The translations under genes were made by a program, and so were the position numbers. This document shows positions 1-64,000 of a stretch of DNA of 64,000 nucleotides, in pieces; position 1 is the stretch's first letter, and every line of letters begins with the position of its first letter. Under the pieces are notes generated by a model, which made no database searches, was not told the origin of the DNA, and saw only the letters and a program-made list of their open reading frames with translations. Source of the stretch: Gordonia polyisoprenivorans (GTDB lineage: Bacteria > Actinomycetota > Actinomycetes > Mycobacteriales > Mycobacteriaceae). The stretch is from the NCBI RefSeq assembly GCF_017654315.1, contig NZ_CP072203.1:1364001-1428000 (forward strand). Direction: 5' to 3'.

Positions 1-167
1 TCACCGTGAAAGGCCGAGGCTAGTTTGAGTGTGCAGAGTCACCTCGCTCATCGCTCAGAACAGGTCCGACGAGCGACAGTGAGCTCTATCCATTCGTTCA
101 AGACACGAGAGTGCTTCGGACGTCTTGCCGGTGGTAACCCCTCGGCCCGCAATGAACAGAGCGAACG

Positions 168-539
168 CTACTTCGTCACGTGTTCCCACACCAGTGAGAC
201 GTCTGCCCTCGCAGCCTGGAGAGTGGCAATCACATGTTCAAGAATTGACACTGGGATATTTATTGTCCGTGGGGTGGTGTGGTCGCTGATGAGTAGGGCG
301 ACGTCTTGGTTGGTGAGTTCGCTATCGGCTCGCTGTATGGTCTTGACCGTTGTTGCGATTTCCATGCCGCGATACTCGCTCCGTCTGGTGGCCCACCACG
401 TCTCCGTTGTTCCGTCCGAGTAATCGGATGCGCGTTCGGAAGTGAGCGTCATGGCTGAGGGTCGGAGTGTGTGAATTCTCCGGTCTTTGGAGTGTCGATC
501 GATATATTCCTTGTCAGACCGAGTGGTGACTGTGGCCAT
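168..539 (-). CDS. Hypothetical protein, accessory operon gene 5
   Basis: I do not recognise this 123-residue soluble protein. It has no signal peptide, membrane segment or cysteine cluster; the N-terminal half is rich in Arg, Thr and Ser and the C-terminal half (about residues 55-123) looks like a small alpha/beta domain ending in a helix. The start is supported by AAAGGA placed 6 bases upstream of the ATG. It is the last member of a minus-strand run of five small genes (1977 down to 168) in a strip of visibly lower GC than the rest of the window, which suggests acquired DNA. The coding call rests on the ribosome-binding site and gene packing rather than on homology. Confidence 0.5.
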   Translation of the reverse strand: MATVTTRSDKEYIDRHSKDRRIHTLRPSAMTLTSERASDYSDGTTETWWATRRSEYRGMEIATTVKTIQRADSELTNQDVALLISDHTTPRTINIPVSILEHVIATLQAARADVSLVWEHVTK

Positions 540-558
540 GGTCTGTCCTTTGCCAAGG

Positions 559-981
559 TCACGAAGGGCGCCCTTCGCGGCTGCGTGTGGGTGGGTCGAT
601 GGTGTGGTCTGTCACCATATCGTCACGGGCGTGGCTGAGCTTCTTGGCTTCTTGCCTGGAGTGTTTGAGGTCGCGGCGTGCAGCGTGGCCGCGTCGAGAC
701 GATCGTCGGGCCCCGACCAGGATCGTTGCGATCCCGAGCATTGCGATGGCTCCGAGTACGACTCCGTAGAGCAGCAAGGTTCCAGTTGAGCCGGTGATGT
801 GGTAGCCGAGAACAGAGAAACTGTCGGGGGCCAACGTATGTGTGGTGCCGCTATTGGTTGCGACGCTGGCGATAATCACGATAACAGCAGCGAGGAGAAT
901 GATCGCCCCGACGATAACAATCATGATGATGCCGCCGTGTGTGCTGTACGCATTGCCGACGATGGCTTTGCGTACCGGCAT
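559..981 (-). CDS. Small two-helix membrane protein, accessory operon gene 4
   Basis: This 140-residue protein has two clear hydrophobic segments, about residues 19-42 (rich in Ile and Val) and 68-89, separated by a short Thr/Ser-rich extracytoplasmic loop and followed by a strongly basic Arg/Lys/His cytoplasmic tail of about 50 residues. An internal ATG at 924 that begins directly at the first hydrophobic segment is an equally good start and would give 121 residues. It lies 24 bases downstream of the 70-residue gene and 19 bases upstream of the last operon gene. No family is recognised; the basic tail could bind nucleic acid or anionic lipid, but that is only inference. Confidence 0.5.
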   Translation of the reverse strand: MPVRKAIVGNAYSTHGGIIMIVIVGAIILLAAVIVIIASVATNSGTTHTLAPDSFSVLGYHITGSTGTLLLYGVVLGAIAMLGIATILVGARRSSRRGHAARRDLKHSRQEAKKLSHARDDMVTDHTIDPPTRSREGRPS

Positions 982-1005
982 TTGGGCGCTCTTGGTGAGA
1001 CTCTA

Positions 1006-1218
1006 TCAATCATGGCGACTCGTTCCTGGCTGTGTATGGGATGCCGCCGCAGTGATGATCAGATCGTTTTCCAGTTCGGCGACCGCGCAGAGGACGATCG
1101 CGCTCAGGCTCCTGAGGGCGGTGGCAGTTTCGGCGTCCACTGAGTTGCGGCGTTGGGTAGCGATGAGGTCGGCGTTGAGTTTTCGCGTGATGGGCGGTAG
1201 ATCGGCGCGTGCTGTCAT
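1006..1218 (-). CDS. Hypothetical 70-residue protein, accessory operon gene 3
   Basis: A short predicted helical protein (70 residues) with a hydrophobic stretch at about residues 36-58 that is too interrupted by Glu, Asn and Asp to be a membrane span. Its ATG overlaps the stop codon of the upstream gene in an ATGA arrangement (1215-1218), a strong sign of translational coupling and the reason this start is chosen. Function unknown. It lies in the lower-GC accessory strip and probably acts together with its partner gene. Confidence 0.5.
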   Translation of the reverse strand: MTARADLPPITRKLNADLIATQRRNSVDAETATALRSLSAIVLCAVAELENDLIITAAASHTQPGTSRHD

Positions 1219-1646
1219 CGGCGTGCGGAGTCCGCTTGGAACAGGACGTCTGAAAGCGTTCCACCACGTTCCGCGGTGAGCATCACTCGTCGCCATACCT
1301 GGGCGGCTTCGGTCACGGGGACGTCGGTGGCCAGCAGAATGACGGGGTGGGAATCCCCATCGAGGATGGATGTCCGAGAGTGGCGCGCCCGACGGACTGT
1401 CCGTCGGGCCAGGACGTCGCCGATTGCACTTTGGGCAGTGGTAGCCGGGCTGGTCTCTGGGTGGAACAGGATGTCCCACTCGGCCAGTAGATCGCCCGTG
1501 ACTGCCCGGGAGTCTTCTTCCTGGATGCCCGAGACGATTCTTTCCGGGCGGGAGGAATGTCCTGGACGCGCCCTGTGATAGTCACGCATGTGCCCATAGA
1601 GGCGGCTGCGTGGAGCAGTATTGAGAATACGAGACGTGGTGATCAT
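1215..1646 (-). CDS. Hypothetical 143-residue protein, accessory operon gene 2
   Basis: Soluble protein of 143 residues with no recognised domain. The N-terminal third is rich in Arg, His and Tyr. The C-terminal half contains a conserved-looking segment around VILLATDVPVTEAA and a final helix. The start is well supported: AGGTGA lies 6 bases upstream of the ATG at 1646. Its stop overlaps the start of the next gene by ATGA, so the two are probably translated together. No assignment is possible from sequence alone; a role in a mobile or conjugative element is a guess based only on the neighbourhood. Confidence 0.55.
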   Translation of the reverse strand: MITTSRILNTAPRSRLYGHMRDYHRARPGHSSRPERIVSGIQEEDSRAVTGDLLAEWDILFHPETSPATTAQSAIGDVLARRTVRRARHSRTSILDGDSHPVILLATDVPVTEAAQVWRRVMLTAERGGTLSDVLFQADSARR

Positions 1647-1734
1647 TGAAGTTCACCTGACTGGCCACAGCGACAGCGGCCCTTGCGACGCCGGAAGCGT
1701 TAACGGAAATCCGTCAGATATGAGACTCCGGCTG

Positions 1735-1977
1735 TCACTTAGTGTACTCCTCATCGAGAGGCAGCGTGTGGTTCGCTCCGCTGGTGCAGATTGCGCTGTA
1801 TCGAACGACCGCTGGGCACCGGTTGAGACATTCATACCGATCTCGGTCTGAATGTGGCAGGACGAGCTCACAGTGATGCGTCGCCTTCGTTCCGTTACCA
1901 CAGCGTAGTGGTTTCCCGATTGTGCGGCCGATGACTTCGCGGCAGCGTCCCGTGTACGTCTTTGGCGCGGTCTGCAA
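1735..1977 (-). CDS. Possible cysteine/histidine-rich small protein, accessory operon gene 1
   Basis: An 80-residue reading frame with a non-random pattern of metal-ligand residues: Cys-x13-Cys, then HHC, a His, and a Cys-x3-Cys pair, plus one further Cys near the end. This looks like one or two small zinc-binding knuckles. The TTG at 1977 is the only plausible start in the frame upstream of the first Cys, and it has a poor ribosome-binding site, so the start is uncertain. A competing frame at 1653-1901 lacks any such pattern. The gene would lead the five-gene minus-strand run. It diverges from the M20 peptidase gene. Confidence 0.3.
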   Translation of the reverse strand: MQTAPKTYTGRCREVIGRTIGKPLRCGNGTKATHHCELVLPHSDRDRYECLNRCPAVVRYSAICTSGANHTLPLDEEYTK

Positions 1978-2113
1978 CTCGCTCAGGTGAGTGGTGCCCA
2001 GTCGTCGCTGCGCCGATCGGTCGGTGCCGACCAGAAGGGTTAACTTGGGGACACGACCTCGCCGCGCGGGCATGCGCGTGGCGTCGAGGCGGCCGACGAC
2101 GAGAGGAACCGAC

Positions 2114-3463
2114 GTGACCGACGATGCGCTTGCAGACCGTGTGCACGACCTGATGGGAAGGGCACACACGGATCTCACGGAGATGGTGGCCTTCGAATCG
2201 GTATACGACCCCGCCGCGCCCGCGCCCGCCGACTGCGCTCGGATGGTCGACTGGCTGCAGGAGACCTTCACCGAGGCCGGCGTGTCCGACGTCGCGGCGC
2301 ACGTCACCGCCGACGGATCGCAGGCGGTGACCGGACACATCCCCGGACCGGCTGACGCACCGACGGTACTGCTGTACTTCCACCACGATGTGCAGCCGCC
2401 CCTCGATGCCGATGCGTGGGACTCACCGGCGTGGACGCTGACCGAACGCGACGGCCGCTGGTACGGCCGCGGTGCGGCCGACTGCAAGGGCAACATCGCC
2501 GTGCACCTGACTGCTCTGCGGGCGATCGGCGACGACCTCGGCGTCAACGTCAAGATCATCGGTGAGGGGTCCGAGGAGCAGGGCTCCGGCGGCATCGAGG
2601 ATTTCGTTCCCAAGAACCCCGAGCTGTTGCGCGCCGACGCGATCCTCATCCTCGATTCCGGCAACATCGAAGTGGGTCGCCCCACTCTGACGACGAGTCT
2701 GCGCGGGATCGCCAACGTCGTCGTCAGCGTCGAAACGCTCTCCTCGGCAATGCATTCCGGAATGTTCGGAGGTGCGGCGCCGGATGCGCTCGCCGCCCTG
2801 ATCGCCATGCTGGCCACGCTGCGTGACGATGCGGGCAACACCACCGTCACCGGGCTCGACTCCGATCAGGTGTGGACGGGCATCGATTACCGAGAGAGCC
2901 AGTTCCGTAAGGACGCAACGGTTCTCGACGGGGTCGGGGTGCTCGGGTCGGGATCGATCGCGGAGATGGTGTGGGCCCGCCCGGCGGCGACCGTGCTGGG
3001 TATCGACTGCCCGCCGGTGGTCGGCTCGTCGGCGTCGGTCGTCCCGCGGGCCCGTGCGCGCATCAACCTGCGTGTGCCACCCGGCATGGATCCGGCGGCC
3101 GCCCAGGATGCGCTGATCGCCCACCTGCACGCCGTCGCGCCGTGGCATGTGCGGGTGTCGGTCGAGCGTGAGGCGATCGGGGCGCCGTTTTCGGGTTCGA
3201 CCGATGGGCCTGCGTTCGAGGCGATTTCGCGTTCGTTGAGCACCGCCTACGGAGCCGAGGTCGTGCAGCAGGGGCAGGGTGGATCGATCCCGCTGTGTAC
3301 CGTGCTGCAGAACACCTTTCCCGACGCCGAGATCATGCTCTTCGGGGTCGAGGAACCGCGCTGCCTGATCCATGCGCCCAACGAGAGCGTCGACCCGTCC
3401 GAGATCGAGCACATGGCGCTGGCCGAGGCATTGTTCCTGCGGGACTACGGCTCTGCGCGGTGA
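2114..3463 (+). CDS. M20 family zinc metallopeptidase (dipeptidase/DapE-like)
   Basis: Cytoplasmic M20/M25/M40 hydrolase of 449 residues, the usual length for actinobacterial dipeptidases of this family. The family uses two zinc ions to cleave dipeptides or N-acyl amino acids. Visible motifs are HHDVQP near residue 92 (first metal His), YGRGAADCKGN near 116-126 (bridging Asp), GEGSEEQGSGG near 153 (catalytic and metal Glu) and a late GQGGSIP loop; the dimerisation lid lies between. The GTG at 2114 is chosen because GAGAGGA sits 6 bases upstream and the domain begins directly after it. The gene is convergent with the acyl-CoA dehydrogenase-like gene, and the two stop codons lie inside one palindrome. 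The substrate cannot be set from sequence. Confidence 0.9.
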   Translation: MTDDALADRVHDLMGRAHTDLTEMVAFESVYDPAAPAPADCARMVDWLQETFTEAGVSDVAAHVTADGSQAVTGHIPGPADAPTVLLYFHHDVQPPLDADAWDSPAWTLTERDGRWYGRGAADCKGNIAVHLTALRAIGDDLGVNVKIIGEGSEEQGSGGIEDFVPKNPELLRADAILILDSGNIEVGRPTLTTSLRGIANVVVSVETLSSAMHSGMFGGAAPDALAALIAMLATLRDDAGNTTVTGLDSDQVWTGIDYRESQFRKDATVLDGVGVLGSGSIAEMVWARPAATVLGIDCPPVVGSSASVVPRARARINLRVPPGMDPAAAQDALIAHLHAVAPWHVRVSVEREAIGAPFSGSTDGPAFEAISRSLSTAYGAEVVQQGQGGSIPLCTVLQNTFPDAEIMLFGVEEPRCLIHAPNESVDPSEIEHMALAEALFLRDYGSAR

Positions 3464-3475
3464 GCTGATCAGCTC
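3462..3475. repeat. Perfect 14-bp palindrome holding two convergent stop codons
   Basis: GAGCTGATCAGCTC covers most of the stop codon of the plus-strand M20 gene and all of the stop codon of the minus-strand gene that ends at 3469. Only 5 bases separate the two coding regions, so this short dyad is the only candidate 3-prime structure for either transcript. It has no T-run and may simply be coincidental. Confidence 0.4.
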
Positions 3476-4524
3476 CCGCTGAACTGCTGCACCAGAAGAT
3501 CTTTCACTTGCGGGCGACTGGCTGCGACGAGGGTGAACATGGATTCGCGGGCCAGACGTTGCGCGTCGTTGCCGGACAGCAGGGCGCGGCCACCGTCGGC
3601 GGAGACCAGCGCGGAGGCGGCGTCGACGGCGAGACGGGCGGCGTCGGCGCGCGCGTCGATCATCGGCCCGGGGTCACCGGCGCCGAGCGCATTGTCGAGG
3701 CGCGCGCGGACCTCGCCGGCCCGTTCTCGAAGTGTCCGAGCGGCTTTCACCTCGCTGCCGCGTTCGAGCAGGGCCGTGGCACGACGCAGGATGCCGAACG
3801 GAAGGATGCCGTTGATGCGTAGGCCGGTGATCTGGGTGGCGAAGAATTGCTCGAGGCTGACGCGAGAGACGATGTCGGCGTCGTCGACCCGCACTCCCTC
3901 CACTCTCAGGAACACCGTCCGCGTGGCGTTGCACACCGACAGGTGGGTCGGGGTCACCGCGATCCCCGGAACCGGTTGGGTGACATCGACGATCGCCGCG
4001 ATCACGTCGTCGGTCTGTACATCCCGGGCCGAGATCTGCAGGATGTGCACGATGCCCCAGCCGCTGACGAACGGTGCGTACCCGTCGAGAATCCAGCCGC
4101 CCTCGGTGCGTGCGGCCGTCATCCGGGGCGGGGTCGGGACGACACCGGCGTAGGCCACTCCCGCCCGGACGCGGCCGGCGACGGTCGCATCGAGATACCG
4201 ATCCCGCAGCGTGTCGTTGTCGGTGCCCGACAACGAGATCACCACCCCGTGATGCTGCAGCCAGGTGAACGCGGTGGGTAGGCATCCACTCGCGAGCACC
4301 TCCCCGATCTCCAGAACGGTGGTGAGTTCGAGTGGCGGATCGCCGGTGACCAGTCCATAGAGCCCGGCGTCGGCGAGCTCGCGCCAGTGGGAGTCGGGAA
4401 CGATGCTGCTGTGGTCGACGTCGCCGGCCGCGGGGTAGAGGACCTCGTCGGCGATGCGGTAGGTGTCGGCGAGGAGTCGCTCGACGCGACCGGATCGGGC
4501 CGGGTCACCGGTGGTCGGGGTCAC
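3469..4524 (-). CDS. Acyl-CoA dehydrogenase-like flavoprotein
   Basis: A 351-residue protein with the overall layout of an acyl-CoA dehydrogenase: an alpha-helical N-terminal domain, a central beta-domain (roughly residues 115-210, including the segment GGWILDGYAPFVSGW that matches the family GxxLxGxKxxIT/S strand region), and a C-terminal helical domain with several alanine-rich helices. It is slightly shorter than the usual 380-400 residues and I cannot place the catalytic Glu with confidence. It may therefore be a FadE-type subunit, or a related flavin monooxygenase-like member of the fold, acting on a CoA thioester or small substrate. The nearest minus-strand gene, lipocalin, ends before a terminator, so this gene is probably transcribed separately. 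Confidence 0.75.
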   Translation of the reverse strand: MTPTTGDPARSGRVERLLADTYRIADEVLYPAAGDVDHSSIVPDSHWRELADAGLYGLVTGDPPLELTTVLEIGEVLASGCLPTAFTWLQHHGVVISLSGTDNDTLRDRYLDATVAGRVRAGVAYAGVVPTPPRMTAARTEGGWILDGYAPFVSGWGIVHILQISARDVQTDDVIAAIVDVTQPVPGIAVTPTHLSVCNATRTVFLRVEGVRVDDADIVSRVSLEQFFATQITGLRINGILPFGILRRATALLERGSEVKAARTLRERAGEVRARLDNALGAGDPGPMIDARADAARLAVDAASALVSADGGRALLSGNDAQRLARESMFTLVAASRPQVKDLLVQQFSGS

Positions 4525-4548
4525 CCGACAAGGCTACGTCTCCGCACA

Positions 4549-4582
4549 CCGCCCCGACCGGAAGACAATCCGGACGGGGCGG
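4549..4582 (-). terminator. Terminator hairpin downstream of the lipocalin gene
   Basis: Inverted repeat with 14-base arms (13 of 14 paired) around the loop AGACAA, placed about 40 bases after the lipocalin stop codon on the minus strand. It has no T-run, as is common in high-GC actinobacteria. It separates the lipocalin transcript from the downstream acyl-CoA dehydrogenase-like gene. Confidence 0.6.
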
Positions 4583-4619
4583 CGTGCGGGGGTGGAGACG
4601 GTATGCGGGACGTTCGGTG

Positions 4620-5291
4620 TCAGACGGTGCAGAGCGGCGAATAATCCGATCGGCCACCGGTCGTGGGAGAGATCAGGAAGGTGCACGTGTTGAATCCGGC
4701 CTCCGCGGTGCGCCGTTCCAGCATCCGCAGCTGTGCGGTGGTCAGCACTTTCTGGCGACTGAGGACGAATCCGGAGAGACGGGTCGGATCACCGACGATC
4801 GCATACTGGTAGGGCTCGTTGCTCTTTGCTGCCTTCGGACCGGTCGCGGAGTTGCCGTCGGCGTCACCGACCCAGGTGACGATGTAATTGGGGAAGTTCC
4901 CGGTGTTGATGGTGTTCGGAATCCCCGGGAAGCTCACGGCCAACTGCGCGTTCGTGGTCGGATCGAGGACGGTCGCCTTGCCCTTGATGCCGTCGGGCTG
5001 ACCGGTGAACGAGGTGCACTTGTTGTCAACGCCGATGGTCGTCGCGTTGATCTGGGTGTAGGTGGCGTTGGTGTCCTTCGCGCAGCGCACACCGAAGAAC
5101 GACGGGATGGTCGCCTGCTGCCACCACGTGCCGAGATATCGCGTGACGTCGAGCTTGGTGACCGGCTTGACCGGCGCGGCTTCGGCGGTCGCGGGGGTGG
5201 CGACCAACGCCACCACGGCCCCGAGGACGGCCAGGAGCGGTACGAGGAGGCGGACGGTTCTGCGAGTGTGTGGCATGCGCAGGAGCGGCAT
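4620..5291 (-). CDS. Secreted lipocalin family protein
   Basis: A 223-residue exported protein. Residues 1-39 form a signal peptide (basic start, long Leu/Val/Ala core, ATAEAAP near the cleavage site). The mature part opens with the lipocalin signature DVTRYLGTWWQQATIP (compare GxW in Blc-type lipocalins) and continues as an eight-strand barrel with strand motifs such as YIVTWVG and YQYAIVGDP, the latter matching the conserved second lipocalin region. Four cysteines in the mature part could form disulfides. Bacterial lipocalins bind fatty acids, lysophospholipids or similar hydrophobic ligands at the envelope; the ligand here is unknown. A terminator hairpin follows at 4549-4582. Confidence 0.85.
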   Translation of the reverse strand: MPLLRMPHTRRTVRLLVPLLAVLGAVVALVATPATAEAAPVKPVTKLDVTRYLGTWWQQATIPSFFGVRCAKDTNATYTQINATTIGVDNKCTSFTGQPDGIKGKATVLDPTTNAQLAVSFPGIPNTINTGNFPNYIVTWVGDADGNSATGPKAAKSNEPYQYAIVGDPTRLSGFVLSRQKVLTTAQLRMLERRTAEAGFNTCTFLISPTTGGRSDYSPLCTV

Positions 5292-5399
5292 GGTCGGGAA
5301 TCCCTTCGGTCGTCGGTACCGGACGAGCGGTGATTCGCCGCCGACCCCGGTCCCGGATGGGTGGGGAACTGCCCGCCCTGCGTCCGGTCCCGCGTCGGC

Positions 5400-5852
5400 T
5401 CAGCGCCCGGCTGTGCGACCGTGCGTCACCTGGCGCGGGTTCCACGAGCACACCGCCCAGATCAGGATGACGTCGAGCGCGATGATGAGGATCGACCATG
5501 CGGGGTAGTGCGGCAGCCACAGGAACTGGGTGATGATCGACAGCGCGGCGATGATGATCGCCGCCACCCGCGCCCAGTCGGCGCCGATGGCCAGCCCACC
5601 CGCGATGATGACCGCCAACACGCCGATGACGATGTGAATCCAGCCCCAGGCTGTCAGATTCAACTCGAAGACGTAATCCTGGCCGAGGACGAGCAATGTG
5701 TCCTTGTTGAGTGCCGAGATCCCGACGAAGACCGAGATCACGCCGGCGACGAACAGCAGAGCCGCCGCGACGATCGTGAGCCCGAAGGCGAAACCCTGTT
5801 TGACGGCCGACTCGGCGGCCTCGTCGTCGAACCCCTGGCTCATCACAGCCAT
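5400..5852 (-). CDS. DUF7144-type four-helix membrane protein (copy 1)
   Basis: A 150-residue integral membrane protein with four hydrophobic segments (about residues 24-46, 70-90, 92-111, 115-137). The signature GWIHIVIGVLAVI followed by WARVAAIIIAALS and WSILIIALDVILIWAVC is typical of the small actinobacterial DUF7144 family, whose function is unknown. A close paralogue lies at 7245-7652, with the same motif order and the same orientation, so this is probably an old tandem duplication that now frames the tRNA and crotonase genes. The short acidic N-terminus faces the cytoplasm by the positive-inside rule. Confidence 0.8.
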   Translation of the reverse strand: MAVMSQGFDDEAAESAVKQGFAFGLTIVAAALLFVAGVISVFVGISALNKDTLLVLGQDYVFELNLTAWGWIHIVIGVLAVIIAGGLAIGADWARVAAIIIAALSIITQFLWLPHYPAWSILIIALDVILIWAVCSWNPRQVTHGRTAGR

Positions 5853-6023
5853 CCCTTCCGTCGTTATTGCACGATTCGTGAATCAGCGTAATCGGATTTC
5901 CGGCGCCTGTTCGTCGCTTTCGCCCAGTGGGCGCCCACGGGGGGCCGCAGCCCCCGTTTTGGCGGTCTACCAGGCGATTTAGTACCCGGGCATCATCGGG
6001 GGTAAGCTATCGCAGGTTGCACA

Positions 6024-6097
<74 letters not shown>

Positions 6098-6118
6098 CGC
6101 AAGGTTGAGATTGCAGAA

Positions 6119-6162
6119 GAGGCCCTGGCCAGGAGAAATCCTGGTCAGGGCCTCCTCGTTTT
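6119..6162 (+). terminator. Intrinsic terminator after tRNA-Pro
   Basis: A 16-base-pair stem (6119-6134 with 6139-6154, one G-T pair) with loop GAAA is followed by CTCGTTTT. It begins 21 bases after the tRNA 3-prime end, so it ends the tRNA transcript and separates it from the convergent small gene that ends at 6194. Confidence 0.9.
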
Positions 6163-6193
6163 GCTGACGTGCCGTGATGCCGCGCCCATCACC

Positions 6194-6385
6194 TCACCCG
6201 TTGCCGGCACCCTCGGAATCGTCGAAGAACGCCCAGTCGCCGTCGTGCTCGACCTCCATGCGCCAGCCGAGCTCGGTGTTGTCGGCTTTCTGGTCGATGA
6301 ACCAGGCGTGCGCGTCGTCGGCGTTGTCGATGTCGCGGGTGGCGACGACGGAACCCTTGGGATTGATCACTCGATAGTTGGCCAT
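6194..6385 (-). CDS. Small conserved hypothetical protein
   Basis: A 63-residue soluble protein from the ATG at 6385, which has GAGG 4 bases upstream; a further ATG at 6406 would add 7 residues. It begins with a beta-strand (YRVINPKG) and has an aromatic C-terminal half with WRMEVEHDGDWAFFDD and an acidic tail. It resembles short actinobacterial proteins of unknown function that sit near tRNA or housekeeping genes. It diverges from the enoyl-CoA hydratase gene by 55 bases, so the two could share a promoter region. Confidence 0.65.
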   Translation of the reverse strand: MANYRVINPKGSVVATRDIDNADDAHAWFIDQKADNTELGWRMEVEHDGDWAFFDDSEGAGNG

Positions 6386-6440
6386 GGGCCTCGGGTACCC
6401 GCTCACGGGCGGATCGAATCATCTCAGCGGTCGTGGGGGC

Positions 6441-7229
6441 ATGATCGGAGTGGTGAGCACTCAGACGATCCTCGAACGTTCCGACGGGCCGGTGCGGATT
6501 CTCGGCCTCAACAGACCCGAGCGGCGCAACGCCGTCGACGGGCCGACCGCGCAGGCGCTCGCCGACGCGTTCCGTCGTTTCGACGCCGACGAGGGCGCGT
6601 CGGTGGCCGTGCTCTACGGGGAGGGCGGAACCTTCTGCGCGGGAGCCGATCTCAAGGCCATCGCGGACGACAGCACCCGTAATCGGGTGGAGGCCGACGG
6701 AGACGGGCCGATGGGACCGACGCGACTGCGACTGGGCAAGCCGGTGATCGCCGCCATCTCCGGACACGCGGTCGCGGGCGGATTGGAACTGGCGATCTGG
6801 GCCGATCTACGGGTCGCCGACGACGACGCGGTGCTCGGCGTGTTCTGCCGACGCTGGGGAGTGCCGCTCATCGACGGCGGCACCGTCCGGTTGCCGCATC
6901 TCATCGGGTCGAGTCGGGCGATGGACCTCATTCTCACCGGCCGCGCGGTGCCGGCGCGTGAAGCTTTCGACATGGGGCTGGTGAATCGGCTCGTGCCGTC
7001 CGGGACGTCCCTGGAGCGGGCGGTGGAACTGGCGCATGAACTCGCCGCGTTCCCGCAGACCTGCCTTCGCCACGACCGGCTCTCGGCGCTCGAGCAGGAA
7101 GGCATGGCCGAACCCGACGGCATCCACAACGAATACCTGCACGGCCTGCAGTCGATCCAGGCCGATACCGTCACCGGGGCAACACGATTCGCGCAGGGCG
7201 CGGGACGACATGGGACGTTCGGGGATTGA
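6441..7229 (+). CDS. Enoyl-CoA hydratase/isomerase (crotonase) family protein
   Basis: A 262-residue crotonase-fold enzyme, the usual family length. It hydrates or isomerises enoyl-CoA thioesters in fatty acid or branched-chain metabolism. The N-terminal core has LNRPERRNAVD, the CoA-binding segment GTFCAGADLKAI near residue 65-76 and the oxyanion-hole segment AISGHAVAGGLELAIWAD near residue 107. The catalytic Glu pair of true enoyl-CoA hydratases is not clearly present (residues near 128-136 read FCRRWGVPL), so isomerase, hydrolase or another activity is possible. Start choice is ambiguous among ATG 6441, GTG 6450 and GTG 6453; the first has GGGGG upstream. Confidence 0.85.
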   Translation: MIGVVSTQTILERSDGPVRILGLNRPERRNAVDGPTAQALADAFRRFDADEGASVAVLYGEGGTFCAGADLKAIADDSTRNRVEADGDGPMGPTRLRLGKPVIAAISGHAVAGGLELAIWADLRVADDDAVLGVFCRRWGVPLIDGGTVRLPHLIGSSRAMDLILTGRAVPAREAFDMGLVNRLVPSGTSLERAVELAHELAAFPQTCLRHDRLSALEQEGMAEPDGIHNEYLHGLQSIQADTVTGATRFAQGAGRHGTFGD

Positions 7230-7244
7230 CGCCGTGCTATGCCC

Positions 7245-7652
7245 TCAGTCGGTCTGCCAGGTGCAGACCGCCCAGATCACGACGAGGTCGACGGCGATGA
7301 TGAGGATCGACCACCACGGGAAGTAGGGAATCCAGAGGAAATTGGCGATGATCGACAGCGACGCGATGATCACCGCGCTCACGCGGGCCCAGGTCGCGCC
7401 GACGAACATGCCGAAGGCGATGAGGATTGCGATGATGCCGAGGATGATGTGGATCCAGCCCCACGTGGTCAGGTTGAGCTGGTAGACGTACTGCGGGCCG
7501 ACGACGAACAACTCGTCCTTGACGACGGCCGAAATGCCCTCGGCGAGACCGATGATGCCGACGACGAGCAGGAGTGCGGCGGCGCCGATCGTGGCTCCGC
7601 CGGCGAACCCCTGGCGGACCGGGTGATGGTGAGAATCGGGTGACGTCATCAC
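7245..7652 (-). CDS. DUF7144-type four-helix membrane protein (copy 2)
   Basis: A 135-residue paralogue of the protein at 5400-5852. It has the same four membrane segments and nearly the same signature, GWIHIILGIIAILIA then WARVSAVIIASLSIIANFLW and WWSILIIAVDLVVIWAVC. The N-terminus differs and is His-rich (HHHPVRQ). It is convergent with the enoyl-CoA hydratase gene, with only 15 bases between them. Function unknown; both copies probably sit in the cytoplasmic membrane with both termini inside. Confidence 0.8.
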   Translation of the reverse strand: MMTSPDSHHHPVRQGFAGGATIGAAALLLVVGIIGLAEGISAVVKDELFVVGPQYVYQLNLTTWGWIHIILGIIAILIAFGMFVGATWARVSAVIIASLSIIANFLWIPYFPWWSILIIAVDLVVIWAVCTWQTD

Positions 7653-7741
7653 GAGCCTTTCGGGAGTGACTGCGTCGTGATCGTCACATGCGAACGGCGC
7701 CGGTCACATCACCCGAAAAGGATGAAACGCGCGTGCACCCC

Positions 7742-8446
7742 TCAGCACCCCAGCTGATCGGCCAGGTCGTCGAGGTCTCGGGCGTGAAGTTCATTGTCCG
7801 GCGAGCCCGAATCGTCTTTGAGCGCAGGGTCACCCCACTCGAGGGGACGCTCGATGAAGGCCGACCGTAACCCGTGGGAGCGGGCGGCGTCGAGATCGGA
7901 TTGGTGGGTCGCGACCATCATCACCTCGTGGGGCCGCGCTTCCATCAGTCCGGCCAGCCCGAGATAGGTCTGCGGCGCCGGCTTGTAGTGATGCCACAGA
8001 TCCGAGCCGCCGATGAAATCCCAGCCGAAGCCGTTGCGTTTGGCCATCTCGGTGAGCAATGCGACGCTCCCATTACTCAACGCGCACACCGTGAATCGAC
8101 GTCGCAGACGAGCCAGGCCGCGCGCCGAGTCCGGCCACCCGGGGATCTCGCGCCAGGCGTGCACGAGGTGGGCGGCACGGTCGGCGCCGATCGCGACGCC
8201 GAACTGTGCGGCGACCTCGGTCAGGGTGTCGGCCTGCAGGTCGTCGAGTCCGCGCCAGCCGGTCTCACCGGCCTCGACGCGAGCGATGGCGGGAGAGTAG
8301 CGGGCTCGCCACTGCCGCGCGAACTCGACCGCATCGACCCCGGGCACGGAACGCGCCACTGCGGCGCTGATACCGCCGAGCCAGTCGGTGACCGTCCCGA
8401 AGGTGTCGAATGCCAGGACGCGAGGAGGCGTCGACATTGCCGGCAT
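7742..8446 (-). CDS. Type II haloacid dehalogenase-like hydrolase
   Basis: A 234-residue HAD-superfamily protein. The nucleophile motif AFDTFGTVTDW is at residues 12-22 (Asp14); motif II is SNGS near residue 115; motif III Lys is in HHYKPAP near residue 146; and motif IV is ATHQSDLDAARSHG near residue 170. These and the length fit (S)-2-haloacid dehalogenase, which replaces halogen of 2-haloalkanoic acids by hydroxyl through an aspartyl-ester intermediate, but phosphatase activity is also common in the group. It starts 4 bases after the stop of the metallophosphoesterase gene, so the two form an operon. An internal ATG at 8437 is an alternative start. Confidence 0.85.
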   Translation of the reverse strand: MPAMSTPPRVLAFDTFGTVTDWLGGISAAVARSVPGVDAVEFARQWRARYSPAIARVEAGETGWRGLDDLQADTLTEVAAQFGVAIGADRAAHLVHAWREIPGWPDSARGLARLRRRFTVCALSNGSVALLTEMAKRNGFGWDFIGGSDLWHHYKPAPQTYLGLAGLMEARPHEVMMVATHQSDLDAARSHGLRSAFIERPLEWGDPALKDDSGSPDNELHARDLDDLADQLGC

Positions 8447-8450
8447 CGCG

Positions 8451-9452
8451 TCAGCGCGCGTCGGTGGCCAACTGCGGCAGCGAGTGGTCCTCGTCGAATT
8501 CGGCGTCGCCGTGAGAGACCGGGGTGAGGGTGAGCAGACTGGCCTCGGGCCGGCAGCAGAACCGTGCCGGAACATACGGCGAGGTACCCAGACCTGCGCT
8601 GACGTGCAGCTTCATCGTCGACCCCCAAGCCGAGGCGCCCTTGACCCGGGAGCGATCGAGGTGGCAGTTGGTGACGAGCGCACCGACGAGCGGCAGACAC
8701 AGCTGGCCGCCGTGGGTGTGCCCGGCGAGCACGAGGTCGTATCCGTCTTCGGCGAAGCGGTCGAGGACCCGTGGTTCGGGTGAATGCGTCAGACCCAGAC
8801 GCAGCTGGGCGAGCGGATTGGGCCGTCCGGCGATGGTGTCGTAGCGGTCGCGTTCGATGTGCGGGTCGTCGACACCTGCCGCGACCACCCGCACCCCGCC
8901 GACCTCGAGTTCGCGCACCGAGTGCGTGGCGTCGAGCCAGCCACGCTCGACGAACGCGGCCCGCAGATCCTGCCACGGCAGGGGATCGCCGTGCGTGCGC
9001 TTGTGTTCGGTTTTGAAGTATTTGAACGGATTCTTCGGTGTCGGACCGAAGTAGTCGTTCGACCCGAACACGAAAAGGCCGGGGCGCGAAAGCAATCCGC
9101 CGAGGGACTGGATCACCGCGGGCACCGCTTGTGGATGCGCCAGGTTGTCGCCGGTATTGATCACCAGGTCCGGTTCGAGCGCTTCGAGTTCGGACACCCA
9201 GGCCTGCTTGAGTCGCTGGTTGGGCATCATGTGCAGGTCGCTGATGTGCAGGACCCGCAACGGGGTGGCGCCGGGTTCGAGCACCGCCATCGTGGTGTGA
9301 CGCAAGGTGAATGCGTTGCGCTCGATCAGCGTCGAGTAGAGCAGTCCGGCAGCGGCAGCCCCCGCACCGACGGCAAGCGTCCGTGCTGCCGTCGACGTGG
9401 GGAGAAGGCCGTCCACGCGCCAGGACCGGGTCGAAGAATCGAGGATGGACAT
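8451..9452 (-). CDS. Membrane-anchored calcineurin-like metallophosphoesterase
   Basis: A 333-residue YkuE/YaeI-type phosphoesterase. A hydrophobic segment at about residues 24-42 anchors it to the membrane. All metal-binding motifs are visible: DLH (in HISDLHM, near residue 72), GDN (near residue 101), GSND in place of the usual GNHD (near residue 128), a histidine in LTHSPEP (near residue 223) and GHTHGGQ (near residue 244). Family members hydrolyse phosphomonoesters or lipid diphosphates such as UDP-2,3-diacylglucosamine; the substrate here is not known. The ATG at 9452 is preferred over one 10 codons upstream because TGAGGAA precedes it. It lies downstream of ponA2 on the same strand, which hints at an envelope role. 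Confidence 0.88.
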   Translation of the reverse strand: MSILDSSTRSWRVDGLLPTSTAARTLAVGAGAAAAGLLYSTLIERNAFTLRHTTMAVLEPGATPLRVLHISDLHMMPNQRLKQAWVSELEALEPDLVINTGDNLAHPQAVPAVIQSLGGLLSRPGLFVFGSNDYFGPTPKNPFKYFKTEHKRTHGDPLPWQDLRAAFVERGWLDATHSVRELEVGGVRVVAAGVDDPHIERDRYDTIAGRPNPLAQLRLGLTHSPEPRVLDRFAEDGYDLVLAGHTHGGQLCLPLVGALVTNCHLDRSRVKGASAWGSTMKLHVSAGLGTSPYVPARFCCRPEASLLTLTPVSHGDAEFDEDHSLPQLATDAR

Positions 9453-9523
9453 TTCCTCAGGATACGCGCCGCCCGAGGGCACGCGTCAGAGTCGTGACGG
9501 ACAACCCGTCCGGCGACTCGACC

Positions 9524-11974
9524 TCAGCCGGGCAGATCGATCACCACCGGCCCGACGCCGGGTACCTGCACCGTCGTCTGGGTCGGACCGTTGCTGCCGC
9601 CCGCGGACTGACGTCCGTTGCTCACGTAGATCGTGATCGTGCTCCCCGGCAACGCCGAGTCCGACGGGGCGGTGAACACCACGGTGCCCTGCGGGCGCGG
9701 GGAGTCGATCTCGAGCTGGGTGACCTTGAAGCCGGCAGCCTGCAGCCGGGCGGTCGCGTCGCTCGCGGTCAGACCGGTGACGTCGGGGACCCGTCCGCGA
9801 CTGTTGCCGGACACGTACTGCGGATCCTGCGGTGGCAGGCTCGTCGGACCGAACTTGTTCGCGACCGGCAGGACCGCCGAATACCAGGTGCGTGCCGGCT
9901 CGTATCCGCCGTAGAGGTTGCCGTCGTAGCAGGACCGCAGCGGGCTGGTGCAGATGCCCTCCGGGTTGGGACCGTCGCTGTAGACGTAGACCGACCCGGC
10001 GATGTTGTTGGTGAAGCCGAGGAACGCCGCCGAGCGGTGCGCCTCGGTGGTGCCGGTCTTCGCCGACACCGGCAGGTTCCAGCCGGTCGAGCCGGCGGCC
10101 GCCGCCGAGGTGCCACCGCCTCGGTCGTCGAAGCTCATCGCATTGGCCAGAGTGTTGGCCAGACCCTGCTCGACGACGCGGTCACATCCCGGTGCGTTGA
10201 ACGGCACCGTGGTCAGTACCGGTGCGCCGTCGGGGCCGGGCACCGCGTTGCTGTTCTCGTCGCGCTTGATGGTGCTGATCGAGCCGATCGGGTTGGGCGG
10301 GCACCACACCCCGCCCGAGGACAGGGTGGCCGCCACATTTGACAGCTCGAGTCCGTTGACCGGGAAGGGGCCGAGGGTGAACGAACCGAAGTTGCCGTCC
10401 TTGACGTACTGGGCGATCGACTTGTCGCCGTCACCGGATGTGCCCGGCGTGTTGTAGGAGCGCAGACCCAGGCGCACGGCCATGTCGACGGTCGGCTTCA
10501 CCCCGGTCTGCTGCAACAGCTTGACGAAGGCGGTGTTCGGTGACTGGGCCAGCGCCTGGGAGACCGACATCGACGCCGGATAGCGGCCGTCGTTCTTGAC
10601 GCAGTAGCTGTCGGCAGGACACCCGTTGGAGCCGCCGCTGCTGCCCATGCCCTGCACGGCCAGTGTCGACGGGACCGGGATGTTGGAGCCGGTGCCGAGG
10701 CCCTGCTCCATCGCCGCGGCCGTCGTGAACACCTTGAACACCGAGCCCGCACCGTCACCGACCAGCGAGAACGGCTGCGGCTGCACGGTTTGGTCGGCAT
10801 TCTGATTGAGCCCGTAGTCGCGGCTCGACGCCATCGCCAGCACGGGATGGGCGGTGGTGCCCGGCCGGATCGCGCTCATCACGCTCGCGACGCCGTCGGC
10901 GTGCGGATCGGCCTGGGTCTGCACCGCGCGCTCGACCGAACGCTGCACGTCGGGGTCGAGGGTGGTCTTGATGATGTATCCGCTGCGCATCACCGAGTCG
11001 CGGGAGATGCCGTTGGCGGCGAGGAACTGCAGCGCGTAGTCGCAGAAGAATCCGTTGTTGCCGGCGCCGATGCACCCCTGGGTGGGGATGTTGGGATTGG
11101 GGACCACCCCGAGCGGCTTGGCCTTGGCCGCGGTCAGCTCGTCGCGGCGGTTGGGGAAGTTCTGGATCATCGTGTCGAGCACGGTGTTGCGTCGTGCCAG
11201 CGCAGCCTGCGGATTGGTGTACGGGTTGAGCGCGCTGCTCGACTGCACCATGCCCGCGAGCAGTGCGGCCTGCTCGACGGTGAGGTCCTTGGCGTGCTTG
11301 TTGAAGTACACCTGCGACGCGGCCTCGATGCCGTAGGCGTTGTTGCCGAACGGCACCACGTTGAGATACCGCGTGACGATCTGCTTCTTGGCCTCCTGCT
11401 TGGCCGCGGCGTCGGAGAGGCCCTTGCGTTTGGCCTGCTCGGTGAGCGACTGCTCCATCGTCAGCGCCATCCGGACCTCACGCAGCTTGCGTGCCGGGGT
11501 GGTCTCGGTGGCTGCCTCCCGATCGGCCTCGGTCCGCGCGAGCACGAGGAGTTGATAGTTCTTGATGTACTGCTGATCCAGCGTCGACGCGCCCTGCTGG
11601 ACCTCACCCGAGGACGAGTTCTTCAGCGCGGCGCGGATGGTGCCCTTCCAGTCGACGCCGTCGTGCTCGAGGAAACGGCGGTCCTCGATGGAGATGATCG
11701 CGGCGACCATGTCGGGCGAGATGTCGTTGTAGCCGACCTCGTAGCGGTACTGGTCGAACAACAGCGCGATCGGGTTGCCCGCCGCGTCGGTCATCGTCGA
11801 GACCTGGGGAAGGGTGCCGTTGAGCAATTCCGACGAGACATTCTCGACTGCCGAAGCGGCTCTGTTGGACACCAGTCCCACCCCGCTGGCGACCGGATAC
11901 AGGAGTCCGGCGACGAGCACGCCGGCCAGCACGCAAGCGGCAGCGAGCGGCCCAAGCTTCTTCGAGATCGGCAC
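9524..11974 (-). CDS. ponA2: Class A penicillin-binding protein with PASTA domain (PonA2)
   Basis: Bifunctional peptidoglycan synthase of 816 residues. A short cytoplasmic start is followed by a membrane helix (about residues 8-28). The glycosyltransferase 51 domain has EDRRFLEHDGVD near residue 97 and ASTLDQQYIKN near residue 129. The transpeptidase domain has SVFK near residue 410 (acylated Ser), SPN near residue 476 and KTGTTE near residue 638. One PASTA domain (about residues 735-795, PDVTGLTASDATARLQAAGF) precedes a Pro/Gly-rich end. In M. tuberculosis ponA2 (Rv3682) also sits divergently from whiB4, which supports the name. The GTG at 11974 is used; the promoter region faces whiB4. Confidence 0.93.
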   Translation of the reverse strand: MPISKKLGPLAAACVLAGVLVAGLLYPVASGVGLVSNRAASAVENVSSELLNGTLPQVSTMTDAAGNPIALLFDQYRYEVGYNDISPDMVAAIISIEDRRFLEHDGVDWKGTIRAALKNSSSGEVQQGASTLDQQYIKNYQLLVLARTEADREAATETTPARKLREVRMALTMEQSLTEQAKRKGLSDAAAKQEAKKQIVTRYLNVVPFGNNAYGIEAASQVYFNKHAKDLTVEQAALLAGMVQSSSALNPYTNPQAALARRNTVLDTMIQNFPNRRDELTAAKAKPLGVVPNPNIPTQGCIGAGNNGFFCDYALQFLAANGISRDSVMRSGYIIKTTLDPDVQRSVERAVQTQADPHADGVASVMSAIRPGTTAHPVLAMASSRDYGLNQNADQTVQPQPFSLVGDGAGSVFKVFTTAAAMEQGLGTGSNIPVPSTLAVQGMGSSGGSNGCPADSYCVKNDGRYPASMSVSQALAQSPNTAFVKLLQQTGVKPTVDMAVRLGLRSYNTPGTSGDGDKSIAQYVKDGNFGSFTLGPFPVNGLELSNVAATLSSGGVWCPPNPIGSISTIKRDENSNAVPGPDGAPVLTTVPFNAPGCDRVVEQGLANTLANAMSFDDRGGGTSAAAAGSTGWNLPVSAKTGTTEAHRSAAFLGFTNNIAGSVYVYSDGPNPEGICTSPLRSCYDGNLYGGYEPARTWYSAVLPVANKFGPTSLPPQDPQYVSGNSRGRVPDVTGLTASDATARLQAAGFKVTQLEIDSPRPQGTVVFTAPSDSALPGSTITIYVSNGRQSAGGSNGPTQTTVQVPGVGPVVIDLPG

Positions 11975-12285
11975 CCCGACAGAATACGTGTGATTTCCTC
12001 AACACCCTCGCAGCCCGCGTCGCCGCGCATGGCACCGGCGGGGTCGGTGGCGATGACCAGGTGTTTCGTTGAGAGTCTGCACGGTTGTGCCAGTTTTTCG
12101 GCCTCAGGGGTTGCGGTGGCATGCACAGATCCCTAGATTGAGGGCAGAATGTGACTCACTTAACAGCCGATGCGGCAGAGTGTTAGAGATATCAAACTCG
12201 ATCAATTGTCCAGGTGAGCAAGCGGGTTGCAGTCGCAGTGCGGTGACGTGGTCGTCGCAGACAACGACAGACAGGGGCGATAACG
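11975..12285. promoter_or_regulatory. Divergent ponA2-whiB4 regulatory region with possible Crp half-match
   Basis: No gene is seen in these 311 bases, which must hold both promoters. At 12150-12165 the sequence TGTGACTCACTTAACA matches the Crp/GlxR consensus TGTGA-N6-TCACA at 9 of 10 defined bases. At this stringency about two matches are expected by chance in the whole window, so the site is only suggestive. Confidence 0.35.
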
Positions 12286-12594
12286 ATGGCAACAGCGGCA
12301 GTATCGGCAGACGAGGCGCGGTTGACCTGGGTGTCGCAGGCGCGGTGCCGCGGAGAGAACCCGGATGACCTGTTCGTGCGGGGTGCAGCGCAGCGCAAGG
12401 CTGCCACGATCTGTCGGCACTGCCCGGTGCAGTTGCAGTGCGGCGCCGACGCTCTCGACAACCGCGTCGAATTCGGAGTGTGGGGCGGCATGACCGAACG
12501 CCAGCGTCGGGCGCTGTTGCGCCAGCACCCCGAGGTCACCTCGTGGTCGGCGTTCTTCGAGGCGCAGCGTCGCCGTCAGCGCGTCGCGGGCTGA
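12286..12594 (+). CDS. whiB4: WhiB-family iron-sulfur regulator (WhiB4)
   Basis: A 102-residue WhiB protein. The four [4Fe-4S]-binding cysteines are Cys21, Cys43, Cys46 and Cys52 (the spacing C-x2-C-x5-C after the first), followed by the family turn GVWGG and a basic C-terminal tail for DNA binding. The position next to ponA2 and the paired ArsA-type ATPases matches whiB4 (Rv3681c) of M. tuberculosis, where the protein senses oxygen and redox state. The ATG follows CAGGGG. A strong hairpin terminator follows, so it is probably monocistronic. Confidence 0.92.
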   Translation: MATAAVSADEARLTWVSQARCRGENPDDLFVRGAAQRKAATICRHCPVQLQCGADALDNRVEFGVWGGMTERQRRALLRQHPEVTSWSAFFEAQRRRQRVAG

Positions 12595-12611
12595 CCCGGA
12601 CCCACAAACTC

Positions 12612-12644
12612 ACATCACCGGCGGGAGTGTCCCGCCGGTGATGT
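12612..12644 (+). terminator. Hairpin terminator after whiB4
   Basis: Perfect 15-base inverted repeat (12612-12626 with 12630-12644) with the 3-base loop GTG, starting 18 bases after the whiB4 stop. No T-run follows, so it is either a GC-rich actinobacterial terminator or an RNA 3-prime end stabiliser. Confidence 0.8.
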
Positions 12645-12714
12645 CGTGTCCGGGGGTGTGTGGTCCGTTCGGGGGACAGCATCGTTGGGGACAGGGCCGT
12701 TCGGGACGCACCAT

Positions 12715-14247
12715 TCACCGCAGGCCGAGATCGACCGGCTCCGGCCACTGCATGGTCCCCGGCCGCAGGATCTGCAGCACCCCGCCGGCCGCCACCCAGA
12801 GCGTCCCGTCGTCGGTGCGTGTGACCGACACGGTGGACGAGAGCACCGGGGCGCTGAGTATCGGCGTGAGACCGTCCCGGTCGAGGACGGTGAGCAACCA
12901 GAACCGGCCGCGGCCGTGGTCGTACTCGGTGGGTCCGGGTAGTGGCCACCACCCCGACCGCGCCGTTCCGTCGGGCGGGTGACCGAGGGTCCACAGCCCG
13001 TCGCCGACGGTTCCGGCGTCGAAGAATTGCCGTGGAACATGCTGTGTGTCAGTCGCTTCGAGAGTCGGTGCCAGGGTGACGAACCTGTCGTAACAGGCGA
13101 TCCCGAGTGGGGAGGTGAGCAGCGAGGGTCGGTCGTGGTGGTCGTCGAGGATCACCGGATCGCCCACATGCATCGCGCCGTCGAGGCCGACGCGCACCAG
13201 CACCACGCCGTCGGTGTGCGGGCTCGGTGAATGCAGCAGGACGACGAACGTATCGCCGTCGGCGATCGCCGCGGTGACCACGGCGGTGGGGCCCTCGACA
13301 CTGCGTGATTCCCCGCCCGGACCGAGGATGCTCCACCGACCCGCGCCACCGCAGGCCAGATAGTGTTCGCCCACAACGGCTCCCGCGACGACCGGGGTGT
13401 CGTCGACGGTCCGTGCAGGCTCTCCCGGCGTCAGGCGGTGGGTACCGTCGGGACCGCCGATCCAGCATCCGGTGGGCGTCGCCCACACCGACCGCCCGTA
13501 TCGCACCGGGCCGGGAAACAGGTACTCGCTTGCCCGACGTTCGGAGTCGATCCGAAATACCAGCGGCAGAACCGCATCCAGCGCCCACAGGTCGTCGCCG
13601 GCAGCGGAGACCTCGGCGATGACGGCCGGCGGACGCAGTGGATACGGTCCGACGTCGTCGAGGTCGATATCGATCAGCGCGCCGGCGTCGACGTCCGTCG
13701 GTGACGGGCAGTCGGCGTCGAACCGGTCGTCGGTGAAGAATCGCGGCGCGCGGTCGACCTCACGATAGGTGGGCCGGCGCCCCGGAGTCAGGCTCCATCG
13801 GCGTGGCGGCGGAACCCGCTGCCACGAGTGTGAAACGACCTGCACTCGGGTCACGCGCCCGCGTACCGATCCCGCGGCGTCGATCCCCATGACGCCGTGA
13901 AAGGTGCCGGTCAGTTCGACCTGTCCGGTCCGTGGCCGTTGTCCGTCCCATGACGCGGTCCAGCCGTCGCCGCGCAGGAGTCCACTCCACCAGAGGTCTT
14001 GTCGCCCCGCATGATCGGTGGCTTCGGAGTCGTCGGCGAGACCGAAACGCCGCGGTGGCCGGCCGGAGGGTTCGAGCCGGGCACGGATGGTCATCGCGTC
14101 GTGCTGATCGGTCCCGGTCTCGCTCGTCGAGTACTCCCAGAACCGCAGGGGGAATTCGATGACCTCCCCGATCACGGGTGGGCGAATCTGTCCGTCCTCG
14201 ATCGCGATGCGATCCACCAGGATCGTCAGTACGCGGTGGCGATCCAT
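12715..14247 (-). CDS. Hypothetical protein with beta-rich repeats
   Basis: A 510-residue soluble protein that I do not recognise. It has no signal peptide or membrane helix. The middle and C-terminal parts contain repeated short beta-strand blocks, often with Trp-Gly or Gly-Asp turns (for example GDDLWALDAVLP, GRSVWATPTGCW, DGTLWVAAGGVLQ), which resemble the blades of a beta-propeller, though no exact repeat can be defined by eye. The ATG at 14247 lies 22 bases after the stop of the second ArsA-type ATPase gene, so it is probably the third gene of that operon. It interrupts the neighbourhood found in mycobacteria and may be a Gordonia-type addition. Function unknown. Confidence 0.7.
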   Translation of the reverse strand: MDRHRVLTILVDRIAIEDGQIRPPVIGEVIEFPLRFWEYSTSETGTDQHDAMTIRARLEPSGRPPRRFGLADDSEATDHAGRQDLWWSGLLRGDGWTASWDGQRPRTGQVELTGTFHGVMGIDAAGSVRGRVTRVQVVSHSWQRVPPPRRWSLTPGRRPTYREVDRAPRFFTDDRFDADCPSPTDVDAGALIDIDLDDVGPYPLRPPAVIAEVSAAGDDLWALDAVLPLVFRIDSERRASEYLFPGPVRYGRSVWATPTGCWIGGPDGTHRLTPGEPARTVDDTPVVAGAVVGEHYLACGGAGRWSILGPGGESRSVEGPTAVVTAAIADGDTFVVLLHSPSPHTDGVVLVRVGLDGAMHVGDPVILDDHHDRPSLLTSPLGIACYDRFVTLAPTLEATDTQHVPRQFFDAGTVGDGLWTLGHPPDGTARSGWWPLPGPTEYDHGRGRFWLLTVLDRDGLTPILSAPVLSSTVSVTRTDDGTLWVAAGGVLQILRPGTMQWPEPVDLGLR

Positions 14248-14269
14248 CGGCGTCCCAGGCGGATCGAGG

Positions 14270-15364
14270 TCAGCCCCGACCGGTGATCTGCTCGGCGACC
14301 GCGCGCAGGGCGACGCGGTCGGCCACCTCGAACGGCAAGGACGGGACTCCGACGATCGGCACCGTCGGATGCGCAGAGGTGAACCGTCCCAGCAGGTGCA
14401 CCTCACGTTTGGCCGTCGCGGCCCGCTCCGCGTGCACCAGCAGCACGCCGCGCGTGAGGTCGTCGTCGGCCTTGTCGACGGCCACCCGCGCGACCTCTTC
14501 GGGGATGCCGGTGAGATTGGGATGGGTGCGATTGAGGATGAGCCCGGCCAGCGGCATCGACTCCTCGGAGAGGCGATCGACGAAGAAGGCCGCCTCGCGC
14601 AGGGCGTCGGGCTCGGCCGCGGCGACCACCGCGAAGCGGGTACCGGGCTGTTTGAGCAGTTCGTAGGTCTTGAGCGCGCGGTCCTGGAAGCCGCCGAACA
14701 TCGAGTCGAGTGACTGCACGAACGTCGCGACGTCGCGCAGCATCTCGCCGCCGATGATGGTGGAGACCCCGCGCATCGCCAGGCTCATCGCGCCGGTGAC
14801 CATGCGGCCGACGCCGCGGCCGCCGCCGACGAGCACCTTCATCAGCCGGCCAGACAGGAACGACCCGAGGCGCTGCGGTGCGTCGAGGAAGTCCAGGGCG
14901 TTGCGTGACGGTGGGGTGTCGACGATGATCAGGTCCCACCGGTTGGTCTCCAGCAGCTTGCCGAGCTTCTCCATCGCCATGTATTCCTGTGTGCCGGAGA
15001 AGGATTCGGCGACAGTCTGGTAGAAGGAGTTCTCCATGATGGCCGCGGCGCGGTCGGGTGTGGAGTACTCCTGCACCATCTCGTCGAAGGTGCGGCGCAT
15101 ATCGAGCATCATTGCGTCGAGCGATCCGGTGCCGTCGATGGCCACCGGTTGGGGATCGTTGGTCAGCTCGCTCATGCCCAACGACTGCGCGAGCCGTTTG
15201 GCCGGGTCGATCGTGAGCACCGCGACGGTGCGGCCGTGTTCGGCGGCGTGCAGGGCCATCGCCGCGGCGGTCGTGGTCTTGCCGACGCCGCCGGCGCCGC
15301 AGCAGATGACCACGCGGGTCTCCGGGTCGGCGAGCACCGAGCCCATCTTCAGGTCGAGGGGCAT
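14270..15364 (-). CDS. ArsA/GET3-type ATPase, second of a pair (Rv3680-like)
   Basis: A 364-residue P-loop ATPase of the ArsA/SIMIBI class. Walker A is [11 protein letters not shown] at about residues 23-33, switch I is [13 protein letters not shown] and switch II includes [16 protein letters not shown] near residue 147. The signature lysine of the deviant Walker A (KGGxGKT) is replaced by Ala here, while the partner gene keeps it. The two therefore look like a heteromer with unequal sites, as for Rv3679/Rv3680 in M. tuberculosis, a pair linked to oxidative stress. The ATG overlaps the partner stop codon (TGATG), indicating coupling. An alternative start is the ATG 6 codons downstream. Confidence 0.9.
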
Positions 15365-16461
15365 CAGGCACCCGCTTTCTGTAGCAGATTGGCCAGTTCG
15401 TAGAGGCCGCCGAGATCCATCCCGTCGCCGAGGGTGGGTAGTTCCAGCGTCGGGACCTCCACCTCGTCGAGTTGAGCCTTGGCCACCTGCTGCGCCTGCA
15501 GCCGCGAGGCGTGTTCGATCGTCTCGGTGAGCAACCCGGCGAAATCGGCTTCGCTCGCCTCGATGCCGGCGTCGGCGAGCCCGGACGCGACCCGCTGTGC
15601 GTCGACGTTGCCCTCGGCGATGTCGTCGATCTCATCGGACGGCAGATGCATCGGGTTCACCCGGTTGATGATCAGGCTGCCGACTCGGAGGTTCTTGCCG
15701 CGCAACTCGTCGACGGCCTCGATGGTCTCGGTGATCGGCATCGCTTCGAGGAGGGTGACGAGGTGGATCGCGGTCTCCTCCGAGTGCAGCAACCGTGCCA
15801 CCCCCTCGCTCTGGTTGCGGATCGGGCCGGTTTTGGCGAGGTCCGCCATCGCCTTGGTGACGTCGAGGAAGCTGCCGATCCGGCCGGTGGGCGGGGAGTC
15901 GACGACGACGGCGTCGTAGAGCCGCACGCCCTTCTTGTTGGTCGCGATGATGCGTTCCTTGATCTTTCCGGTGATCAGGACGTCGCGCAGCCCCGGGGCG
16001 ACCGTGGTGACGAAGTCGATCGCACCGATCCGCTTCATCGCCCGGCCGGCGAAGCCCAGGTTGTAGAACATGTCGAGGTATTCCAGCAGCGCATGCTCGA
16101 TGTCGAGGGCCAGCGCCCACACCTCGCCGCCGCCCTCGGCGGTGGCGATGCGGGTGTCGGTCGGCGGTAGCGGCGGCAGGTCGAAGAGTTGCGCGATGCC
16201 TTGGCGCCCCTCGCATTCGACGAGTAGGACGCGCTTTCCCGCGGCAGCGAGGGCCAGCGAGAGCGCGCCGGCGACGGTGGTCTTGCCGGTGCCGCCCTTA
16301 CCCGAGACGAAGTGCAGACGTGCTTTGGCGGCCGAGTCCGGCCAGATGTTCGGTGCGGTCACCGCCTCCTCGTCGTCGAGAATCGCTGCGACCCCGTCAG
16401 GTCGGGGTCGGCTCTGCCGACCGCTGGATGTCTGGTCGCCCCCGGGCGTGTCGTACACCAC
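15364..16461 (-). CDS. ArsA/GET3-type ATPase, first of a pair (Rv3679-like)
   Basis: A 365-residue ArsA-class ATPase. Walker A is [13 protein letters not shown] near residue 50 with the signature lysine intact, and the switch II region reads [16 protein letters not shown] near residue 187. A proline-rich N-terminal stretch of about 40 residues precedes the ATPase domain. The start is a double GTG (16461 and 16458) preceded by GGTGA; frames further upstream run into the divergent gene. Members of this family handle anions or tail-anchored clients; the actinobacterial pair is soluble with no channel partner seen here. It is divergent from the small DUF4177-like gene, with about 105 bases between for both promoters. 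Confidence 0.9.
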
Positions 16462-16566
16462 GGATTCACCATATCGACTCAGTCGTCGTCCAGGGTCACT
16501 CCGGTGAGGTCTGTTCGCCCGATCGTGCCTGCGGGCACGCCACCTCGATGCCCTAGGCTTGGGGTC

Positions 16567-16731
16567 ATGAGTGATGTCACCGCTTGGGAATACGTGACGG
16601 TTCCGCTGCTGACCCACGCCACCAAACAGATTCTCGATCAGTGGGGCGCCGACGGCTGGGAGCTGGTCAGCGTGCTGCCCGGCCCCACCGGAGAGCAGCA
16701 CGTCGCCTACCTCAAGCGGCCGAAGGGCTGA
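16567..16731 (+). CDS. Small DUF4177-like protein
   Basis: A 54-residue protein beginning MSDVTAWEYVTVPLL and ending with LPGPTGEQHVAYLKRPKG, with the central NQWGADGWELVSV-like block (here DQWGADGWELVSV) that defines the DUF4177 family. The family forms small dimeric beta-alpha folds of unknown role. The same short gene stands upstream of the RidA gene in mycobacteria (between Rv3679 and Rv3678c). It ends 4 bases before the RidA start, so the two are co-transcribed. Confidence 0.85.
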   Translation: MSDVTAWEYVTVPLLTHATKQILDQWGADGWELVSVLPGPTGEQHVAYLKRPKG

Positions 16732-16735
16732 GGCA

Positions 16736-17212
16736 ATGGGCACTTGGACACAGCGACTCGACGAGCTGGGTATCGAGCTGCCGACGGCCCCCACCCCGGT
16801 CGCCAATTACGTACCGGCGGTCCGGTCGGGGAACCTGGTCTACACCTCGGGGCAGTTGCCCTTCGTCAACGGTGAACTGTCGATTCACGGCAAGGTCTGC
16901 ACCGGCGCGGAGGGTGTCGTCAAACCCGATGAGGCGACGGCGGCCGCACGGCAGTGCACCATCAATGCGTTGGCCGCGATCAACGGACTCGTTGGACTGG
17001 ATTCGATTGTGCGCGTGGTCAAGGTGACCGGTTTCGTCGCGTCGGCACCGGGCTTCACCGGGCAGCCCGGTGTCCTCAACGGCGCCTCGGACCTGCTCGG
17101 CGAGATCTTCGGGGACGCAGGCGTGCATGCCCGCTCCGCGGTCGGTGTCACCGAGTTGCCGTTGGGGGCGCCGGTGGAGGTCGAACTCGTGGTCGAGGTC
17201 GCTGACGCTTGA
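16736..17212 (+). CDS. RidA/YjgF/Rv3678c-family enamine-imine deaminase-like protein
   Basis: A 158-residue RidA-superfamily protein (subgroup typical of actinobacteria, longer than the 128-residue archetype). Visible blocks are the N-terminal YVPAVRSGNLVYTSGQLP, a central NALAAINGLVGLDSIVRVVKVTGFV and a C-terminal ARSAVGVTELPLGAPVEVELVVEV, which contains the conserved Arg and beta-strands. RidA proteins hydrolyse reactive enamine or imine intermediates from PLP enzymes and form trimers; some subgroups lack the catalytic Arg function. It overlaps the next gene by TTGA, suggesting translational coupling to a membrane transporter. Confidence 0.9.
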   Translation: MGTWTQRLDELGIELPTAPTPVANYVPAVRSGNLVYTSGQLPFVNGELSIHGKVCTGAEGVVKPDEATAAARQCTINALAAINGLVGLDSIVRVVKVTGFVASAPGFTGQPGVLNGASDLLGEIFGDAGVHARSAVGVTELPLGAPVEVELVVEVADA

Positions 17213-17976
17213 GTGCTGAGGTCGTCGCGGCGCTGATCGTCGCCGCGGTGGCCGCGGGCTGGGTCGACGCGGTGGTCGGTGGGGGTGGTCTGATCCTCAT
17301 CCCGGCTCTGCTGATCGGTGCGCCCGGGATCGTTCCGGCGTCGGCGCTGGCGACCAACAAGCTGGCCGCGGTCGTCGGGACCGCGTCCGCGGCGTGGCGT
17401 TATTCGCGCACCGTGCCGCTGCGGGCGCGTCGTCTGGCGCCGGTATTCGTCTGTGCCGCAGTCTGTTCGGGCGCGGGAGCGTTCGTGGCGAGTCGGTTGC
17501 CCACCGACGTCTTCACGCCGATCGTCCTGGTGATGCTGGTGGCCGTGGGGTTGTTCGTCGCGCTCAATCCTGGGTTCGGATCGGGTGTCTCGCGGACGCG
17601 GTCCCGCAGGTCGGTGGTGTGCGGGCTGGCGATCGCGGGGATCGTCGTGGCCTTCTACGACGGGCTCATGGGTCCGGGTACCGGAACCTTCCTGATCATC
17701 ACGCTGACCGCGTTGGTGGGTACCGATTTCGTGCAGAGTTCGGCGACGGCGAAGGTGATCAACACCGGAACCAATCTCGGGGCGCTCGCGGTGTTCGCCG
17801 CGCAGGGACACGTGTTGTGGTTGCTCGGATTGGCGCTGGCGGTGGGCAATGTCGTGGGGGCGCAGGTCGGCGCGCACATGGCGCTGGGCCGGGGCAGCAG
17901 GTTCGTGCGGTGGGTGCTGCTCGTCGTCGTGGTCGTCATGGTGGCCAAGCTGTCCTACGATCTGATCGCCGGATGA
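17209..17976 (+). CDS. TauE/SafE (TSUP) family membrane permease
   Basis: A 255-residue polytopic protein with about seven to eight hydrophobic segments. The TSUP signature is visible twice: GWVDAVVGGGGLILIPALL near residue 15 and YDGLMGPGTGTFLIIT near residue 150, as expected for the duplicated four-helix halves. Members export or import sulfite, sulfoacetate or other small organic anions. The TTG start overlaps the RidA stop (TTGA). The substrate cannot be set from sequence. The downstream MBL-fold gene follows after 43 bases and may be in the same transcript. Confidence 0.88.
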   Translation: MSAEVVAALIVAAVAAGWVDAVVGGGGLILIPALLIGAPGIVPASALATNKLAAVVGTASAAWRYSRTVPLRARRLAPVFVCAAVCSGAGAFVASRLPTDVFTPIVLVMLVAVGLFVALNPGFGSGVSRTRSRRSVVCGLAIAGIVVAFYDGLMGPGTGTFLIITLTALVGTDFVQSSATAKVINTGTNLGALAVFAAQGHVLWLLGLALAVGNVVGAQVGAHMALGRGSRFVRWVLLVVVVVMVAKLSYDLIAG

Positions 17977-18019
17977 GCCTGACTCACCCGCGGTGTCGGC
18001 GCGGCATTACCCTGGCCCC

Positions 18020-18883
18020 ATGACCGCCCCTGACGACCGCCCTCGGGACAGCGAGGTCCCCGACGACGCTGTTGCCGACGCCGACCCGGTGCATCCCGCC
18101 TACGGAGTACTGCGCGAGGTGACGCCGTTCGCGTCGGTGTTGTTGTGCGACAACCCCGGTGTGATGGAACTCGACGGCACCAACACGTGGATTCTGCGGG
18201 CGCCGGGCAGCACGGAATGCGTCGTCGTCGACCCGGGCCCGCCCCGCCACAAGAAGCACGTGAAAAGGGTTGCGGCGCAACCGGGTATCGCGCTGACCCT
18301 GATCACCCACCGGCACTTCGATCACACCGGCGCCATCGACGCGCTGGCCAAGCGGACCGGTGCGCCGACCCGTGCCCGCCTGCGGTCGCACTGCCGCGAC
18401 GCCGCACCCCTGCGTGATCGCGAGGTCATCGACGTCGCAGGTCTGCGCATCACGGTGTTGTTCACGCCCGGCCACACCGGCGACTCCGTCAGCTATCTCG
18501 TCGAGCACGAGGGGCAGCGCGCCATCCTCACCGGTGACACGATCCTGGGTAGCGGGACCACCGTCATCGATCCGTCCGACGGCAGTCTGCTCGACTACAT
18601 GGGCTCGCTGAACCGGTTGATCGTGGACGGTGCCGAGGCCGCGCTGCTGCCGGCGCACGGTCCCGATCATCCGACGCTCGAACCCGTCGCGCGCTTCTAC
18701 AAGGCGCACCGTGAGGAACGGATCGATCAGATCCAGGCCGCGCTCGACGAGATGGGGGTGTCGGCGAAGAAGGCGAAGCCGATGAAGGTGGTCCGCAAGG
18801 TCTATGCCGACGTCGACAAGAAGTTGTGGCCCGCGGCGCGGATGTCGGTGAAGGCGCAGCTGGAGTATCTGCGTCAACTGTGA
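18020..18883 (+). CDS. Metallo-beta-lactamase-fold hydrolase (Rv3677c-like)
   Basis: A 287-residue MBL-fold protein of the LACTB2-like group. Zinc ligands are visible in THRHFDHTGA (HxHxDH, residues about 95-104), PGHTGDS (near residue 153), GDTILG (near residue 177) and PAHGP near residue 215. A C-terminal winged-helix-like extension (about residues 225-287) contains a Lys-rich segment and is typical of LACTB2-type endoribonucleases; hydroxyacylglutathione hydrolase activity is an alternative. The start at 18020 is the first ATG after the upstream gene. It is convergent with crp across a long inverted repeat. Confidence 0.88.
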   Translation: MTAPDDRPRDSEVPDDAVADADPVHPAYGVLREVTPFASVLLCDNPGVMELDGTNTWILRAPGSTECVVVDPGPPRHKKHVKRVAAQPGIALTLITHRHFDHTGAIDALAKRTGAPTRARLRSHCRDAAPLRDREVIDVAGLRITVLFTPGHTGDSVSYLVEHEGQRAILTGDTILGSGTTVIDPSDGSLLDYMGSLNRLIVDGAEAALLPAHGPDHPTLEPVARFYKAHREERIDQIQAALDEMGVSAKKAKPMKVVRKVYADVDKKLWPAARMSVKAQLEYLRQL

Positions 18884-18906
18884 CGGCCGGCCGAGGGCCG
18901 AAAACA

Positions 18907-18976
18907 GTTCTTCCCCCACTCTTTCGTTCGTCCCCGGGAAATTGTCGGGGGAAGAACGAGAAAGTGGGGGAAGAAC
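18907..18976. terminator. Long bidirectional terminator between the MBL and crp genes
   Basis: An imperfect inverted repeat of about 30 bases per arm (18907-18936 with 18945-18976). Each arm itself has two tandem related blocks, GTTCTTCCCCCACT and CGTTCGTCCCC, opposite CGGGGGAAGAACG and AGTGGGGGAAGAAC. It sits exactly between two convergent stops, 23 bases after the first and 12 before the second. Transcripts from both sides would form a long stem, so it is probably a two-way terminator. Confidence 0.8.
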
Positions 18977-18988
18977 GTCGAGCTCAGG

Positions 18989-19663
18989 TCAGCGGGCGCG
19001 GCGGGCGAGTCGCTCGGAGTCGGCGATCAGCACGCTCTTGCCCTCCAGGCGCAGCCATCCGCGCTGGGCGAAGTCGGCGAGCGCCTTGTTCACGGTCTCG
19101 CGCGAGGCCCCGACGAGCTGGGCGATCTCTTCCTGCGTGAGGTCATGGGTGACGCGCAGCGAGCCGCCTTCCTGGGTGCCGAAGCGCTGGGCCAGCTGCA
19201 GGAGCTGCTTGGCCACACGTCCGGGCACGTCGGTGAAGATCAGGTCGGCGAGGTTGTTGTTGGTGCGACGCAGACGTCGGGCCAACACGCGCAGGAGCTG
19301 CTCGGCGATCTCCGGGCGGTCCTTGATCCAGGCGCGCAGCGCATCCCGGTCCATCGAGACCGCGCGGACCTCGGTCACCGTGGTTGCCGAGCTGGTGCGC
19401 GGACCGGGATCGAAGATCGACAGCTCGCCGAACATGTCCGACGGTCCCATGATCGTCAGCAGGTTCTCGCGACCGTCGGGAGACCGACGGCCTACCTTCA
19501 CCTTGCCGGACAGGATGATGTACAGCCGATCACCGGGTTCGCCCTCGTGGAAGATGACATGTCCCCGCGGAAAGTCGACAGGCTGAAGCTGCTTGGTCAG
19601 TGCCGCTACGGCAGAGGGCTCGACACCCTGAAAAATGCCTGCCCGCGCCAGTACTTCCTCCAC
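18989..19663 (-). CDS. crp: cAMP receptor protein Crp/GlxR (Rv3676-like)
   Basis: Global cAMP-responsive regulator of 224 residues, the same length as M. tuberculosis Crp. The GTG at 19663 is preferred to an ATG 6 codons upstream because it gives the family length and start. The cyclic nucleotide-binding domain includes [20 protein letters not shown] and the phosphate-binding cassette [18 protein letters not shown] near residue 83. A long dimer helix follows, then a winged helix-turn-helix with [20 protein letters not shown] near residue 173-192, where the recognition-helix Arg-Glu contacts TGTGA half-sites. Candidate operators for it appear at 28030 and 35040. An adenylate cyclase gene lies in the same window at 49404. 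Confidence 0.95.
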
Positions 19664-19693
19664 CAAGGAGTCCCTTCTCACTCATGAATCCCG

Positions 19694-19714
19694 GGTGTGC
19701 TCCACTGGCACACC
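19694..19714. promoter_or_regulatory. Inverted repeat upstream of crp
   Basis: GGTGTGC and GCACACC are perfect 7-base arms separated by 7 bases, 31-51 bases upstream of the crp start. It resembles a Crp dyad but the half-site spacing is one base too long for TGTGA-N6-TCACA. It could be an autoregulatory site or the operator of another regulator. Confidence 0.35.
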
Positions 19715-19877
19715 CGCTGCAACGCTACTCTCGCCCCCAGCATATGTGTTGAATGGGTCACCGGCGTTGTAATGGGTGGCGTGTCTGCTCTCGGCGAACA
19801 CCGGACGTCGGCGATCCCGCGCGGCGGTGCATGCCGGCGCGACGAGCCGGGTGGAGTAGCAGGGGTGTGGCGGCGGG

Positions 19878-20090
19878 TCAGCCGGCCCGGCGATTGCGCA
19901 GTTCGTCCAACGCGGCCGGCATGCCCTCGCGGGCCAGGGTGTCGACATCCTCGGGATCGGCAGCCGACAGGAATTCCTCAACGTTGTCACGGTTCACGGT
20001 GACGCGATCCGTCCAGGACTGGACCTTCTCCATGCCGAGGGCGAAGAGCATCAGTACGGCCGGGAACAGCAGTACGGCAAGTCCTTGCAT
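19878..20090 (-). CDS. Small membrane protein upstream of crp (Rv3675-like)
   Basis: A 70-residue protein with one N-terminal membrane helix (about residues 2-18, rich in Leu, Phe and Val) and an acidic soluble tail containing NRDNVEEFLSAADPEDVDTLAREGMP. The ATG at 20090 is taken as the start because the membrane helix follows directly; an upstream codon at 20108 would add six residues. A small membrane gene also lies between crp and nth in M. tuberculosis (Rv3675). It may be transcribed toward crp, but about 214 bases and a candidate regulatory dyad separate them. Function unknown. Confidence 0.7.
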   Translation of the reverse strand: MQGLAVLLFPAVLMLFALGMEKVQSWTDRVTVNRDNVEEFLSAADPEDVDTLAREGMPAALDELRNRRAG

Positions 20091-20238
20091 GGCCACAAGT
20101 AAACACAATCGGGCTCACGACTCCCAACCAGAACGGCCGCGGTAACCCAGTTGTGACCAAAGCGCGCCGCTGGTCGACATCAGCAATGTCGGGCGCCGCA
20201 CCGCGCCCCACGCCGCCGCGCATCGCTAACCTGGTCGG

Positions 20239-21057
20239 GTGAGCGCGCGCAAGCCGGCTGCATCGAAAGCCCAGCCGAAGGCTGCATCGACAACCCAGCC
20301 GAGGTCGGGGAGGGGTTCGGGCACCAAGAAGGCCGAAACCCACCTCGGGTTGGTTCGTCGTGCCCGCCGGATGAATCGCACGCTGAAGGTGGCTTTCCCG
20401 CACGTCTATTGCGAGCTCGATTTCACCACTCCGCTGGAACTGTCGGTGGCCACCATCTTGTCGGCGCAATGCACCGACGTCCGCGTGAACCAGACCACCC
20501 CGGCGGTGTTCGCCCGCTACCGCACCGCACTGGACTATGCGCAGGCCGACCGCACCGAACTCGAGGAATTGATCCGCCCCACCGGCTTCTACCGGAACAA
20601 GACCAACTCGCTCATCGGGCTCGGTCAGGCGCTCGTGGAGCGCTTCGACGGCGAGGTGCCCCACACCCTGCCCGAGCTGGTGACGCTGCCCGGATTCGGC
20701 CGAAAGACCGCAAATGTGGTGTTGGGCAACGCGTTCGGGGTTCCCGGAATCACCGTCGACACCCACTTCGGTCGTCTGGTCCGGCGTTGGGAGTGGACCG
20801 AGGAGACCGATCCGGTCAAGGTCGAGCATGCCGTCGGCGAACTCATCGAGCGCAAGGACTGGACCGATCTGTCCCACCGGGTGATCTTCCACGGCCGACG
20901 CGTCTGCCATGCGCGCAAGCCGGCGTGCGGGGTGTGCATCCTGGCCAAGGACTGCCCCTCGGCGGGTACCGGGCCGATGGACAAGACGGCCGCCGCGGCC
21001 CTGGTGAAGGGGCCCGAGACCGATCACCTGCTGGCGTTGGCGGGGATCACGTCGTGA
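20239..21057 (+). CDS. nth: Endonuclease III (DNA glycosylase/AP lyase)
   Basis: Base-excision repair enzyme of 272 residues that removes oxidised pyrimidines and cleaves AP sites. A basic, low-complexity N-terminal tail of about 30 residues precedes the fold. The helix-hairpin-helix [13 protein letters not shown] carries the catalytic Lys156, the catalytic Asp is Asp174 in VDTHFGR, and the C-terminal [4Fe-4S] ligands follow C-x6-C-x2-C-x5-C in the segment that starts [11 protein letters not shown]. The GTG start at 20239 follows GGTCGG. It overlaps the next gene by GTGA, beginning a tight five-gene operon that ends at 24248. Confidence 0.96.
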
Positions 21058-21785
21058 CCACCGACAATCTGCCGCCCGTGGAGAAGCCGACCCCGCCGGA
21101 TCGCCGGCGGGGCTCTCGTTTCCCCCCGGCCGCGCGATGGACGCTCGTGTTCTTCGTCGTGGTAATCGCCCTCGTCGTCGCGATCTGGCCGCGCGATTCG
21201 TCGACGGACGATGACGCCCAGCAGATCCGTCCGTCGGGTGCCGCCTCGGCCACCGACGTGCAGGTCGACGACGCGCAGTTGGCCCAGGCCCGCGCCGACG
21301 CCGCGATCGCACCGTGTCCGCAGGTCGGCGGGCCCGCGCCGACCGGGGCCGCGGTGCTGGCCGGGGTACGGGCACCGTGTCTGTCGACCGGGGCGAGCTA
21401 CGACCTCGGCGCCGGGACCGTCGGTAAACCTCTGGTCATCAACATGTGGGCGGTGTGGTGTCAGCCGTGCCGCGCGGAGCTTCCCGTGCTCGCCGACTAC
21501 GCCGAGCGGGCCGGGTCGGCGGTGACGGTGCTGACCGTTCACGCACGCGAGGGCGCGGGTAGTCCGTACCTGGTGCTGCGGTTCCTCTCCGAGCTCGGGG
21601 TGCATCTGCCCGTCGTCCTCGACACCGACGGACAGGTCGCGGCCGCGCTACGGGCTCCCCGCGTGTTCCCGTCGACGATCATCGTGCGCGCCGACGGTTC
21701 CGTCGCGAAGGTCGCGCCGATGGTCTTCGAGAATCCACAGCAGATCGCCGACCAGGTCCGCATGGCGACCGGGGTCACCACGTGA
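21054..21785 (+). CDS. Membrane-anchored thioredoxin-like protein (Rv3673c-like)
   Basis: A 243-residue TlpA/ResA-like protein. One membrane helix at about residues 26-43 anchors it, leaving the thioredoxin fold outside. The active site is [13 protein letters not shown] (CxxC with Gln-Pro) near residue 138, and the cis-Pro loop is FPSTIIV near residue 215. An extra Cys pair lies upstream of the fold. It probably reduces disulfides of exported proteins. The GTG start overlaps the nth stop (GTGA), and the next gene starts in the same way at its end, so the order nth, thioredoxin-like, NUDIX, marP is translationally coupled and matches mycobacteria. Confidence 0.9.
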
Positions 21786-22621
21786 GCACGAGTGATCCGA
21801 CGCCGAACCCCGAACCCCACATCGGCCCGCTGGTGGCGCGTGAACGGATTCCGTCGTGGATGCACCGGCTCACCGACGACGTCGGCTCGGTGACCGAGAT
21901 CGTGCTCAATCGTGGCGGTGACCGCACCCGATGGGCGGCGATGGTCAACCGGAACCGGCGCGCGGCCGCGGTGCTGGTGTTGTTCTCGGGGTCCTTCGAC
22001 GCCGACCCCGACTATCCCGGTGGGCTGCCCGCCGACGCCGAGGTGCTGCTCACCGAGCGCGCGTCGACCCTGCGTCAACACAGCGGGCAGGTCGCCTTCC
22101 CCGGCGGCGGCTACGACCCCGGTGACGACTATCCGGTCGGCACCGCGCTGCGGGAGGCCGACGAGGAAACCGGCCTAGCGACCGAGGGGGTCGACGTGCT
22201 GGCGACCTTGCCCAGCTTCCCGGTCCCGCCGTCGGGTTTCGACGTCGTCCCGGTGATCGCCCACTGGCGCGAACCCGGTGAGGTGCGCGTCGTCGACGAA
22301 GGCGAGACCGCCCGCGTCGCCCGCGTCAGCATGCGTGAGCTCTTGGCACCGGAGAACCGATTCCAGGTGCGCCGATCGGTCCTCGGTGCCCGCGCCTATC
22401 AAGGTCCCGCGTTCTTCGTCGACGGACTGCTCGTCTGGGGTTTCACCGGCGGCCTGATCGCGGCGATCAGCGACGCCGCCGGGTGGGGGCCGGCCTGGGA
22501 CACCGACGACGTCCGTCCGCTCGACGAGATGATCCGACGCGCCGGCAGCCGGCAGGAATCGGGTTTCCGTGCGGTGCACCCCGACCATCTGCGCGACGCC
22601 GACGGCCGGGGCGGCCGATGA
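21782..22621 (+). CDS. NUDIX hydrolase, CoA pyrophosphatase-like (Rv3672c-like)
   Basis: A 279-residue NUDIX hydrolase. The motif upstream of the box, LRQHSGQVAFPGGGYDPGDD, is the UPF0035 pattern of coenzyme A pyrophosphatases. The box itself reads G-x5-D-x7-READEETGL, with Asp at the position of the first Glu of the consensus and the essential RE-x2-EE intact. It would cleave CoA or related nucleotide diphosphates to phosphopantetheine and a nucleoside phosphate. It overlaps both neighbours, GTGA at the start and ATGA at the end with marP. Confidence 0.9.
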   Translation: MSTSDPTPNPEPHIGPLVARERIPSWMHRLTDDVGSVTEIVLNRGGDRTRWAAMVNRNRRAAAVLVLFSGSFDADPDYPGGLPADAEVLLTERASTLRQHSGQVAFPGGGYDPGDDYPVGTALREADEETGLATEGVDVLATLPSFPVPPSGFDVVPVIAHWREPGEVRVVDEGETARVARVSMRELLAPENRFQVRRSVLGARAYQGPAFFVDGLLVWGFTGGLIAAISDAAGWGPAWDTDDVRPLDEMIRRAGSRQESGFRAVHPDHLRDADGRGGR

Positions 22622-23811
22622 GCGGTTCGACGTGGGTCGACATCATCGTCGTCGCGGTCGCCCTGATCGCCGCGATCAGTGGTTTCCGGCAGGGCGCGGT
22701 TGCCTCCGCGCTGGCCGTGCTCGGTGTGCTCCTCGGAGCCTTCGCCGGGATTCTGCTGGTGCCGCATGTGATCTCCCGGATCGACGATCCGACGATGCAG
22801 CTGGTGGCGGCCGTCGGGGTGCTCGTCGCGCTGGTGGTGATCGGCGAGATCGCCGGCATGATCCTCGGTCACGCCGCCCGCGGCGGCATCCGGTCACCGG
22901 AACTGCGGGCAATCGACAGCGGCGTCGGACTGGTGCTGCAGGCCCTCGCGGCGCTGGTGGCGATGTGGCTGATCGGCACCCTGCTGGCAAGTTCGCATTC
23001 GCAGGCGCTGACCAAGGCCGTCGACGGCTCCAAGGTGCTCGGCGCGGTCGATGATGCGGCGCCCGGGTGGCTGGCCGCGAAGCCGGTCGACGAGTTCCGC
23101 CGACTGCTCGAGGATTCCAAACTCGACGGCGTCATCCCCACCACCAACGCCGGCCAGGTCGCACCCCCCGACCCGGCGCTGCTGGACCTGCCGGTCGTCG
23201 CGCAGACCGAGCCGAGTGTGGTCAAGATCGAGGGCGAGGCACCGAACTGCCAGCAGGCCCTCGAGGGCAGCGGTTTCGTCGTCGGCCCGGATCTGATCAT
23301 GACCAACGCGCACGTCGTCGCCGGGACCTCGACGCTGCAGGCCCAGCAGTCCGACGGCACCTCCTACGACGCCGACGTCGTGCTCTTCGACAGCGTCAAC
23401 GACGTCGCGATCCTGCGGGTCGACGGCATCGACGCGCGGCCGTTGCGATTCGCCTCGAAGACCGCATCCACCGGCGACGACGCGATCGTCCTGGGATATC
23501 CGCAGGCCGGACCGTTCCAGAAGACCGCGGTGCGGGTACGCGACATGCGCCAGCTGCCGACCGCCAACATCTACCGCAACCGTCAGGTCACCCGCGAGGT
23601 GTACACGGTGCGCGGTGTGATCCGTCAGGGCAATTCCGGTGGGCCGATGCTCAATTCGGCCGGCGAGGTGCTCGGTGTGGTGTTCGCGACGTCGGAGAAC
23701 GCCGCCGACGAGACCGGTTACGTACTCACCGCCGCTCTCGTGCAGAAGGATCTCGCCCGTGCCCAGGGCCGCTACGGGCGGGTCTCGACCGGGGCGTGTG
23801 TGCGCGAATGA
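22618..23811 (+). CDS. marP: Membrane serine protease MarP-like (Rv3671c)
   Basis: A 397-residue protease. The N-terminal CvpA-type domain has four hydrophobic segments (roughly residues 5-125). The extracytoplasmic chymotrypsin-like domain carries the triad His232 (NAHVV), Asp262 (NDVAIL) and Ser340 (QGNSGGP); positions fit M. tuberculosis MarP. Two cysteines near the protease domain, one in NCQQAL and one in the C-terminal TGACVRE, could form the regulatory disulfide known for this family. MarP maintains acid resistance and cleaves a peptidoglycan hydrolase in mycobacteria. The ATG overlaps the NUDIX stop, and the next gene overlaps its own stop. Confidence 0.93.
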   Translation: MSGSTWVDIIVVAVALIAAISGFRQGAVASALAVLGVLLGAFAGILLVPHVISRIDDPTMQLVAAVGVLVALVVIGEIAGMILGHAARGGIRSPELRAIDSGVGLVLQALAALVAMWLIGTLLASSHSQALTKAVDGSKVLGAVDDAAPGWLAAKPVDEFRRLLEDSKLDGVIPTTNAGQVAPPDPALLDLPVVAQTEPSVVKIEGEAPNCQQALEGSGFVVGPDLIMTNAHVVAGTSTLQAQQSDGTSYDADVVLFDSVNDVAILRVDGIDARPLRFASKTASTGDDAIVLGYPQAGPFQKTAVRVRDMRQLPTANIYRNRQVTREVYTVRGVIRQGNSGGPMLNSAGEVLGVVFATSENAADETGYVLTAALVQKDLARAQGRYGRVSTGACVRE

Positions 23812-24248
23812 GCGATGCACATGAGTCCCCCGACCCGGGCGCCGTCGACGACCACACCGCCGAGGTGGCCGGAAAGGTCACGGAGGCACTGGAATACATC
23901 GAGCGGGCGCGGGGTCATCTGTACGGCTTCCATCAGCTCGTCGGGCATGCCGACGCCCTGCTCGGGGAGGCGGTCGACGAGATGCGCGATGCCGGGTACA
24001 CCGAACTCGCCGATCGGATCGAGACGGAGATGGTGGGCCGCAACGTGATCGAGGGTCGCTGGACCTTCCAGATCGTCGAGGAATTCGACGACGGCTATCA
24101 CGCCGCGTTCACCGACACCGAGGCTCGGGTGCGCGCGGAACTGACCGGCGGGGTGCGTCACGTCCACGAGGCGCGGATGAAGGAACGGCGACGTACCCAC
24201 GGACATCGCGACCACACCGCCGGCCCGGGTGATCCGGGCAGCAGGTGA
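23808..24248 (+). CDS. Hypothetical helical protein at the end of the marP operon
   Basis: A 146-residue soluble, mostly helical protein with an acidic first 30 residues and a His/Arg-rich tail (about residues 125-146, including RRRTHGHRDHT). A block near residues 80-95, VIEGRWTFQIVEEFDDGYH, looks conserved. It overlaps the marP stop by ATGA, so it is the last gene of the nth operon. I do not recognise it; similar genes occur next to marP in Gordonia-type genomes as far as I recall. Its function is unknown. Confidence 0.75.
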   Translation: MSDAHESPDPGAVDDHTAEVAGKVTEALEYIERARGHLYGFHQLVGHADALLGEAVDEMRDAGYTELADRIETEMVGRNVIEGRWTFQIVEEFDDGYHAAFTDTEARVRAELTGGVRHVHEARMKERRRTHGHRDHTAGPGDPGSR

Positions 24249-24254
24249 TCGGCG

Positions 24255-24302
24255 GCGCTCGGTGAGGCCTGCGCTCGGTGATCCCGGCGCTCGGTGAGGT
24301 CT
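24255..24302. repeat. Three tandem 16-bp repeats
   Basis: Three direct copies of GCGCTCGGTGANNCCN-type units start at 24255, 24271 and 24287, with two or three changes between them. They lie in the gap between the convergent end of the marP operon and ephE. No hairpin is obvious; a slip-generated repeat is likely. Confidence 0.75.
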
Positions 24303-24305
24303 GGC

Positions 24306-25235
24306 TCAGGAGGTCAGCAGGCCGATCAGCGCGGCGTTGACCGCGTCCGGCTGTTCCTGATGGGCGAAGTGTCCGCTGTCGGGGATCTCCCGGACGTCGA
24401 GATGGTCCACCCACTCGTGGCTCTCGCGCATCGCGTGGTCGGTGATGTAGGGATCGTCGGCGCCGCGCAGCGCCAGCGCCGGGATGTGCAGTCTGCGGTG
24501 CATGAGACGCATGAACCGGATGCCGTCGGGCCGGAACTGCGACCGGAAGGCCCAGCGCTGGTATTCCAGACTCGAGTGCGCCACATAGGGAATCTGGATG
24601 GCCGAGCGGTTGAGTCCGACGGTCTGCGCGTAGTCGTCGGTGCCGCGCCAGGCGCTGCCCGCGCGTTGATCGAAATACCGTGCGATGAAGGCGCCGTCGC
24701 GGCGGGTCAAGCGTGCCTCGGCCGACCGTGGGAGCTGATTGCGCAGGAAGTTCGGGAGGAACGCCGTGCGTTGCGGTCCGCGCAGCAACACGTCGTGGCG
24801 CAGGGAACGCGGATGCGGTGACGCGATCACCGCGATGCGCGACACCGCGCGCGGGTGCAGGGTTGCCGTCGCCCAGCAGACCAAACCGCCGTCGGCGTGC
24901 CCGACCAGGGTTGCGTCGGTGTGCCCGAGTGCGCGGACGAGACCGTTGGTGTCACCGGCCAGCGTCCACCCGTCATAGCCACGAGGCGGTTTGTCGGTGT
25001 CGCCGTACCCGCGCAGGTCGACCGCCACGGCCCGATGACCGGCCTCGGTCAATGCGGTCAGCTGATGACGCCAACTCCACCAGAACTCGCCGAAACCGTG
25101 CAGCAGCAACACCAGTGGCCGATCCGCGATCGGCTCGTCGACCTCGACGGCATGAAACCGCAGGCCGTTCGCGCGGACGTCGAGATGCCGCCAGACGCCG
25201 GGGAGCCGAACGCTCGACGGGTCGGGCGCGGCCAT
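24306..25235 (-). CDS. ephE: Epoxide hydrolase-like alpha/beta hydrolase (EphE)
   Basis: A 309-residue alpha/beta hydrolase. The oxyanion motif LLHGFGEFWWSWR is near residue 44, the nucleophile elbow GHADGG carries an Asp (near residue 111) rather than Ser, the acid lies in RGADDPYI near residue 264 and the catalytic His in SGHFAHQEQP near residue 290. The Asp nucleophile and the downstream cap domain point to epoxide hydrolase, or haloalkane dehalogenase as an alternative. It matches the position of ephE (Rv3670) in M. tuberculosis, and it starts 3 bases after the stop of the holin-X gene, so the two form an operon. Confidence 0.9.
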   Translation of the reverse strand: MAAPDPSSVRLPGVWRHLDVRANGLRFHAVEVDEPIADRPLVLLLHGFGEFWWSWRHQLTALTEAGHRAVAVDLRGYGDTDKPPRGYDGWTLAGDTNGLVRALGHTDATLVGHADGGLVCWATATLHPRAVSRIAVIASPHPRSLRHDVLLRGPQRTAFLPNFLRNQLPRSAEARLTRRDGAFIARYFDQRAGSAWRGTDDYAQTVGLNRSAIQIPYVAHSSLEYQRWAFRSQFRPDGIRFMRLMHRRLHIPALALRGADDPYITDHAMRESHEWVDHLDVREIPDSGHFAHQEQPDAVNAALIGLLTS

Positions 25236-25238
25236 CGC

Positions 25239-25829
25239 TCAGCCCTCGCGGGCGGGCGGGATTCGTGGGTGCTCGGCGGTGGCCGACGCGGTCGCGGCGG
25301 CGTCGTCGGGCACCGCGATCTTGGACCGATCGGCAACGGGCGGGCCCGACTTGGGCAGCACCGACGGGATCTCCTTGACGGTCTCGATGGTCTTCTTCGG
25401 TCCGCGGATCTTCTTGAAGAACAGGTAACCGGCGATGGCGACCACGACGGTGATGACGACCAGCAATCCGAACACGATCAGGAACGCCGCCCAGCGCGGC
25501 AGCCATTCGCTGAGTAGTTCGGCGAGGAAGAAGAAAAAGAAGAAACTCGCATACAGTGCGGTCACCCCGGCCACGGCGAGCGCGCCGGTGCCGGCCCCGG
25601 CCTTTTTGGCCTCCGCGACCAGCTCGGACTTGGCCAGCGCCACCTCGGAACGGACGAGCGTCGACACGCTCGCGGTCGCGTCCTTGACCAGGTTGCCGAT
25701 GCTCGGCTCGCCCTTGGGCCCGAGGTCGGCGTCGGACAGGGGGATCGAGGGGACCGGACGTCCTCCTGGTGCAGACCGGCCGTTCTCGTTTCGGCTCACA
25801 GCATCCTCCGTATCTGGGGTATGGGGCAT
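25239..25829 (-). CDS. Actinobacterial holin-X family membrane protein (Rv3669-like)
   Basis: A 196-residue membrane protein. A hydrophilic N-terminus of about 45 residues is followed by an amphipathic helix (NLVKDATASVSTLVRSEVAL) typical of the Phage_holin_3_6/holin-X family, then two hydrophobic segments (about residues 85-107 with a run of six Phe, and 113-140). A Lys-rich linker and an Ala/Pro-rich tail finish the protein. The name is a family label; a role in lysis is not shown. The gene is co-oriented with ephE and separated from acs by a terminator. Confidence 0.85.
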   Translation of the reverse strand: MPHTPDTEDAVSRNENGRSAPGGRPVPSIPLSDADLGPKGEPSIGNLVKDATASVSTLVRSEVALAKSELVAEAKKAGAGTGALAVAGVTALYASFFFFFFLAELLSEWLPRWAAFLIVFGLLVVITVVVAIAGYLFFKKIRGPKKTIETVKEIPSVLPKSGPPVADRSKIAVPDDAAATASATAEHPRIPPAREG

Positions 25830-25913
25830 ATGTTGCCATGTCGGCCGATCGAGGTGGTCAGTGCCGCCCTCGGGCGCGGCCTCGTCACCGACCGACGGGC
25901 AGGTGCCGACACA

Positions 25914-25955
25914 CGAGATGCGCCACCGGGTTGGGGCACCCGGTGGCGCATCTCG
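25914..25955 (-). terminator. Terminator hairpin after acs
   Basis: Perfect 17-base inverted repeat (25914-25930 with 25939-25955) around an 8-base loop, beginning 44 bases after the acs stop on the minus strand. It lies 84 bases upstream of the holin-X start, so it separates the acs transcript from the following operon. Confidence 0.85.
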
Positions 25956-25998
25956 CGGGCCGTGCAGCGCTTCTCGCCGCTGGCGGGCTCCGGCCCGA

Positions 25999-27951
<1,953 letters not shown>

Positions 27952-27988
27952 CTGAGCTGGCCTTTCACTGGTCGGCAACAACATCGCG

Positions 27989-28019
27989 CGTGGCAGCCGC
28001 ACGTGAGCCGGCTGCCACG
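27989..28019 (-). promoter_or_regulatory. Hairpin in the acs 5-prime region
   Basis: Perfect 11-base inverted repeat CGTGGCAGCCG / CGGCTGCCACG around the 9-base spacer CACGTGAGC, 38-68 bases upstream of the acs ATG. If transcribed it forms a stable 5-prime stem-loop; as DNA it could be an operator. The neighbouring Crp-like dyad is 10 bases further upstream. Confidence 0.6.
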
Positions 28020-28029
28020 AGATCCTTAT

Positions 28030-28045
28030 TGTGAGGGTAGTCACG
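28030..28045. promoter_or_regulatory. Candidate Crp/GlxR site between acs and dppA
   Basis: TGTGAGGGTAGTCACG matches TGTGA-N6-TCACA at 9 of 10 defined bases. It is 79 bases upstream of the acs start and 363 bases upstream of dppA. The match quality alone is not significant in 64 kb, but the position next to a gene of acetate metabolism, a known Crp/GlxR-type target, raises its value. Confidence 0.55.
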
Positions 28046-28407
28046 TTGGATGCCCGTTGCAGGTGGCGGGGCGACGAAAGGTGCGCGCTCGTCGTCGAGC
28101 GGTCGGTTCGTGGGGGTCGGTGTGTCCCGTCGTCGGCTCTGCGCGCTTTGTCGGAGTGTCTGTTTGCAGTGCGAAGAAAAATGGCCGTTCGCCGAGACGG
28201 CCCGATGACTCGTGGGTATGGTTACCTCCCGGTCAGGTTGTTGACAGCTTCCGGCCACGATCCCGTCAGGGTCGGGTACGTCCACGTCCACGCACGGTCC
28301 ACGATGCTGCGCGTGCAATGCAGAAGTCCGGCCGGAGGTGTAGTACAGCGCCTTCCGGCGTCGAATAGTGCCGGTTACCACCGGCGTGCCTCGGAGGGCG
28401 ATAGCGA
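28046..28407. other. Gap upstream of dppA
   Basis: No gene is supported here. A TTGACA lies at 28241-28246, but no convincing -10 element is seen 16-18 bases downstream. The stretch is presumed to hold the dppABCD promoter. Confidence 0.4.
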
Positions 28408-30006
28408 GTGAAACTGAGGAAGATCTGGGTGGCGTTGGGTGCGGCCGTGGTGGCCGCCGGCGTCCTATCCGCATGCGGGAGTTCGACGGACGACTCCAAC
28501 GGTTACATCCGGGTGTACGGCGGTGAGCCCGAAACCGGTCTGATCACCACCACGACCAACGAGAACATCGGCGGCCGCGTCGTCGACGCACTCTTCACCG
28601 GCCTGTATGCCTATGACGCACAAGGCAATCCGCGCCCGGCGATGGTCGACAAGCTGGAGACCACCGACAACAAGAACTACACCATCACCATCAAGAAGGG
28701 GTGGAAGTTCGACGACGGTACCGAGGTGAAGGCGCACAACTTCGTCGACGCCTGGAACTTCGGTGCCTACACGCCCAACGCCCAGAAGCAGCAGAGCTTC
28801 TTCGAGCCCATCGAGGGCTATGACCAGGTCGCCGCGGAGAAGCCGACGGCCAAAACCATGTCCGGACTGAAGGTCGTCGACGACTACACCTTCACCGTGG
28901 CCCTCAAACAGCCCAACATCGACTTCAAGCTCGGCCTCGGGTTCACCCCGTTCAAGCCGCTGCCCGATGTCGCCTTCAAGGACATCAACGCCTTCGGTCA
29001 GAAGCCGATCGGCAACGGTCCCTACAAGTTCGTCGACTGGCAGCACAACCAGAAGATCGACGTCGAGGCCAAGCCGGACTATCCCGGCCCCGACAAGGCG
29101 AAGAACAAGGGCATCACCTTCGTCGCCTACCAGGATCCCGACGCCGCCTACAGCGACCTGCAGTCGGGCAATCTCGATGCGCTCGAGGTCATCCCCACCT
29201 CTGCGTTGCGCACCTACAAGAAGGATCTCGGAGAGTCACAGGTCGTCAACAAGCCCGTCGCCTATACCCTGACGATGACCATTCCGGAGACGCTTCCGCA
29301 CTTCTCCGGTGAGGAGGGTCGCCTACGGCGACAGGCGATCTCGATGGCCATCAACCGTCCGCAGATCTCCCAGAACATCTTCGCCGGTACTCGGTCCCCG
29401 GCCCGCGACTTCACCTCGTCGTCGTTGCCGGGCTACGACGCCAACATCCCCGGCTCCGACGTGCTCGACTACAACGCCGCCAAGGCCAAGCAGTTGTGGG
29501 CGCAGGCCAACGCCATCGCCCCGTGGTCGGGCAGCTTCGTGATCGCCTCCAATTACGATGGCGGCCACAAGGAGTGGATCGACGCGGCCTCCAACGACAT
29601 CAAGAACACGCTGGGTATCGACGCCCACGGTGAGTCGGTGCCGACCTTCAAGCAGCTGCGCTCGGAAGTCAACGCCCGCACCATCAGGACCGCCTTCCGC
29701 ACCGGCTGGCAGGGTGACTATCCGTCGATGCTGGAGTTCCTGTACCCGCTCTATGTGACCGGGGCCGGCTCCAACGACGGCGACTACTCCAACCCGCAGT
29801 TCGACGCGGCGATCAACAACGCGCTCGCGCAGCCGACCGACGACGCGGCCTACAAAGCGGCCAACGGCGCTCAGCAGATCCTGCTGCAGGACCTGCCGGC
29901 GATCCCGCTGTTCGACTACGTCTCCACACTGGGTCTGGCCCAGGGGGTCAAGGGAACCATCACCTGGAACAACCTCCCCGACTACCCGAACCTGACCAAG
30001 GGCTGA
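28408..30006 (+). CDS. dppA: Peptide ABC transporter substrate-binding lipoprotein
   Basis: Family 5 solute-binding lipoprotein of 532 residues. The signal peptide ends in the lipobox LSAC (Cys23), so it is anchored to the outer face of the membrane. The family block near residue 70-100 includes WKFDDGTEVKAHNFVDAWN, and the peptide-binding lobes run to the C-terminus. The GTG start follows GAGGGCG. It leads a dppABCD operon that corresponds to Rv3666c-Rv3663c in M. tuberculosis, which imports di- to tetrapeptides or heme. A long hairpin in the 97-base gap to dppB may set the ratio of binding protein to permease. Confidence 0.94.
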   Translation: MKLRKIWVALGAAVVAAGVLSACGSSTDDSNGYIRVYGGEPETGLITTTTNENIGGRVVDALFTGLYAYDAQGNPRPAMVDKLETTDNKNYTITIKKGWKFDDGTEVKAHNFVDAWNFGAYTPNAQKQQSFFEPIEGYDQVAAEKPTAKTMSGLKVVDDYTFTVALKQPNIDFKLGLGFTPFKPLPDVAFKDINAFGQKPIGNGPYKFVDWQHNQKIDVEAKPDYPGPDKAKNKGITFVAYQDPDAAYSDLQSGNLDALEVIPTSALRTYKKDLGESQVVNKPVAYTLTMTIPETLPHFSGEEGRLRRQAISMAINRPQISQNIFAGTRSPARDFTSSSLPGYDANIPGSDVLDYNAAKAKQLWAQANAIAPWSGSFVIASNYDGGHKEWIDAASNDIKNTLGIDAHGESVPTFKQLRSEVNARTIRTAFRTGWQGDYPSMLEFLYPLYVTGAGSNDGDYSNPQFDAAINNALAQPTDDAAYKAANGAQQILLQDLPAIPLFDYVSTLGLAQGVKGTITWNNLPDYPNLTKG

Positions 30007-30011
30007 GGCAT

Positions 30012-30074
30012 CCCACCCGCTCGGCGGGTACCGGTCGTCACCGCACGGTGATGACCGGTACCCCGTCGGGTGGG
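30012..30074 (+). promoter_or_regulatory. Intercistronic hairpin between dppA and dppB
   Basis: Nested inverted repeats: an inner stem of 18 bases (30026-30043 with 30046-30063, one G-T) and an outer stem CCCACCCG / CGGGTGGG (30012-30019 with 30067-30074). There is no T-run. It starts 6 bases after the dppA stop, a typical position for a structure that stabilises the upstream mRNA or attenuates the permease genes. Confidence 0.75.
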
Positions 30075-30103
30075 TCGATGCTTCGCACGAGAGACGAATT
30101 GAC

Positions 30104-31030
30104 ATGCTCTGGTACACAATCCGACGAGTTCTTCAGCTGATCCCGGTCTTCTTCGGGGCCACGCTGCTGCTCTACTTCATGGTGTTCAGCCTGCCGGGCG
30201 ATCCGACCGCGGCGATGGGTGGCGGCAAACCGCTGACCCCCGCGGTCCGCGAGCAGATCCGGGAGCAGTATCACCTCAACGACGGCTTCTTCCAACAATA
30301 TTGGCACTATCTGAGTGGGATCTTCACCGGCAACCTCGGCCTGTCCTTCTCCGGACGGCCCGTTGCCGACGTGATGGCACAGGCCTTTCCGGTCACCATC
30401 CGGCTCGCAATCTTCGCGCTGATCATCGAGGCCGTCTTCGGCATCGTGTTCGGCGTGATCGCCGGTCTGCGCCGCGGCGGATGGTTCGATGCCACGGTGC
30501 TGTTCGCGAGCCTGGTGGTCATCGCGGTCCCGATCTTCGTGATCGGCTTCATCGCCCAGTTCCTCTTCGGGGTGAAGTGGGGGATCGCACCGGTGACCGT
30601 CGGGGCCAACGACGACCTCGCACACCTGTGGTTACCGGCCTTCGTTCTGGCGTCGGCGTCTTTCGCCTACGTCTTACGATTAACCCGTAATTCGGTGGCG
30701 GAGAACTCTTCTGCCGACTTCGTGCGGACCGCGACGGCCAAGGGTGCCTCCCGTCCGCGGGTGGTGATCGTGCACATCCTGCGCAACTCGCTGATCCCGG
30801 TGATCACCTTCCTCGGCGTCGATCTCGGCGCCCTGATGGCCGGTGCGGTGGTCACCGAGGGCATCTTCAACATCAACGGGATCGGTCAGACCATCTTCCG
30901 CAGTGTGAGTCTCGGTGAGGCACCCACCGTGGTGTCGATCGTCACCGTGCTCGTACTCATCTACCTCGTGGCGAACCTGGTCGTCGACCTGCTCTACGCC
31001 GTGATCGATCCGAGGATCCGCTATGCCTGA
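30104..31030 (+). CDS. dppB: Peptide ABC transporter permease DppB
   Basis: A 308-residue permease with six predicted membrane helices. Residues 10-30 form the first helix and a long periplasmic loop follows (about 45-95, with DPTAAMGGGKPLTP). The EAA coupling motif, with core RTATAKGASRPRVVIVHILRN, lies near residue 208. These are typical of DppB/OppB. It overlaps dppC by 8 bases. It pairs with DppC to form the channel. Confidence 0.94.
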   Translation: MLWYTIRRVLQLIPVFFGATLLLYFMVFSLPGDPTAAMGGGKPLTPAVREQIREQYHLNDGFFQQYWHYLSGIFTGNLGLSFSGRPVADVMAQAFPVTIRLAIFALIIEAVFGIVFGVIAGLRRGGWFDATVLFASLVVIAVPIFVIGFIAQFLFGVKWGIAPVTVGANDDLAHLWLPAFVLASASFAYVLRLTRNSVAENSSADFVRTATAKGASRPRVVIVHILRNSLIPVITFLGVDLGALMAGAVVTEGIFNINGIGQTIFRSVSLGEAPTVVSIVTVLVLIYLVANLVVDLLYAVIDPRIRYA

Positions 31031-32045
31031 CAGTTTCTTCCCACCCGAATCCGAGGCCGAGGTCCTGCGCTCGGACGCCGAAACCCTCGGCGATCCCGAC
31101 CCTTCGGGTCGTCCGTTGCCGGGCCAACACCGCTTCGTCGCCCCTGACGACGAGGTCGAGGTCCTCGATGCCGACCCGGTCCGCGACATCGGCGCCTCCG
31201 CCGGTTTCTGGAAGGGCGCCTGGCTGCAGCTGCGGACCAGTCCGACCTTCATCGTCGCCTCCATCATGATCATCCTGGTGATCCTGATCTGCCTGTTCCC
31301 GTCGCTGTTCGCCCATCAGGACCCGCGCTACTGCCAGGGCGGCAACAGCCTGTTGCCGCCGAGTTCGTCGCATTGGTTCGGCACCGACCTGCAGGGCTGT
31401 GACATTTACGCACGCACCATCTTCGGGGCCCGCGACTCGGTGATCGTCGGCGTGTGCACCACGTTGCTGGTCTTCGTCGTCGGTGGTCTGATCGGGGTCC
31501 TCGCCGGATATCTCGGCGGGTGGCTCGACGTGCTGCTGTCGCGGGTCACCGACGTCTTTTTCGCGCTGCCGCTGATCCTGGCGGCGATCGTGATCATGCA
31601 GATGTTCACCCACCGGACGGTGTGGACGGTGGTGGCGATCCTCGCCGTCTTCGGCTGGCCGCAGATCGCGCGCATCGCCCGCGGCGCGACCATATCGATC
31701 AAGAACAACGAATTCATCACTGCGGCGACATCACTGGGAGCCTCTCGGCGGCGCATCGTGTTCTCGCACGTGGTGCCGAATGCACTCGGCCCGGTGATCG
31801 TCACCTGTACGGTGTCCCTCGGTGTGTTCATCGTGACCGAGGCGACGTTGTCCTACCTCGGCATCGGGCTGCCCTCCACGGCGGTCTCCTGGGGTACCGA
31901 CATCGCCGCCGGTCAGAGTCTGCTGCGGTCGGGCAATCCGATCCTGCTGTATCCCGCAGGCGCACTTGCCCTCACGGTTCTGAGCTTCATGCTCATGGGT
32001 GATGCCCTGCGCGATTCGCTCGACCCGAAATCGAGGACACGATGA
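31023..32045 (+). CDS. dppC: Peptide ABC transporter permease DppC
   Basis: A 340-residue permease with an unusually long, acidic cytoplasmic N-terminal tail of about 60 residues before the first membrane helix (about 75-100). The EAA motif is ITAATSLGASRRRIVFSHVV near residue 240. The conserved loop HWFGTDLQGCDIYARTIFG near residue 118 is the family hallmark (HxLGTDxxGRD-like). It overlaps dppB at its start and the ATPase gene at its end by ATGA. Confidence 0.94.
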   Translation: MPDSFFPPESEAEVLRSDAETLGDPDPSGRPLPGQHRFVAPDDEVEVLDADPVRDIGASAGFWKGAWLQLRTSPTFIVASIMIILVILICLFPSLFAHQDPRYCQGGNSLLPPSSSHWFGTDLQGCDIYARTIFGARDSVIVGVCTTLLVFVVGGLIGVLAGYLGGWLDVLLSRVTDVFFALPLILAAIVIMQMFTHRTVWTVVAILAVFGWPQIARIARGATISIKNNEFITAATSLGASRRRIVFSHVVPNALGPVIVTCTVSLGVFIVTEATLSYLGIGLPSTAVSWGTDIAAGQSLLRSGNPILLYPAGALALTVLSFMLMGDALRDSLDPKSRTR

Positions 32046-33778
32046 CCGAACAACCCACCACCGCCGAGACTGGCGCCACCGCAGGCGCCGTCGCCCCGCT
32101 GTTGGAGATCCGGGACCTCGAGGTGTCCTTCGGGAGCGCGAAGAACCCGACGCGCGCGGTGTCGGGGGTGAATCTGCGCGTCTATCCCGGCCAAACCGTC
32201 GCCGTGGTCGGCGAATCCGGCTCGGGCAAGACCACCACCGCCAACGCGGTGCTCGACCTTTTGCCCGGAACGGGCCGGATCACCGGCGGTACCATCATGT
32301 TCGACGGCCTGGATCTCACGACCGCGTCGAAGAAGCAGATCGACCACTTGCGCGGCACCGGAATCGGTCTGGTCCCACAGGACCCGATGTCGAACCTGAA
32401 CCCGTTGTGGAAGGTGGGATTCCAGGTTCGCGAGGCGATCGAGGTCAACAAGGTCGCCAAGGGTGCCGCCTCCAAGAAGCGTGCCGCGGAGGTCCTCGAA
32501 GAGGCAGGCATGTCCGACGCCGCATCCCGGATGAATCAGTATCCCCACGAGTTCTCCGGGGGAATGCGCCAGCGCGCGCTCATCGCGATCGGTCTGGCGT
32601 GCCGTCCGAAACTCCTGGTCGCCGATGAGCCCACCTCGGCCCTCGATGTGACGGTGCAACGACAGATCCTCGATCACCTCGACGGGCTCACCGACGAACT
32701 CGGCACCGCGGTCCTGCTCATCACGCACGACCTCGGATTGGCCGCCGAGCGCGCCGACCACATCGTCGTCATGTATCGCGGCAGGGTCGTCGAATCGGGT
32801 CCGGCCACCGAGATCCTGCAGCATCCGCAGCACGCCTACACCCGGCGGCTCGTGCAGGCCGCACCCTCGTTGGCCGCCCGGCGCAGGATGCGGGCGACGA
32901 CGACACCGCGCCCCGGCGGGCCGGATGCGGAGGCCGAAGTCGTCGAGAGCAGCGCGCCGACAACCGATTCCGATGCCCTCATCGTCGCCGACAAACTGGT
33001 GAAGGACTTCCCGGTGCGCGGCAAGGTGCCGTGGCAATCGACCCCGTTCCGCGCGGTCGACGACGTCGGATTCTCGGTGCCGCGCGGCACCACCACCGCG
33101 ATCGTCGGAGAGTCCGGATCGGGTAAGTCGACAGTGGCGCAGATGGTGCTCGGCCTGCTGGCGCCGACGTCGGGTCGTGTCGAGTTCGACGGCACCGACG
33201 TCTCGACGGTCCGCGGCCGGTCGGCACTGGCGTTGCGGCGTCGTATCCAACCGGTGTTCCAGAATCCGTACGGCTCCATCGACCCGATGTTCTCGATCTA
33301 CCGGGTGATCGAGGAGCCGTTGCGGGTGCACAAGATCGGTGACAAGGCCTCGCGGGAAAAGCGGGTGCGTGAACTGCTCGATCGGGTTGCACTCCCGGAG
33401 TCGGCGATGCATCGCTACCCCAACGAGCTCTCCGGTGGGCAGCGCCAGCGCGTGGCGATCGCGCGCGCGTTGGCCCTCGAGCCGGAGGTCGTGGTGTGCG
33501 ACGAGGCGGTCTCGGCGCTCGACGTGCTGGTCCAGGATCAGATCCTGACCCTGCTCGATCACCTGCAGAACGAGATGGGGTTGACCTATCTGTTCATCAC
33601 CCACGACCTCGCGGTGGTCCGCCAGATCGCCGACGACGTGCTGGTGATGGAGAAGGGACGCGTCGTCGAACACAGTTCGGCCGACCAGATATTCGCCGCG
33701 CCGCGCGAGGAGTACACGCGAGCGTTGCTTGAGGCGATCCCCGGCCGGTCGATCCCCCTCGGGGGCGGCGTGGCCTGA
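32042..33778 (+). CDS. dppD: Fused dipeptide ABC transporter ATPase (DppD-DppF type)
   Basis: A 578-residue protein with two complete ABC domains, as in Rv3663c. Domain 1 (about residues 22-290) has Walker A GESGSGKTTTANAV near residue 58 and signature FSGGMRQRAL near residue 174. Domain 2 (about 315-570) has Walker A GESGSGKSTVAQMV near residue 358 and signature LSGGQRQRVAIARAL near residue 464. Each half also shows an oligopeptide_C-terminal type extension after Walker B. It energises the DppBC channel. The ATG overlaps the dppC stop. An Ala/Glu-rich linker joins the halves. Confidence 0.94.
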   Translation: MTEQPTTAETGATAGAVAPLLEIRDLEVSFGSAKNPTRAVSGVNLRVYPGQTVAVVGESGSGKTTTANAVLDLLPGTGRITGGTIMFDGLDLTTASKKQIDHLRGTGIGLVPQDPMSNLNPLWKVGFQVREAIEVNKVAKGAASKKRAAEVLEEAGMSDAASRMNQYPHEFSGGMRQRALIAIGLACRPKLLVADEPTSALDVTVQRQILDHLDGLTDELGTAVLLITHDLGLAAERADHIVVMYRGRVVESGPATEILQHPQHAYTRRLVQAAPSLAARRRMRATTTPRPGGPDAEAEVVESSAPTTDSDALIVADKLVKDFPVRGKVPWQSTPFRAVDDVGFSVPRGTTTAIVGESGSGKSTVAQMVLGLLAPTSGRVEFDGTDVSTVRGRSALALRRRIQPVFQNPYGSIDPMFSIYRVIEEPLRVHKIGDKASREKRVRELLDRVALPESAMHRYPNELSGGQRQRVAIARALALEPEVVVCDEAVSALDVLVQDQILTLLDHLQNEMGLTYLFITHDLAVVRQIADDVLVMEKGRVVEHSSADQIFAAPREEYTRALLEAIPGRSIPLGGGVA

Positions 33779-33853
33779 CGGTCGCCATCGCCGACCCTCG
33801 CTCACGCGACAGCCCGGGCGGGTCGCTCCGGCGGTGCGGATTATGGTGTTCGG

Positions 33854-34609
33854 ATGACCTCCGACCCGCTCGCACCGCTCGCCGACCTGCCCGGGGTGGC
33901 CGCCGCGGCCGACGCCGCACGCGATGCGCTGGGCGCGGTGCATCGGCATCCGGCGAACCTGCGCGGCTGGGACAAGACGGCCACCGAGGCGTCCTGGCGA
34001 GCCGGACGGTCATCGGCGGCCATCGACGGCGGTAGCGTCGAACTGCGTCGTGACGGCGACTTCGACGACCCGGTCCTCGCCGGCGCCATGCGCGTGGCCC
34101 AGGCACTCGACGGTGATTCGCTGGAAAGCCTCACCTCGGTGTTCCGGCGTGCTCCCGCACAGGCCTTCGCGCGATTGCACATGCTCGCCGCCGCCGATCT
34201 CATCGACGATCCCGACGAACTCGGCCGCCCGCGCGCCGATGCCGACGTCGCGACCCGCCTGGATCTGCTCAGCCAGTTGATCACCGGCGGCACCAGGGTG
34301 GGCGCACCGGTCCTCGCGGCCGTCGTCCACGGGGAATTGCTGAGCCTGAACGCCTTTCGATCCGCCAACGGGATCGTCGCCCGCGCCGCGTCGCGGTTGG
34401 TGTGTACGTCGTCGGGTCTTGATCCGCACAACCTCGGCGTCCCCGAGGTGACATGGCTGCGGCGGGTCGCCAACTATCGCGTACTGGCGGAGGCCTTCGG
34501 CACCGGCCGTGCCGAAGCGCTGGGGGAGTGGATCGTGTTCTGTTGCGAGGCGCTCACCGCCGGTGCGGCAGAAGCGAAGTCGATCGCCGACGCCGCACGG
34601 GCCGGCTGA
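33854..34609 (+). CDS. Degenerate Fic-fold protein (Rv3662c-like)
   Basis: A 251-residue helical protein in the position of Rv3662c. Two features suggest a Fic-domain origin. Near the N-terminus, SSAAIDGG (residues 53-60) resembles the class II inhibitory helix motif S-S-x-IEGN. Further on, LNAFRSANGIVAR (residues 165-177) aligns with the Fic core HPFxxGNGRxxR, but the catalytic His is Asn166 and the first Arg is Ile174. An Arg equivalent (Arg177) and the NG pair remain. AMPylation by the usual mechanism is therefore unlikely; it may bind a nucleotide or act as a scaffold. It follows the dpp operon by 75 bases and ends at a hairpin. The fold call is inference. Confidence 0.65.
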   Translation: MTSDPLAPLADLPGVAAAADAARDALGAVHRHPANLRGWDKTATEASWRAGRSSAAIDGGSVELRRDGDFDDPVLAGAMRVAQALDGDSLESLTSVFRRAPAQAFARLHMLAAADLIDDPDELGRPRADADVATRLDLLSQLITGGTRVGAPVLAAVVHGELLSLNAFRSANGIVARAASRLVCTSSGLDPHNLGVPEVTWLRRVANYRVLAEAFGTGRAEALGEWIVFCCEALTAGAAEAKSIADAARAG

Positions 34610-34618
34610 CCGCGCGGT

Positions 34619-34666
34619 ACAACACCGGGCTCACACAACACCGGGTCCACACAACACTGCGGGCGG
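34619..34666. repeat. Three tandem 16-bp repeats after the Fic-like gene
   Basis: Direct copies of ACAACACCGGGNNCAC begin at 34619 and 34635, and a third, degraded copy at 34651 runs into the following hairpin. They start 9 bases after the stop codon. The repeat count may vary between strains. Confidence 0.75.
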
Positions 34667-34698
34667 CGATCCGGTTCGAAAACCGGGTCGCCGCCCGC
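34659..34698. terminator. Strong hairpin between convergent Fic-like gene and RNA locus
   Basis: A stem of 17 paired bases (34659-34669 and 34671-34676 with 34681-34686 and 34688-34698) with loop CGAA. It follows the Fic-like gene on the plus strand. It could also stop read-through of the minus-strand RNA gene. Confidence 0.8.
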
Positions 34699-34704
34699 AT
34701 AGCA

Positions 34705-35024
34705 CGAACGAAAGCTACCAAGCGTGCTTGGTGGGTTGTGGGTACCGCCTCGGCGATTGACCACGGTCATCTGTCCGAATACCGTTCCGGCGCTGCCAAT
34801 CTCGTCCCATCACGACGCCATCAGATGATGTCGTCGGCGCTGTCCGAGGGCCGGGGCGCTGCCTCGAGGGTAGCCGTTCACATGGCCGCGATGTCGCAGG
34901 CGCACAACACTTGTGCCTTATGCGGCGCGCTCCGCGTGGGTACTTGCCGCTCGTGCTGGGAAGTGCTCGGAATGGGGGTCCGCTCCTTCTCTTCCGGGGC
35001 GAACTTTGCCTTCCGAGGTTCCGT
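34705..35024 (-). ncRNA. Candidate Ms1/MTS2823-type RNA polymerase-binding RNA
   Basis: No protein gene is supported in these roughly 320 bases. In M. tuberculosis the abundant stationary-phase RNA MTS2823 (Ms1 in M. smegmatis, about 300 nt, binds core RNA polymerase) lies between Rv3661 and Rv3662c on the Rv3661 strand. The same two genes flank this gap, and the minus strand is the matching strand. A promoter fits: TTGATG (35059-35054), 17-base spacer, TACAAA (35036-35031), predicted start near 35024. A small palindrome ACCAAGCGTGCTTGGT (34717-34732) near the far end, followed on the minus strand by a T-rich stretch, could be the 3-prime end. I cannot fold the RNA or check the family covariance model, so the call rests on gene order and promoter. 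Confidence 0.55.
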
Positions 35025-35030
35025 ATGACC

Positions 35031-35059
35031 TTTGTACACCGTGATCGCGATCACATCAA
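35031..35059 (-). promoter_or_regulatory. Promoter of the candidate Ms1-like RNA with embedded Crp palindrome
   Basis: On the minus strand TTGATG and TACAAA are separated by 17 bases. CGTGATCGCGATCACA at 35040-35055 lies inside the spacer and edge of the -35 element; its core GTGATCGCGATCAC (35041-35054) is a perfect 14-bp palindrome, and it matches TGTGA-N6-TCACA at 9 of 10 bases. Binding there would cover the promoter, a geometry that favours repression. Confidence 0.6.
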
Positions 35060-35134
35060 GACTCAAGCGTGTCAATGTTCGGTGGCGTTCACGTCACCGA
35101 CGACTGGTGCACTGGTGCAACGGTTTACGGCATT

Positions 35135-35980
35135 TCAGAGGTGCAGGCTGACGCTCGCCGCGGCGGTGCGTCGAGGCCTGGTGAGACGGATTCCGACGCC
35201 GCATCCCACCGCGGCGCCGAGCCCCAGGGCCACCGCCGCGGCCAGCGCCGGCGCGCCGGCGAACGACGGGTCCGGATCGCGGTCGAAGTCGAGGATCGGC
35301 CAGCCGTTGTCCTCGGCGTGCCGGCGTAATTGCTTGTCGGGGTTCACCACCGTGGGCCGCCCGACGACCTCGAGCATCGGCAGATCGGTCACCGAATCCG
35401 AGTAGGCGTAGCAGAGGTCGAGATCGTAGCCGTGCTCCTGCGCGATCTGCAGGATGGCCGCGGCCTTCTGTTCCCCGTAGCAATAGAAATCGAGGTCGCC
35501 GGTGTAGTGGCCGTCGGTGATGTGCATCCGGCTGGCACGCACGTGATCGACGCCCAGCATGGCGCCGATCGGCTCGACCATCTCCTGCCCCGACGCCGAT
35601 ACCAGGGCGATGGCATGTCCCTTCTGCCGGTGCGCGTCGATGAGATCGACCGCACCGCTGTAGACGAGCGGCCGGACGACGTCGTCGATGGTTTCCGCGA
35701 CGATCCGGTTCACCTCGGAGACATCCCAGCCCTGACACATCGTGGTGATGTGCCTGCGCAGCCGCTCGACGTGGTCGGCGTCGGCAGCCGAGCGGGCAAA
35801 GCTCAACTGGGTGACGGCCGAACGAAGCAGCGTGCGGGTGTCGAGCAGGCCCTCGGTGAAGAACTGGCGACTGAAGGCGAGGACCGACGATTTCGCGATG
35901 ACGGTCTTGTCGAGATCGAAGAACGCGGCGACCGGCGGCGTCTGATGGACCCGCGGGCGCTCATCGCTCATTTCGGGCAT
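35135..35980 (-). CDS. HAD-IB family phosphatase (Rv3661-like, SerB-related)
   Basis: A 281-residue HAD subfamily IB hydrolase. Motif I is FFDLDKTVIAKSS near residue 21 (nucleophile Asp), motif II is ALVSASGQEMVEP near residue 125, and motif IV is CYAYSDSVTDLPMLE near residue 190. The family includes phosphoserine phosphatase and lipid phosphatases, and the C-terminus has a hydrophobic segment (about residues 243-262) before a basic tail, suggesting membrane association. A second ATG 3 codons downstream (35971) is an equally likely start. The gene is flanked by two regulatory RNA loci, as in M. tuberculosis. Confidence 0.88.
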   Translation of the reverse strand: MPEMSDERPRVHQTPPVAAFFDLDKTVIAKSSVLAFSRQFFTEGLLDTRTLLRSAVTQLSFARSAADADHVERLRRHITTMCQGWDVSEVNRIVAETIDDVVRPLVYSGAVDLIDAHRQKGHAIALVSASGQEMVEPIGAMLGVDHVRASRMHITDGHYTGDLDFYCYGEQKAAAILQIAQEHGYDLDLCYAYSDSVTDLPMLEVVGRPTVVNPDKQLRRHAEDNGWPILDFDRDPDPSFAGAPALAAAVALGLGAAVGCGVGIRLTRPRRTAAASVSLHL

Positions 35981-36159
35981 CGTACTGGAGTTCCGCGATG
36001 TTGTAAGTCGAGTTCGGCTATCCCGCTCGATGCGGGTCGAGGAGGCGGCGATTGCCGCTGTGTGTCATTCGTTCAGATCAACAAACCCGCAGGCAGTGAG
36101 ACGAATCAACGATGTTGTGCCGGGTTTCGCGAGTTGTTTGCGAGTGTCGTGCGAACGTG

Positions 36160-36165
36160 TATAGT
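36160..36165 (+). promoter_or_regulatory. -10 element for 6C RNA
   Basis: TATAGT, preceded by TG, lies about 7 bases before the predicted RNA start. A -35 element is weak; TTGCGA at 36138-36143 is 16 bases upstream. Confidence 0.6.
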
Positions 36166-36171
36166 CGTGGG

Positions 36172-36262
36172 TACCCGGTCTTCGGACCGGTGCCCTTCAG
36201 CCCGACCCCCCGGGGCTGAAGCGCGACGACCCCGGCCTCCTCCCCCCCTGGCCGGGGTTGTC
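36172..36262 (+). ncRNA. 6C RNA (B11-type small RNA)
   Basis: A compact RNA locus with three consecutive hairpins. The first has stem CCGGTC/GACCGG with a TTCG tetraloop (36175-36190). The second has stem CTTCAGCCC/GGGCTGAAG (36195-36221) whose loop holds six cytosines. The third has stem CCCCGGCC/GGCCGGGG (36230-36257) whose loop holds seven cytosines, followed by TTGTCCT. Two stem-loops with at least six loop cytosines are the definition of 6C RNA (Rfam 6C; B11 in M. tuberculosis). The location, between the HAD gene and ssd and on the ssd strand, matches B11 between Rv3661 and Rv3660c. B11 regulates cell-cycle and replication genes by C-rich loop pairing; targets here are unknown. Confidence 0.92.
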
Positions 36263-36426
36263 CTCTATCTGGAGCAAGTCAGCTCGCCGATTCCCCTATC
36301 GCCGTTGCCGTCCTCCCAAGCGCGTGGTGCCTTCCCGCGTGGTCCCTTCCACAGAACTCTCTGCGTCCACAGGCCGAGACCCTCCGCGCACGCGTACACA
36401 GAACGACGACGCCGGAATCGGCCACG

Positions 36427-37551
36427 ATGGCGCTCATGACCGAAGCCCTCCTCGCCCTCGTCAACGACGATCTGCGTGATGACGTCGCCAGGTGCGCCGC
36501 GGCCGCAGGCTATCGGCTGATCCTCGGTGATCCCGCGACCTGTCGCGCCGAGTGGCTGCGGTCTCGTGCGGTCGTCGTCGATCCGCCCGCGGTGGGCGCA
36601 TTGGCCTCGACGTCGGTGCCGCGCCGAGCCGGGGTGCTGCTGGTTGCCGACTCCGCGCCTCCCGCCGACGTCTGGCGTTCGGCGATGGATCTCGGCGCCG
36701 GCGACGCCGCCCTGTTGCCGGCCGACGAGGGGCATCTGGTGCGCGCGCTGACCGAGTTGCGTACGCCACGACGGGCCACCGGTGGCGGAGTCGCGCTGAT
36801 GAGTGCGCACGGTGGGGCCGGGGCGTCGGTGCTGGCCGCCGCCGTGGCGACGGCGGCGGGTGAGGCCGGCGAGCAGGTGTTGTTGCTCGACGCGGACGAC
36901 CTCGGTGGCGGTCTCGACCTCATTCTCGGCATCGAGGATCGGCCGGGGTTGCGATGGCCGGATCTGACGCTCGAAGGCGGTGCGGTCAACGGACTTGCGC
37001 TGCACCGCGCCCTGCCGCGGGTCGACGATCGGATCGCGGTGCTCACCGGCCGTCGCGACGATTCCCGCCCGGTTCACGCCGATGCGGTGCTCGCCACCAT
37101 CGACGCCGGGCGCTCGCACGGTGATCTGGTGGTCGTCGACCTGCCCCGCGCCGACACCGACGTCGTTCGCGGCGTGGTCGAATCAGTGGATCTCGTCGTC
37201 CTGGTGACCTCACCGACCGTCGTCGGCTGTGCCGCCGCCCGCCAGATCGCCGACCGGTTGCTCGCCGACGCCGCCGATCTCGCGCTCGTCGTGCGTGGTC
37301 CCTCGCCGGGCGGGCTGCGCGCCCCGCAGATCGCCGAGGCCGCCGACCTGCGATTGCTCGCCGCCTACCGACCGGACCCGCGACTGCCGGCGCGGCTGGA
37401 GAGCGGACGACCGGGGATCGGTGCGCGCAGTCCGTTGGGGCGCGCGGCACGAGCGGTGTACCGGGCCCTTGGCGTCGGTGTCGGTGGTGTCGGGGCCCAA
37501 GGTGTCGGGGCGCTCGGTGTCGGGGCGCTCGGGACGGGGCGGACCGGATGA
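36427..37551 (+). CDS. ssd: Septum site-determining protein Ssd (TadZ/MinD-like)
   Basis: A 374-residue MinD/ParA-superfamily protein matching Rv3660c. An N-terminal receiver-like domain (about residues 1-110) precedes the ATPase domain. The Walker A position reads SAHGGAGASVLAAA near residue 122, so the catalytic Lys of KGGxGKT is absent, as known for this group, and ATP use may be altered. A DADD motif near residue 158 follows. In M. tuberculosis Ssd overexpression filaments cells. It overlaps tadA by ATGA, so it probably also plays the TadZ role of placing the pilus machine. The last 20 residues are a Gly/Val repeat encoded by three 15-bp repeats at 37486-37530. An ATG 3 codons downstream is an alternative start. 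Confidence 0.9.
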   Translation: MALMTEALLALVNDDLRDDVARCAAAAGYRLILGDPATCRAEWLRSRAVVVDPPAVGALASTSVPRRAGVLLVADSAPPADVWRSAMDLGAGDAALLPADEGHLVRALTELRTPRRATGGGVALMSAHGGAGASVLAAAVATAAGEAGEQVLLLDADDLGGGLDLILGIEDRPGLRWPDLTLEGGAVNGLALHRALPRVDDRIAVLTGRRDDSRPVHADAVLATIDAGRSHGDLVVVDLPRADTDVVRGVVESVDLVVLVTSPTVVGCAAARQIADRLLADAADLALVVRGPSPGGLRAPQIAEAADLRLLAAYRPDPRLPARLESGRPGIGARSPLGRAARAVYRALGVGVGGVGAQGVGALGVGALGTGRTG

Positions 37552-38717
37552 GCGCACACACCGACGAGGCGCTGCTGGATCGGGTGCGTTCCCGGTTGGC
37601 GGCCGACGCGGTGGAGCCGACGGCGGCAGTGATCGCCGACGCGATCCGCGCCGAGGCCGGTGGGGTGCTCGGCGACACCGATCTCCTCGCCGCGCTGCGA
37701 TATCTGCAGACCGAGTTGACCGGCGCCGGCCGGCTCGAAGAACTCCTGGCCGAGCCGGGGATCGCCGACATCCTCGTCGTCGGGCCGCACCGGGTGTGGG
37801 TGGATCGGGGTGCAGGACTGGAACTCTCGGGGATCACCTTCGACGACGACGCCGCGGTTCGCAGGCTGGCCGGACGGCTGGCGTTGGGTGCCGGACGCCG
37901 ACTCGACGACGCCCAGCCGTGGGTCGACGGGCAGTTGTCGAATGTCGGACGCCGGGGATACACGGTCCGCCTGCACGCGGTGATCCCCCCGTTGGCTGCC
38001 GACGGCACCTGTTTGTCGCTGCGCGTGCTGCGCAGTGCCGGTATGGGTTTCGATGCGATGGTGGCCTCCGGTGCGATTCCGGCAGAGGCGGCCGAGGTCG
38101 TGCGGGAGGTGCTGGGTGCCCGGTTGTCGTTCCTGATCATCGGCGGCACCGGGTCGGGCAAGACGACGCTTCTCGGTGCGCTGATCGGACAGATGGGCGC
38201 CGCCGAACGCGTCCTGTGCGTCGAGGATGCGCTCGAACTGACGCCGACCCACCCGCACGTCGTGCGACTGGTCGCGCGAACGGCGAATGTCGAAGGGGCG
38301 GGCGAGGTTGCGGTACGGGTGCTGGTGCGCCAGGCGCTGCGGATGCGGCCCGACCGGATCATTCTCGGCGAGGTCCGGGGTGCGGAGGTGATCGATCTGC
38401 TGACCGCCCTGAACACCGGACACGACGGCAGCGGCGGCACCCTGCACGCCAACTCGACCGCCGAGGTGCCCGCCCGGATGGAGGCGCTCGCCGCCTTGGG
38501 CGGGATGGGCCGCGACGCCCTGCACAGCCAGCTCGCCGCGGCCGTCCACGTGGTCTTCGGCGTCGCCCGCAACGTCGACGGGACGCGTGGACTGTCCGAG
38601 ATCGGTGTCCTGCGTCGCGGTGCCGATGGTCTGGTCACCGTCGTGCCGATCTGGTTGCGCAGTGCCGGATTCACCTCGCACCGAACTCTTTTCGACGAGA
38701 TGGTCGCGACCCGATGA
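37548..38717 (+). CDS. tadA: Tad pilus secretion ATPase TadA/CpaF-like
   Basis: A 389-residue secretion ATPase of the VirB11/CpaF family (Rv3659c-like). The N-terminal domain (about 1-150) is followed by Walker A GGTGSGKTTLLGAL near residue 200, an Asp box around CVEDALEL, Walker B ILGEVRGAE near residue 275, and the His box near GGTLHANSTAE. It powers assembly of Flp-type pili from the inner face of the membrane. It overlaps ssd at the start and tadB at the end by ATGA, indicating a single coupled operon. Confidence 0.93.
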   Translation: MSAHTDEALLDRVRSRLAADAVEPTAAVIADAIRAEAGGVLGDTDLLAALRYLQTELTGAGRLEELLAEPGIADILVVGPHRVWVDRGAGLELSGITFDDDAAVRRLAGRLALGAGRRLDDAQPWVDGQLSNVGRRGYTVRLHAVIPPLAADGTCLSLRVLRSAGMGFDAMVASGAIPAEAAEVVREVLGARLSFLIIGGTGSGKTTLLGALIGQMGAAERVLCVEDALELTPTHPHVVRLVARTANVEGAGEVAVRVLVRQALRMRPDRIILGEVRGAEVIDLLTALNTGHDGSGGTLHANSTAEVPARMEALAALGGMGRDALHSQLAAAVHVVFGVARNVDGTRGLSEIGVLRRGADGLVTVVPIWLRSAGFTSHRTLFDEMVATR

Positions 38718-39544
38718 CAGTGATCCTGTGTGCCGCGGCTTGCGCGGTGCTGTGGTCGGGTGCGCCGCGTGCCGCCCATCGTCTTCGCCCTTTGGGCGGG
38801 CGCAATCCGCAGGCCAGGGGAGTCGGGGTGCTCCGACGGCTCGTCGTGCCGATCGGGATCTGCGGTGCGCTGCTGGCCGGTGGCATCGCGGCGGCGGTCG
38901 CTGCGGGAATCGTGGCGGGCGTCCACATCTGGCGGGCCCATCGACGCCGTACCGCCGAGCAGGTCGACGCGCGACGAGATGATCTGTTGACCGCGCTGTC
39001 GTTGATGATCGCCGAACTCTCGGTCGGTGCACCACCCGCCCATGCCTGTGCGGCCGCGGCGGCGGAGATGATGGCCATGGCCGGTGCCGGCGGGGAAGGC
39101 GTTACCGGACAGACGGATTCGGTGCCCGCAGCGCTGTCGATGCTGGCCGGCCGCGCCGAGCTCGGCGGCGGCATCCTGATCGACTCCGCGGCAACGCACG
39201 GCGACGACGAATCGTGGCAGCGTATCGCCGTGGCCTGGCAGACCTCGGAGACCCACGGGCTGCCGCTGGCCGATCTGCTGGGATCGGTCCGCTCGGATCT
39301 GTTGGCCCGCAAGGCCTTCGTCGAACGCACGCGGGCCGGAATGGCCGGCCCCCGCGCCACTGCCACCGTCCTGGCCGGACTACCGGTCCTGGGCATCGCG
39401 CTCGGGCAGGCCACCGGTGCGCAACCGCTGTCCACGCTGCTGGGCGGTGGGCTCGGCGGAATCCTGCTGATCGTGGGCACCGGTCTGGTCGCGGGCGGGC
39501 TGCTCTGGGCGGATCGCATCGCCGCGAAGGTCGTGGTCCCGTGA
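38714..39544 (+). CDS. tadB: Tad platform protein TadB-like
   Basis: A 276-residue GspF-related protein (type II secretion F domain). Two N-terminal hydrophobic segments (about residues 36-62) precede a cytoplasmic helical domain with a conserved ETHGLPLADLL near residue 180; two more membrane helices lie at about 220-265. It anchors the TadA motor. The ATG overlaps the tadA stop. It is shorter than Gram-negative TadB, as in mycobacterial Rv3658c. Confidence 0.88.
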   Translation: MTVILCAAACAVLWSGAPRAAHRLRPLGGRNPQARGVGVLRRLVVPIGICGALLAGGIAAAVAAGIVAGVHIWRAHRRRTAEQVDARRDDLLTALSLMIAELSVGAPPAHACAAAAAEMMAMAGAGGEGVTGQTDSVPAALSMLAGRAELGGGILIDSAATHGDDESWQRIAVAWQTSETHGLPLADLLGSVRSDLLARKAFVERTRAGMAGPRATATVLAGLPVLGIALGQATGAQPLSTLLGGGLGGILLIVGTGLVAGGLLWADRIAAKVVVP

Positions 39545-39572
39545 GCGGCGGTCTGCGCATGGGAGTGGCCCG

Positions 39573-40205
39573 GTGAAGGCCGTGGCCGTGCTCCTGATGG
39601 CCCTCGCCTGCTGGATCTGGCCGGCCGCGCGTTGGCGTCTCTACCGGGTGATCGATCTGCCCGCACCGCCCACGCGGGAACCACGATTCCTCGGGGTGAG
39701 CGACCGCGGGGCCGACCCGTTCGCCACCGCGGCCGCACTGGACCTGCTCGCGGTGTGCCTACGCGCCGGACTACCGGTGGCACAGGCGATCCGGGTCGCG
39801 GCATCGAGTGCACCGCCGTCCCTGGCGCGGCCGTTGACCTCGACCGCAGAACTCCTCGAACTCGGCGCCGACCCGGACCGGGCCTGGGCTGCTCCCGAGG
39901 TGTCACCGGGTGCCCGACGACGTCGGCGGCGGGCGTCGTCGACCGACCTCGGCGCCGAATGTTTCGCGGATCTGACGATGCTCGCCCGACGGTCGGCGCG
40001 AGCCGGGTCGGCACTCGCCGACGGGGTCGGCGAACTCGCCGAACACCTCCGCCGGCGTGCCCACGACGAAGCGCTGGCCCGCGCCGAGCGGGCCGGGGTG
40101 ATGGTCAGCGGCCCATTGGGTTTGTGCTTCCTGCCGGCGTTCATCTGTCTGGGCATCGTGCCCGTGGTCATCGGCCTCGCGTCGCAGACCCTGGGAGGTC
40201 TCTAG
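39573..40205 (+). CDS. tadC: Tad platform protein TadC-like
   Basis: A 210-residue GspF-family protein. It has an N-terminal hydrophobic segment (about residues 3-20), a cytoplasmic helical domain containing LDLLAVCLRAGLPVAQAIRV, an Arg-rich loop near residue 113-120, and a C-terminal membrane helix about 180-203 (GPLGLCFLPAFICLGIVPVV). It corresponds to Rv3657c. The GTG start lies 28 bases after the tadB stop. Its stop codon TAG (40203-40205) lies within the first bases of the MITE-like element at 40202, so the insertion abuts or overlaps the end of this gene. Confidence 0.86.
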   Translation: MKAVAVLLMALACWIWPAARWRLYRVIDLPAPPTREPRFLGVSDRGADPFATAAALDLLAVCLRAGLPVAQAIRVAASSAPPSLARPLTSTAELLELGADPDRAWAAPEVSPGARRRRRRASSTDLGAECFADLTMLARRSARAGSALADGVGELAEHLRRRAHDEALARAERAGVMVSGPLGLCFLPAFICLGIVPVVIGLASQTLGGL

Positions 40206-40402
40206 GGCGTGTCTCCCAATTCCCTTTGCGCGTCTTTGCGGCTCGATGGCCCCCTGGCGGCGTTGTCGTCGGTCACGATAGCTCCGCTATCGCTCCCCTT
40301 CGAGGCTCGTGCCTCGCACCTCAGGACGGCGCCTCCTCCGCCTTGCCAGGAAACCATCGACCTCGCAAATCCATCGCAGAGGAATTGGGGGACACGCCCT
40401 AG
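40202..40402. mobile_element. MITE-like element with 22-bp inverted ends in the tad operon
   Basis: The ends CTAGGGCGTGTCTCCCAATT... (40202-40223) and its inverse (40381-40402) match at 21 of 22 bases. The element is 201 bp and has no coding capacity. The outer four bases on both sides are CTAG, which may be a target-site duplication, leaving 18-bp terminal inverted repeats. The interior contains a hairpin CGATAGC/GCTATCG (40276-40292) and shares the 12-mer CGCTATCGCTCC with the repeat region at 56691. It separates tadC from the pilin gene. No transposase is in the window; it would need one in trans, perhaps from the IS5-like group by the end type (inference). Confidence 0.8.
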
Positions 40403-40483
40403 AAAAACTTGCGCCGGGAGGGAGCCAAATCGCCGCCCGCTGCGTCCAATTACCGCAACGTCCGAACCCCGAAAGGAAAAACC

Positions 40484-40759
40484 ATGTCACACACCATGAA
40501 TCAAAGCCCTCCCGACGATGCCGACCCCATCGAGAACCCACGCGGTGTTCCCGGCTTCCGCGCTGCGGGTGACTGGCTCAACGCCCAGACGTTGCGCCTG
40601 ATCAGCGACGAGGAGGGAATGAGTACCGCCGAATACGCCATCGGCACCATCGCTGCCGCAGCATTCGGGGCGATCCTCTACACCGTCGTCACCGGCAACG
40701 ACATCGTTTCCGCACTCACCGGGATCATCAACAAGGCCCTCAACACCTCGGTGAGCTGA
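40484..40759 (+). CDS. Flp-type pilin precursor (DUF4244, Rv3656c-like)
   Basis: A 91-residue prepilin. A hydrophilic leader of about 45 residues ends at DEEGMSTAEYAIG, where the Gly before Met and the Glu five residues later mark a type IV prepilin-like cleavage site. The hydrophobic helix that follows (AIGTIAAAAFGAILYTVV) forms the filament core. GAAAGGAAAAACC precedes the ATG. It is separated from tadC by the MITE-like element, so expression may depend on the element or on a new promoter. The prepilin peptidase must be encoded elsewhere. Confidence 0.9.
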   Translation: MSHTMNQSPPDDADPIENPRGVPGFRAAGDWLNAQTLRLISDEEGMSTAEYAIGTIAAAAFGAILYTVVTGNDIVSALTGIINKALNTSVS

Positions 40760-41172
40760 TGGGAGCGCGGCGTCGGGGCGTGGCGCGACGTGGCGTGCTG
40801 CGACGTGTCTTGGACGATGACGCGGGCATGGTCACCGTCGAGGCGGCGTATGCGATCGCCGCGATCGTGGCCGTCCTCATCCTGGGTGTCGGGGCGATCG
40901 GTGCGGTGATCGCCGAGATCCGGTGCACCGACGCCGCCCGTGAGGTCGCGCGGTTGACCGCGGCCGGTGACGCCGGGGCGCGGGCGGCCGGAGCCCGGCT
41001 GGTCGGCGCCGACGCGACCATCGCGGTGAGCGAGCAGGGCGGCAAGGTCGTCGTCTCGGTCTCCGACCGGGTGCTGTCGCTGCCCGGGCTGACGATGTCG
41101 GCCCGGGCGGTGGCGGCCAAGGAGCCGGACGGCTCCGATCAGGTCGACATCGCGCCGGGGGTGACGCCGTGA
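40759..41172 (+). CDS. TadE-like pseudopilin (Rv3655c-like)
   Basis: A 137-residue protein with a basic N-terminus, then DDAGMVTVEAAYAIAAI, a prepilin-like motif with Gly-Met and Glu followed by a membrane helix (about residues 26-48). The extracytoplasmic part is Ala/Gly/Val-rich. The ATG overlaps the pilin stop (TGATG). It is likely a minor pilin or assembly factor. Confidence 0.85.
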   Translation: MGARRRGVARRGVLRRVLDDDAGMVTVEAAYAIAAIVAVLILGVGAIGAVIAEIRCTDAAREVARLTAAGDAGARAAGARLVGADATIAVSEQGGKVVVSVSDRVLSLPGLTMSARAVAAKEPDGSDQVDIAPGVTP

Positions 41173-41540
41173 AAATGCTTGTGCGCCTTGCCCGTGACGA
41201 TCGTGGTTACGCCACCGTCGCCGCGGCCGGGGTCATCGTCGGGGTGGTGTCGGTCCTGGTGATGCTGGTCTACGTCGGTGCGGCGGTGATCGCCCGGCAC
41301 CGGGCGCAGTCGGCCGCCGACCTCGCGGCCCTCGCTGCGGCCATCGATCACGTCTCCGGTGACGGTGATGCGTGCGCAACCGCCCGGGAGGTGGTCGACG
41401 ATCAGCGTTCGGGGGTGGTGCTGCGTCGGTGTCGGACCGACGGCGCCGACATCGTCGTCGAGGTAGGCGTGCCGATCACGCTGGGGCTCTTCGGTTCTCG
41501 TGATGCGTCGGCGGCGGCGCGGGCGGGTCCGGCACAGTGA
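41169..41540 (+). CDS. TadE/TadG-like protein (Rv3654c-like)
   Basis: A 123-residue protein with RDDRGYATVAAAG at the N-terminus and one membrane helix (about residues 15-42), followed by RAQSAADLAALAAA, the hallmark of TadG-like proteins, and a short exported domain with a possible disulfide (two Cys about 21 residues apart). The GTG overlaps the previous stop by GTGA. It ends the tad operon 16 bases before the convergent hypothetical gene. Confidence 0.82.
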   Translation: MKMLVRLARDDRGYATVAAAGVIVGVVSVLVMLVYVGAAVIARHRAQSAADLAALAAAIDHVSGDGDACATAREVVDDQRSGVVLRRCRTDGADIVVEVGVPITLGLFGSRDASAAARAGPAQ

Positions 41541-41556
41541 ACCAACCCGAAGTGCT

Positions 41557-42138
41557 CTAACCGATGGCGTCGTCGCCGACGATGATCCGCTTCGGGTACA
41601 CGCGCACCGAATGCATCGGCGCGAACCACACCTGACCGAAATACACCGACGTGTCACCCCGGTAGGCCAATTCCAGGACGCCGTCGCCGTACGCGGTGCG
41701 GATTCGCGGGCGCACCGCGCTGACGAACGGCGCCCAGTGCACCACCTCGCCCTCGGTGAGGAAGCCGCCCGCAGCTGCCCAGGTGTCACCCGAGGAGCCT
41801 TCGGAAATCGCGAGGTACACCTCACCGAGCGACGGGCTGATCCGGGGCCCGACCATGGCGCTCTGCAGATACCACTGCGCGGTATCGGCCACGGCCGGGT
41901 TCTCCAGGCTGGCCGACGCCCACGCGAAGTGGATGTCGAGGGCGTCGAGTGCCTCGGCCTCGGAGAAGAACACGTCGCTCTCACCGATCGTCGACGGCAT
42001 CCGGTCGGGTTCCTGGGTGGGGCGGGCGAGCAGGAAGTACACCGGGCACGGCCGCAGGATCGTGCCCTGCGCCCTGGTGTGTCCGGCGTCCCGGTCGAGC
42101 CCGGCTTCCCCGTCCTGCCCGGCATCGCTGTCCTGCAT
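41557..42138 (-). CDS. Conserved hypothetical protein next to the tad operon
   Basis: A 193-residue soluble protein. The first 25 residues are Asp/Gly-rich; the rest looks like an alpha/beta domain with several Trp and aromatic strands (for example VHWAPFVSAVRPRIR and YFGQVWFAPMHSVRVYPK). I do not recognise the family. The ATG at 42138 is the best start but no strong ribosome-binding site is seen. It is convergent with the tad operon and co-oriented with, and 142 bases downstream of, the helicase gene. Confidence 0.6.
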   Translation of the reverse strand: MQDSDAGQDGEAGLDRDAGHTRAQGTILRPCPVYFLLARPTQEPDRMPSTIGESDVFFSEAEALDALDIHFAWASASLENPAVADTAQWYLQSAMVGPRISPSLGEVYLAISEGSSGDTWAAAGGFLTEGEVVHWAPFVSAVRPRIRTAYGDGVLELAYRGDTSVYFGQVWFAPMHSVRVYPKRIIVGDDAIG

Positions 42139-42280
42139 TGGTCGATTATCGCCGAGAAACGAGGGTTTGGTTCCCTCCGACACGGAATTCACCGAGACGC
42201 CTTGATGATTCACGAGGGCGAAGGCTGCGCACGGGGCGCTGACCTGCGTCGACGATGCTCGGACGGGCGCAGGTGGCGTC

Positions 42281-44641
42281 TCACCCTGCGAGCAACGCCG
42301 ACAGCAGCGACAAGGTGGTGATGGCTCCGGCCTTGTCGAGTGGATCGTTTCCGTTGCCGCACTTGGGGGACTGCACGCACGACGGGCAGCCGCTCTCGCA
42401 GCCGCAGCCGGCGACGGCGTCCCGGGTGGCGGCGATCCAGGCGGCGAATTCGGTGTAGCCGCGTTCGGCGAACCCCGCGCCGCCCAGATAGCCGTCGTAG
42501 ACGAACACCGTCGGCAGTCCGGTGTCGGGGTGCAGGTTGGTGGAGAGCCCACCGATGTCCCAGCGATCGCACGTCGCGATCAGCGGCAGCAGACCGATGG
42601 CGGCGTGTTCGGCGGCGTGCAGCGAGCCGGGCAGGCGGGTCGCGTCGATCCCGTCGGCGGCGAGGACCTCCGGCGGCAGCGTGTACATCACCGCGCGGGT
42701 GTGCAGGGTCTGACGTGGCATGTCGAGTTCGACGGCGTCGAGCACCTCGCCGGAGAGCAGCGTACGGAGATAGCCGACGACCTGATGGGTGACGTCGACG
42801 TCGACCAGCGCTGTCCGCAACACCCCGTGATCGGTGGCGGCGACGACGTCGGTGATGGTGATCTCGGTGGTTTCCCGCGCCGAGGTCGTCCAGTCCGGCT
42901 CCTCGGGGTGGGCGAGCGCCAGTCCGTCGTCGAGGTCGAGTTCGTCGACGACGTAGGTGCGGCCCTGATGGATGTGCACGGCCCCGGGATGCACGGTGGC
43001 CGGGGCGCGTCCGGCGTCGACGGTGCCGAGTAACTCCGAGGTGGTCGCGTCGACGATCAGGATCTGTCCGCCGATGCCGCCGCGAATGTCGATGTCGCCG
43101 TGCGGATCCACCCCGGGCGCGGCATACCAGCCGGCCTTGCGCCTGCGCAGCAGCCCCTGCGCCGCGAGATCGGCGACCAGCTCGCCGGCGCGCCATTGCT
43201 CGATCTCGGCGTCTTGCAGCGGGAATTCGGTTGCCGCACAGAGTAGGTGGGGGCCGAGGATGTAGCGATTGGTCGGGTCGATGACTGGCGCCTCGACCGG
43301 CGTGCCCAGCAATGCCTGCGGGTGATGGACCAGATAGGTGTCGAGCGGATCGTCGCGGGCGACGAGCACCACGAGCGCGTCGCCCGAGGTGCGCTGACGA
43401 CCGGCACGCCCGGCCTGCTGCCAGAACGATGCGACGGTGCCCGGGTACCCGGCGATGATGACGGCGTCGAGGCCGCTGATGTCGACGCCGAGTTCGAGTG
43501 CGTTGGTGGTGGCCACGCCGACGAGTTCGCCGGAGGAGATGGCCTGTTCGAGTTTGCGCCGGTCCTCGGCGAGGTATCCGGCACGGTAGGCGGCGACCTT
43601 GTCGACCAGTTCAGGGGCGCTGTGCGCCAACAGATCACGGGCGCCGAGTGCGGTGATCTCCACTCCGCGCCGACTGCGCCCGAAGCACAGCGTGCGTGCG
43701 CCCTCGATGACGAAATCGGCGAGTAGTCTTGAGGATTCGGCGCCCGCGGACCGGCGGACCGGTGCACCGTTCTCGCCGCTGATCCCCGGCACGAAATCGG
43801 GCTCCCACAGGGCGATGGTGCGTTCGCCGCGCGGCGATCCGTCCTCGGTCACCCCGACCGCCGGTTCGCCGATGAGTCGGGACAGCGCAGCCGCCGGGTC
43901 GGCGACGGTCGCGCTCGCCGCGATCACCGTCGGATTCGATCCGCACGCACGTGCCAATCGCAACAACCGCCGCAGGACCAGCGCCGTGTGTGAACCGAAC
44001 ACCCCACGGTAGTAGTGACATTCGTCGATCACGATGTATCGCAGGTGCCGGAAGAACTGCCGCCACTGTCCGCGCACCGGGCCCGTCGACGAGCCGCCGC
44101 CACCGGAGAGCACGCCGGTGAGTATCCCGATGTGCAACATGTCGGGGTTGGTGAAGATCCACCGGGAATGTGTGCGCGCCCAATGCCGTATGTCCGGATC
44201 GGTGTCGCCGTCGTAGGCGCACGGTGCGAGGTGTGCAAAGGGTCCGCGGCCGGCGGTCAGTGCGGAGACAGCCCGGATCTGGTCGGCGCCGAGAGCTTTG
44301 GTGGGAGCCAAATACAGTGCGGTGGAGTGTGGTTCGGTGAGGAGCGTATTCAGGATCGGTAATTGGTAGGCCAGTGATTTCCCGGACGCGGTGCCGGTGG
44401 ATATGGACACGTGCCGACCCGAGTGTGCATGTTCGGCTGCCGCTGCCTGATGAATCCATGGTTTCGTGATGCCGTTTGCCTCGAATGCCTCGCGCACGTT
44501 CTCGTCGACCCATTCCGGCCAGTCGGTGAAAGTCGCTGTGCGCGATGGGATGACGGACAGGTGTGTGACAGGACCAGAGTCCGCTTCGGTACCGGCGAGG
44601 GAGCGGCGGAGGAGTTCGGTTCCGAAGGTGTGCAGGCTCAT
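42281..44641 (-). CDS. DEAD/DEAH-box helicase, MrfA/YprA-like with DUF1998 (Rv3649-like)
   Basis: A 786-residue superfamily 2 helicase. Motif I is STGTASGKSLAYQ near residue 80, motif II is IDECHYYRG near residue 197 (DECH), motif III is SATVADP near residue 232, and motif VI is QQAGRAGRQ near residue 418. The C-terminal domain is of DUF1998 type with four cysteines in CGCESGCPSCVQSPKC, a zinc site. This layout is that of MrfA/YprA, a 3-to-5 helicase for repair of mitomycin crosslinks; the equivalent in M. tuberculosis is Rv3649. It is divergent from cspA, with a 406-base intergenic region. The gene is complete. Confidence 0.93.
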   Translation of the reverse strand: MSLHTFGTELLRRSLAGTEADSGPVTHLSVIPSRTATFTDWPEWVDENVREAFEANGITKPWIHQAAAAEHAHSGRHVSISTGTASGKSLAYQLPILNTLLTEPHSTALYLAPTKALGADQIRAVSALTAGRGPFAHLAPCAYDGDTDPDIRHWARTHSRWIFTNPDMLHIGILTGVLSGGGGSSTGPVRGQWRQFFRHLRYIVIDECHYYRGVFGSHTALVLRRLLRLARACGSNPTVIAASATVADPAAALSRLIGEPAVGVTEDGSPRGERTIALWEPDFVPGISGENGAPVRRSAGAESSRLLADFVIEGARTLCFGRSRRGVEITALGARDLLAHSAPELVDKVAAYRAGYLAEDRRKLEQAISSGELVGVATTNALELGVDISGLDAVIIAGYPGTVASFWQQAGRAGRQRTSGDALVVLVARDDPLDTYLVHHPQALLGTPVEAPVIDPTNRYILGPHLLCAATEFPLQDAEIEQWRAGELVADLAAQGLLRRRKAGWYAAPGVDPHGDIDIRGGIGGQILIVDATTSELLGTVDAGRAPATVHPGAVHIHQGRTYVVDELDLDDGLALAHPEEPDWTTSARETTEITITDVVAATDHGVLRTALVDVDVTHQVVGYLRTLLSGEVLDAVELDMPRQTLHTRAVMYTLPPEVLAADGIDATRLPGSLHAAEHAAIGLLPLIATCDRWDIGGLSTNLHPDTGLPTVFVYDGYLGGAGFAERGYTEFAAWIAATRDAVAGCGCESGCPSCVQSPKCGNGNDPLDKAGAITTLSLLSALLAG

Positions 44642-45047
44642 AACTCTTTGTTGTCGTCTGTGTCGCGTGAAGTCGAATGTGGTTCTCGTGCTCTGCGACG
44701 GGAATTCGAGACCGGATCGATATGTGGCGCTCTGGCGTGACGCCCGCGCAGATGTTACCGCTTGATGTCAATCGGCTGTAATCGTCCACATTTTCGTTCC
44801 CACTGGTCCTGTGACTATCGCATCGGTGTCAGACGTGATTGACTATGTGCGGCCGCAGCTTCTTCCGATGCATCGTCACTGCGGTGATCGGGGGAATCGG
44901 GTTGCAGCCGTGGTACTGAGTTATTCCCTCACCGAACCGCGTCCACGGTTCACCGGGGTTTCTTCGAGGTATGGCGGTCAGAACCGGCCACGGTGCGAGT
45001 ACATCTCGTATCGGTGTCAGATCGAATGAATGTGAAGGATTGCAGTA
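44642..45047. promoter_or_regulatory. Divergent helicase-cspA region with long cspA leader
   Basis: No coding gene is supported here. GC is lower than in flanking genes. Both promoters must lie in it, and cspA probably has a long untranslated leader, as is usual for cold-shock genes. No specific thermosensor fold could be identified by eye. Confidence 0.5.
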
Positions 45048-45251
45048 ATGGCACAGGGAACTGTGAAGTGGTTCAACGCGGAAAAGGGCTTCGGCTTCAT
45101 CGCTCCTGACGAGGGGTCCGACGACGTGTTCGTCCACTACTCCGAGATCCAGGGATCCGGTTTCCGCACCCTCGAAGAGAACCAGCGCGTCGAGTTCGAG
45201 GTCGGGCAGGGCACGAAGGGCCCACAGGCGACGGGCGTCCGCGCCGTCTGA
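45048..45251 (+). CDS. cspA: Cold shock protein CspA
   Basis: A 67-residue single cold-shock domain. The RNP1 motif KGFGFI and RNP2 motif VFVHYSEI are intact, and the opening [17 protein letters not shown] is canonical. It binds single-stranded RNA and DNA and acts as an RNA chaperone. GAAGGA precedes the ATG. It matches Rv3648c by neighbourhood and ends with a strong terminator. Confidence 0.97.
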
Positions 45252-45287
45252 TAGGCGACCTCGCGGCAACGCGAAGAGTTTGTCTTG

Positions 45288-45331
45288 AACCGCTCCCGGT
45301 CTGGTCATCCAGACCGGGAGCGGTTTTCTCT
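45288..45331 (+). terminator. Intrinsic terminator after cspA
   Basis: Perfect 17-base stem (45288-45304 with 45309-45325), loop TCAT, followed by TTCTCT. It is 36 bases after the cspA stop. Confidence 0.93.
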
Positions 45332-45408
45332 GCCCGCCCCCGGGGTTCATCGCGACCCGGGTGGCGCGCGGGGCCACCGGTATCGCGCGGCGCAGTAGTC
45401 TCATAGCC

Positions 45409-46002
45409 GTGGGTCAGTTGGCGTTCTTCTCCGCGGAGACCGACGAACCGACGATCGACGACCTGGCGGGTCTGCTCGCCGGTCCCGGGCAGTCGGCGCC
45501 GGTGTATGCCGGGGCGGAGCTGATCGGTACGCGCGTGTCGGTCGTCGTCGCCGAACTGTGGCGTGCCGATGCGATCGCCGAGCAGGTGCGGACGGTCGGT
45601 CTCGAGGCCGAGGTCATCGCCTCCGACGAGGGCAATCCGCTGGCGCGCACCGCGCCGAGTCCGGATCTCGACGAATTGCACCGCCGCTGGTCGACGGGTG
45701 CGGTCAAGACGATGCCCGCCGCGTGGGTCCCGACACCGCATGCGTTGCGGTTCTGGGTACTGGCGGCCGGCCGCACCGACCCGACCGGACAGTATCTCCT
45801 CGGGCTCGACGCGCATTGCCCGGACTCGCATTCATTGCTTGCCACTGCATTGATGCGGGTCGGCATCGCTCCGACCCTCGTCGGCAACCGGATCGGGGCG
45901 CCCGCGCTGCGGGTGGGGCGTCGCCGACTGGCGCGGTTGGCCGAGTATGTCGGCCCGCGGCCACCCGGTGCGTCGGCTCGCGAGTGGCCTGGTGCCGACT
46001 GA
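45409..46002 (+). CDS. Conserved hypothetical protein (Rv3647c-like)
   Basis: A 197-residue soluble protein with start GTG at 45409. Recognisable blocks are FFSAETDEPTIDDLAGLLAG at the N-terminus, and HALRFWVLAAGRTDPTGQYLLG and VGRRRLARLAEYVG near the C-terminus. The family is actinobacterial and found between cspA and topA. Function unknown; the position upstream of topA hints at a DNA-related role, which is only inference. Confidence 0.8.
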   Translation: MGQLAFFSAETDEPTIDDLAGLLAGPGQSAPVYAGAELIGTRVSVVVAELWRADAIAEQVRTVGLEAEVIASDEGNPLARTAPSPDLDELHRRWSTGAVKTMPAAWVPTPHALRFWVLAAGRTDPTGQYLLGLDAHCPDSHSLLATALMRVGIAPTLVGNRIGAPALRVGRRRLARLAEYVGPRPPGASAREWPGAD

Positions 46003-46260
46003 TCGCCGAGACGCCCGCGTCCGTCGGGTCCCTGCATCGGAGCCACGCCGATGACGCCAAAATGTGATGCATGCTTCACAGCCGTCTGACCAGGTGATTC
46101 CTTAAAAGAATGAGAGATGTCCGGTCCGTCGGGTATACCTTGCCGGGAATTCGGATGTGCAATAGGCGCTATCTATAAGGTACAAACCCACTGAACGAAC
46201 AAGAGCGGCTCCGGGCACAATCACCCGCCCGGTGACCGACTCGATAGCGAAGGACCCCCG

Positions 46261-49200
46261 TTGGCCGAGACCAGCACCACAAGCCCCACGAGCGGCAAAG
46301 CGATCCGACGACTCGTGATCGTCGAGTCGCCCACCAAGGCGCGCAAGATCGCCGGGTACCTGGGATCGAACTATGTGGTCGAGTCCTCCCGTGGGCACAT
46401 CCGGGACCTGCCGCGCGGCGCCGCCGACGTCCCGGCCAAGTACAAGGGTCAGTCGTGGGCGCGGCTCGGGGTGAACGTCGACGAGAACTTCGAACCGCTC
46501 TACGTGGTCTCACCCGACAAGAAGTCGACGGTCACCGAACTCAAGTCGCTGATGCGCGACGTCGACGAGCTCTATCTCGCCACCGACGGTGACCGCGAGG
46601 GTGAGGCGATCGCCTGGCACCTGCTCGAGACGCTCAAGCCGAAGATCCCGGTCAAGCGGATGGTGTTCCACGAGATCACCGAGCCGGCGATCCGGGCGGC
46701 CGCGGAGAACCCCCGCGACCTCGACATCGATCTCGTCGATGCCCAGGAGACCCGCCGCATCCTGGACCGTCTCTACGGCTACGAGGTCTCCCCGGTGCTG
46801 TGGAAGAAGGTCATGCCGAAGCTGTCGGCGGGCCGTGTGCAGTCGGTGGCCACCCGGATCATCGTCGAGCGCGAACGCGAGCGGATGGCGTTCGTCTCGG
46901 CGGAGTACTGGGACATCGATGCGACGATGAACGCCGCCGGGTCGCAGGAGGACGCGTCCAATCCGCGGAGCTTCTCCGCGCGCCTGGTCAATGTCGACGA
47001 CGCCCGTGTCGCGACCGGCCGTGATTTCACCCCGAAGGGTGTGCTGAAGAAGGCCGACGGCGTCATCGTCCTCGACGAGTCCCGGGCCACCGCGCTGGCC
47101 GGTGCCCTCGACGGCGCCGACATGACCGTCACCTCGGTCGAGGAGAAGCCGTACACCCGGCGGCCGTACGCGCCGTTCATGACCTCGACGCTGCAGCAGG
47201 AAGCCGGCCGCAAGTTGCGGTTCTCCTCCGACCGCACGATGCGCATCGCGCAACGCCTGTACGAGAACGGCTTCATCACCTACATGCGTACCGACTCGAC
47301 GACGCTGAGCGAGTCGGCCATCAACGCCGCTCGTACCCAGGCGCGAGAACTGTACGGTGACAACTTCGTTCACCCGACCCCGCGGCAGTACACGCGAAAG
47401 GTCAAGAACGCCCAGGAAGCTCACGAGGCGATCCGCCCGGCCGGTGAGACATTCCGGACTCCCGGCCAGGTCGCCGGTCAGTTGGAGACCGATGAATTCC
47501 GTCTCTACGAGCTGATCTGGCAGCGTACGGTGGCCAGCCAGATGGCCGATGCCAAGGGCACCACGCTGAGCCTGCGGATCACCGGAACCGCCTCCAGCGG
47601 CGAGGAATGCACCTTCGCCGCGTCGGGTCGCACGATCACCTTCCCGGGCTTCTTGTCGGCCTACGTCGAGACCGTCGACGATCAGGCGGGCGGCCAGGCC
47701 GACGACGCCGAGAACCGTTTGCCGCAGCTGACCGAGGGCCAGTCGTTGACCGCCTCGGAGCTGCGGGCCGACGGCCACTCCACCAACCCGCCCGCCCGCT
47801 TCACCGAGGCGTCGCTGGTGAAGGTGCTCGAGGAGCTGGGCATCGGTCGCCCGTCGACGTATGCCTCGATCATCGGCACCATCCAGGACCGTGGCTACGT
47901 GGTCAAGAAGGGCAACGCGCTGGTGCCCTCGTGGATCGCGTTCGCCGTCGTCGGCTTGCTGGAGGCCTACTTCGAGAGCCTCGTCGACTACGACTTCACC
48001 GCGTCCCTCGAGGACGATCTCGATCAGATCGCCAATGGCCAGGAGAACCGCACCCGGTGGCTCACCGAGTTCTACTTCGGTGATTCAGCCGCGAATGCCG
48101 AGCATGACGCGGAAATAGCCGGCTCGGATATCGCCAGGCACGGCGGCTTGAAGAAGCTCGTCGGGGTCAATCTCGAGGAGATCGACGCCCGCGAGGTCAA
48201 CTCGATCCGCCTGTTCGACGACGAGCAGGGCCGACCGGTCTATGTGCGCGTCGGACGGTTCGGGCCGTACCTCGAACGCAACGTCGCCGCGAGCGCCGAC
48301 GCCGAACCGGACCTGCAGCGGGCCAACCTGCCCGCCGACATGACTCCCGACGAGCTCACCCTCGCCGTGGCGGAGAAGCTGTTCGCCACCCCGCAGGAGG
48401 GACGCACACTCGGCACCGATCCGGTGACCGGGCACGAAATCGTGGTCAAGGAGGGCAGATTCGGCCCTTATGTGACCGAGATCCTGCCTGCCGAGGACGA
48501 CGGTGACGATTCCGGCTCGGCCGGCGCGCCGGCGACGATCCCGGCCGGGCCCACCCCGCGTGACGGTGGCGGCGCCGGTGACGGAGAGATCGTCCCGCTC
48601 GACGACACCCCGGCCGGCACGGGCGGATCGACCTCCGGCGGTTCGACGGCCACCAAGACCGCCGCAAAGAAAGCGGTCGCCAAGAAGACCGCTGCGAAGA
48701 AGACCGCCAAGAAGGCCGCGGGCCCCAAGCCGCGGACCGGATCGCTGTTCAAGACCATGGACATCTCCACCGTCACGCTCGACGACGCGCTGAAGCTGCT
48801 GTCGTTGCCGCGCGTGGTCGGCGTCGATCCGGCGTCGAACGAGGAGATCACCGCCCAGAACGGCCGCTACGGCCCGTACCTGAAGAAGGGCACCGACTCG
48901 CGGTCGCTGACCAGCGAGGATCAGTTGTTCAGCATCACCCTCGACGAGGCCCTCAAGATCTACTCCGAGCCCAAGCGTCGAGGCCGGGCCGCTGCCGCTC
49001 CGCCGCTGCGTGAACTCGGCAAGAACGACGAGGTCAGCGGACAGCCGATGGTGATCAAGGACGGCCGTTTCGGCCCGTACGTCACCGACGGCGAAACCAA
49101 CGCCAGCCTGCGCAAGGGCGACGAGGTCGCCTCCATCACCCCTGAGCGGGCAATGGAGTTGCTCGCGGACCGCCGCGCACGCGGACCCGCCAAGAAGGCC

Positions 49201-49353
49201 ACCAAGAAGGCCGCGAAGAAGACGCCGGCCAAGAAGACCGCCGCCAAGAAAACGGCGGCGAAGAAGACGGCCGCCAAGAAGACCACCGCAAAGAAGACCA
49301 CCGCAAAGAAGACTGCGGCCAAGAAGACGGCACCTGACGCGTCGGAGGACTGA
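46261..49353 (+). CDS. topA: DNA topoisomerase I
   Basis: Type IA topoisomerase of 1030 residues. The Toprim domain has VESPTKARKIAGYLG at about residue 21 and the acidic triad DGDREGEAIAWH near residue 109-120. The catalytic Tyr341 lies in FITYMRTDST. The C-terminal region holds several topoisomerase I C-terminal repeats (each with GRFGPYV or GRYGPYL) and ends in a Lys/Ala/Thr-rich tail of about 50 residues with repeated KKTAA units, as in mycobacteria. The TTG start at 46261 has AAGGA 8 bases upstream. It relaxes negative supercoils. A second Lys-rich linker occurs near residue 800-825. Confidence 0.96.
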   Translation: MAETSTTSPTSGKAIRRLVIVESPTKARKIAGYLGSNYVVESSRGHIRDLPRGAADVPAKYKGQSWARLGVNVDENFEPLYVVSPDKKSTVTELKSLMRDVDELYLATDGDREGEAIAWHLLETLKPKIPVKRMVFHEITEPAIRAAAENPRDLDIDLVDAQETRRILDRLYGYEVSPVLWKKVMPKLSAGRVQSVATRIIVERERERMAFVSAEYWDIDATMNAAGSQEDASNPRSFSARLVNVDDARVATGRDFTPKGVLKKADGVIVLDESRATALAGALDGADMTVTSVEEKPYTRRPYAPFMTSTLQQEAGRKLRFSSDRTMRIAQRLYENGFITYMRTDSTTLSESAINAARTQARELYGDNFVHPTPRQYTRKVKNAQEAHEAIRPAGETFRTPGQVAGQLETDEFRLYELIWQRTVASQMADAKGTTLSLRITGTASSGEECTFAASGRTITFPGFLSAYVETVDDQAGGQADDAENRLPQLTEGQSLTASELRADGHSTNPPARFTEASLVKVLEELGIGRPSTYASIIGTIQDRGYVVKKGNALVPSWIAFAVVGLLEAYFESLVDYDFTASLEDDLDQIANGQENRTRWLTEFYFGDSAANAEHDAEIAGSDIARHGGLKKLVGVNLEEIDAREVNSIRLFDDEQGRPVYVRVGRFGPYLERNVAASADAEPDLQRANLPADMTPDELTLAVAEKLFATPQEGRTLGTDPVTGHEIVVKEGRFGPYVTEILPAEDDGDDSGSAGAPATIPAGPTPRDGGGAGDGEIVPLDDTPAGTGGSTSGGSTATKTAAKKAVAKKTAAKKTAKKAAGPKPRTGSLFKTMDISTVTLDDALKLLSLPRVVGVDPASNEEITAQNGRYGPYLKKGTDSRSLTSEDQLFSITLDEALKIYSEPKRRGRAAAAPPLRELGKNDEVSGQPMVIKDGRFGPYVTDGETNASLRKGDEVASITPERAMELLADRRARGPAKKATKKAAKKTPAKKTAAKKTAAKKTAAKKTTAKKTTAKKTAAKKTAPDASED

Positions 49354-49403
49354 GGGGTCCGAATCCGGCCCCGGCCGGATGTACGTGCCCAGGTGAGCCG
49401 TGC

Positions 49404-50975
49404 TCAGGGCACCTCGGTGACCGGGATCGGGCTGGTGTTCATGGGGTCGACGTGTGGGCGCGCCAACAGGGTTTCGATGCCGCGTCCGCGCAGTTCGACG
49501 CCTTCACCGATCTCCCAGTACTCGGCCTCCTCGTGCGAGGCCAGGAACACCGCACGAGCCGACCCGAGCACACGTGTCGGCTCGTCCTTGGCGAGCTCGG
49601 TCAGCCGGGCGGCCTCGTTGACCGGGTCGCCGATGACGGTGTACTCCAGGCGCTGTTCGGAACCGATGTGGCCGGCGATCGCCTTGCCCGCCGACACCCC
49701 GATGCCGATGTCGGTGTCGCCGAGGGTCTGGTAGAGCTCGATGCGCAGCTCGCGCGCCGACGCCAGTGCGCGACCGGCGAAGTCCTCGAGATCCAGGGGC
49801 GCACCGAAGATCGCGAGTGCGGCATCGCCTTGGAATTTGTTGACGAAGCCGCCGTGCCGCCCGACCACCGCCACCACCACACGGAAGAACTCGTTGAGCA
49901 TGTCGACGACCTCTCGCGGGGGCCGGTTCACCGCCAGGCGCGTCGAGCCGACGATGTCGACGAATAGCACCCCCACGTAGCGTTCCTCGCCGCCGAGTTC
50001 GGTGCCGATTTCGATGGCCCGTCGTGCGACGTCCTCTCCGACGTAGCGGCCGAACAGGTTGCGCAGCTGCTGACGTTCGCGCAGATCGGCCACCATGTCG
50101 TTGAAACCGGCCTGCAGCAGGCCGAGGTCGGAGCCGTCGTAGATCTTCACCGCGGCGTTCAGATCGCCCGCGGACACCTTCGACTGCGCACGGCGAAGTT
50201 GTTTGATGGGGTCGTTGATCGCCGCCACCACGCGCACGATCGCGAGCAGGCTGAAGGCCAACGACGCCAACGCCATCCACAGGATCGGCCGTTGCAGCCC
50301 GGCGGCGTCGGTCTCGATGAAGTTCAGCCGTTGCATCGTGATCAGCCCGATGATGACCATCATCGGCGCCACCACACTGATCACCCAGAACACGGTGATG
50401 CGGGTGGTGACCCCCGGTGCGATCGCGTTGTCGGGGTTGTTGGCCATCGCCGCTACCGTGATGGGCCGCAGCACCTTCTCGAACTGGAGGAAGCTGAGCA
50501 CACAGGTGACGATTGCGCCGATGAAGCTGGCCATCGCGACGATGAACGCATCCCGGTGCGAGACAGTCAGATTCACGCAGGTGAACAGGATGCCGCCGAC
50601 CAGCCACATGCCGACGTTGACCGCCGACAGCAGCATCGGCAGTTGTAGGGCACGCCGCCGGGCGCCCTCGTTGTCCAGGCGGGTACGGCGCCGATGCCAG
50701 ATCAGCACCGGCAACGACAGTTGGATGCTGAAGACCGCCCCGACGATCATGGCCACCACGAGGTAGGCGGCGAAGATCGCCTGATTGAGGGTGGTGATCT
50801 CGTCGAAGCGGAACGAGTCGCTTGCGGGCATCCCGAACCGCAGGAAAGCGAAGGTGAACAATGCTCCGACGAGGTTGGCGCGCAGCATGTCGAGCGCAAG
50901 GATCGGCCACGGGGTGCGGATCAGCCACTTCCCCGTGTGCAGGGCTTTTGACACCCTCGACCGACGCTCAATCAC
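49404..50975 (-). CDS. Membrane class III adenylate cyclase (Rv3645-like)
   Basis: A 523-residue cyclase. Six predicted membrane helices occupy about residues 30-250, a HAMP domain follows (about 250-305, with a segment IKQLRRAQSKVSAGDLN), and the class III catalytic domain runs from about 335. Catalytic residues fit: metal Asp in FVDIVGST, metal Asp and Lys in NKFQGDAALAIFG, and VIGDPVNEAARL with Asn and Arg. Rv3645 makes cAMP in M. tuberculosis and lies in the same place next to topA. The GTG at 50975 is used; 26 codons further upstream would be needed for the Rv3645 length and the true start is uncertain. It is convergent with topA and divergent from holB. Confidence 0.9.
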   Translation of the reverse strand: MIERRSRVSKALHTGKWLIRTPWPILALDMLRANLVGALFTFAFLRFGMPASDSFRFDEITTLNQAIFAAYLVVAMIVGAVFSIQLSLPVLIWHRRRTRLDNEGARRRALQLPMLLSAVNVGMWLVGGILFTCVNLTVSHRDAFIVAMASFIGAIVTCVLSFLQFEKVLRPITVAAMANNPDNAIAPGVTTRITVFWVISVVAPMMVIIGLITMQRLNFIETDAAGLQRPILWMALASLAFSLLAIVRVVAAINDPIKQLRRAQSKVSAGDLNAAVKIYDGSDLGLLQAGFNDMVADLRERQQLRNLFGRYVGEDVARRAIEIGTELGGEERYVGVLFVDIVGSTRLAVNRPPREVVDMLNEFFRVVVAVVGRHGGFVNKFQGDAALAIFGAPLDLEDFAGRALASARELRIELYQTLGDTDIGIGVSAGKAIAGHIGSEQRLEYTVIGDPVNEAARLTELAKDEPTRVLGSARAVFLASHEEAEYWEIGEGVELRGRGIETLLARPHVDPMNTSPIPVTEVP

Positions 50976-51059
50976 GTCAACTACGGTAGCTGGCTGCTTG
51001 CAATTGTTAAACGCGGTCGACGAATCGGACGTGTCCGACGTGCGGTTTAGGGTGTGGGT

Positions 51060-52343
51060 GTGACAAATGTCTTCGACCGGATGATCGGGCAGACGACGGT
51101 CATCGCCGACCTGCGTGACGCCGCCCGCGCAGCGCGTGGCCTGGCGAATCGACTCGACGAGCACGCCGCCGGTGCCGTCTCGATGTTCGGTGAGGCCGAC
51201 GGCAACGAGGATCTCGGCGATCCCGCGCGGTCGTCGATGACCCACGCATGGTTGTTCACCGGACCGCCGGGCAGCGGTCGGTCGGTGGCCGCGACCTGTT
51301 TCGCCGCTGCGCTGCAGTGTCAGGACCCCGACGTCATCGGTTGCGGCGAGTGCCGCGCCTGTTCGACGGTGATGGCGCAGACCCACGCCGACGTCCGCAA
51401 CATCGTGCCGCAGGGATTGAGCCTGTCGGTGGACTCGATGCGTGAGATCGTGCAGGTCGCCTCGCGTCGTCCGGGCACGGGCCGCTGGCAGATCGTGATC
51501 GTCGAGGACGCCGATCGGCTCACCGAGCAGGCCGCGAACGCGCTGTTGAAGGTCGTCGAGGAACCGCCCTCACGTACGGTCTTCCTGCTGTGCGCCCCGT
51601 CGGTCGACCCCGAGGACATCTCGGTCACACTGCGCTCGCGATGCCGGCACATCGCCTTGACCACCCCGTCGACCGCCGACATCGAGCGTGTGCTCGTCGA
51701 TCGCGACGGCATCGACGCCGAGGCGGCCCGCTGGGCGGCGTCGGTCTGTGGCGGCCACATCGGGCGCGCGAAGCGCCTGGCCACCGACCCCGACGCCCGG
51801 GCGCAACGGGAATCGGCGCTCGGGATCGCGCGGGCGGCCACCCGCGACTCGACGGCGTACAAGGCGGCCGAGGATCTCGTGCGTTCGGCCGAGACCGCGG
51901 CCAAGGCGATCAGTGCCGAGCTCGACGAGGCCGAGACCGAGGAACTCAAGACCGCCCTCGGTGCCGGCGGCACCGGCAAGGGCACCGCTCGTGCACCACG
52001 CGGGAGCGCCGGGGCGTTGAAAGAACTGGAGAAGCGCCAGAAGTCACGCGCCACCCGGGTCGGCCGTGACGTCCTCGATCGGGCCCTGGTCGACCTCGCC
52101 GCCCTCTACCGCGACGCCCTGGTGCTGTCGATGGGTGCGCAGGTGACCGCCATGCACCCCGACAAGACCGACGACACGACCCGGCCGATGGCCTCGTATG
52201 CCAGTCCGGAACAGTTGCTGCGATGCGTGGAGGCGGTGCTGGAATGCCGCGAGGCGCTCGACGTCAACGTCAAACCGAAGTTCGCCGTCGACGCGATGGT
52301 CGCACGGATCGGGCTGGCGATGCGGTCGTCCGAGCGGGTGTGA
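51060..52343 (+). CDS. DNA polymerase III subunit delta-prime (Rv3644c-like)
   Basis: A 427-residue clamp-loader subunit of the AAA+ family. Walker A is GPPGSGRSVAATC near residue 65, where Arg replaces the usual Lys, as in delta-prime subunits that do not bind ATP. The zinc module CGECRACSTVMAQTHADV near residue 97 keeps the Cys ligands; a SRC motif (SRCRHI) near residue 194 marks the sensor region. The C-terminal collar has a Lys-rich linker and the family tail. The GTG at 51060 begins VTNVFDRMIGQ. It divides the promoter region with the adenylate cyclase. Confidence 0.9.
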   Translation: MTNVFDRMIGQTTVIADLRDAARAARGLANRLDEHAAGAVSMFGEADGNEDLGDPARSSMTHAWLFTGPPGSGRSVAATCFAAALQCQDPDVIGCGECRACSTVMAQTHADVRNIVPQGLSLSVDSMREIVQVASRRPGTGRWQIVIVEDADRLTEQAANALLKVVEEPPSRTVFLLCAPSVDPEDISVTLRSRCRHIALTTPSTADIERVLVDRDGIDAEAARWAASVCGGHIGRAKRLATDPDARAQRESALGIARAATRDSTAYKAAEDLVRSAETAAKAISAELDEAETEELKTALGAGGTGKGTARAPRGSAGALKELEKRQKSRATRVGRDVLDRALVDLAALYRDALVLSMGAQVTAMHPDKTDDTTRPMASYASPEQLLRCVEAVLECREALDVNVKPKFAVDAMVARIGLAMRSSERV

Positions 52344-52365
52344 GTCCGCGCGATCGGGCCCTCGC

Positions 52366-52773
52366 TCAGGCGTCGCCGTTGCGCTTGGCGAGTTCGCGGA
52401 CCCGGTTGAGTTCGGAGATGTTGCCGAAGATCGCGATCCAGTTGTAGGCGAGACACGAGATGATGCCCCACCAGCCCAGCGTGAGGCAGTGCGTCTGTGC
52501 CGCCCAGAAGGCCTTGCGGATCTCGGGCCAGGTGCCGACCGTCTGCTTGGGGCTGGTCAGCGCCACGACCACCATCCCGGTGTGCCGCTTGAAGACCGCG
52601 CGGTACGCGCCCGTTGGTGCACCGCGGTACGCGCCCGGCGGGTGGGGCTGACCCGGGTACGGCCCGGCATACGGTTGCTGCGGGTACGGCTGTGGTTGTG
52701 GGTACGGCTGTGGCGGACCCACGTAGGGCTGTTGCGGGTACGGCTGGCCCGGATGGTGCTGCGGTGCGTTCAT
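52366..52773 (-). CDS. Proline-rich membrane protein with tandem ribosome-binding sites
   Basis: A 135-residue protein. The first 55 residues are rich in Pro, Gln, Tyr and Gly with the repeat PYPQ(P/Q), a cell-wall-spanning or interaction-type segment. A hydrophobic helix follows (about residues 88-110), and the protein ends in a short charged tail NRVRELAKRNGDA. The ATG at 52773 is chosen because AGGAGG lies 9 bases upstream; an ATG at 52779 lies only 3 bases from it. The motif that holds the ribosome-binding site is tandemly duplicated. Function unknown. Confidence 0.7.
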   Translation of the reverse strand: MNAPQHHPGQPYPQQPYVGPPQPYPQPQPYPQQPYAGPYPGQPHPPGAYRGAPTGAYRAVFKRHTGMVVVALTSPKQTVGTWPEIRKAFWAAQTHCLTLGWWGIISCLAYNWIAIFGNISELNRVRELAKRNGDA

Positions 52774-52777
52774 CGTC

Positions 52778-52807
52778 ATTCCCCTCCTACTGATTCCCCT
52801 CCTACTG
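52778..52807. repeat. Tandem 15-bp duplication containing a Shine-Dalgarno sequence
   Basis: ATTCCCCTCCTACTG occurs twice in tandem (52778-52792 and 52793-52807). Read on the minus strand, each copy contains AGGAGGGGA, so two ribosome-binding sites precede the proline-rich membrane protein. Confidence 0.85.
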
Positions 52808-52914
52808 CGACGGCTCACACGCTAGGGCACGTGGACCTGAATCCGGGGCGTGCGTCGTTCAGGTGGACGAACTCGGTTACGCGTCGGTAACCCGACAGAA
52901 ACGACGCCCTCCTA

Positions 52915-53760
52915 ATGTGGCGTCGCATGGTTCCCGCCACGCCGCGCCCACCCGGCACCGGACTCGACATCACCGGACTCACCAAGGAATTCACCACTCG
53001 AACGATCCGCGGATCGTCGACGGTGACCGCCCTCGCCGAGGTCGACCTCAAGACCTCGGAAGGGGAGTTCTTGTCGCTTCTCGGTCCCTCGGGCTGCGGA
53101 AAATCCACGGTTCTGCGCATCCTCGCGGGTTTGGAGTCCCCGACGTCGGGGACCGTACTGATGAACGGGCAGTCCCCGAAGGAGTTGCAACGTAATCACG
53201 AACTCGGGATCGCCTTCCAGGACTCGGCGCTGCTGCCGTGGCGGTCGGTGGAGTCCAACATCAAGCTGCCCCTGCAGGTGGGTCGTATGCCCGCCGCCGA
53301 TGGGCTCGTCGCCGACCTCATCGAGCTCGTCGGACTCACCGGATTCGAGAAGGCCAAGCCCGCGGTGCTCTCCGGCGGTATGCGCCAGCGGGTTTCGATC
53401 GCCCGCGCGCTCGTCGTCCGCCCGACCGCGTTGTTGCTCGACGAGCCGTTCGGCGCGCTCGACGACATGACCCGACAACGACTGAACATCGAATTGCTGC
53501 GTATCTGGACCGAGAAGCCCGCCACCACGCTGATGGTCACCCACGGGATCGCCGAGGCGGTGTTCCTTTCCGACGTGGTCGCGGTGATGAGTCCGCGGCC
53601 CGGACGCGTCATCGAGACGGTGCGCATCGATCTGCCGCGCCCCCGGACCCCGGAGATGATGCGTACACCCGAGTTCCACGCGATCCACGATCACCTCTCG
53701 GGCTTGCTGTTCGGCGCGAAGGGCGCCGATCCCGCTGCCGCGGAGGCTGTGGGTGGCTAG
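52915..53760 (+). CDS. ABC transporter ATPase, sulfonate/taurine (SsuB/TauB) type
   Basis: A 281-residue ABC ATPase. Walker A is [13 protein letters not shown] near residue 59, the Q-loop is [15 protein letters not shown] near residue 99, the signature is [15 protein letters not shown] near residue 153, and Walker B is [12 protein letters not shown] near residue 176. The ALLPWRSV block is typical of nitrate/sulfonate/taurine importers. The start at 52915 lacks a clear ribosome-binding site; an ATG at 52927 is an option. It overlaps the first permease gene by 8 bases. Confidence 0.9.
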
Positions 53761-54541
53761 CATCTCGGCGTCGCGCGCGGGTGCCGGCCGGTGGGCCGCG
53801 GGCGCGATCGGCATCGTCGGTCTGATTCTGCTGTGGTGGATGGCCGGTGCCCTGCAGTGGTTCCACGGCACCATCCCCACCCCGTGGGCGGTGTGTACGG
53901 CCATCGGCGACAAGGGTTCTGCGTTCTACGTCGACAATTTCTCGGCGACCATCTCGCTGGCGTTACGCGGATTCCTCTGGGGTAACGCGCTGGCGATCGC
54001 GCTCGCGGTGCTGGTGATCGTCGTGCCGCCGGTCGAGGGCCTCGCCACCCAACTCGCGATCATCTCCTACTGCACGCCGATCATCGCCGTCGCACCGATC
54101 GTTCAGGTGGCCTTCGCGGAGGTACAGACGATGATCGTGTTCCTCGCGGCGATCTCGGTGTTCTTCACGACGATGATCGGCACCCTGTCGGGGTTGCGTT
54201 CGCCGCACAAGGGCAGCCTCGATCTGGTTCGGGTGTACGGCGGCGGACGTCTCGTGCAGCTGTGGCGGGTCCGCTCGGTCGCCGCGCTCCCGAATACGTT
54301 GGCCGCCATCAAGATCGCCGCCCCCGCCGCGGTGCTGGGTGCGGTACTCGGCGAGTTCCTCGCGATGCCTGAACAAGGTGCCGGACCGGCGATGATCATC
54401 GCCCAGCAGGCCGGCGACATCCCGCAGGTGTGGGCGATCGCGCTGCTCGCCGGGCTGGTGGCAGGTATCGGTTACGCGGTCGTCGCGGTGGTGGCGCGGT
54501 TCGTCACGCGGTGGTCGACGGGGTTGGCGGTGCTCGGATGA
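53753..54541 (+). CDS. ABC transporter permease 1, sulfonate/taurine type
   Basis: A 262-residue permease with six predicted membrane helices. The coupling block is [28 protein letters not shown] near residue 160. A long extracytoplasmic loop follows the first helix. The GTG start lies inside the ATPase gene and the stop overlaps the second permease by ATGA. Two different permease genes, rather than one repeated, indicate a heteromeric channel. Confidence 0.88.
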
Positions 54542-55341
54542 GCGCCGGGGCCGGAAGTCTTTGGGCGGTAGCGAGATTCCTCGGATCGCTGCTCGCCTCG
54601 CTGATCCTGATCCTGGTGATCTGGTGGCTGTTCCTGTTGGCCTTCCCCGACATCGGACCCATCATCGGGCGCACGCCGGCCGACGTCTACGCCTACCTGT
54701 TCACCGCGCCCGACGCGGCGGATTCGCGTCACCAGATCCTCGCCGACCTGTGGATCACCCTCAAGGATGCGGCGGTGGGCTTCGTCACCGGCATGATCGC
54801 CGCGGTGCTGGCCGCCGCACTGTTCGTCGTATACCGCCCGGCCGCACAGACATTCATGCCGATCGCGATGCTCCTGCGGTCGGTGCCACTGGTCGCGATG
54901 ACCCCGCTGATCACGCTCGTCGTCGGGCGCGGTGTCGCCGTCGTCGCGGTGATGGGTGGAATCGTCGTGTTCTTCCCGGCACTGGTCATGATCATGACCG
55001 GGCTGTCCAACGCCCCAAGACATCTCGACGACGTCATCGCCGTCTACGGCGGCGGCCGATGGACCGCGCTACGACGCTCAGCCGTGCCGTCGGCGGTGCC
55101 CGCACTGTTCAGCGCGGCCAAGGTGTCGGTGCCCGGCGCGTTCATCGGCGCGACCGTCGCCGAGTGGCTCGGAACCAACAAAGGTCTGGGAGCCACTCTG
55201 CAGCAAGCTCTTCCGGCCGCCGCCTACGACCAGTTGTGGGCGTCGGTCGTGGTGATCACGGTGTCGTCGATCATCGTCTACGCCGTGGTCGGCGTGATCG
55301 AGACGGTGGTGCTGCGGCAGATGGGCATGAGCGAGAACTGA
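54538..55341 (+). CDS. ABC transporter permease 2, sulfonate/taurine type
   Basis: A 267-residue permease with six predicted helices. Its coupling loop is DDVIAVYGGGRWTALRRSAVPSAVPALF near residue 165, with the same VYGGGR core as permease 1, so the two are paralogues that pair. The ATG overlaps the previous stop. A gap of 88 bases leads to the binding-protein gene. Confidence 0.88.
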   Translation: MSAGAGSLWAVARFLGSLLASLILILVIWWLFLLAFPDIGPIIGRTPADVYAYLFTAPDAADSRHQILADLWITLKDAAVGFVTGMIAAVLAAALFVVYRPAAQTFMPIAMLLRSVPLVAMTPLITLVVGRGVAVVAVMGGIVVFFPALVMIMTGLSNAPRHLDDVIAVYGGGRWTALRRSAVPSAVPALFSAAKVSVPGAFIGATVAEWLGTNKGLGATLQQALPAAAYDQLWASVVVITVSSIIVYAVVGVIETVVLRQMGMSEN

Positions 55342-55429
55342 TCGAACCACCGTCCCGGGCCATTGTCGCCCCGGGAGGAACCAACAGGTAGAAGACCCGG
55401 CACAGCCCGGAAAGAGGGGACACCACACC

Positions 55430-56533
55430 ATGAATCAGCACCACACCGCTCAGCGCGGAACCGCCGGTCGGAGCGCCGGATTCGATCGCCGATCCTTTCT
55501 TCGCTACACGCTGATGGCAGGTGGGGCAGCGGGTGCGCTCGGCGCCGCCGGTGTGCTGTCGGCCTGCAGCAGCGGCAGTTCGGGCGGCAACGGGGCGTCG
55601 TCGACCAATCCGAAGGTCCAGCTGTCGTGGCAGAAGAACATCGAATTCGCCGGTGAGTACTGGGCATTGGAGAAGGGGTACTACCAGAAGGCGGGCGTCG
55701 GCACGCCGGAACTGCTCACCGGCGGTGGTGCGGGTACCGGCGTGGAGACGGGTCTGACGTCGAACAAGGTGTGGATCGGCATGACCGCCCCGCAGCTCAC
55801 CGCTCCGGTCATTCTGCAGGGCGCGAAGCTGAAAACCGTTGCGGCAACCTTCCAGAAGAACCCGTTCTGCATCGTCTCCTCGGCGGCCAAGCCCATCAAC
55901 ACCCCGCAGGAGATGAAGGGTAAGAAGATCGGTGTGCAGGCCTCCAACGAGAACGTCTTCAAGGCGCTGCTCACCGCGAACGGTCTCACCGAATCCGACG
56001 TCCAGAAGATCACCGTGCAATACGACCCCACCCCGCTGACCAAGGGTGAGGTCGACGGCTGGGTCGCCTACATCACCAACGAGCCGATCACGCTGGCCGA
56101 GCAGGGTTTCGAGAACAAGGCGTTCCTCTTCGCGGACTTCAACCTGCCGCTCGTCGCCGAGACCCTCGTCGTGCGCCAGGAGACCATCGACAACGAGCGC
56201 GACAAGGTGAAGGCCTTCCTCAAGGCCGACATCCAGGGGTGGTACGACGCCGTCGCCGATCCCGCGGGCTCGGCGAAACTCGCCGTCACCAAGTACGGCA
56301 AGGATCTCGGACTCGACGAGGCCGAACAGGTCAAGGAAGCGACCGCCCAGAACACTCTCGTCGTCTCCGACGACACCAAGGCCAACGGGCTGCTCACCAT
56401 GACCGACGCGTTGATCGCCGAGAACATCGAAGCCCTCGCCAAGGCCGGCTACCAGATCAAGCCCGAGCAGATCTTCGACATGTCGCTCATCAAGGAGGTC
56501 TACGAGGAGGACCCGACCCTGAAGCGGGCCTGA
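55430..56533 (+). CDS. Tat-exported substrate-binding lipoprotein (NMT1/TauA-like)
   Basis: A 367-residue binding protein of the NMT1/THI5-like or TauA/SsuA group. The N-terminus carries a twin-arginine motif, DRRSFLRY, a hydrophobic segment and the lipobox LSAC, so it is exported folded and lipidated. The ligand-binding body has WQKNIEFAGEYWALEKGYY near residue 65 and GVQASNENVFKALL near residue 168. The Trp/Tyr-rich pocket and the associated dioxygenase suggest an organic sulfonate, sulfate ester or similar amphipathic ligand, but a pyrimidine precursor is also possible. It is the last gene of the importer operon. Confidence 0.88.
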   Translation: MNQHHTAQRGTAGRSAGFDRRSFLRYTLMAGGAAGALGAAGVLSACSSGSSGGNGASSTNPKVQLSWQKNIEFAGEYWALEKGYYQKAGVGTPELLTGGGAGTGVETGLTSNKVWIGMTAPQLTAPVILQGAKLKTVAATFQKNPFCIVSSAAKPINTPQEMKGKKIGVQASNENVFKALLTANGLTESDVQKITVQYDPTPLTKGEVDGWVAYITNEPITLAEQGFENKAFLFADFNLPLVAETLVVRQETIDNERDKVKAFLKADIQGWYDAVADPAGSAKLAVTKYGKDLGLDEAEQVKEATAQNTLVVSDDTKANGLLTMTDALIAENIEALAKAGYQIKPEQIFDMSLIKEVYEEDPTLKRA

Positions 56534-56549
56534 TCACCATCCCAACCGC

Positions 56550-56786
56550 TGGTCGATCGCTCCTGCCCGACACCCGACCATCCCATCCCGATGGTCGATC
56601 ACTCCTGCCCGACGCCCGACCATCCCATCCCGATGGTCGATCACTCCTGCCCGACGCCCGACCATCCCATCCCGATGGTCGAGGTGCGGAGGAGCGATAG
56701 CGACGGAGCCTCGAGACCCGTTGCACCGGTGAGTATCCGGTCCCGCAGGCACCGGAATCATCACCACCGCAACAGGTCTCGAGACC
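56550..56786. repeat. 42-bp tandem repeats plus REP-like palindromic end
   Basis: Three copies of a 42-bp unit beginning TGGTCGATC start at 56550, 56592 and 56634, with a partial fourth at 56676. Across each junction CGACCATC and GATGGTCG pair around 7 bases, so each copy gives an 8-bp hairpin. The block continues as GGTGCGGAGGAGCGATAGCG (56683-56702) and CTCGAGACC, and ends with the palindrome GGTCTCGAGACC (56775-56786). Cores of this sort occur as dispersed REP-like elements in this kind of genome (from memory). The 416-base gap between the binding-protein gene and 56950 holds no other feature. Confidence 0.85.
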
Positions 56787-56949
56787 CAGCCGCCTCCGAT
56801 TCCGCCGCGCCGCACCGAACGGCGACCATCGACCGGGCGCCGTTTCTCGTCGACCGGGCGTCACAATCCGCCCACCGGGCGTGCTCCGATACGCTGAAGG
56901 TCTGCCCGGTGCACCGCGGCCCGGGCGAACTGTGACGAGGAGTGACGAC

Positions 56950-57144
56950 ATGTCCGAGTTCATCAAGAAGATCAAGGACGAGGCCAAGGCGGTCGAGGCC
57001 GCGATCGACAACGAACTTACCGTGCTCGAGGGCGTCCCCGGCTATGACCCGCTCGCCAAGGACGAGGACGAATCCGACGACGCCAGCGCGACCGCCAGCG
57101 ACGACACCGAGGGTGGCGGCTCCCCGGTCGACGAGTCGAAATAG
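56950..57144 (+). CDS. Small acidic hypothetical protein
   Basis: A 64-residue protein. Residues 1-28 look like an amphipathic helix (MSEFIKKIKDEAKAVEAAID), and the rest is strongly acidic and low complexity (DEDESDDASATASDDTEGG). GAGGAG precedes the ATG. It lies 7 bases upstream of the nitroreductase-like gene. The role is unknown; a disordered partner of the following enzyme is a guess. Confidence 0.6.
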   Translation: MSEFIKKIKDEAKAVEAAIDNELTVLEGVPGYDPLAKDEDESDDASATASDDTEGGGSPVDESK

Positions 57145-57151
57145 CGCACCC

Positions 57152-57592
57152 GTGTCGGTGTCGACCGACCTGTTCGTCACCGCGCTCAAGGCGCATCAGT
57201 GGATCTACCAGCACAGTCATGGTCTGATCGGGCACCGTCTGCTGATGGGTAACCCGACCCTGCTGCTGCACATGACCGGACGCAAGAGCGGGCAGCCACG
57301 GACGACGGCGTTGACCTATGCCCGTGACGGCGAGACCTATCTCGTCGTCGCCTCCAACGGCGGGTCACCGCGCCCGCCCGCATGGCTGGCCAACCTGAAG
57401 GCCATCCCGGACGTCGAGATCCAGGTCGGCCGTCGCCATGTCGCGGTCACCGCCCGCGCCACCTACCCGGACGACCCGGACTACGCCCGACGCTGGCAGC
57501 TCGTCGACGACGTCAACAAGGGGCGCTACGCGCAGTATCAGAGCAAGACCACGCGTCCCATCGCGATTGTCGAGCTGACCCCGCGGGTGTGA
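57152..57592 (+). CDS. Deazaflavin-dependent nitroreductase family protein
   Basis: A 146-residue protein of the DDN (F420H2-dependent nitroreductase) family. The signature block TGRKSGQPRTTALTYARDG near residue 45 and LVVASNGGSPRPPAWLANL near residue 65 bind the F420 phosphate and ring, and the final VQVGRRHVAVTAR-like strand closes the split barrel. Homologues reduce quinones or nitro compounds using F420. The GTG at 57152 is the only start that keeps the fold intact. It lies between the importer operon and the dioxygenase gene. Confidence 0.88.
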   Translation: MSVSTDLFVTALKAHQWIYQHSHGLIGHRLLMGNPTLLLHMTGRKSGQPRTTALTYARDGETYLVVASNGGSPRPPAWLANLKAIPDVEIQVGRRHVAVTARATYPDDPDYARRWQLVDDVNKGRYAQYQSKTTRPIAIVELTPRV

Positions 57593-57698
57593 TCCATCGC
57601 GTCGTCGGGCGCCGACGTTGGAATCACCCTGAGCCAGATCATGCGTGTTCGCCGCGCGTCCACGGAGAGTGGGTGGCGACGAACGAAAGGTGATCGCA

Positions 57699-58682
57699 AT
57701 GACATTGGCTCAAATCGATGCCCGCACCGACCGCGCGGCCGCCGCCGAACAGCTCTACCGGGACGCAGGCATCACCGTCACCAAGCTGGGGGAGCATATC
57801 GGCGCCACGATCGACGGTGTGCGCCTCGGCGGGGACGTGCCGACCGAGCAGGTCGAGGCCATCCGCACCGCTCTCGCCGTGAACAAGGTGGTGGCGTTCT
57901 CGGGGCAGGAGCACCTCGACGATGCGAGTCAGTATGCGTTCGCCTCGTTGCTCGGTGAGCCGACCGCGCCGCATCCGACGGTCACCTCTCGCGGTGATCA
58001 GCTGTTGACGATCGAAGGGGCCGCCAACAGCTGGCACTCCGACGTCACCTTCGTCGACCGCATCCCCAAGGCGTCGCTGCTACGCCCGATCGTGCTGCCG
58101 ACGTACGGCGGTGCGACCACATGGGCCTCCACGGTCGCCGCCTACGAGCAGTTGCCTACGCCGTTGCGGGCGCTCGTCGAGAATCTCTGGGCCACTCACT
58201 CCAACCTCTACGACTACGTCAGCCAGAAGGAGCCGTCGGGCGGTATCGACGTCGTCCAGAAGCAGGAGCACTACGCCGAGTTCACCAGTACCGAGTACGA
58301 GACCCTGCATCCCGTGGTGCGCGTGCATCCCGAAACCGGTGAGCGCAGTCTCCTCCTGGGGCATTTCGCCAAGGAGTTCCGTGGACTCAAGGCCTCGGAG
58401 TTCGCGAACCTCTACCACTTACTGCAGGATCGGATCACCAAGCTGGAGAACACCTTCCGATGGAACTGGAGCTACGGTGACCTGGTCATCTGGGACAACC
58501 GCGCCACCCAGCACTACGGCATCTCCGACTTCGGTGACCAGAAACGTCAACTGCACCGGATCACTCTCGCCGGCGACGTACCCGTCGACATCCACGGCCA
58601 GAGCAGCCGGATTCTCCAGGGCGACGCCTCGCACTATTCGTCGGTGGAGCAGTCCCGGCGGCTGGAGGTCTTCGCTGCCTGA
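57699..58682 (+). CDS. TauD/TfdA-family 2-oxoglutarate-dependent dioxygenase
   Basis: A 327-residue Fe(II)/2-oxoglutarate dioxygenase. Iron ligands His113 and Asp115 lie in WHSDVTF and the distal His286 in LHRITL; the Arg that binds 2-oxoglutarate is probably the one just after it (RITLAGD). The family cleaves taurine, alkyl sulfates or other sulfonates to release sulfite or sulfate. Length suits AtsK/TauD-like enzymes. GAAAGGTGATCGCA precedes the ATG. It follows the importer and the F420 enzyme on the same strand, so a sulfur-source role is likely but the substrate is not certain. Confidence 0.9.
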
Positions 58683-58724
58683 GTGTCGCTCATCTGTGAA
58701 TGAACTGAGAGAATGCTGAATCAA

Positions 58725-58758
58725 CTGTGGTCGGGTTCCCGAGGGAATCCGGCCACAG
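58725..58758 (+). terminator. Hairpin after the TauD-like gene
   Basis: Inverted repeat with 16-base arms (58725-58740 with 58743-58758, 14 of 16 paired). It lies 42 bases after the stop codon. No T-run is visible, so the effect on transcription is uncertain. Confidence 0.6.
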
Positions 58759-58926
58759 TCGGCTGTCGCCTGCGGGTTTCGACCTGTCACTCGGCCGGAC
58801 GATCCTGAGAGAGATTTTGCTATTTGACACTTGCGAGTGGTTTGTCTGGATTAATGTCGCCGGTGCACGACGGGGAAGTCGGGGGGCTCCTTCTCCACTC
58901 GCACACCGGATTGAAGGAGCCGATCC

Positions 58927-60540
58927 ATGGGACGACACAGCCTCGTACGCGAACCCGCCACCCGCCGTATGGCTTTGGGTGCCACCGCCCTTGCGGCGTC
59001 GGCCACCCTGACAGCCGGTCTGGCCTTCGGTGACGGCCAGGCACAGGCCTCGATTCCGCAGGTGACCAGCGGCCTGGCGAGCATCCACGACTGGTCGACG
59101 GCGACTCTGGATGAGGTGATCGCGGCGTTGGGGATCGAGAGCCAGGGCATCGCCGGTGGGGTGGCGTTGGGGCCGAACTACCTGATCGATCAGCTGGTCG
59201 ATCAGATCAACGCGGTGTTGGAATCGCTGCTGCCGGTCGGCATTGAGATCGATCCCGATCTGGTTCGAGACACGCTGGAGTCGCTCGGAATCGTATTCGG
59301 CAATGAAACAGCGATCGCGATACTTCCCGGCGCTGCCGTCGCAATTCCGCTCGGCGCGGGAAGCAGTGCGGCCGCTTTATCGATTCTCGGTCTGGCCCTT
59401 GCGACCGATGGAGTGACGGATTTCGTCAATGGCGCGTGGGCCACCGAGCTCGTCCCTGACTGGGTTCCACTGATCGGCGGAATGACGGTCGGTGAGGTCT
59501 TGGACTTCGTCGGCATCGACCGCGCCGATCTCCCCGACGACACGGTCTTCTGCCTCGGTGCCTTGGCGGCCGCGAACTCGAAGACCGCGGGTTCGTGTCT
59601 GAACATCGCCGCCACCTTCGATGCGCGCTATATCAAGGTCGCCGATGGCCAGCAGTCCGGGGAAGTGCAACTTGCACTGACCAATCCGCTCTCGGTTCTG
59701 ACGCTGCTGACCGATCAGGATCAGTTGCTCGACATCCTCGCCCAGGCGATCACCGGTGATCCGATCTACGTCACCAAGGACGTCCTCCGCCTCAGTCTGA
59801 ACGGCCCGGAGAACCTCGCCCTCACCAGCGATTACGGATACTCGGGTCCGATCAGGATCTCGTGGCTCGGTTCGCAGTTCGTGCTGTTCCCCGGCACCGC
59901 GCAGACCCACGGCACCAACGGCCCCGACTACGTCAACTACCTGAGCCTGCCCACCCTGACGCTCGGCACCCCGACGTCTCTGCAGCAGATCATCCCGACC
60001 TTCGACGTCTCGTCGTTCAACTTCTTCGATCTGTTCACCATCCCGGCGTTCAACACCGGCAACCTGACCTCCGCGTTGCCGACGAGCGCGACGGTCCCGG
60101 TGTCGGCGTTGCGGTCGGTGCAGCCCGAGCTGATGAGCGTGTCGGCCGCCGACGCCCCGACCGCCGACACTCCGACCACGGACGCCCCGACCGCCGATGC
60201 CGGGGATGGTGGACAGACCGCAGGGGCGCCCGCCTCGACCAACCCGGCGGCCGCTCCCGCAGCCGGCGATTCCACTCTTGCCACCGGCTCGACGGATACA
60301 GATCAGGGTGCACCGCACCAAGATACGCCGACACCCGCACCTGTCGTGACGACCCCGGCCGGGCAGGCCGGCGCCGGTGATCAGGCCGGCGATGCCACGG
60401 GTGACCAGGGTGCCGCGAACCCGGCACCGACCACCGACGACTCGTCCTCGACGCCGTCGAGCTCACCGGCGGCAGGGCCCGCGACGACTGGCGGCACCGG
60501 TGCCTCCACTGTGAGCGATCAGCAGCAGCCCGCAGCCTGA
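58927..60540 (+). CDS. Large secreted protein with Thr/Pro/Ala-rich tail
   Basis: A 537-residue exported protein that I cannot assign. A signal with basic start and RRMALG (possible Tat motif) ends near AQAS at residue 42. Residues about 45-380 form the folded part and contain hydrophobic segments with many Gly, Leu and Ile, a Cys pair (FCLGALAAANSKTAGSCL) and repeated beta-strand blocks. The last 140 residues are Thr, Pro, Ala, Asp and Ser rich, a typical cell-wall tether or glycosylated tail. Codon use in about 59270-59480 is more AT-rich than the rest, perhaps a recombined patch. A host-interaction or surface role is plausible but unproven. Confidence 0.8.
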   Translation: MGRHSLVREPATRRMALGATALAASATLTAGLAFGDGQAQASIPQVTSGLASIHDWSTATLDEVIAALGIESQGIAGGVALGPNYLIDQLVDQINAVLESLLPVGIEIDPDLVRDTLESLGIVFGNETAIAILPGAAVAIPLGAGSSAAALSILGLALATDGVTDFVNGAWATELVPDWVPLIGGMTVGEVLDFVGIDRADLPDDTVFCLGALAAANSKTAGSCLNIAATFDARYIKVADGQQSGEVQLALTNPLSVLTLLTDQDQLLDILAQAITGDPIYVTKDVLRLSLNGPENLALTSDYGYSGPIRISWLGSQFVLFPGTAQTHGTNGPDYVNYLSLPTLTLGTPTSLQQIIPTFDVSSFNFFDLFTIPAFNTGNLTSALPTSATVPVSALRSVQPELMSVSAADAPTADTPTTDAPTADAGDGGQTAGAPASTNPAAAPAAGDSTLATGSTDTDQGAPHQDTPTPAPVVTTPAGQAGAGDQAGDATGDQGAANPAPTTDDSSSTPSSSPAAGPATTGGTGASTVSDQQQPAA

Positions 60541-60569
60541 TCGCCCATGCGGTGCCTTACGATCGCCGC

Positions 60570-60800
60570 ATGATTTCAGTTGTGGACTTGCGGAGGAACG
60601 TTGAGGCGTCGGTCATCTTCTTCGTCGTGGTGACGATCATCAATGTGCTGCTCACCCATCAGGGCTTCTGGGAGTCGGTGAAGGACGGGTTGATCTTCGC
60701 CGTCATCGCGATGGTCGTCTACGTGGTGTGGGACTTGGCGAGTACGGCGTTCCGTGCGCGTCGGCGGGGCGACGCGCACGGAAGTACCGACAGTCGATAG
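60570..60800 (+). CDS. Small two-helix membrane protein
   Basis: A 76-residue protein with two hydrophobic helices (about residues 12-31 and 41-60) and a basic tail RARRRGDAHGS. It lies 29 bases after the secreted-protein gene on the same strand. No family is recognised. It could be an accessory of its neighbour. The ATG at 60570 lacks a good ribosome-binding site. Confidence 0.6.
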   Translation: MISVVDLRRNVEASVIFFVVVTIINVLLTHQGFWESVKDGLIFAVIAMVVYVVWDLASTAFRARRRGDAHGSTDSR

Positions 60801-60809
60801 GGGTTTCGT

Positions 60810-61697
60810 TTACTGAGCCGGCCGGTACTCGACCGCTGACGGTGCGGCCTCGGGTGGAGCCGAGAGCCTACCCAGCATGATCGTCGACAGCAGCATCACG
60901 CCGAGTGCGACGAAGATGGCGATGTCGCCCGCGTTTCCGACGCGGAGGGCCTCGTCATAGATGGTCAGTCCCAACGACATTGCGATGATCGGTTTGAGGA
61001 CGGTGACCGCGGGCAGGCTGGTCTGGACGTCGCCGGCCTGATAGCTGGATTGCTGCCACAGGGTGCCGAGCGTCGCGGTGACCGCCATCGCCCAGAACTC
61101 CCAACTGGCGAGTCCGTCGAGTAGCCCGTCGCGGAATGCGGCGATCCCGGTCTTGGTGAGCGGTGCCGAGAGGCCGAGGAGGACGCCGGCGCCGATGGCC
61201 AGTGTGAGTGATCGCCATGTGCCGTGTGGCAGTCGTGAGCCGCCTGCCACGCAGACGATCACGACGGGGATCATCACGGCGAGCGGAATGATCCAGTCGC
61301 TGAACGGTGGATCGTCGATGCCCTCGGTGGGTTGCCCGAGCAGCATGAACACCACCAGCGATGCGGTCAACAGTGCAGCCCACGTCCATTCGCGCGCGGT
61401 GAGCATCCGACGTTCGGAGTAGGCGCCCATCGGCAGGGCGAACAGTAACGCGGTGACCAGCAACGGCTGCACCAGCATCAGGCTGCCGACCGCCAAGGCC
61501 CAGGCCTGGACGACGAATCCGAGGATGTCGGCGGCGATGCCCGCCAGCCACGTCTTGCGTCGGAAGAGTGCGACGAAGAAACCGGCACCGACGGCGCCGT
61601 CGTCGGGCAGCCCTCGGGTGCCGGCGGCCTGGAGCACCGATGCGATCGCGAACAGCAGTGCCGCGGCGAGCGACAGGATTATCGCGACGATGTCCAC
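60810..61697 (-). CDS. DMT-superfamily transporter
   Basis: A 295-residue protein with about nine to ten hydrophobic segments, an EamA/DMT-type layout of two related halves. Motifs include MLVQPLLVTALLFALPMGA near residue 68 and VTVLKPIIAMSLGL near residue 243, conserved between EamA halves. GTG at 61697 begins at the first membrane helix. The substrate is unknown; DMT members move metabolites, amines or drugs. It is convergent with the small membrane protein, 9 bases away. Confidence 0.83.
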   Translation of the reverse strand: MDIVAIILSLAAALLFAIASVLQAAGTRGLPDDGAVGAGFFVALFRRKTWLAGIAADILGFVVQAWALAVGSLMLVQPLLVTALLFALPMGAYSERRMLTAREWTWAALLTASLVVFMLLGQPTEGIDDPPFSDWIIPLAVMIPVVIVCVAGGSRLPHGTWRSLTLAIGAGVLLGLSAPLTKTGIAAFRDGLLDGLASWEFWAMAVTATLGTLWQQSSYQAGDVQTSLPAVTVLKPIIAMSLGLTIYDEALRVGNAGDIAIFVALGVMLLSTIMLGRLSAPPEAAPSAVEYRPAQ

Positions 61698-61963
61698 GCG
61701 CGCTCCGTGGTCGGTGTAACCGGCGATTCGACGTGTCGCATGAGCCGAAGCGTAGTGCACCGCGCTCGGATTCGGGCGAGGCCCGGCGTGCGATCTGACC
61801 GCGACCCCGCCGGATACAGACGGCCCCGCCGGACAGAAAGGCGACGACCGGATCGGTCACGCCGTGTCCTGCTCGCCCGTCAGGGCGGTGCCCGCCAACT
61901 CCGCGAGGGAGTGTCGGAGCCGTGTCGGAAACAGTGTGTCGTGAGCGACCCGGTCGTCGCGCG

Positions 61964-62392
61964 TCATGTCTGGTTGATGTGTTCGTCTCGGACCTTGTTC
62001 GATAACCACCTCCTCTGTCGGACAACGGTTGTCGTGGTGTGCGGTCGGTGCGGAGGGTCGCGTTGATGTGGTGACGGCCGGTCGGGCCTGCGTCCCGCGC
62101 GCAGATCGGTGTGTTCGTGACTCGCAACAATCGAACGCGGAGAGAGGACGCGCTGTGTTGCGTGCAGCGTCAGGTCGAGGCGCATCGTCCGGTCGAGCCG
62201 ACGTGGACGAGGGAGTTCACAGACCTCGATTCCATGCCGCACCAGCCACGTCCGATCCGCTGCCGACCAGGCGATGCTCTCATCGAGAATTGGACGGCAG
62301 AAGCCTGCGGCCGGACGGGCTATGGTCGCAGTCCGGATGCTCTCGCCCGCGTCGAAGTCGGTCGAGAGTTGCTCTCCTACAACAGTTGTCAT
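61964..62392 (-). CDS. Hypothetical protein with strong SD and CIRCE-like upstream region
   Basis: A 142-residue protein with an unrecognised N-terminal domain (about residues 1-70, with Cys32, Cys58 and several aromatic positions) and a very basic, His/Arg/Pro-rich tail (about 90-142). The start is strongly supported by GGAGGT 5 bases upstream of the ATG. The upstream region has a CIRCE-like dyad at 62433-62457. It lies at the start of the right accessory strip. Function unknown; heat-stress regulation is inferred only from the operator. Confidence 0.6.
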   Translation of the reverse strand: MTTVVGEQLSTDFDAGESIRTATIARPAAGFCRPILDESIAWSAADRTWLVRHGIEVCELPRPRRLDRTMRLDLTLHATQRVLSPRSIVASHEHTDLRAGRRPDRPSPHQRDPPHRPHTTTTVVRQRRWLSNKVRDEHINQT

Positions 62393-62432
62393 CGTTCACC
62401 TCCGGCGGCAAAGGATGCTGTCGACACCAAAA

Positions 62433-62481
62433 TAGCACCACGAACCGAATAGTGCTAGCGATCTTCGCCAACGAGTGCTAG
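62433..62481 (-). promoter_or_regulatory. CIRCE-like operator upstream of the hypothetical gene
   Basis: TAGCAC (62433-62438), 13 bases and GTGCTA (62452-62457) match the outer hexamers of the HrcA operator TTAGCACTC-N9-GAGTGCTAA with exactly the right spacing. The inner bases differ. A third half-site GAGTGCTAG follows at 62473-62481, 23 bases after the second. The operator lies 41 bases upstream of the start at 62392. Confidence 0.55.
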
Positions 62482-62509
62482 AAGATATGGCGAACATCGT
62501 CACGACGAG

Positions 62510-62808
62510 AAGGTAAGGAGGACACCATCACTGACAGATGTCGGGTTCATCGCGGAACGGCTGGGGCAGCCATCGCCATGGACATGTCCACCTTCCCGCC
62601 CCGCCGCCCTGGCGGCCGGACGACCGCCCCTGGCATCCCAGAGTGGTGACGAAGGTCCGCTGTGGTCGATACTCATCGTGCTCGCGACGCCACTCGTCGA
62701 ATCCGGCAGCGCCGGATGGGGATCGGCCGCGGTGAGCATTGCCCTCGTCGTCGCTGTCGTCGCGTTGGGTGAGCTTCCCGCTGATCGAACGAGTGCATCA
62801 AGCGCGCG
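62510..62808 (+). pseudogene. Probable frameshifted small membrane protein gene
   Basis: An AAGGAGG site lies at 62514-62520. A frame starting at ATG 62538 encodes a His/Pro/Arg-rich peptide, while a second frame downstream of about 62650 encodes LWSILIVLATPLVESGS and AVSIALVVAVVALGEL, two convincing membrane-helix segments ending at 62808. The two join only with a frameshift. No complete frame spans the pair. The expected ATG position after the ribosome-binding site reads ATC. This looks like a decayed small gene; the reconstruction is uncertain. Confidence 0.3.
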
Positions 62809-62883
62809 CTGACCGAAAACGGCACGATGAGAGCTTGTACTGAGCGGGTTCGGAGAGCCGCTGCCGTGCATAGAATCGTGGGT

Positions 62884-63420
62884 ATGACCGCTGCCGCGTA
62901 TCCCCAGCTGATGTCGCTGGAGCAGTGGCGTGCGTTGCCGGAGGCGCCCGAGCAGCGGGTCGAGCTTCAGGAAGGCCTGGCGATCGTGTCTCCCCGTCCC
63001 ACCCCCGCACATTCCCGCGCGGCGTCTCGGTTGTGGCAGCAGTTGGCCGCGCAGCTTCCGGACGGCTTCGAGGCGTTGCAAGAGGTCGAGGTGGTCATCG
63101 ACGCGGCCACGCCGGCAACGGTGCGGATTCCTGATGTGATTGTGCGGCGCACCGATGCCGATGACTCGATGATTACCGCTGACCAGGTGGTGTTGGCCGT
63201 TGAGGTCGTCTCGCCGGGCTCGCGGCGCACCGATCACGTGATGAAGCGCAGTGAATACGCCGACGCCGGCATCGCACACTACTGGATCATCGACCTTGAC
63301 GCCCCGGTCGCCATCACCGTTCTCAGGTTGGATTCCGATGGGTATGTCGGTGACCAGTTCAACGGCGAGGTGACGGTGGAATCACCGTTCCCGGTGACGG
63401 TCGCCCTCGACATCACGTAA
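62884..63420 (+). CDS. Uma2-family putative restriction endonuclease-like protein
   Basis: A 178-residue Uma2 (DUF820) protein. The signature VELQEGLAIVSPRPTPAHSRA is near residue 27, the acidic core is VRIPDVIVRR near residue 80 and VVLAVEVVSPGSRRTDHVMK near residue 103, with an Asp, a Glu and a Lys in PD-(D/E)XK arrangement. The C-terminal half has HYWIIDLDAP. Members have a PD-(D/E)XK fold and unknown biological roles; they are common in accessory DNA. The -10 element TAGAAT is at 62871-62876, so the mRNA may start at the ATG and be leaderless. It lies beside an integrase remnant. Confidence 0.88.
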   Translation: MTAAAYPQLMSLEQWRALPEAPEQRVELQEGLAIVSPRPTPAHSRAASRLWQQLAAQLPDGFEALQEVEVVIDAATPATVRIPDVIVRRTDADDSMITADQVVLAVEVVSPGSRRTDHVMKRSEYADAGIAHYWIIDLDAPVAITVLRLDSDGYVGDQFNGEVTVESPFPVTVALDIT

Positions 63421-63511
63421 CCCCGGCGGTGAGAGGGGTCCCGGTATGCCGTGTCCACCAGTCCGCGCCGGCGCTCGCCATTCCGCTCATTTCCGGTGGG
63501 TAAACGGTGGG

Positions 63512-63700
63512 TCAGCTCACCGGCGCCAGGCGATCGAGGACATGCCGCACATCCCCGGCGACCTTCGGACGCTGACGGTAGTGCTTGCGCGTCGTCTCCG
63601 GTGTTGTGTGGCACAGCTGCTCGGCCGCCGCCTCGATGCCCACCTCCTCGGCGAGGATTGTCGCGGTGAGAGTTGCTGTGCAAGTGGACAGTTCGCACGA
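63512..63700 (-). pseudogene. C-terminal remnant of a tyrosine recombinase (integrase)
   Basis: Only the last roughly 60 residues of a phage-type integrase are present. TTPETTRKHYRQRPKVAGDV contains the region of the second catalytic His (in LCHTT, normally LGH) and the nucleophile Tyr (KHY), and the end DVRHVLDRLAPVS is typical. The first catalytic Arg, the H-x-x-R motif and the N-terminal half are missing, and the upstream frame decays to unrelated sequence. It is a relic of a mobile element. Confidence 0.8.
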
Positions 63701-63742
63701 GGGTAACGACCCGATCCACGCCTTGAATGCAGCGAAGGTCAA

Positions 63743-63778
63743 AGCGCCCCACATCGATTGAGGTGGGGCGCTCTTTTT
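63743..63778. terminator. Bidirectional intrinsic terminator
   Basis: AGCGCCCCAC and GTGGGGCGCT (63743-63752 and 63763-63772) form a perfect 10-bp stem with a 10-base loop. CTTTTTG follows on the plus strand, and TTT on the minus side. It lies between the integrase remnant and the next minus-strand gene. Confidence 0.88.
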
Positions 63779-63784
63779 GTATCC

Positions 63785-63994
63785 CTACTCGATCTCCCCA
63801 CCGAGACTGCCCTCCTCGTCGTAGTAGAAGACCTGCTGCTCGCTGCGTGCATCCACCAGCAGCGCTTCGCCAAGGTCGATTCGAGTGGAGAGGATTCCAC
63901 GATCCGCGAGTATCTTCCTCGCCGCATCGATCCGCTCAGTTTCCGTGAAGTGCTTCGGCACAACAGCCGAGTCGCTGGATCTGTCGCATGGCAT
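63785..63994 (-). CDS. Small hypothetical protein at window edge
   Basis: A 69-residue soluble protein. It opens with ETERIDAARKILADRGI-like helix residues and contains VDARSEQQVFYYDEEGSLGG, with an acidic end. The start at 63994 is the only ATG inside the window and the gene may begin further upstream beyond the edge. It is not a known family. A terminator lies just after its stop codon. Confidence 0.5.
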   Translation of the reverse strand: MPCDRSSDSAVVPKHFTETERIDAARKILADRGILSTRIDLGEALLVDARSEQQVFYYDEEGSLGGEIE

Positions 63995-64000
63995 GAGTAC

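Follow-up and report, generated by a model that had tools for sequence, protein, structure and literature searches.

The 525-base gap at positions 34610-35134 of the window, the whole 64,000-nt stretch of the Gordonia polyisoprenivorans chromosome analysed here, almost certainly encodes the Gordonia form of the RNA Ms1, and the promoter of this RNA carries a CRP-type dyad that is a candidate operator for Crp-cAMP. The identification is based on a full-length match to the Ms1 model, the presence of the RNA across the genus, its fold, compensatory base changes, the synteny on the HAD side and a conserved promoter. Ms1 identity together with an Ms1-like role is very probable, and binding to core RNA polymerase and accumulation in stationary phase would be expected of the Gordonia RNA by analogy with its relatives. 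Ms1 itself is not new to Gordonia and has already been reported there. In the passages available from Arnvig 2011, G. bronchialis is named as a carrier of Ms1/MTS2823 (PMC3207917), and a passage of PMC9130861 includes Gordonia among the genera listed with Ms1.

In a relaxed Rfam search, the family RF02566 (Ms1) matched the minus strand at 34651-35024 with a score of 120 bits (E=2.6e-31), and the match covers the whole model (positions 1-304 of 304) and defines a gene of 374 nt. An Ms1/MTS2823-type RNA had been proposed for this position and strand in the initial annotation, and comparison with the Ms1 covariance model, one of the checks suggested there, gave this full-length match, though under the Rfam gathering score of 162, which is a curated annotation cut-off and not a biological feature. 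With the default Rfam cut-offs, nothing was called in the 525-base gap. The 5' end placed at 35024 is also where the RF02566 model begins. However, the size of ~320 nt predicted for 34705-35024 was too small, because the 3' hairpin (34659-34698) lies outside that segment and the model match runs on to 34651, and the RNA is therefore ~370 nt. That the locus is instead a 6S RNA, an unrelated structured RNA or an untranscribed spacer is highly improbable. 6S RNA and Ms1 are described as structurally related in a passage of PMC9130861, and the Ms1 transcript is here predicted from sequence, but this reading is countered by the full-length Ms1 match and by the compensatory changes described below. 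The relaxed Rfam search, taken to E=5, returned nine matches with no 6S family among them, and 6S identity was rejected on this ground.

Folding, the second suggested check, was likewise favourable: the RNA at 34654-35024 folded with -172.9 kcal/mol (z = -4.9), and none of 100 shuffled sequences was as stable. Covariation was assessed in the 23 Gordonia sequences of similar length, out of 58. The consensus structure of these aligned sequences includes 81 pairs, intact in 98.0% of cells; 16 of the 81 have changed on both sides, a count that was reached by 0 of 500 shuffles. Slid partners gave 0-5 such pairs, although this control favours the real structure, which comes from the very alignment tested. 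For a weaker covariation measure, further pair types, 26 of the 500 shuffles did as well. The central stem with hairpins at the 5' and 3' ends was recovered, most of the central-stem pairs being invariant in the 23-sequence set, and the computed consensus fold has internal loops in the central region, the area of the open bubble of Ms1.

The terminator-like hairpin at the 3' end (34659-34698, minus strand; helix 14) has an outer stem of nine pairs that is invariant in all 23 aligned sequences. The terminator scan, which requires a T run, did not call this hairpin, in which there is no clear T run. The lone match of that scan, at 34717-34732 against 0.5 expected, falls inside an internal Ms1 stem. 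The hairpin is nearly symmetric and lies between convergent genes, and a match of 18.8 bits to the 3' end of the Ms1 model was obtained on the plus strand as well. Given this near-symmetry and the plus-strand match, the hairpin may therefore end the transcripts of both strands.

The gap is flanked by the HAD ORF on the minus strand, which ends at 35135, and by a convergent plus-strand gene, which stops at 34609, in agreement with the 525 bases given earlier. The HAD-IB hydrolase gene (35135-35980, minus strand) is upstream of Ms1 and matches PF12710 (E=2e-36) and TIGR01490 (196.9 bits; cut-off 98.3), which upholds its HAD label. As judged by synteny, it is in the Rv3661 position. Synteny of Ms1 with a HAD hydrolase on one side was described earlier in passages of PMC9130861 and PMC3207917, and the assignment of the gap to the Rv3661-Rv3662c interval is consistent with that description. 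The convergent downstream gene (33854-34609, plus strand), an ORF of 251 aa, is in the Rv3662c position by synteny. It has no Pfam and no NCBIfam match at E<=0.001; no family was assigned, and the 'Fic-like' label of the initial annotation could not be sustained. The word 'Fic' does appear among the annotation words for Ms1 neighbours in a passage of PMC9130861. An Ssd/CpaE-type gene is located past the HAD gene, as seen from Ms1, and a 6C RNA (RF01066; 36191-36266, plus strand) lies between these two genes, scoring 73.5 bits, above its cut-off. A 6C RNA adjoins Ms1 in seven of the eight loci scanned. A passage of PMC4117774 names ncRv13660c as having an upstream CRP site, and this RNA, going by its number, is perhaps the same as 6C RNA.

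Within the genus, the Ms1 model matches 58 of 59 genomes, none of the 59 reaching the gathering cut-off. Across the order, matches were obtained in 55 of 200 genomes, and 21 of the 200 reach the cut-off, all 21 belonging to the genus g23; both counts were made with stricter filters, by which weak matches are lost. Genus g23 is apparently Mycobacterium, judging from its size and position in the family and from how highly it scores with a model named after M. smegmatis. A DNA search with the Ms1 region found matches in 37 of 61 genomes, all of the same genus, the closest to the queried 431-base region being those in G034 (98%) and G001 (96%). The Ms1 gene is also present in the 59th Gordonia genome (G080, locus L177), where the match is weak (30.7 bits). 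At that locus, promoter, dyad and Ms1 5' body are all present, together with a long arm and a terminator region containing a poly-G run, and the G runs and the long arm would explain why G080 was missed in the family search. The same Ms1 stretch is shared by G080 and L181 (Gordonia tangerina), in which the terminator region consists of long G runs, perhaps an assembly artefact.

As compared with Ms1 of M. smegmatis (RF02566; passages of PMC4191392), the Gordonia RNA matches the model over its full length and shares the HAD-side synteny, an A as first base, a sigma-A-like promoter and a long central stem between a 5' and a 3' hairpin. It differs in scoring below the Rfam cut-off and in its length, 374 versus about 304 nt, the difference arising mainly from a 139-nt arm. 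Passages of PMC3207917 and PMC11077062 likewise place MTS2823 (ncRv13661) of M. tuberculosis between the genes in the Rv3661 and Rv3662c positions; there, RNA polymerase binding was observed by RIP-seq (PMC11077062), whereas the Gordonia RNA is predicted here from sequence.

The expanded apical arm of 139 nt (34756-34894, minus strand) was measured between two conserved blocks. Both blocks could be located in 54 of 58 Gordonia loci, and there the arm spans 30-218 nt, with lengths clustering near 30-43, 70-80, 128-151, 165, 189-190 and 214-218 nt; the remainder of the Ms1 RNA varies far less. The arm is 66-69 nt in the 23 relatives measured (66-68 nt in 20 of 21 sequences of g23, 69 nt in both of g24 and 68 nt in one of two of g25); for the remaining sequences, including that of g26 and all 13 more distant ones, the arm-length pattern gave no measurement. 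Folded alone, the arm was no better than shuffled sequences (z = -0.71; 51 of 200 as stable), and an independently stable arm fold was rejected. The arm resembles an expansion segment that has no sequence conservation of its own, and its free variation suggests that this end of the RNA may lie outside the polymerase contact.

The promoter TTGATG-N17-TACAAA pointed out in the initial annotation is indeed located on the minus strand and faces the RNA, with the -35 hexamer TTGATG at 35059-35054 and the -10 hexamer TACAAA at 35036-35031. A consensus promoter scan, which requires closer matches to TTGACA/TATAAT, called none in the region (0.1 expected), and the promoter was not accepted as stand-alone evidence. 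Rather, it is supported because it is conserved across 58 Gordonia Ms1 loci. It is a sigma-A-like promoter with A as the first base, the start site being placed by homology. Among 55 distinct Gordonia promoters, the TTG of the -35 hexamer is invariant, and variation in the -10 hexamer affects five of its six positions, chiefly the third and sixth.

The spacer of this promoter contains the CRP-type dyad TGTGATCGCGATCACG (35040-35055, minus strand), which has the form GTGA-N6-TCAC, is centred at -23.5 from the predicted start and shares two bases with the -35 hexamer. Counted within the 64-kb window, dyads of this kind do not exceed chance (two found, 1.26 expected), and the window count was rejected as evidence; the dyad gains its weight from the comparison across genomes. 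A second site in the window, TGTGA-N6-TCACG at 28030-28045 (plus strand), is found 378 bases before an ORF that by eye resembles an oligopeptide-binding lipoprotein. In all 58 Gordonia promoters scored, GTGA-N6-TCAC occurs at a single register, and it is present in the 59th genome (G080) as well. None of the eight half-site columns varies among the 55 distinct promoters (zero entropy); the six middle columns have 0.95-1.61 bits, with 39 distinct N6 sequences between the invariant half-sites. Hence, a TGTGA-N6-TCACR-type dyad is at a fixed place in the promoter, the arrangement expected of a Crp-regulated promoter.

When named genomes were scanned for the dyad and hexamers, with no part of the Ms1 body included, 11 loci were obtained, nine in Gordonia and one each in Williamsia and Jongsikchunia. 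All 11 include the Ms1 5' motifs ACGG, 6-7 bases downstream, and GAAGAGAAG, 36-37 bases downstream; CACGCGGAGC is present in nine, and CTTGGTAG, the form seen in the window, in two only. Seven of the 11 loci were subjected to Rfam analysis and all seven match Ms1, L181 weakly.

Outside Gordonia, the exact dyad was found in 12 of 21 sequences of g23, both of g24, neither of the two of g25, the one of g26 and seven of 13 from outside the family; these 13 belong to the 25 genomes beyond the family that matched in the 200-genome order search. The seven are all from family f14 of the same order (7 of 11), and the two sequences of family f4 are without it. As the dyad is absent from nine of the 21 g23 sequences, both of g25 and six of the 13 more distant ones, it is dispensable for Ms1 as such. 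On a tree of 30 trimmed Ms1 sequences (21 of g23, two of g24, two of g25 and five of the 58 from Gordonia), the distribution of intact and broken dyads corresponds to three changes, and 0 of 500 shuffles were as low, near-copies contributing to the low count. Among 396 genomes of g23, the bare Ms1 promoter pattern was detected in 334 and the pattern with an intact dyad in at least 207, a lower bound, the dyad pattern additionally demanding a G before the -10 hexamer. Two of these genomes, G419 and G352, have two copies of the Ms1 promoter pattern each, those of G419 on two contigs, which would represent duplication or assembly redundancy.

These distributions bear on the possibility that the GTGA and TCAC columns of the Ms1 promoter are intrinsic features read by sigma/RNA polymerase, with no repressor involved. 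This explanation is unlikely. It agrees with the location of the dyad in the spacer, overlapping the -35 hexamer, and with the hexamers remaining in place in g23 where the dyad is broken. However, the symmetric, invariant 4+4 columns around a free N6 fit a protein dimer, and up to 127 of the 334 g23 genomes retain the promoter pattern while lacking the exact dyad.

The regulator proposed to act at the dyad is the product of the crp gene (18989-19681, minus strand; 230 aa), located 15 kb from Ms1. Its best matches among solved structures are the Crp/Fnr family proteins 3i54, 3d0s, 3mzh and 3h3u (E about 1e-136), which we take to be M. tuberculosis CRP. A segment of 15 residues, presumably the DNA-recognition helix, is identical in 3i54, the best of these. 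No HTH_Crp_2 match in the genome is stronger than that of the crp product (66.4 bits; cut-off 27), and nine further matches scored 22.6-28.1 bits, two of them just above the cut-off (28.1 and 27.8). All 61 genomes searched contain relatives of Crp, and its own genome gave one match only (whole protein, E<=0.001). Genome-wide, the motif TGTGAN6TCACR was located at 18 sites, TGTGATCGCGATCACG among them, corresponding to 28 hits over both strands as compared with four for a reversed control. One of these sites lies 428 bases before an ORF that by eye resembles a resuscitation-promoting factor; a passage of PMC4117774 gives rpfA as a CRPMt-regulated promoter.

Repression of the Ms1 promoter by Crp-cAMP, as predicted from these features, stands at about an even chance. 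A Crp-cAMP dimer would bind the GTGA-N6-TCAC dyad at -23.5, between the promoter hexamers, and, covering both of them, would exclude the sigma-A holoenzyme while cAMP is high during growth. Ms1 would then be made when cAMP falls or when another factor displaces Crp, a fall of cAMP being the presumed release signal. In passages of PMC3871856, cAMP opposes dormancy in M. smegmatis, and no simple growth-phase curve is given there. Passages of PMC4117774 associate CRPMt bound near the start site with repression and place its activating sites upstream. The arrangement in Gordonia resembles that of CRPMt-repressed promoters such as frdA (passages of PMC4117774) in the CRP-type dyad near the start site and the closely related Crp, but differs in that the target is a polymerase-binding RNA and the binding of Crp is predicted.

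Alternatively, the RNA is Ms1 and the dyad serves another dimeric regulator, either a second Crp/Fnr protein or some other factor, or serves activation instead of repression, which appears no more than a modest possibility. Binding of Crp at the dyad is deduced from the motif, the nine further HTH_Crp_2 matches supply other potential candidates, and the regulator of Ms1 is stated as not known in PMC4191392 (section 24 of the passages available). Against activation, a dimer at -23.5 spanning both hexamers differs from the upstream activating CRPMt sites in passages of PMC4117774. Against another regulator, the half-sites and their spacing equal the TGTGA-N6-TCACR motif, and the sole strong Crp-family gene (66.4 bits) is close to that of M. 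tuberculosis CRP, with no second whole-protein match in the genome.

Sites for LexA were sought with the motif TCGAAC-N4-GTTCGA, which we take to be the LexA box, allowing up to three mismatches. None was present in the Ms1 promoter, and a LexA box there was rejected. The lone LexA-like match in the gap, at 34676 with three mismatches, is inside the terminator hairpin, and the whole window includes 56 such matches versus 41.9 expected. A passage of PMC4191392 (section 24) cites binding of LexA to the MTS2823 locus in M. tuberculosis, but, with no box in the promoter, control of the Ms1 locus by LexA rather than Crp is very doubtful.

A link between Crp and Ms1/MTS2823 was not found in the available passages of open-licence PMC papers. 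The CRP passages in PMC3207917 concern MTS0997, those in other papers naming both CRP and MTS2823 have subjects other than MTS2823, the word CRP is absent from PMC11656743, PMC11077062 and PMC4191392, and a passage of PMC12709188 mentions CRP as a sigma-A partner. The ChIP study of M. tuberculosis CRP (PMC4117774) names, in the passages available, three sRNAs with upstream CRP sites, and MTS2823 is not among them. The Ms1 reported earlier from Gordonia agrees with the present one in genus, RNA and synteny, but the passages concerned (PMC3207917 and PMC9130861) contain neither a structure nor an arm length nor a promoter operator for the Gordonia RNA. The new parts are thus the conserved dyad in the promoter and the variation in arm length, neither of which was found in the literature passages.

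Since none of the 59 Gordonia genomes examined reaches the Rfam gathering cut-off, Ms1 is missed in all of them at that setting, and the RF02566 model would gain from Gordonia members. More broadly, the comparisons could equally well be accounted for, or not, by a picture in which Ms1 would be under direct Crp-cAMP repression across the Mycobacteriaceae and part of the more distant family f14, the operator would have been lost in some Mycobacterium clades, where Ms1 would then be made in growth, and the Gordonia arm would vary freely between 30 and 218 nt. According to a passage of PMC4191392 (section 24), Ms1 rises about 130-fold in stationary M. smegmatis, with the sigma factor and regulator left open. 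The conserved Crp-type operator offers a testable answer to how Ms1 is switched on. MTS2823 in M. tuberculosis has an RPKM of 6748 in growing and 43600 in stationary cells in a passage of PMC3207917, and if the M. tuberculosis dyad is broken, this would be a possible reason for the abundance of MTS2823 already in growth. If the repression by Crp-cAMP holds true, cAMP would set the amount of core RNA polymerase that is tied up.
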